Assembly (NCBI GenBank): GCA_024280065.1
Contig: JAJRQX010000209.1
Span: 1-19,467 of the forward strand
Direction of reading: 5' to 3'
Origin: Aquificota bacterium
GTDB lineage: Bacteria; Aquificota; Aquificia; Aquificales; Aquificaceae
Length of the DNA: 19,467 nt
Shown: in pieces, positions 1 to 19,467 of the stretch
Layout: every line of letters begins with the position of its first letter
How positions within the stretch are numbered: position 1 is the stretch's first letter
The notes under the pieces: model-generated
Database searches by the model: none
What the model saw: the letters and a program-made list of their open reading frames with translations, nothing else
Told to the model about the DNA's origin: nothing
Translations under genes and position numbers: made by a program

Positions 1-764
1 GAGGTCAGTATGACGGGCAGGTATATCTTCCAATGGTCAGGCTCGGGTATACCGTGGGTGTTTATAAGTTCAACCGGTACCACGGTGAATATACCGACCA
101 GGAAGGTATGCAACAGGAATACGGAAGCGTTCAGAAACATGATCCGTCCGTTCTTAACAAGACCTTTAAGGGTTTCCGAGAAGGGGCCCATTTCTTCGGA
201 GTGCTTCTCAGGTTCCCTTATGAACAGGAGTATGTAAACCATGGCGAGCAGGGACAAGGAGGCTGTAAGGAAGAATATGAATGGGACTCCCAGCTTCCCT
301 GCCACCGCAGGGGCTAACACAACACTAAGAGCAAAGGTCAGGCTTATGGATGCTCCTATCTTGGCAAAGGCGAGAGACCTGACCTCCTCCCTTATTAGGT
401 CAGCCGCCAGGGATATGGCTGCGGAGGAGATAGCGCCTGCTCCCTGCAAGGCTCTGGCGAATACCATGGTCCAGGCTGTGCTGGCGATCCCGCCGATCAC
501 GCTTCCCGCTGTGTAGAGAAGGAAACCTAACGTTATCACGGGCTTCCTCCCCACTTTGTCCGAGAGGTATCCGAAGGGTATCTGCAGGAGGGCCTGGGCA
601 AGACCGTATATGCCTATAGCGAGTCCTGTAAGAACAGGCGTGCTACCTTCCAGATGCCTTACGTAGGGTGATAGGACGGGCAGGAGGAGGAAAAGACCGA
701 GCATGCGGACCACTACAGCAAACGTAATACCAGCGATGGTTTTCCTCTCCTCGGGGGTGAGCAT
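1..764 (-). CDS. MFS transporter, YajR-like, 3' part missing (window edge)
   Basis: The frame opens at an ATG whose first base is 764 and stays open to the left edge, giving about 254 visible residues without a stop. The product is very hydrophobic with several membrane segments. After the second of them it carries the classical major facilitator motif A, GYLSDKVGRK, near residues 65-75, and a later stretch, ARALQGAGAISSA, is typical of proton-driven drug-efflux type MFS members. It should be an inner-membrane secondary transporter; the substrate cannot be read from the sequence. It starts 14 bp after the stop of the small GTPase gene, so it is probably co-transcribed with that signalling set, although the ribosome site is weak (CAGG). 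A TATAAT-like string in the 14-bp gap is noted but not taken as a promoter. The family call is firm; the YajR likeness is an impression. Confidence 0.85.
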   Translation of the reverse strand, partial: MLTPEERKTIAGITFAVVVRMLGLFLLLPVLSPYVRHLEGSTPVLTGLAIGIYGLAQALLQIPFGYLSDKVGRKPVITLGFLLYTAGSVIGGIASTAWTMVFARALQGAGAISSAAISLAADLIREEVRSLAFAKIGASISLTFALSVVLAPAVAGKLGVPFIFFLTASLSLLAMVYILLFIREPEKHSEEMGPFSETLKGLVKNGRIMFLNASVFLLHTFLVGIFTVVPVELINTHGIPEPDHWKIYLPVILT

Positions 765-778
765 GCCTGAGTATTATA

Positions 779-1330
779 TCAGGAGCTCTCCAGGGAGTAC
801 CTTATGATCTCAAGCAGCGTCAGGAGTGTCTTCTTCACATCCTCCTTGTTTTTGGCGGAAAGGGGCACAACGGGTATACCCTCCTCATCGGTTATGTCAA
901 GGGCGAACTTGACGTCCTCGGGAGGCCAGGCGTTGGGAAGGTCCTGCTTGTTGGCTCCCACAACTATTGGGACGGGAAACCTTGACTGGAAAAAGTTTAT
1001 TATCCTCCTCGCCTCGTGAAAGGTCTTCGGGTCCGTGCTGTCAACTAAAACTATTATACCGAGGGCTCCCTCACCGAGGATCTCCCACATGAAGTCAAAC
1101 CTTGACTGACCAGGAGTTCCGAAGAGGTATAGCTCGTGCTCATCGTCTATCCTTATTTTGCCGAAGTCCATAGCTACTGTCGTGTAGTCCTTCACATTCC
1201 TCTCAACCGCCGCGGAGGTCTTCCTCTCTGTGGTCACCGTCTTTATCTCGGAGACGGTGTTTATGAACTGGGTCTTCCCCGCCGCGAACGGGCCTGCTAT
1301 GACTATCTTGATCTTCTTAAGCTCCTTCAT
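779..1330 (-). CDS. Small Ras-like GTPase, COG2229 / CvnD type
   Basis: This 183-residue protein is a single G domain. The P-loop GPFAAGKT lies at residues 13-20, the switch II region reads FGTPGQSRFDF at 70-80 (a Pro-Gly-Gln form instead of the usual DxAGQ), the guanine-specificity motif NKQD is at 127-130 and SAK is at 158-160. This pattern is that of the COG2229 predicted GTPases, which include CvnD of actinobacterial conservons and are related to MglA. Such proteins switch between GDP and GTP states under control of roadblock proteins. It starts 8 bp after the DUF4388 gene with AAGGTG as ribosome site, and a roadblock gene lies two genes upstream, as expected for a partner. The unusual switch II suggests low intrinsic hydrolysis and a need for an activator; that is inference. 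Confidence 0.88.
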   Translation of the reverse strand: MKELKKIKIVIAGPFAAGKTQFINTVSEIKTVTTERKTSAAVERNVKDYTTVAMDFGKIRIDDEHELYLFGTPGQSRFDFMWEILGEGALGIIVLVDSTDPKTFHEARRIINFFQSRFPVPIVVGANKQDLPNAWPPEDVKFALDITDEEGIPVVPLSAKNKEDVKKTLLTLLEIIRYSLESS

Positions 1331-1338
1331 GCCGCACC

Positions 1339-2031
1339 TTAAAGCTGTTTGATCTTCTCAATTATCTTGGATAGAAGATCCAGAGTTATAGATGGCTTTT
1401 GGACCCTCTCCTTCCTCTTCCTGCGTATTATACCCGCAGCGAGGAAACCGTACAGGGACCTGTCCACGACAAGCCTGTCCAGGCCTGACTCTTTCCTTAT
1501 GTCCGCAACGGTCCTGTTCCCGTCCACCAGAGAGAGGACCTTCTTCTCGTCCTCCGTCAGCTTCACCTTGGACACCCTAACGTCCGCGTCCGGGGTCTTT
1601 TCAAAGATCAGAAGCTCATCCGAGATCTTCCTGTCCACCTCCTCCGGAGTAAGAAGTCTTGAAGCTCTTATTATCAGCTCCTCCACAGGGTAGAATACCG
1701 GGACGTCGCTGTCAAACTTTATGAAACCCGGGGTGAAGGAGAATATGCCCTCTTTCTGACCGAGTCTCGGAAGGAAGAACCTGTCTATGGTCTTGTGTAT
1801 ATCTTCCTTCTTGATCCTGAGTTTGTTGAGGAGCTGTTCAAAGTTTCTGTCGGTGTAAACCCTGAAGACCTTATCAACTGGCCTCGCGAATACGAGCTCC
1901 CCCTCCTTTATGTAGTAGGCCACTATCATGTCCTTCCACTCAACCAAAAGGACGCCGTTCTTTCTGTCCTTCGCAAGGACCTGAAGTATGTCCGCAAAGT
2001 TAAAAGTCGTCAGATCCCCCGTCAGAGCCAT
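1339..2031 (-). CDS. DUF4388 protein with winged-helix-like C-terminus
   Basis: The protein has 230 residues. Residues 1-100 match the DUF4388 (PATAN-like) pattern: an opening LTGDLTTFNFADILQ, then KNGVLLVEW and a GELVFA segment. Residues about 155-215 read as a winged-helix-like unit (LTEDEKKVLSLVDGNRTVAD followed by a GLDRLVVDRSLYGFLAAGII run) of the sort seen in DUF742/CvnC and MarR-type folds. A basic linker and a short helix close the protein. DUF4388 proteins often occur with roadblock proteins, small GTPases and response regulators; their biochemical role is not established. Here it lies between a roadblock gene, whose stop is 3 bp upstream, and the GTPase. The ribosome site AAGGAGG lies rather far (about 13 bp) from the ATG, inside the roadblock gene's last codons, which suggests coupled translation. 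The N-terminal domain is a clear call; the C-terminal one is an inference. Confidence 0.8.
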   Translation of the reverse strand: MALTGDLTTFNFADILQVLAKDRKNGVLLVEWKDMIVAYYIKEGELVFARPVDKVFRVYTDRNFEQLLNKLRIKKEDIHKTIDRFFLPRLGQKEGIFSFTPGFIKFDSDVPVFYPVEELIIRASRLLTPEEVDRKISDELLIFEKTPDADVRVSKVKLTEDEKKVLSLVDGNRTVADIRKESGLDRLVVDRSLYGFLAAGIIRRKRKERVQKPSITLDLLSKIIEKIKQL

Positions 2032-2034
2032 CTA

Positions 2035-2391
2035 TTAACCTATCGCCTCCTTAAGTTGTTCCTGAGCCTTCTTTATCTCCATCAACAGTAAGCCGAGCTT
2101 TGCCTCGTTGCTTGCAAGGACCGTCAGGACAGCATCCTGACCTATTCCCGTCAGCACTATGTAGCCATCCTCACCTTTTATGGTTATCTGCTCAAGGTTG
2201 CCCTTCTGGAGCTCCTCGGTGACCCTCTCACCCAAAGAGAGGATCGCTGCGCTCATAGCTGCAACCCTGTCCTCCTCTATCCCGGGTTTTAGCACCGCGG
2301 ATATAGGAAGGCCGTCCGCACTCACCAGAACCGCACCCTCAAGACCTGTGCTTTTGATCAGCTCCTGAAGTATTTTCTCGTACTTGTCCAT
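2035..2391 (-). CDS. Roadblock/LC7 domain protein (MglB/CvnB type)
   Basis: This 118-residue protein is one roadblock/LC7 domain. It begins with a helix (KILQELIKSTGLEGAVLVSA), continues with the strand DGLPISAVL, and has a conserved helix around VAAMSAAILSLGERVTEEL. Later come the paired strands GEDGYIVLTGIG and DAVLTVLAS. Bacterial roadblock proteins form dimers that bind and regulate Ras-like GTPases: MglB acts on MglA, and CvnB sits beside CvnD. The partner is almost certainly the GTPase encoded two genes downstream. The gene is second in its set, 15 bp after the membrane protein gene, with AAGGAGGG as ribosome site. It ends in a double stop (TAA TAG) just before the DUF4388 start. Length and domain extent are normal for the family. 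Confidence 0.88.
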   Translation of the reverse strand: MDKYEKILQELIKSTGLEGAVLVSADGLPISAVLKPGIEEDRVAAMSAAILSLGERVTEELQKGNLEQITIKGEDGYIVLTGIGQDAVLTVLASNEAKLGLLLMEIKKAQEQLKEAIG

Positions 2392-2406
2392 AACCTAAAA
2401 CCCTCC

Positions 2407-3117
2407 TTAAACGTCTTTAAAAAATCTTAACTCCTTCTCTATCCTCTCCTCCGTCTCCGCTAACCTGCTGAGCCCCTCCTTGACCCTATCGGGATCTATT
2501 TTATCCCGATCCTCCTCAAGCATGGCGGTCAGCTCCTGAAGGACCGTTCTGCACTCGGCCACGTGGTCCTTGATGGTCTTTATCTTATCTTTATAGATCT
2601 CAAAGGTCTGCTCAAAGGCCTGTCCTATGGCACCGACCGGGTCAAGTCCCGTGGGAAACTCCACGTTCATGTGCCCTTCATGTATCTTCTCAAGGGCCTC
2701 TATTATCTTGGCGGAGTTCTCGGATATGGTCTCAAGCTGTTCTTCAGCTTCCCTGAGCTCCCTCGTGTATTTTTCCTCAAGGTTCTTTATAAGCTCCCTT
2801 ATACTGTCCACTATACCGAGCATCTCCTCATGGAGGGGGATGGGGACGACAGCCTTGTCCCTGTGCTGTTCCTCAAGTATGTCTATAACGTACAGGAGCC
2901 TGCCGAAGAGCTCCTCAAGTTTCCCCTTGGTCCAGAGTATGTTGAAGAGGACCCAGGCCATGGCTATGGCGAAGCCCGCCCCTAAGGAGTAGTAGGGATT
3001 AACGCCCCCCAGAAAGAAGAAGACGAAGGCGAGTATAAGCCCGAAGAGGAATGAGGAGAGCAGAAAGAACTTCAGCAGCTCGCTCGCCAGGGAGGACAGC
3101 TTGGGTGTTTCCACCAT
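2407..3117 (-). CDS. Membrane protein with two helices and HAMP-like coiled coil
   Basis: The 236-residue product has two hydrophobic segments at about residues 12-36 and 43-62, separated by a short Gly/Asn/Pro loop (GGVNPYYS). A long charged, helical cytoplasmic part follows. Within it, residues about 140-180 (a KIHEGHMNVEFPTGLDP element followed by an AFEQTF helix) look like a HAMP or HAMP-derived unit, and 95-140 and 180-236 are coiled-coil-like heptads. No kinase, cyclase or methyl-accepting signalling tip is present. The protein therefore looks like a membrane receptor or anchor whose output goes through the co-encoded roadblock, DUF4388 and GTPase proteins. It heads that gene set, 54 bp after ilvN, with GAGGG upstream of its ATG. 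I recognise no named family; the membrane topology is clear and the HAMP reading is moderate. Confidence 0.75.
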   Translation of the reverse strand: MVETPKLSSLASELLKFFLLSSFLFGLILAFVFFFLGGVNPYYSLGAGFAIAMAWVLFNILWTKGKLEELFGRLLYVIDILEEQHRDKAVVPIPLHEEMLGIVDSIRELIKNLEEKYTRELREAEEQLETISENSAKIIEALEKIHEGHMNVEFPTGLDPVGAIGQAFEQTFEIYKDKIKTIKDHVAECRTVLQELTAMLEEDRDKIDPDRVKEGLSRLAETEERIEKELRFFKDV

Positions 3118-3133
3118 CCGATCACCCTCACCC

Positions 3134-3153
3134 CTTTAGATGATATCGTAAAG
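3134..3153. other. Inverted repeat in the ilvN/membrane-protein gap
   Basis: CTTTA and TAAAG arms flank GATATCATC, in which GAT and ATC can pair as well, giving an AT-rich hairpin with one bulged base. On the minus strand no T-run follows, so it is not a convincing terminator for ilvN. It may be an operator or chance. Confidence 0.2.
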
Positions 3154-3171
3154 TTTTCCCCTTTTTTAAGA

Positions 3172-3753
3172 TCAGTCCTGAAGGTTCTCGTCAACGAACA
3201 GCTCCCTCCTCATAGCCACCTTACCTGTTCTGGCCATCTCCTTGATCCCGAAGGGTTTAAGCAGTTCAAGAATTGCGTTTATCTTGTCCTCATCACCCGT
3301 AACCTCTACGGTGTACGTTTCTGGAGAGACGTCCACTATCTTCCCTCTGAATATCTCCACTATCCTGAGGACCTCATCCCTTGCCCTCGCGGTGGGTGTG
3401 TGGACCTTAACGAGGACCAGCTCCCTCTCAACGTGGGGAACGTCGGTTATGTCCCTCACCTTCAGGGTGTCTATAAGCTTTCTCAACTGCTTTACCACCT
3501 GGTCTATAACTATGTCGTCCCCTATGACCTCTATGGTCATCCTTGAGACGCCCTTCTCGTGGGTCTCTCCAACGGAGAGGCTCTCTATGTTATAGCCCTT
3601 ACCCGCTATAAGGGTCGCTATCCTCGCGAGCACACCTATTTCGTTCCTTACCAAGACGTTTATTATGTGTTTCCTGACCTGACCTTTACGGGTTTCCCTG
3701 AACTTGGGTCCCTTCTTCACCGTTATCTGGGAGCTTCCCGCCGTGTCCGCCAT
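3172..3753 (-). CDS. ilvN: Acetolactate synthase small (regulatory) subunit
   Basis: This is the regulatory partner of the thiamine-diphosphate enzyme encoded just upstream; it raises activity and carries valine feedback control in the branched-chain amino acid pathway. The N-terminal ACT domain lies at about residues 28-100, with the family signature [20 protein letters not shown] followed by IESLSV, and the IlvN/IlvH C-terminal domain fills the rest. The open frame reaches to 3810, but the ATG at 3753 is chosen. It is preceded by GGTGGGG overlapping the last codons of ilvB, lies 4 bp after the ilvB stop, and avoids a Pro/Arg-rich leader unlike any IlvN. Even so, about 27 residues precede the ACT domain, against only a few in E. 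coli IlvH. The length of 193 residues is a little above usual. The family assignment is firm; ilvH would be an equivalent name. Confidence 0.93.
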
Positions 3754-3757
3754 GATA

Positions 3758-5512
3758 CTACCCCACCAGATACATGGTCTCCGCCTCGGAGGTTCCCTTG
3801 CCGTCCTCAAGGATCATGTCTCTGTAGGATTTGCCCGGCGGCACCATCGGGAGGACGTTCTCCTCCTTGTCCACCACGAAGTCAAGGACAACGGGCCTGT
3901 CGTCTATCTTCATGGCCTCTTCAAGGACCTCCCTCACCTCCTTGGGCTTCTCGGCCCTGAAGCCCACCGCACCCATGGACTCCGCAAGCTTGACGAAGTC
4001 GGGCTGGACGCTCAGGTCAACTTCAGAGTATCTTTTGTCGTAGAAGAACTCCTGCCATTGGCGGACCATGCCAAGGTAGGCGTTGTTTATTATAGCTACC
4101 TTAACGGGTATCTTATACTGGACCGCGGTTATTATCTCCTGCATGGTCATGACGAAGGAGCCGTCCCCGTCTATAACGAAGACCTCCTTGTCTGGTCTCC
4201 CCACCTTCGCCCCTATACCTGCTGGGAGACCGAAACCCATGGTTCCGAGTCCTCCAGAGTTCAGGAACTGCCTTGGATAGGAAAACTTGTAGAACATGGC
4301 TGCCCACATCTGGTGCTGACCGACCCCCGGAACTATGATGGCGTCCCCCTTGGTAACCTCGTATATCTGCTCTATAACGTATTGAGGTTTTATGACCTTG
4401 GAAGAGTTCCTGTAGGTTAAGGGGTGTAGCTTTTTCCACTTCTCTATTTGTTCAAGCCACCTCTCCCTATCCTCAGGGTGGAGGATCTTAGCTCCCCTCT
4501 TCTTTATCTCCTCAAGGATCTTCCTTAGGACTATCTTCACGTCCCCGACTATGGGGACATCAACTATTATGTTCTTGGAGATAGAGGCGGGGTCTATGTC
4601 TATATGGATTATCTTGGCTTCAGGGGCGAACTCGTCCACCTTACCGGTCACCCTGTCGTCAAACCTCGCCCCTACAGCTATGAGGAGGTCACAGTTGTAG
4701 ACCGCCATGTTGGCGTAGTAGGTCCCGTGCATACCGAGCATCCTGAGGGAGAGAGGGTGTGTCTCGGGGAAAGCACCCTTGCCCTGGGTTGTGGTTGTGA
4801 CGGGTATCCTCATCAGCTCAGCGAGTTCAATCAGCTCCTCTTGGGCCTCCGCGTTCACAGCACCCCCACCCACGTACAGGACTGGCTTCTTCGCGGACAT
4901 GATAAGGTCCACCGCCCTCTTTATCTGCTGGATGTTGCCCTCAACGTGGGGCCTGTAACCTGGAAGGGAGGCCCTGACCTCCTCCTCGGAGGGTATGGAT
5001 ACATCGGAAAGCTGCTGTGTAATGTCCTTAGGTAGATCTATCAGAACTGGTCCGGGCCTTCCAGTTCTGGCTATGTAAAAGGCCTGCCTTATGATAAGAG
5101 GTAGCTCCTCTATGCTCCTCACGAGGAAGTTGTGCTTTGTTATCGGTCTCGTTATGCCTACTATGTCAACCTCCTGGAAGGCGTCGTTTCCTATGAGGTG
5201 GGTCGGGACCTGTCCCGTTATCACCACTATCGGGACGGAGTCCATGTAGGCGTCCGCTATGGCGGTGACTATGTTGGTGGCCCCTGGCCCTGAGGTGGTC
5301 ATGGCGACGCCCACCTTTCCCGTTGCCTTCGCATAGCCCTCCGCCATGTGGCCCGCTCCCTGCTCATGCCTGACAAGTATGTGCTTTATTGTCCCGTCCC
5401 TGTACAGGGCGTCGTAGACCTCCATTATGGCCCCGCCGGGAAGACCGAATATGACCTCCACACCCTCTTCCTTGAGGGTCTCTATGACTATGTCAGCTCC
5501 CTTTCTCGGCAT
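3758..5512 (-). CDS. ilvB: Acetolactate synthase large (catalytic) subunit
   Basis: The 584-residue protein condenses pyruvate with pyruvate or 2-oxobutyrate, the first common step of valine, leucine and isoleucine synthesis. The three domains of the family are visible: the N-terminal TPP-pyrimidine domain with the catalytic Glu50 in [14 protein letters not shown], the central FAD-binding domain with RFDDR at 284-287, and the C-terminal pyrophosphate domain with GDG at 449-451 and NN at 476-477, the metal-TPP motif. Phe111 region (GNDAFQEVD) is as in functional synthases rather than other TPP enzymes. GGAGAAAG precedes the ATG. It is first of an ilvBN pair and is divergent from atpA. No ilvC or ilvD follows, so the pathway genes are dispersed, as is common in Aquificales. 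Confidence 0.96.
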
Positions 5513-5627
5513 TATCTTTCTCCTCCGCTTGTATACCTAAATCGTAATATATAAAATTTGTATTAAAACCTTGGAAGTTCAAGGTCTGTGATATAATTCT
5601 GTTCCATCAAACCGGGAGGTTCACAGG
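5513..5627. promoter_or_regulatory. Divergent intergenic region between ilvB and atpA
   Basis: The 115-bp AT-rich gap must hold the start sites for the ilvBN pair on the minus strand and for atpA on the plus strand. A 16-base inverted repeat with 5-bp arms, CCTTG and CAAGG, lies at 5569-5584 and could be a regulator site for either side. The minus strand carries a TTGAAC element but no well spaced -10 element that I would commit to. Confidence 0.5.
5571..5597 (+). promoter_or_regulatory. Candidate sigma-70-type promoter of atpA
   Basis: TTGGAA at 5571-5576 and a perfect TATAAT at 5592-5597 are 15 bp apart, which is short of the ideal 17. The -10 element is convincing and lies 30 bp before the atpA ATG; the -35 element is weak. 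Confidence 0.4.
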
Positions 5628-7139
5628 ATGGGAATGATCAGCTACGAGGAGGCCCTTGAGATACTGCGTCAGCAGATAAAGGACTTTGAAGCGGAAGCCA
5701 GGATGGAGGAGGTAGGGGTAGTCTACTACGTGGGTGACGGGGTGGCGAGAGCCTACGGACTTGAAAACGTGATGGCTATGGAGGTCGTTGAGTTTGAAGG
5801 TGGTCAGAAGGGCCTTGCATTCAACCTTGAAGAGGACAACGTAGGTATTATCATACTCGGTAGCGAGACGGGTATAAGGGAGGGTGCGATAGTCAAGAGG
5901 ACCGGACAGATACTCTCAGCGCCTGTGGGAGAGGGTCTGGTGGGCAGGGTCATAAACCCCCTCGGTGAGCCCCTTGACGGGAAGGGCCCTGTTCAGTACG
6001 AGTATCTATCCCCAGTTGAGAAGATAGCCCCGGGTGTTGTCAAGAGGAAGCCCGTTCACGAACCTCTCCAAACGGGTATAAAGGCTATAGACTCCATGAT
6101 CCCGATAGGAAGGGGTCAGAGAGAGCTGATCATAGGTGACAGGTCAACGGGTAAAACTACAATATGCATAGACACGATCCTGAACCAGAAGGATACGGAC
6201 GTTTACTGCATATATGTCGCCATAGGTCAGAAGAGGTCAACCACAGCGAGGATAATAGAGCTCCTTGAGAAGGAAGGGGCTATGGAATACACCACCGTGG
6301 TGGTTGCCTCCGCGACGGATCCGGCGTCACTCCAGTATCTCGCTCCCTTCGTCGGATGCACAATAGGTGAGTACTTCAGGGACAACGGCAAGCATGCCCT
6401 TGTCATATACGATGACCTCTCAAAGCACGCTGAAGCTTACAGACAGCTCTCCCTCCTGATGAGGAGACCTCCTGGAAGGGAGGCGTACCCCGGGGACGTC
6501 TTCTACCTCCACTCAAGACTGCTTGAGAGGGCAGCTAAGCTCAACGATGAACTCGGAGGCGGATCCCTCACCGCACTGCCCATAATAGAAACGAAAGCCG
6601 GAGACGTTGCCGCGTATATCCCGACGAACGTCATATCCATAACGGACGGACAGATATACCTTGAACCCGACCTGTTCAACAAGGGTGTAAGACCTGCCAT
6701 AAACGTTGGCCTTTCCGTCTCAAGGGTCGGAGGAGCAGCCCAGATAAAGGCGATGAAGCAGGTGGCGGGTAGCCTCAGGCTTGATCTCGCCCAGTTCAGG
6801 GAGCTTGAGGCCTTCGTCCAGTTCGCCTCTGAACTTGACAAGGCGACCCAGCAGACCATAAACAGGGGTCTGAGGCTGGTGGAACTCCTGAAACAGGAAC
6901 CTTACAACCCGCTCCCCGTTGAGAAGCAGATAGTGGCCATATACGCTGGGACGAACGGATACCTTGATGACCTGCCCGTTGAGGCGGTTAGAAAGTTTGA
7001 GAAGGAGCTTTATGCGTATCTTGACAACGAGAGACCAGACATACTCAAGGAGATAAGGGAGAAGAAGGCCCTTGACGATGAGCTTAAGAAAAAGATAGAT
7101 GATGCCCTTAAAGACTTTAAGTCCAAGTTCGTTCCGTGA
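5628..7139 (+). CDS. atpA: F1F0 ATP synthase subunit alpha
   Basis: This is the non-catalytic nucleotide-binding subunit of the F1 head, on the cytoplasmic side of the membrane. The 503-residue length is normal. The beta-barrel domain occupies about residues 25-95, the P-loop GDRSTGKT lies at 170-177 (most alpha subunits have Gln where this has Ser), and the alpha/beta signature [14 protein letters not shown] holds the arginine that reaches into the catalytic site. The C-terminal helical domain is complete. GGGAGG stands 9 bases before the ATG; a second ATG two codons later could also serve. Unlike the usual atpHAGDC order, neither delta, gamma nor beta genes are adjacent: ilvB lies divergently upstream, and a DUF72 gene overlaps its stop. 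Separated atp genes are known in Aquifex. The identity is certain. Confidence 0.97.
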
Positions 7140-7969
7140 AGAGGGTCAGGAACATATACGTAGGTTGTAGCGGTTTCTCTTACAAGGACTGGAAGGGAAC
7201 CTTTTATCCATCCAGCATAGACCAGTCCGATATGATCAGCTACTACGAGAGGTTCTTTGAGGTGGTGGAGATAAACTACACCTTTTACTCCATGCCACAT
7301 CCCTTTACCATGAACGGCTTTCTTGAGAAGACCAAAAGGCTCAGGTTCTCAGTTAAGGTGAACAGAGTCTTTACCCATGAGAGGGACTACACCAAAGACG
7401 ACCTGAAAAAATTCATGGAGGGGTGCAAACCCTTACTTGAGAGCGGGAGGTTCGTCTGTTTCCTGTTTCAGTTTCCCCAGAGCTTCCACCACTCTCAAGA
7501 GAACCTTGACTACCTCAGGAGGATCTCGGAGGACTTCCACGGATATGAGAGGGTCATTGAGCTGAGGAGCAGGAGCTTCGGAAGGCAGGAGGTCTTTGAG
7601 GAGGTGGAAGCCTTAGGGTTTTCCCTCGTGAACGTGGACGCTCCCAAGGTGAGGGGTGTGCTCGTGGGTCCGTGGAGGTCCGTGGGATGCATAAACTACA
7701 TCAGGCTACACGGAAGGAACAGAGAGAAGTGGCACGATCATGAGGAGGCCTACGAGAGATACGACTACCTTTACTCTGAGGAGGAACTGAGAGATCTTAA
7801 GGAGAAGATCCTCAGGATATACGAGGGGAAGGATACGTACGTTTTCTTCAACAACCACTACAGAGGTAAGGGGGCTTACAACGCTCTCCAGATGAGGGAG
7901 CTGTTCGGAGAGAAGGTATCCGTTCCCAAGGGTCTTGTGGCTACCTTTTCGGGTTCCCTTTGGGAGTAG
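7136..7969 (+). CDS. DUF72 family protein (YecE-like)
   Basis: The 277-residue protein opens with [18 protein letters not shown], the hallmark of the DUF72 family, which adopts a TIM-barrel-like fold. Later motifs also fit: [49 protein letters not shown], a [12 protein letters not shown] stretch and the C-terminal [16 protein letters not shown]. The function of DUF72 proteins is not established; the conserved polar residues suggest an enzyme. The start is a GTG that overlaps the atpA stop in the form GTGA, so translation is probably coupled, since no separate ribosome site is visible. Length and motif set are complete, so it appears intact. Nothing in the neighbourhood reveals its role, and the link to atpA may be only one of shared transcription. 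Confidence 0.9.
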
Positions 7970-7974
7970 AAATT

Positions 7975-7992
7975 TATAAGGAATTTCTTATA
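7975..7992. promoter_or_regulatory. AT-rich palindrome upstream of panD
   Basis: An 18-bp near-perfect palindrome with arms TATAAG and CTTATA lies 5 bp after the DUF72 stop and about 30 bp before panD. A T-rich run follows it. The stem is all AT except one pair per arm, so as RNA it would be weak in a thermophile; an operator or the promoter region of panD is as likely as a terminator. Confidence 0.3.
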
Positions 7993-8021
7993 TTATTATT
8001 TTGCTCGCAGGAGGTGGGCAG

Positions 8022-8423
8022 GTGAGACGGCAGATGCTCAAGTCAAAGATACACAGGCTCACAGTTACGGATGCGGACCTCCACTACGAGGGGAGCCTGT
8101 CCTTAGACAGGGACCTCATGGACATCGCGGACCTTAAGCCCTTTGAGAGAATAGAGGTTTACAACATAAACAACGGGGAGAGGTTCTCCACCTACGTGAT
8201 ACCAGCACCGAGGGGATCGGGAGAGGTGAAGCTGAACGGTGCCGCTGCAAGGCTCGGATCAAAAGGTGACCTGATAATCATAGCCTCCTACGCCGAGTTT
8301 GAAGAGGAGGAGCTCCAGAACTACAGACCAACCCTCGTTTACGTGGACTCCAACAACAGGGTCGTTTCTGTAAAGTACGCTATGGAGGAGGACGATGTTC
8401 AGTGTGCCAGAGGTAACACCTGA
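8022..8423 (+). CDS. panD: Aspartate 1-decarboxylase precursor
   Basis: The enzyme makes beta-alanine from aspartate for pantothenate and coenzyme A synthesis. It is a pyruvoyl enzyme whose proenzyme cuts itself between Gly and Ser. Here the sequence [13 protein letters not shown] places that bond at Gly24-Ser25 when translation begins at the GTG at 8022, the same numbering as in E. coli PanD. That GTG is also preceded at ideal distance by AGGAGGTG, so it is preferred over the TTG at 8001 that opens the longest frame. The conserved LNGAAARLG, which helps shape the active site, and YVDSNN are present. The 133 residues are typical, with a slightly acidic tail. Its 3' end overlaps the rhodanese gene by 29 bp. 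No other pan gene is in view. Confidence 0.95.
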
Positions 8424-8721
8424 GGAAGCTAAGAAGATGCTTGATGAAGATAAAGACTCGGTGGTCCTTCTTGATGTCAGAACACCTCCCGAGCACTTTC
8501 AGGTGAGGATACCCAACTCCGAGTTCATACCCCTTGACGAGCTGAGGTTCAGATACAAGGACCTCCCCAAGGACAAGAAATACATAGTCTACTGCAGAAG
8601 CGGTGAGAGGAGCGCATTCGCAACATACTTCCTCAGACACATGGGTTATGAGGCTTACAACCTCGCAGGGGGTATAATAGCCTGGCCTTACGAGAAGGAG
8701 ACGGGAGCTCCTAAATCTTGA
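8395..8721 (+). CDS. Single-domain rhodanese-like sulfurtransferase
   Basis: This 108-residue protein is one rhodanese domain. It has the N-terminal [10 protein letters not shown] motif and the active-site loop CRSGER at residues 67-72, with the nucleophilic Cys67 that carries a persulfide. It closes with the usual LAGGIIAW. A six-residue loop of this kind fits sulfur transfer rather than the longer Cdc25-type loop. It begins inside the end of panD (29-bp overlap) with GGAGGAGG just before the ATG, and ends convergently with the EAL-like/HDOD gene, overlapping it by 11 bp. No secretion signal is visible, so it is cytoplasmic. The proximity to the sHdr genes allows a role in supplying sulfane sulfur to DsrE or TusA carriers, but it is on the other strand and the link is only inference. 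Confidence 0.92.
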
Positions 8722-9943
8722 GCATCTCCTCCGCTTTCTCCTGGGCTTCTAAGAGCTTGTTCTTCAGGTCAAAGGGCTGCATCCTGAATTTGTTGGAGAG
8801 GGTGTTCACGAGGTCCGTCAGCTTGTCTCCACCCTCCTGAAGGGCCTCTTCAAGCCTTATAACGTCCTGAAGTATCTCAAGGAGCTCCGTGTTTTTGCCT
8901 GTGAAGGCGTCTATTATATCCCGGTCCACGTTCACCTCTCTAAGGAACTGGACCTTGTCCACACCCAGGATCTGGTCTATGAGTGAGAATAGACCTACGA
9001 GATACGCTTCGTTGGTGAGCTTAGGGTTGACCCTCTTAGCTATCTCCTCGGCAATTATCGCCCTCACGAGGGACCTCTTCCAGAGCTCCGGGTTCTCAAC
9101 GGCTGCGTAGTCGTTGGTAGCGACCAGGAGAGTGAACCTCTTGAGGTTCTCCATGCCGAGGTATGCGCAGGCCTGAACTATGTCCTTTATGTCCTTTCTC
9201 TTTGCAAAGTAGGCGGAGTTAACGAACCTAAGGAGCTTTGCGCTCATTCCCACATCGCTCGCTATTATCTGGGCGAAGTCCTTTATGCTCTGGGCTGTGT
9301 TCAAGGCTCCTATCATCCTCATGAGGGTTGACTTCAGGAAGGGTGCTATCTCAAACTCCTTCACAACAGCGGGAGGTCCGAGCAGGTTCCCGGAAAAGAG
9401 GTCTCCCATGTGCTTCACCTTTGCGTAGTCATCCTCAGTTTCCACCTTGGTTATCATGACCTTCTTACCGTTCCTTCTGACTGCGCTCGCCTTGTTCTCG
9501 TCCACCGAGGAGACACTGAACTCAACTATGGAGGCTCTGTTTAAGAGGTCCACATACTTGGATGAGTAAAACTCTTCCTTTATTGAGAAGGTGCTTCCTT
9601 TCTCCTTCAGCTCGTCTATCCTCCTCAGGGCGTTCTGGTATATGCTCTGTCCGATCTCAGCCCGGGCGTGCATCACCTGAAAGACCATCCTCTTAAGGGG
9701 AAGTATATCAAGAACCTTGTTCAGGACGGAGTCTAAGGTCACGTTCATGAAGATGGGCTTTCCCGCGGATATCCTGTCTATGCCTATCTCACCTATAAGC
9801 TCCGCCACTATGAACGTTGCCTTGTTGTAAGAGACGTCCTCGGGGTAGCGGTCAAGGCTGTCACTCCTTCTGAGGTATACCTCGTATCCGAATAGGCTCC
9901 CCTCCCTGTCAAAGATCGGCTGTTTGGCGATTACGAAGCTCAT
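8711..9943 (-). CDS. EAL-like plus HDOD domain signalling protein (YuxH-type)
   Basis: The 410-residue protein starts with [20 protein letters not shown], the opening of YuxH-type proteins. The EAL-like domain covers about residues 1-200, but the EAL motif reads EVY at 21-23 and the metal-binding acidic residues of active cyclic-di-GMP phosphodiesterases are not visible, so it is probably inactive. The HDOD domain follows (about 200-390), recognisable by the [20 protein letters not shown] and [12 protein letters not shown] segments, without HD-GYP catalytic residues. Such proteins act in signalling or protein interaction. It begins within the last 35 bp of glyA, with GAGGGAG as ribosome site, and is the last gene of the sHdr train. 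Its 3' end overlaps the convergent rhodanese gene. The domain calls are firm; the role is unknown. Confidence 0.88.
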
Positions 9944-11213
9944 CTATCATCTCCCTCAGCTCAGGGTAGAGGGGAAACTGTTCACAGAGCTCCCTTACCT
10001 CCTCCCTGACGCTCTTTATAATCCTATCATCGTCAAGGTTCTTCAGGACTTTAGAGATGAGCTTGGCTATCCTCTTCACCTCTTCCTCCTTCATGCCCCT
10101 CGTGGTTATTGCGGCGGTACCTATCCTTATACCGCTTGTCTTGGTAGGCGGTAGGGGGTCAAAAGGGACCGCGTTCTTGTTCACAGTTATGTTAGCCCTT
10201 CCGAGGGCGTCCTCCGCCTGCTTGCCCGTCATGTTCATGTTCCTGAGGTCAACAAGAACTATGTGGGAGTCCGTTCCTCCCGTTACGACCTTGAATCCCT
10301 CCCTCATCAGCTCTTCCGCCATAACTCTGGCGTTCTTTATGACCTGACGGGCGTATGTCCTGAACTCCTCGGTCATGGCTTCCTTAAAGGCCACAGCCTT
10401 AGCGGCTATGACATGCATGAGGGGTCCGCCCTGTATACCTGGGAATACGGACTTGTCTATAACCTTGGCAAACTCCGCCTTGCAGAGGATGAAACCACTC
10501 CTCGGTCCCCGCAGCGTCTTGTGGGTGGTTGAGGTTACGAAGTGGGCGTAGGGGACAGGGTTGGGATATTCTCCTGCGGCTATGAGACCTGCGTAGTGAG
10601 CCATGTCCACCATGAGGTACGCACCCACCTCATCCGCTATCTCCCTCATCCTGGCCCAGTCAAAGGTCCTCGGGTAGGCAGAGGCTCCGCCTACTATGAT
10701 CTTCGGCCTGTGTTCCTTGGCTACCTTATACATCTGGTCATAGTCTATAAGCTCCGTCTTTGGGTTAACACCGTACTGGACCACTTTGTATATCTTCCCC
10801 GAGAAGTTCACGGGTGATCCGTGCGTGAGGTGTCCTCCGTGGGCCAGGCTCATGCCCATTATGGTGTCTCCGGGCTTCAGGACCGCCATGTAAACCGCCA
10901 TGTTCGCCTGGGAGCCTGAGTGGGGCTGGACGTTTGCGTGTTCAGCCCCGAAGAGCTTCTTCGCCCTCTCTATGGCCAGGGTTTCCGCTACGTCCACGAA
11001 CTCACAGCCTCCGTAATACCTCTTTCCGGGGAGACCCTCCGCATACTTGTTGGTGAGTACTGTTCCTGTAGCTTCAAGGACCGCTAAGGAAGTGAAGTTT
11101 TCAGAGGCTATAAGCTCAAGGTGGTAGAACTGCCTCTCATACTCCTTAACTATAACCTCAAAGACCTCGGGGTCTGTCTTCAGCAGGTGTTCCATGGGAG
11201 ATAAGTATATCAC
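9909..11213 (-). CDS. glyA: Serine hydroxymethyltransferase
   Basis: This PLP enzyme interconverts serine and glycine while charging tetrahydrofolate with a one-carbon unit. The whole family core is present: [46 protein letters not shown], and the PLP-lysine segment [15 protein letters not shown] (Lys232 counted from the GTG). About 430 residues is the normal size. The longest frame opens with a GTG overlapping the LipS stop as GTGA. An ATG six codons in (11195) gives [13 protein letters not shown] and, as I recall, lines up better with the start of Aquifex GlyA; neither has a clear ribosome site. Being inside the sHdr gene train is notable, because LbpA resembles the glycine cleavage H protein while no glycine cleavage genes are present. 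Its presence may reflect simple co-expression. Confidence 0.96.
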
Positions 11214-12214
11214 GGTTCTATAACGCCCGCCTGGATCATGAACACAGTTGAACAGCAGCTCGGAGACAGAACGGGTTCAAGGCCTATCTCCTTTGAGTAG
11301 GTGACCACACCCTCAGCGGGGAAGGCTATACCGTTCACTCCCGCGAGGAGGGAGTATACGTCAAACTTGACTCTGTCTGGACCTGCAGGCCTCGCACAGC
11401 CTATCATTATAGGAACGGAAGGCATGAGTTTCCTCGCGTAGAGGACTACCTCTGCCCCCTCCTCTGGCTTGGGTGGGGGGAGGAGCTGGAAGTTAGCTTT
11501 ACCGTAGTAGGGCATGACTACAACCAGAACCAGGGCGTCCGGGTCGTGGTCCGCTATCATATCAAGGGCTCTGAACTCTCCCTTTATCTTCCCGTAGTGA
11601 AGGCCTATTATGACATGAGGGACTATCCTGAGACCCGCTTCCTTAAGGTTTTTGAGGGAGTCGTAGTAATCTCTTACGCTCCTGTGGGGTAGCTTGTAAA
11701 CCCGGGCTATGGTCTCATCGTCACCTATTATGTCAAGGAGAACCGCGTCAACACCCGCTTCTCTTAGACCCTCCGCCAGGCCCCTGTCCACGAGGCCAAC
11801 ATGGCATGTAACGATCATACCGAGCTCTTCCCTAACACGCCTCATAGTGTTCAGGAAGGGATGAAGCTCTACGATGCCGTCCCTGTTTGAGCCTCCCGAG
11901 ATCAGGATACCGGTTACTCCCTGCGATCTTAAGTCCTCACAGACCTTCCAGAGTCTATCCGGCGTCTCTGCAGGTATCATGTGCCAGAGGATCTTGCTGG
12001 CACAGTGGTCACACATGAGCTCGCACCTTTTACCAGTTATGGATATGTCCACGAACCTCACGGGGCCTTTAAGGTGGAAGTCTTCAACCTCGTAGTGTTT
12101 GAAGCCCGGGCTGTGGAAGTAGACCTTCTTACCGAAGTTTTTGAGCCTTATTTCAAGACCTTCCCTGAGTTTATCAAAAAGGCTTTCCTTTATCTCAATG
12201 TCTATGTCTAACAT
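11210..12214 (-). CDS. LipS-type radical SAM lipoyl synthase component
   Basis: The 334-residue radical SAM enzyme carries the [4Fe-4S] motif CX3CX2C at Cys64, Cys68 and Cys71. A GGS motif at 107-109 corresponds to the SAM-binding GGE of the superfamily. Additional cysteines at 137, 273 and the pair 320-321 near the C-terminus could bind a second, sacrificial cluster. In sulfur oxidisers with sHdr, LipS1 and LipS2 are two radical SAM proteins that together insert the sulfurs of the lipoyl group, and they lie beside lbpA. This gene follows lbpA by 28 bp, so it is assigned to that pair. I cannot tell LipS1 from LipS2, and the other member is absent from the window. AGGA lies before the ATG, just past a GC hairpin. 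It overlaps glyA by 4 bp. Confidence 0.78.
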
Positions 12215-12227
12215 GGTAAATCCTAAA

Positions 12228-12261
12228 GGGGGCGGTGCGGGGTCAGCCGCACTTTACCCCC
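12228..12261 (-). promoter_or_regulatory. Two-part GC hairpin spanning the lbpA stop codon
   Basis: On the minus strand an outer GGGGG/CCCCC stem and an inner GTGCGG/CCGCAC stem enclose a six-base loop; the lbpA TGA overlaps the loop. Only three T follow, then the AGGA ribosome site of the lipS gene. It could be a leaky terminator, an RNA-stabilising end for lbpA, or a translation brake on lipS. Confidence 0.55.
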
Positions 12262-12689
12262 TTCTCCTCAGCGACCTTTCTCAGAGCCTCAACAGCCTCA
12301 GGTCCCTTTAGGAGCTGGTTCACCTCGTCCATGTTGGTGGGCTTCAGCTTGACTATCCAGCCCTGTCCATAGGGGTCGTCGTTCACGAGACCGGGATTAG
12401 CCTTTAGGGCCTCATTCACTTCCACTATCTCACCTTCAAAAGGTGCTGGAACTGGTCCCACCCACTTACCGCTCTCTATTGTCGCAACGCTCTTACCCTT
12501 CTTTACGACCTTACCTACCTTCTTGGGTGTGTAAGCTACAAGCCTCCCGGCCATGGCAGCGGCTATAGAGGTAAGTCCGACGGTGAAGGTCCCGTCACCG
12601 TTATCCCTCGCCCACGTGAAAGCGTTGGCCTCAGGGTCCACGTGGTACAAGAGGTCTTCGGGAACCTGACACCCGTTGATCTCAGCCAT
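12243..12689 (-). CDS. lbpA: Lipoate-binding protein of the sHdr system (GcvH-like)
   Basis: The 148-residue protein has the fold signature of glycine cleavage H proteins: FTVGLTSIAAAMAGRLVAYT, a lysine in ATIESGKWVGPVPAP (Lys75, the expected lipoylation site), and the NPGLVNDDPYGQGWIVKL tail. Position among hdr and dsrE genes and the absence of gcvT and gcvP mark it as LbpA, the dedicated lipoyl carrier of the sHdr pathway, which is thought to bind sulfur intermediates while they are oxidised. GGGAGGTG lies at ideal distance from the ATG. Cysteines at positions 7 and 147, close to both ends, could be of interest as they are not part of the H-protein core. The following gene encodes a LipS-type enzyme likely to modify it. 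Co-transcribed; the stop codon lies in a hairpin. Confidence 0.92.
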   Translation of the reverse strand: MAEINGCQVPEDLLYHVDPEANAFTWARDNGDGTFTVGLTSIAAAMAGRLVAYTPKKVGKVVKKGKSVATIESGKWVGPVPAPFEGEIVEVNEALKANPGLVNDDPYGQGWIVKLKPTNMDEVNQLLKGPEAVEALRKVAEEKGVKCG

Positions 12690-12726
12690 TTTGCACCTCC
12701 CGTTTATTGGATTTTTGAATATTCTA

Positions 12727-13131
12727 TCAGAAGACTATGAGTTTGTCCGCCTCCATCGCCCTTATGGCAAACTCGCTCGCAGGAACTATCCCGTCCAGCT
12801 CAGGTATAAGGTCCTCCTCAGTTAAACCCATAGAGTCTATAGCCTGTTTGCAGGAGTAAAACTTGACCCCTGCGAGTTTGGCGTCTTTCATGAAGTCATA
12901 AACGGTTTTGGGCTTATGTCCGTTCTGGGGGAAGCAGTTCCCGTCAACGGAGGGGCATATCTTCTCCGCTATACCTTTGCGGATCAGGTTCGTCCCGTCC
13001 ATGTTGAAGAACATCTCCACGTCCGCATCGTTTGCGGCCATGAGGGCAGCTATGTAGAAGGGGGAGGCACACCGCCAGGGGGTTTTGGGACCGCTCGTCA
13101 TAAGGATGACCACCTTTATCTCACGGTCCAC
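12727..13131 (-). CDS. DsrE-family sulfur carrier protein (second copy)
   Basis: This 134-residue protein has the DsrE/F-like pattern: an opening strand KVVILMTSG, a loop and helix FYIAALMAANDADVEMFF, and the segment GVKFYSCKQAIDSMGL with a candidate sulfur-binding Cys94. Further cysteines are at 21, 59 and 66. DsrE-type proteins accept sulfane sulfur and pass it among TusA, rhodanese and the oxidising complex. A GTG at 13140 opens the longest frame but would stand directly against its ribosome site; the GTG at 13131 has AGGTGG five bases upstream and is preferred. The gene lies between sHdrB2 and lbpA, which is where a donor to the lipoate-bound step would be expected. The subfamily (DsrE3 or other) is not resolved from sequence reading alone. 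Confidence 0.85.
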   Translation of the reverse strand: MDREIKVVILMTSGPKTPWRCASPFYIAALMAANDADVEMFFNMDGTNLIRKGIAEKICPSVDGNCFPQNGHKPKTVYDFMKDAKLAGVKFYSCKQAIDSMGLTEEDLIPELDGIVPASEFAIRAMEADKLIVF

Positions 13132-13141
13132 GGGACCCACC

Positions 13142-14134
13142 TCACACGAGGCCGAGTCTCCTGAGAACGGGTATTGGGTCGGAGAGGTTGTCCTTGAGTT
13201 TCACATCTCCCGCGCTGTAGCCGAAGGCTATACCAAGGAGCTGGGTGAAGTATGCCGCGGGAACGTCAACATCCGGAACACCCTTCATCATGAGCCTGTG
13301 GCGGTACATCTCTAAGGAAGCGTGGCAAAGGGGACACTCGGTAGCTATTATGTCCGCCCCGTTCCTCTTGGCGGTTTGGAGGATCATCATAACGAACTTT
13401 TCAGAGACCTGCTCGTCTGAAAGGGAGTGAGGCCCTCCACAGCACTGGGTATGCATAGGTTCAAACTCAACACTTGTAGCTCCCGCAGCCTCAAGGAGGG
13501 CTTCCATGTAGTAGGGATGCTCGTCGTCGTCCGCGGTGTCCCTCTTTCTGGGTCTCGCCTCCTCGTCCTGACCTCCCGTGTGGGAATAGGTCCTTGCATA
13601 GAAGTGGGGTCTGGTGTAGAGGCATCCGTAGTAGTTTGCTACCTTAAGACCTTTGAGGGGCTTCTTAGTTCTCTCTTTTACCCTCTCGGGTCCGGCCTCG
13701 TGGTAGAACCACTCAAGTATGTGGTAGGTGTGGGGTATCTCGTCAAGAGGGTCAACACCTCCCTCTTTAAGCAGCTCGTTTACCCTCTCAAAGACCTTCT
13801 TGTCCGTCTCAAGGAAGTATTCCGCCCTCTGTAGTGAGAAGGAGCACCCGTTACAGGGAGCTACTATGACGCTGTGGCCCTGTTTTCTGGCTAGGGACAT
13901 GTTACGGGCATTAAGGAGCATAGTTCCCCAGAATGTAACGTTCTTCGTTTCCATGGCACCGCAGCAGTTGTAGTCCTCAAGGTAGTCAAGCTCAAGACCG
14001 AGCTCTTTGGCCACTATCCTCGTGGAAACGTCATAAGCCCTCGCTGCACCCTCTAAGGAGCATCCGGGATAGTAAGCCACCCTCTTTCCTATACCGCCCA
14101 TGGGGGGTTTTCTAAGTTGAAGAGCTATAGCCAT
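13142..14134 (-). CDS. hdrB2: sHdrB2, CCG-domain subunit
   Basis: The protein has two cysteine-rich CCG domains, as in HdrB of methanogens, which binds noncubane [4Fe-4S] clusters. The first has Cys25 (YYPGCS), Cys57-Cys58-Gly59 and CX2C at 94 and 97; the second has Cys171, Cys231-Cys232-Gly and CX2C at 267 and 270. All ligands are therefore present. In the sHdr complex this subunit is thought to hold the active site for the bound sulfur substrate. The frame opens at a GTG at 14143, but that codon is inside the strong AAGGAGGTG ribosome site; the ATG at 14134 lies six bases after it and is taken as start, leaving 330 residues. The gene follows sHdrC2 closely. An internal stretch at about 190-210, rich in Asp, Glu and Arg, is a charged insertion between the domains. 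Confidence 0.93.
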   Translation of the reverse strand: MAIALQLRKPPMGGIGKRVAYYPGCSLEGAARAYDVSTRIVAKELGLELDYLEDYNCCGAMETKNVTFWGTMLLNARNMSLARKQGHSVIVAPCNGCSFSLQRAEYFLETDKKVFERVNELLKEGGVDPLDEIPHTYHILEWFYHEAGPERVKERTKKPLKGLKVANYYGCLYTRPHFYARTYSHTGGQDEEARPRKRDTADDDEHPYYMEALLEAAGATSVEFEPMHTQCCGGPHSLSDEQVSEKFVMMILQTAKRNGADIIATECPLCHASLEMYRHRLMMKGVPDVDVPAAYFTQLLGIAFGYSAGDVKLKDNLSDPIPVLRRLGLV

Positions 14135-14151
14135 CTCACTCACCTCCTTGA

Positions 14152-14913
14152 TCAGTGTGTAAAGACCCCCTCCTCCTCCATTACCTTCCTTAGGACCTGC
14201 TTGAACCTGTTCCAGTTCTTGGTCCTCGGGTGGAAGAGCATGTGCTTGGCGTTAAGGAGCAGGAAGCCTATGTTCATATTCTTTATGGGCTTTGCGGCTA
14301 GTTGTTTGAGCCACTCGGGAACCCCACCCATGAAGGGTATGGGCTTCTTGAGTATGGGGTCCTTAACGACCTTGTAGCCCTGTTTCTCTATCCAGCCGAA
14401 AAGGAGTTCTCCGTCCTCTATTCTCCCATACTCGTAAACGGTGTCCATGAAGAACTTGTCAAACTTCTTGGAAGGGTACTCCTCTATTAGTCCTCTCTTA
14501 GCCATCACCCTGAGTATAGCTTTTAAAACCTCTTCAACGAGGACACCTTTCGGGCACCTGTGGGTGCATTTGTGGCAGGATACGCACCTCCACATGACGT
14601 CCGCACGTTTTTGGAGCTCGTCTATGAGTCCGAGCCTCGCAAGGTATATGAAGTGTCTCGGATTGTACCTCTCGTCCCAGTAGTTGTGAACCGGGCAGGA
14701 AGCTGTGCAGTAAGAACACTGGTAGCAGTTGACTATGGTCTTACCCTCTGGCTGGGCTATGACCTCATCGTAGAAGGAAAGGTCGTAGTCCTCTATGGTC
14801 CTCGGGAGTATTATCAGGTTCCAGTCTCCTGATACGTCCACTCCGTCTATAACAAGGCGTTCTTTTCTCAAGATCCTTTCGGGCTCCACCAAGCTCCGCT
14901 CGTGAATGGCCAT
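14152..14913 (-). CDS. hdrC2: sHdrC2, ferredoxin-like iron-sulfur subunit
   Basis: The 253-residue protein has two [4Fe-4S] motifs: Cys63, 66, 69 and 73 (CYQCSYCTASCP) and Cys110, 113, 116 and 120 (CVSCHKCTHRCP). That is the HdrC arrangement, with helices around them. It should pass electrons between the FAD subunit sHdrA and the CCG subunit sHdrB2 encoded next. There is no membrane segment, so the complex is cytoplasmic. The ATG has AAGGAGGTG at ideal spacing, but this site lies in a hairpin together with the sHdrH stop, so expression is probably tied to sHdrH translation. The C-terminal 90 residues are helical and basic and carry no further cluster motif. The subunit call is firm from motifs and order. 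Confidence 0.92.
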   Translation of the reverse strand: MAIHERSLVEPERILRKERLVIDGVDVSGDWNLIILPRTIEDYDLSFYDEVIAQPEGKTIVNCYQCSYCTASCPVHNYWDERYNPRHFIYLARLGLIDELQKRADVMWRCVSCHKCTHRCPKGVLVEEVLKAILRVMAKRGLIEEYPSKKFDKFFMDTVYEYGRIEDGELLFGWIEKQGYKVVKDPILKKPIPFMGGVPEWLKQLAAKPIKNMNIGFLLLNAKHMLFHPRTKNWNRFKQVLRKVMEEEGVFTH

Positions 14914-14918
14914 CTCTC

Positions 14919-14935
14919 ACACCTCCTTCAGGTGT
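14919..14935 (-). promoter_or_regulatory. Hairpin joining the sHdrH stop and the sHdrC2 ribosome site
   Basis: On the minus strand ACACCT and AGGTGT pair perfectly around the five-base loop GAAGG. The sHdrH stop TGA and most of the AAGGAGGTG of sHdrC2 lie inside. A ribosome finishing sHdrH would open it, which suggests translational coupling. Confidence 0.45.
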
Positions 14936-15731
14936 ATTGGACGGGGGCGTGGACCCCCAAAAGCCTCCTCGCCATAACGCTGGCGGGCGGGAAGAAACCT
15001 TTTGCACTGTGCATTGTTGATAGGGTCATGTAGTCCACGTAGGTGGCGTATATCATCGCAAGGAATATGTCCACGAAGAGGTATCCCTTCACCTTTATCC
15101 CGAACTCGGAGAGCTTCTCCGCTATCTGCTCGTATACCTGCTTGAACTGTTCGTAGGTCTCACCGTACATCCGCCTTCCCCTTCCGCCCGTTGGCGGTTC
15201 CTCCTTCAGGAAGACTATCGCTCCCGTCTCCGTCTCCGGGTCCCACACCCAGCTGGTCCAGAGGATGTACCTATCGGGGAAGGTAAAGTGGAGAAACTCT
15301 GAGGCTATATCCCTGGCAGCCTTTCTGTCAACACCCCTTATCTCCCTTACAAAGCCCTCAACTTTTTCCTCCCAAGACCTCTCCCCCTTCTTTCTGCCTA
15401 TACCTAAGAAGCCTCCTTTCTCGTCCCCGTACAGGAGATCGCTTATGGCCTTCCTGATCCTATCAACTCCCGTCTCCTCTATGATCTTCTTGCGTTTCCT
15501 CCTTGATGCGAATATCTTCTCAAGAACGGAGCTTATCTCCTCCTCCGTGAGCGAGGGTAACCTGTCCCTGGAAAGTGTATGCTGGAAGAAGAGGGACTTC
15601 TCAAGAAGGTCGTTGTAGAACTCTTGGATGAATTCCTCTCCCTCGCTCAGTATCTTGACGAGGTAATCCCTTATGAGTGCGTCGTCAAGGGTCGTGGGCT
15701 TGAAGCCTTGGTCCTTCCTTTTCTCGCTCAT
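14928..15731 (-). CDS. sHdrH, conserved protein of the sHdr cluster
   Basis: A protein of unknown function is regularly encoded between hdrA and hdrC2 in sHdr clusters (C1-B1-A-H-C2-B2), and this 267-residue protein holds that position. No cysteine is present, so it carries no iron-sulfur cluster and cannot hold sulfur on Cys. Residues 1-100 are mainly helical and charged. Residues 134-163 (GVDRKAARDIASEFLHF then FPDRYILWTSWVWD) recall the helix-hairpin-helix type segment of DNA glycosylase-like and restriction-associated proteins, where a similar LHFxxPDxxPxWD pattern occurs. A hydrophobic helix follows at about 216-235. The start ATG overlaps the sHdrA stop as ATGA, so translation is coupled. 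It could be an assembly or scaffold factor, but no function can be assigned. Confidence 0.8.
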   Translation of the reverse strand: MSEKRKDQGFKPTTLDDALIRDYLVKILSEGEEFIQEFYNDLLEKSLFFQHTLSRDRLPSLTEEEISSVLEKIFASRRKRKKIIEETGVDRIRKAISDLLYGDEKGGFLGIGRKKGERSWEEKVEGFVREIRGVDRKAARDIASEFLHFTFPDRYILWTSWVWDPETETGAIVFLKEEPPTGGRGRRMYGETYEQFKQVYEQIAEKLSEFGIKVKGYLFVDIFLAMIYATYVDYMTLSTMHSAKGFFPPASVMARRLLGVHAPVQYT

Positions 15732-16786
15732 GCGGATACCTTGGCTCCTATGAATGTAGCAGCCTCAGCCCCTGCAGCCTCTCCCTCTGCGAGGGAGGAC
15801 TCTATGTCTATCGGTCCCTTACACGCTCCGGCTATGAAGATTCCGGGTCTGTTGGAGATTATGTTGGAACCGGACTCCTCCGAGGGAACGAGGAACTGGC
15901 TGTCAGGGTCTTGGGCGAGGCCGAGGATCTTGGCCACCTTCTTCGTTCCTTCAGAAGGTTCCATACCGAGAACCAGGACGACAAGGTCCATCGGGACCTC
16001 CGCGGGTCTCTGGACTATGGTATCCTCGTGCTTGACTCTGAGCCTTCCGTCCGCCGGGTTGTAGGTTATCTCCGCTATCCTTCCCCTCACATACCTGACA
16101 CCGTACTTCTCCTGAGGAGCCCAGTAGAAGGGATACTCCCATGTTCCATAGGTCCTCACATCCATGTAGTAACAGAAGACGTCAACATCAGGATACTTCT
16201 CCCTTATCTCGGACCCCTGGAGACCTGAGAGGGCACACCCGTATCTGCAGCAGTGAACGTTGGTAACACCGAGCTGTCTGTCTCTTGATCCCACGCAGAA
16301 GACAAACGCGACCCTCTTGGGAACCTCTCCGTTAGAAGGTCTGTAGAGCTTCCCTTCTCTTGAGAACATCTGTTCAAGTTCAAGGTTGGTGATCACGTCC
16401 GGGTAGATCCCGTATCCGAGCTCACCCTTCCTCCTTGCGTCAAAGTGCTGGAAGCCGGTCGCCACCACTATGGCCCCCACCTCATGTTCCTCACCGTTTG
16501 AAAGCCTGACCTTGAAGTTGGGTGCTTCTCCCTCACAGGACTCCAGCTCAGTCCCCAGCTTCACATCAACGGTCGGGAGGTTCTGGACCTCATCAATGAA
16601 AGGTCCTATGACTTGCTGGGGTGTCATCTTTCTGGGTATCAGGGTGTGGTAGTCCTCAAGGATAGGACGACCACCGAGCTTCTGCTCCTTCTCAATGAGG
16701 ATCGTGTGGATACCGAGCTTACCGAGGGTTCTCGCTGCGGCGAGTCCCGCGGGTCCGCCTCCGATCACAAGGACGCTCTTTGCCAT
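15728..16786 (-). CDS. hdrA: sHdrA, FAD-binding subunit
   Basis: The 352-residue protein is a flavoprotein with the dinucleotide motif VLVIGGGPAGLAAA (GGGPAG at 9-14), a conserved Glu at 32 that would bind ribose, and an ATG-type motif VVATGF at 108-112. A cysteine group follows: Cys164 in FVFCVGSRD, Cys179-Cys180 and Cys184, the likely [4Fe-4S] ligands. It is shorter than methanogen HdrA because the N-terminal and ferredoxin-like extensions are lacking, as is usual in sHdr. It probably moves electrons from the sulfur substrate to NAD+. The frame opens at a TTG at 16807, but the ATG at 16786 follows AAGGAGGT by a good distance and starts at the flavin fold, so it is chosen. It overlaps sHdrH by 4 bp. 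Confidence 0.93.
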   Translation of the reverse strand: MAKSVLVIGGGPAGLAAARTLGKLGIHTILIEKEQKLGGRPILEDYHTLIPRKMTPQQVIGPFIDEVQNLPTVDVKLGTELESCEGEAPNFKVRLSNGEEHEVGAIVVATGFQHFDARRKGELGYGIYPDVITNLELEQMFSREGKLYRPSNGEVPKRVAFVFCVGSRDRQLGVTNVHCCRYGCALSGLQGSEIREKYPDVDVFCYYMDVRTYGTWEYPFYWAPQEKYGVRYVRGRIAEITYNPADGRLRVKHEDTIVQRPAEVPMDLVVLVLGMEPSEGTKKVAKILGLAQDPDSQFLVPSEESGSNIISNRPGIFIAGACKGPIDIESSLAEGEAAGAEAATFIGAKVSA

Positions 16787-16820
16787 CTCCTGACCTCCTT
16801 CCGTCAAGAGTTATAGATAA

Positions 16821-16838
16821 GGGGGCGGGAGTGCCCCC
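16821..16838 (-). promoter_or_regulatory. GC-rich intercistronic hairpin after sHdrB1
   Basis: Perfect six-pair arms, GGGGGC and GCCCCC, enclose a six-base loop 9 bp after the sHdrB1 stop. TTAT follows on the minus strand, so there is no proper T-run and full termination is unlikely. Confidence 0.55.
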
Positions 16839-16847
16839 GGAAAATCC

Positions 16848-18185
16848 TCAGGACTTAAACAGTGGCATGTCCGCGGTGGCGGACCTTCTCCTCCTGAAGC
16901 CGTCTGAGGTCTTGCTGTAAGGTTCGTAGAGGTCATACTCCTTGAAGAATTCCATCAGTTCATCGTACTTACCTTGCTTTTCAAGCTCAGCTATGTACTT
17001 GACCGTGTCTTCCCATTCCTTCCTGAGCTCCTTCCAGTTGGTTATGCCCATCTTCTCAAGGAGAGGCTCGTAGTTGGAGCAGTTCCAGTAGAGCTGGACT
17101 ACCTTGAAGGGATGAGCCCCACAGGCAAGGGCTGCGAACATCACGTCGGACATGACCGCTATCGGGTGATACATACCGTGGGCTTTACCTATCCACTGGT
17201 TCTTCTCAAAGGTGGTGGTGCAACCCGTGTCGTGGGTGATCAGGACGTCCGCCTTAACCTCCTCAGCTATGACCTTAAGCTTCCTCTGGATAGCGAAGGA
17301 CCTTGTGAACTCTCTCTCGGTGAGTATGTGCCTGAAACCGAACCCGCAGCAGTCATACCATGTGGAGTAGTCCACCACTTGGGCTCCGAGGGCCTTCATA
17401 ACCGCGGTGGAGGCTGCTGGTCTCTGACCGTTGTAGACCTCAGGGTCGTACGGGTAGTCGTCCGCTATCATCTTGTAGGTGTGGCAGGCGTTGTGGATGG
17501 CCACCCTTACGTTGGAGACGTCTATACCCTTCGCCTTTCCTTCCTTTTCATAAAGCTCCTTTATCCTGTATCTCATAGCGTGGACCCATTCGGAGTAGTG
17601 GACTATCTCCTGTGGTATGACTATCCTTCCGTCTTCTGTAAGTCTTCCGAGCTTCTTCAGTATGGGCTTGACAGCGTCCCTCAGCTCCTTGTTGAAGATA
17701 AGCTGTTCCCTCGTTTCCTTGTAAGAACCGAAGGAGGTTCCGCAGTGTATAAGCGGGTAGTAGCCTGTCTTCCAAGCCTGGTGCATGTTTCTGAGCCAGA
17801 CCGCAGCCAGAGCTACAGGGTTAGATGTTCCTGAGCCGTGGTAGTTCCAAGCTGTACAGGATGTCTGGTGGGGTTCGTTTAGGTAGTCAAGTCCGAACTT
17901 GTTCATTAACCAGAAGAGTGATGCGGGGTATCCGGGTATGTTCCCGCATTGTCCGCAGGACTTGTGGTGCCAGAGTTTGTTGGTCGGTATGAGCTTTATC
18001 CTTCCAGTTCTCGTAAAGACCTCAACAGGCTGGTTCTCCTCGGTTATCCTGAAGACGAGGATCTCTCCCTTCTCCTCAAGCTCGTACATCTCCTCAAAGA
18101 GGTGGTCATAGTGAGAGTTCCTGTTGAGGATAGGAAAAGGTTCTTTCTCAGGATATCTCAGATAAGGGCTCTTGCCATGTCCCAT
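16848..18185 (-). CDS. hdrB1: sHdrB1, CCG-domain subunit with changed cysteine set
   Basis: The 445-residue protein is longer than sHdrB2. The second half has a recognisable CCG domain: Cys234 (HNACHTYK), Cys279-Cys280-Gly281 and Cys322 (HDTGCTTTFEKNQW), though only one cysteine stands where CX2C is normal. The first half has Cys77, Cys80, Cys110 and Cys148 in the places expected for another domain, but the CCG is replaced by SCT. Other cysteines lie near 365 and 375. It should bind one unusual [4Fe-4S] cluster, and perhaps a second of other shape, and work with sHdrC1 and sHdrA. GAGGAGGTG precedes the ATG. A C-terminal tail of about 70 charged residues beyond the CCG core has no counterpart in sHdrB2. 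Gene order makes the identity secure; numbering follows the usual sHdr names. Confidence 0.92.
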   Translation of the reverse strand: MGHGKSPYLRYPEKEPFPILNRNSHYDHLFEEMYELEEKGEILVFRITEENQPVEVFTRTGRIKLIPTNKLWHHKSCGQCGNIPGYPASLFWLMNKFGLDYLNEPHQTSCTAWNYHGSGTSNPVALAAVWLRNMHQAWKTGYYPLIHCGTSFGSYKETREQLIFNKELRDAVKPILKKLGRLTEDGRIVIPQEIVHYSEWVHAMRYRIKELYEKEGKAKGIDVSNVRVAIHNACHTYKMIADDYPYDPEVYNGQRPAASTAVMKALGAQVVDYSTWYDCCGFGFRHILTEREFTRSFAIQRKLKVIAEEVKADVLITHDTGCTTTFEKNQWIGKAHGMYHPIAVMSDVMFAALACGAHPFKVVQLYWNCSNYEPLLEKMGITNWKELRKEWEDTVKYIAELEKQGKYDELMEFFKEYDLYEPYSKTSDGFRRRRSATADMPLFKS

Positions 18186-18211
18186 GACTTCACCTCCTCA
18201 GATTTTGTTTC

Positions 18212-18225
18212 GGGGCACCAACCCC
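18212..18225 (-). promoter_or_regulatory. Small GC hairpin between sHdrC1 and sHdrB1
   Basis: GGGG and CCCC arms close a six-base loop in the 50-bp gap after sHdrC1. It resembles the larger hairpins after sHdrB1 and lbpA, though the stem is only four pairs. Confidence 0.35.
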
Positions 18226-18235
18226 TCTCATTAGC

Positions 18236-18970
18236 TCACTCCTCCTCTTCCTCCTCCATAAGCTCCTCCCACCTCTCCTCGTTTTCCTCAACGATATCCA
18301 TGATGACGTTATAGAGGTTTGGGTCTAACTTCTCAAGCATCTCAAATATTCCGGTTTCCCTCCAGATGGTGTACATCTCTATAGCCGTTTCAAGAGAGAC
18401 CTCCCAGGCTGTCTTGACAGATTTTCCGACATCAAAGGGTATAGCCATCCTCTTGGCTCGCAGGTTCTCCATGTTGTCCTGCATCTTGGGACCCCAATCG
18501 GGGAAGAAATCAGGCTGGAGCATGTCCGCGGAGAGCTGGTTTCCGGTAGTCATCACTTTAAGAAGGACCCTTCCGTAGGGCTTTAGGAGATCCTTGGTAG
18601 CCTCAAAGGCGTTCCTGACAGCAACCTCACGCATTATGATGACCAGTCCCCCGGGATTGTTTACGAATGGGCACCTGATCCAGCAGGTGAAACACTGGGA
18701 GCATGCCCAGATATATTCGTGCATCATGTCGTAGATAACTTCCACGTCCTCTTCAAGGAACCTCTGGACTATCTCCCTCGGAGAGTAGTCAAAGAATCTA
18801 TTGGAAGGACATGAAGCTGTACAGACTCCACAGTTCAGGCAACCGAAGAGATATTCTTTGAAGCGGAAGTCGGATTTTATCTCCTCAAAGATCCTTACCT
18901 TCTCCTCCCAGGGGACCTCCTTGGTCTTCTCAGATATAGGTATGTTGTATCCGTAAGGGTGTCCGTCCAT
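18236..18970 (-). CDS. hdrC1: sHdrC1, ferredoxin-like iron-sulfur subunit
   Basis: The 244-residue protein has two [4Fe-4S] motifs of HdrC type at Cys44, 47, 50, 54 (CLNCGVCTASCP) and Cys90, 93, 96, 100 (CSQCFTCWIRCP). It is the electron carrier of the first C-B pair in the sHdr complex and precedes sHdrB1. The C-terminus is strikingly acidic, with a run ending in six Glu residues, which could aid contact with basic partners. AAGGAGGT lies at good spacing before the ATG, with a seven-pair inverted repeat just upstream touching it. The 111-bp gap on the other side, the longest in this part of the strand, suggests an own promoter for the hdr genes. No membrane segment is visible. The identification is firm from motifs and order. 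Confidence 0.92.
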   Translation of the reverse strand: MDGHPYGYNIPISEKTKEVPWEEKVRIFEEIKSDFRFKEYLFGCLNCGVCTASCPSNRFFDYSPREIVQRFLEEDVEVIYDMMHEYIWACSQCFTCWIRCPFVNNPGGLVIIMREVAVRNAFEATKDLLKPYGRVLLKVMTTGNQLSADMLQPDFFPDWGPKMQDNMENLRAKRMAIPFDVGKSVKTAWEVSLETAIEMYTIWRETGIFEMLEKLDPNLYNVIMDIVEENEERWEELMEEEEEE

Positions 18971-18982
18971 AGCCTAACCTCC

Positions 18983-19000
18983 TTAGAGGATTACCTCTAA
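18983..19000 (-). promoter_or_regulatory. Inverted repeat next to the sHdrC1 ribosome site
   Basis: Perfect seven-pair arms, TTAGAGG and CCTCTAA, surround a four-base loop. The downstream arm shares two bases with the AAGGAGGT ribosome site of hdrC1 (plus-strand positions 18978-18984). It could be an operator or an RNA element controlling translation of the first hdr gene. Confidence 0.4.
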
Positions 19001-19041
19001 ACTAACTTAGTCCCTTCAGACCTGGAGAACAAAAAAATTTC

Positions 19042-19070
19042 TTTATAGGGATATAAAAATATGCTTATAA
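19042..19070 (-). promoter_or_regulatory. Candidate promoter of the sHdr operon
   Basis: On the minus strand TTATAA and TATAAA are 17 bp apart in an AT-rich gap 72 bases before the hdrC1 ATG. The -10 element is good, the -35 element poor. The two flanking short inverted repeats, at 19064-19077 and 19078-19090, lie at the end of the preceding dsrE-like gene and may weakly end its transcript. Confidence 0.3.
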
Positions 19071-19081
19071 CCATAAGACCC

Positions 19082-19467
19082 TTACAGGGTGATGACTGCG
19101 TACTCTCCGCTCATCAGCTTGTCTAGGAAGGCCGCACCACCGATTATCCCGTCACAGATCTCCTGGTTCACGTCCTCCTTCTTGTAAACGTCGGTAAGAT
19201 CCAGGGAGGGGACACAAAGGTATATCTTCACGCCAGCTTCCTTCGCCATCTTTATAAAGTCGTAAACGGTCTGGTCCACGCCCGGTCTGACCTTTACCTT
19301 CTTGGCGTTGTCCTTCATGAGTAAGAACCCTGCTTCTGAGGTTATTACCATTTCCACCTCGTAGTCCATGGTGGTGGCCGCGGTAGCTAAGAAGAAGGGT
19401 GCCCCAGCTTGGGGGTTGATCAGTTCACCCGTAACCGGGTCAGCTCTCTCAAAGAAGGGAACGGTCA
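19082..19467 (-). CDS. DsrE-family sulfur carrier protein, 5' end cut by window edge
   Basis: The frame stays open to the right edge, so the first in-window ATG at 19369 is internal; about 128 residues are visible. Upstream of that Met the reading continues as PFFERADPVTGELINPQAG and then FFLATAATTMDYEVEMVITS, which is the DsrE-like strand-helix-strand opening. Later KMAKEAGVKIYLCVPSLDL holds the candidate sulfur-binding Cys, and a C-terminal GGAAFLDKLMSGEYAVITL strand closes the fold. It is a distinct paralogue of the copy after sHdrB2, as the two share only the fold pattern. Its stop lies 111 bp before hdrC1. It likely feeds sulfane sulfur into the sHdr route. The unseen start may hide an extra N-terminal segment. 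Confidence 0.82.
   Translation of the reverse strand, partial: TVPFFERADPVTGELINPQAGAPFFLATAATTMDYEVEMVITSEAGFLLMKDNAKKVKVRPGVDQTVYDFIKMAKEAGVKIYLCVPSLDLTDVYKKEDVNQEICDGIIGGAAFLDKLMSGEYAVITL

Follow-up and report, generated by a model that had tools for sequence, protein, structure and literature searches.

A conservon-like four-gene set in an Aquificota genome suggests a conserved roadblock-DUF4388-GTPase core with an exchangeable input

The window, the whole stretch of 19,467 nucleotides analysed from an Aquificota bacterium (assembly GCA_024280065.1, contig JAJRQX010000209.1), carries four consecutive open reading frames on its minus strand, with 15, 3 and 8 bases between genes 1 and 2, 2 and 3, and 3 and 4 respectively. 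The genes and their features are as follows.

2407..3117, minus strand: gene 1, two-TM coiled-coil membrane protein, 236 aa (open frame)
2923..3090, minus strand: gene 1, two hydrophobic stretches and short loop, about residues 10-65 (Kyte-Doolittle peaks in relatives)
2587..2712, minus strand: gene 1, HAMP-like stretch, about residues 136-177 (26-row alignment; profile comparison with HAMP)
2035..2391, minus strand: gene 2, roadblock/LC7 protein, 118 aa (Pfam Robl_LC7, 2.4e-21)
1339..2031, minus strand: gene 3, DUF4388 protein with C-terminal winged helix, 230 aa (Pfam; AlphaFold)
1648..2022, minus strand: gene 3, DUF4388 domain, residues 4-128 (Pfam, 7.8e-19)
1342..1566, minus strand: gene 3, CvnC-like winged helix and last helix, about residues 156-230 (hhalign; model)
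779..1330, minus strand: gene 4, Ras-like small GTPase, 183 aa, G3 GTPGQ, G4 NKQD (Pfam, motifs, tree)

All four genes are thus present in the nearly gapless order claimed by the initial annotation, and their positions match cvnA-B-C-D of the actinobacterial conservons, whose own neighbour order was identical in all 14 conservons read. The Aquificota host is heat-loving.

The roadblock protein encoded by gene 2 has the conservon protein cvnB5 (3leq, 5.5e-8) as well as MglB (6h5b, 0.006) among its PDB relatives, and its family aligns as a profile with 13 of the 14 CvnB sequences, the long L280 having been left out, at P 98.9. Gene 4 is matched by the Pfam families ATP_bind_1 (3.8e-18) and Ras (1.9e-11), and the core GTPase family aligns with CvnD at P 100. 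Its motifs are uniform: all 89 core GTPases possess GTPGQ and none TVPGQ in G3, all have TTV, with T instead of R, in G2, and all match [NT]KxD in G4 (listed as NKQD in 86; in the remaining three the pattern first matched at another place), a pattern found in none of the 14 CvnD proteins, while the G5 motif DAR occurs in 10 of the 14 CvnD but in none of the 89. The pattern N.F for the CvnD G4 motif did not separate the two groups, matching every row in each, and was not used. The GTPase is thus unlike CvnD both in its motifs and in the tree, where it falls outside the CvnD clade. By motif, the tree having no published Group 5 reference sequences in it, we read gene 4 as a probable Group 5 MglA.

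Gene 3 is called DUF4388 by Pfam, a domain which we take to be PATAN. Its AlphaFold model (mean pLDDT 90.1) shows C-terminal helices at residues 160-168, 175-182 and 186-198, a strand at 202-204 and a last helix at 217-229; these helices of winged-helix type, together with a TrmB match below the Pfam cut-off (E 0.011) and the profile comparisons, bear out that the C-terminus is winged-helix-like. Over its final 77 columns the DUF4388 family aligns by hhalign with the 14 CvnC sequences at P 91.5-92.2% (E 6e-7 to 8.5e-7), through the last helix to the last residue, the best of 150 shuffles reaching 1.1%. The strength of this alignment depends on four Deinococcota sequences added to the profile, two of which, from Deinococcus, lack a Pfam DUF4388 match and were joined by gene position and look: P is 84% when either the Deinococcus or the Thermus rows are dropped and 20-27% without any Deinococcota rows. 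Since the DUF4388 family can be aligned with ArsR (25-80%) and MarR (41-56%) winged helices too, and CvnC with MarR (44-47%), part of the likeness is general to winged helices. For DUF4388 standing in the place of DUF742, the profile similarity of its C-terminus to CvnC speaks in favour; the Pfam model of DUF742 itself matched none of eight DUF4388-side proteins. CvnC/MfpC is reported, by way of citing papers, to be a GEF, and a 2026 preprint on the mycobacterial conservon (PMC13015309) places it only in actinobacteria.

The DUF4388 protein is present in 90 of 100 fetched Aquificota stretches, and the run of roadblock, DUF4388 and GTPase genes is unbroken in 81 of the 100 (81 of the 90 with a DUF4388 protein), so the run of three genes is more than chance. 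In these relatives the median gaps inside the core are 4 and 1 bases, and the DUF4388 and GTPase genes overlap in 40 of 90 pairs; in seven f3 genomes, the roadblock gene lies apart from the other two. The order expected in relatives is therefore kept for the core but not for gene 1, which precedes only 29 of the 81 unbroken core loci. In the others, an ArsP-type permease or a fusion protein resembling a roadblock mostly stands there instead; the upstream frames at L147, L148, L165 and L169, being short, partial or absent, were left unclassed. The N-terminus of one first-gene family (f2) resembles a second roadblock: against a narrow roadblock alignment P was 2%, against a broad one made up of core, CvnB, Deinococcota and paralog rows 56 and 86% (scores 33 and 40.5), and 100 shuffles of the f2 side reached a score of 16. 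This family's weak PDB match to AF1502 (E 0.012 over 31 profile positions) was not taken further. The presence of gene 1 in 29 of 81 loci and its replacement elsewhere suggest that the roadblock-DUF4388-GTPase core is conserved and the input, the "receptor" of the initial annotation, exchangeable between lineages.

Gene 1 has 28 further strong relatives across 136 Aquificota genomes. An alignment of 26 rows holds eight invariant residues, G148, P155, G157, L158, D159, G162, A163 and G165, and at the G...P...D..G motif the profile of the family can be matched to 27 HAMP domains from Aquificaceae with P 37-51%, compared with 0.1-0.5% for controls and 5.9% for the best of 150 column shuffles. HAMP is absent from the 25 best of 33 Pfam matches of the gene 1 protein, and from the 25 families matched by most of the 26 relatives. 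The label "HAMP-like" is thus moderately supported at the level of sequence. Where the family matched GCN4 fusions and designed coiled coils in the PDB, this was taken as coiled-coil noise. The absence of a kinase, as initially proposed, is borne out by Pfam, with no kinase domain among the matches listed for gene 1 and none in the ten first-gene proteins of relatives scanned; a scan with a CvnA-like profile left all 100 core loci without a match even at E 10, but it is weak, with 1 hit in 30 HAMP loci, and carries no weight here. Gene 1 does encode a two-TM membrane protein, but "receptor" is a guess, because its two hydrophobic stretches are joined by a short loop and no sensor domain can be seen. 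Af1503-type receptors of Archaeoglobus, which end after HAMP, are likewise membrane proteins with a HAMP part and without a kinase; gene 1 differs by the lack of an extracellular domain and by about 60 residues following the HAMP-like stretch.

Compared with the conservon/AGPS systems (cvnABCD; mfpEDCB in Mycobacterium), the Aquificota set shares the nearly gapless succession of membrane protein, roadblock, winged-helix protein and Ras-like GTPase, with homologous roadblock and GTPase and a gene 3 C-terminus profile-similar to CvnC, but is distinguished by the missing kinase, the added DUF4388 domain, the canonical G4 and the position of its GTPase outside the CvnD clade. Judged by sequence, the set thus resembles the conservons of Streptomyces and Mycobacterium but is not a conservon, because there is no kinase, no DUF742 by Pfam and a GTPase outside the CvnD clade that lacks the CvnD motifs. 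With Group 5 MglA, for which Aquificae are named as host (PMC4316618), and its coupled MglB it has in common GTPGQ, the canonical G4, the T in G2 and the roadblock DG pair (84 of 89). The survey describes MglB/MglA neighbourhoods that vary widely, with PATAN occasionally near (PMC4316618), in contrast to the three-gene run fixed here in most fetched loci. The presence of PATAN genes near MglB/MglA has been published before in general terms; neither the link to CvnC nor the exchange of inputs was found in the literature searched. On plasmids, a tblastn search with the DUF4388 protein gave no match. Plasmid loci of Thermus and Deinococcus (L269, L271, L270, L273) carry directly before a related GTPase gene a DUF4388 gene in Thermus and a gene for a short protein with a similar C-terminus in Deinococcus, but the roadblock follows the GTPase or is unannotated (L271), gene 1 is missing and, in Thermus, protoglobin and EAL genes follow.

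We propose, at about even confidence, that the locus encodes a bacterial G-protein switch in which three genes form a fixed core and the input can be exchanged. Gene 4 would be the GTP/GDP switch; the roadblock protein probably dimerises and may act as GAP or scaffold for it, while gene 3 would bind the GTPase via its C-terminal winged-helix part, as a counterpart of CvnC/MfpC, and pass the signal through its DUF4388 (PATAN) domain on to a motor, a regulator or another target. Gene 1 would be the input in this genus, its HAMP-like stretch relaying a membrane change to the roadblock and thereby setting the amount of active GTPase at the membrane. Gene content, the conserved gene order, the families of genes 2-4, the GTPase motifs, the winged-helix type of the gene 3 C-terminus and its profile similarity to CvnC are observed; what we infer is every interaction, which proteins act as GAP and GEF, which way the signal runs and what it reaches. 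In favour of the switch, a clear kinase-free HAMP protein is encoded beside a roadblock and an MglA-like gene at another place in this genome. Counted against it are that most relatives lack gene 1, that no sensor domain is visible in this protein, and that the winged helix carries a basic run compatible with DNA binding.

Gene 1 might instead be a passive membrane anchor or scaffold for roadblock and GTPase, not a signal receptor. The Ragulator anchor of eukaryotes is a membrane anchor of this sort, and the two hydrophobic stretches, the short loop without a sensor domain and the unrelated proteins that take its place in other lineages would fit. As the invariant residues lie on the HAMP connector in rows down to 26% identical, and HAMP domains normally relay signals, we regard such a passive role as rather unlikely.

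That gene 3 is a DNA-binding regulator, with the state of the GTPase deciding on DNA binding and transcription as the output, appears unlikely. Three consecutive basic residues behind the recognition helix, present in 82 of 89 relatives and in none of 14 CvnC, the winged-helix type of the C-terminus and its likeness to ArsR, MarR and TrmB speak for it, but among the profiles compared CvnC matches best, a GEF as far as the citing papers relate, the place before the GTPase is common to conservons and Deinococcota, and two Thermus proteins lack the basic run by eye.

Equally unlikely is that the set works as MglA/MglB of Myxococcus in cell polarity or with type IV pili, PATAN touching the pilus motor. 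The identity of DUF4388 with PATAN is presumed, the 89 GTPases bear GTPGQ and not the TVPGQ of Group 1 MglA, and the genome has a separate MglA/MglB-like pair. In its favour, 134 of the 136 Aquificota genomes possess PilT; with PilT nearly universal, however, genomes that have the core do not differ from those that lack it, and no covariation with type IV pili could be read off. PATAN regulators moreover bind PilB1 and PilC in Synechocystis (PMC12288463).

Quite improbable is that gene 1 is a mere neighbour and the three-gene core alone the system. Its presence at only 29 of 81 unbroken core loci and its gaps to the roadblock gene of 6-74 bases, wider than those inside the core, point this way, but where present, it directly precedes the roadblock gene in 29 of 29 cases in four genera, with the other neighbours (ilvN, MFS) varying. 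Acquisition of an actinobacterial conservon with loss of the kinase, which would account for the same order of roles, was rejected as highly improbable, given that DUF4388 is present and DUF742 uncalled, that CvnD (14 rows, 100/99) and CvnB (13 rows, 100/98) form clades of their own outside the core, and that the core GTPases mostly track Aquificota taxonomy.

A wider extension of the G-protein switch, possible but on the whole doubtful, is that roadblock, winged-helix partner and Ras-like GTPase constitute an old switch with plug-in inputs (a HAMP-like protein, a permease or a second roadblock here, a kinase in actinobacteria), of which the conservon would be the kinase-input version and CvnC the remnant of a PATAN-winged-helix protein. 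In its boldest form, the PATAN-winged-helix protein might work like the winged-helix regulators of GATOR1, which act on Rag GTPases sitting on roadblock platforms; the likeness to GATOR1 consists of weak Foldseek matches at E 0.16 and above. If the DUF4388 C-terminus is the counterpart of CvnC in Aquificota and Deinococcota, next to a GTPase and a roadblock of the same kind, the origin of conservons would become traceable, and a small, kinase-free and probably heat-stable set would be at hand for studying how a bacterial Ras-like GTPase is loaded and unloaded by roadblock and winged-helix proteins. As the first gene differs between lineages, the question arises which signal the respective input conveys to the one conserved switch.

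The four genes lie in a draft Aquificota genome (79% complete), all on the minus strand of the window and separated by 15, 3 and 8 bases (genes 1-2, 2-3 and 3-4, respectively):

3117-2407, minus strand, gene 1, membrane protein
2391-2035, minus strand, gene 2, roadblock protein
2031-1339, minus strand, gene 3, DUF4388 protein
1330-779, minus strand, gene 4, GTPase

The initial annotation had read this set as a conservon-like operon without the kinase, with DUF4388, which we take to be the PATAN domain, in the place of DUF742. Among 136 Aquificota genomes scanned, a roadblock domain was found in 116, DUF4388 in 111, a GTPase relative, often weak, in 134 and gene 1 in 33 (29 strong, the window's counted, all within the window's family). 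One hundred stretches were fetched besides the window, 92 at DUF4388 or GTPase matches, four at roadblocks in family f3 and four belonging to family f5. A core DUF4388 protein is present in 90, with the GTPase directly behind in 89 (in two pieces in genome G093), and in 81 stretches the roadblock also directly precedes DUF4388; gene 1 accompanies 29 of these 81, in G002 merely as a piece at the contig end. The full run is missing in nine of the 90: seven f3 genomes and G049 show just DUF4388-GTPase, and G047 is truncated at the end of its contig. The stretches of G041 and G069 contain the core in part only. In the four f3 genomes with a fetched roadblock locus the roadblock is located elsewhere and clusters with the core roadblocks in the tree. 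Genus g4, two single-contig complete genomes included, gave roadblock matches in none of five genomes and one weak DUF4388 match.

The first gene is exchanged by lineage. The gene 1 family belongs to genera g1, g2, g10 and g11, and in g3, g6, g8 and g9 a membrane protein of >270 aa stands at this place in 20 of 24 roadblock-DUF4388 loci, an ArsP_1 permease by Pfam in all three scanned (E 7e-30 to 5e-43), which may be a system component or a fixed neighbour. In family f2 the position is occupied in 28 of 29 loci, the remaining one being truncated by its contig end, and the protein there is about 280-600 aa long; the middle part is acidic in all five examples inspected, and none of the seven scanned gave an above-cut-off Pfam match. 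Its N-terminal 120 residues are probably a second, diverged roadblock, because a broad roadblock profile aligns with them from one end to the other (P 56 and 86%; scores 33 and 40.5, best of 100 shuffles 16), despite a P of 2% with a narrow one. Beyond these residues lie an acidic linker and a C-terminal segment that is conserved and contains an E/I-G-P motif (L179-L202, L234-L238).

Gene 1 itself comprises two hydrophobic stretches, a short loop and a long helical part. Across 26 rows, with identity to the window's protein down to 26%, G148, P155, G157, L158, D159, G162, A163 and G165 are invariant, as are K66, Y76 and E98, and in a profile alignment the G/P/D/G set coincides with the HAMP connector. 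In the window's own genome (L348:5591-7653), a 371-aa protein without a kinase combines dCache_3 with a HAMP domain that stops at residue 364, and directly after it come a roadblock of MglB type and an MglA-like frame. This makes it plausible that roadblock-GTPase pairs in this group receive HAMP inputs lacking a kinase, and the L348 set is a cleaner kinase-free receptor-roadblock-GTPase arrangement than the window's. Its relatives (L349, L350, L365, L366) have a roadblock-MglA pair, then a 355-385 aa protein (no Pfam match in three scanned) and a HAMP protein (Tll0287-HAMP in both scanned). The MglA-like frame measures 187-189 aa in L350, L365 and L366 and ends at 141 aa in L348:5591-6016 and L349:3997-4422, both departing from the frame of the family at nearly the same codon, after VLK, which may reflect sequencing error, decay or frameshifting.

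Upstream of gene 1, on the same strand, ilvB-like and ilvN-like genes were identified by eye, as was an MFS transporter-like gene downstream of gene 4. Within 3118-5512 (minus), the ilvN-like gene stops 54 bases upstream of gene 1; the gap holds a single sigma-70-like match, not above chance expectation, and read-through from the branched-chain amino acid synthesis genes into gene 1 is possible. Twenty of the 100 stretches contain ilvN-like genes, all with the gene 1 family. Further away, an HDOD protein (8711-9943, minus; 1.3e-23) has a remnant-like EAL match below the cut-off (0.0049).

The C-terminal part of gene 3 and CvnC are both winged helices, and profile comparison makes common descent, narrowly understood, likely though not proven. 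In the 14 actinobacterial loci examined from among 128 plasmid records with a GTPase relative, the order was invariably kinase-like protein (by name: kinase, 'ATP-binding' or nitrate/nitrite-sensing), roadblock, DUF742, GTPase. The alignment of the DUF4388 profile (89 Aquificota and four Deinococcota rows) with that of CvnC (14 rows) starts at column 158 and extends to the end (P 91.5-92.2%, E 6e-7 to 8.5e-7; 150 column shuffles P ≤1.1%, reversed profile 0.2%). P was 84% when either the Deinococcus or the Thermus rows were dropped and 20-27% with Aquificota rows only, on a scale where the Aquificota and Deinococcota sides match each other at 69%. Among the families tried, the two are mutual best matches and the only pair whose alignment takes in the last helix and reaches the end. 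Other winged helices scored P 25-80% (ArsR) and 41-56% (MarR) against DUF4388, and 0.3-0.6% (ArsR) and 44-47% over 37 columns (MarR) against CvnC; these controls limit the narrow homology claim. The Pfam DUF742 model matched none of eight DUF4388-side proteins.

The AlphaFold2 model of gene 3 (18 alignment rows; mean pLDDT 90.1, pTM 0.83) had no PDB match in Foldseek at E 0.001 or better. The best 50 of 554 matches, at E >0.1, include winged helices (2yu3, probability 0.97), FAM91A1 (0.97) and GATOR1/SEA chains (0.87-0.98 over 68-82 columns, subunit and model region unspecified; longer alignments only 0.09-0.25), a predicted resemblance that is a lead, nothing more.

Core GTPases have GTPGQ and [NT]KxD in 89 of 89 and DAR in none, whereas CvnD has GTPGQ in 11, [NT]KxD in none and DAR in 10 of 14. 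In the GTPase tree CvnD is a single clade (100/99) and the core splits into f1, f2 and f3 sets, the long-branched f2 paralog L359 falling inside, with no resolved relation of the core to CvnD and Deinococcota. The roadblock tree separates core, CvnB and Deinococcota from MglB-like and other paralogs (96/97), at a point where the program warned of long branches meeting. The nearest PDB relative of the roadblock is 7f8m (2.2e-27); cvnB5 (5.5e-8) and MglB (0.006) are among those that come next.

By analogy, gene 2 would act as a GAP like MfpD (PMC9769811) and gene 3 as a GEF like MfpC, as cited in PMC13343842 and PMC13015309; PMC9769811 leaves the latter role undecided, and PMC13015309 reports mfpC from actinobacteria alone. 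A pilus link of gene 3 would similarly lean on PMC12288463 and on the equation of DUF4388 with PATAN. PMC4316618 reports Group 1 and Group 5 MglA from Aquificae and, with reference to a 2006 analysis, describes PATAN genes as occasionally located close to members of these two groups. No paper linking DUF4388/PATAN proteins to CvnC was found in the literature searched, which lacks most subscription journals.

On Thermus plasmids (L269, L271), genes for protoglobin and EAL proteins come after the DUF4388-GTPase genes, a hint of gas sensing and cyclic-di-GMP. In G050 (L364:4418-6191), another GTPase frame precedes a protein of 420 aa that matches DUF4388 weakly and has a zinc ribbon and HEAT repeats.
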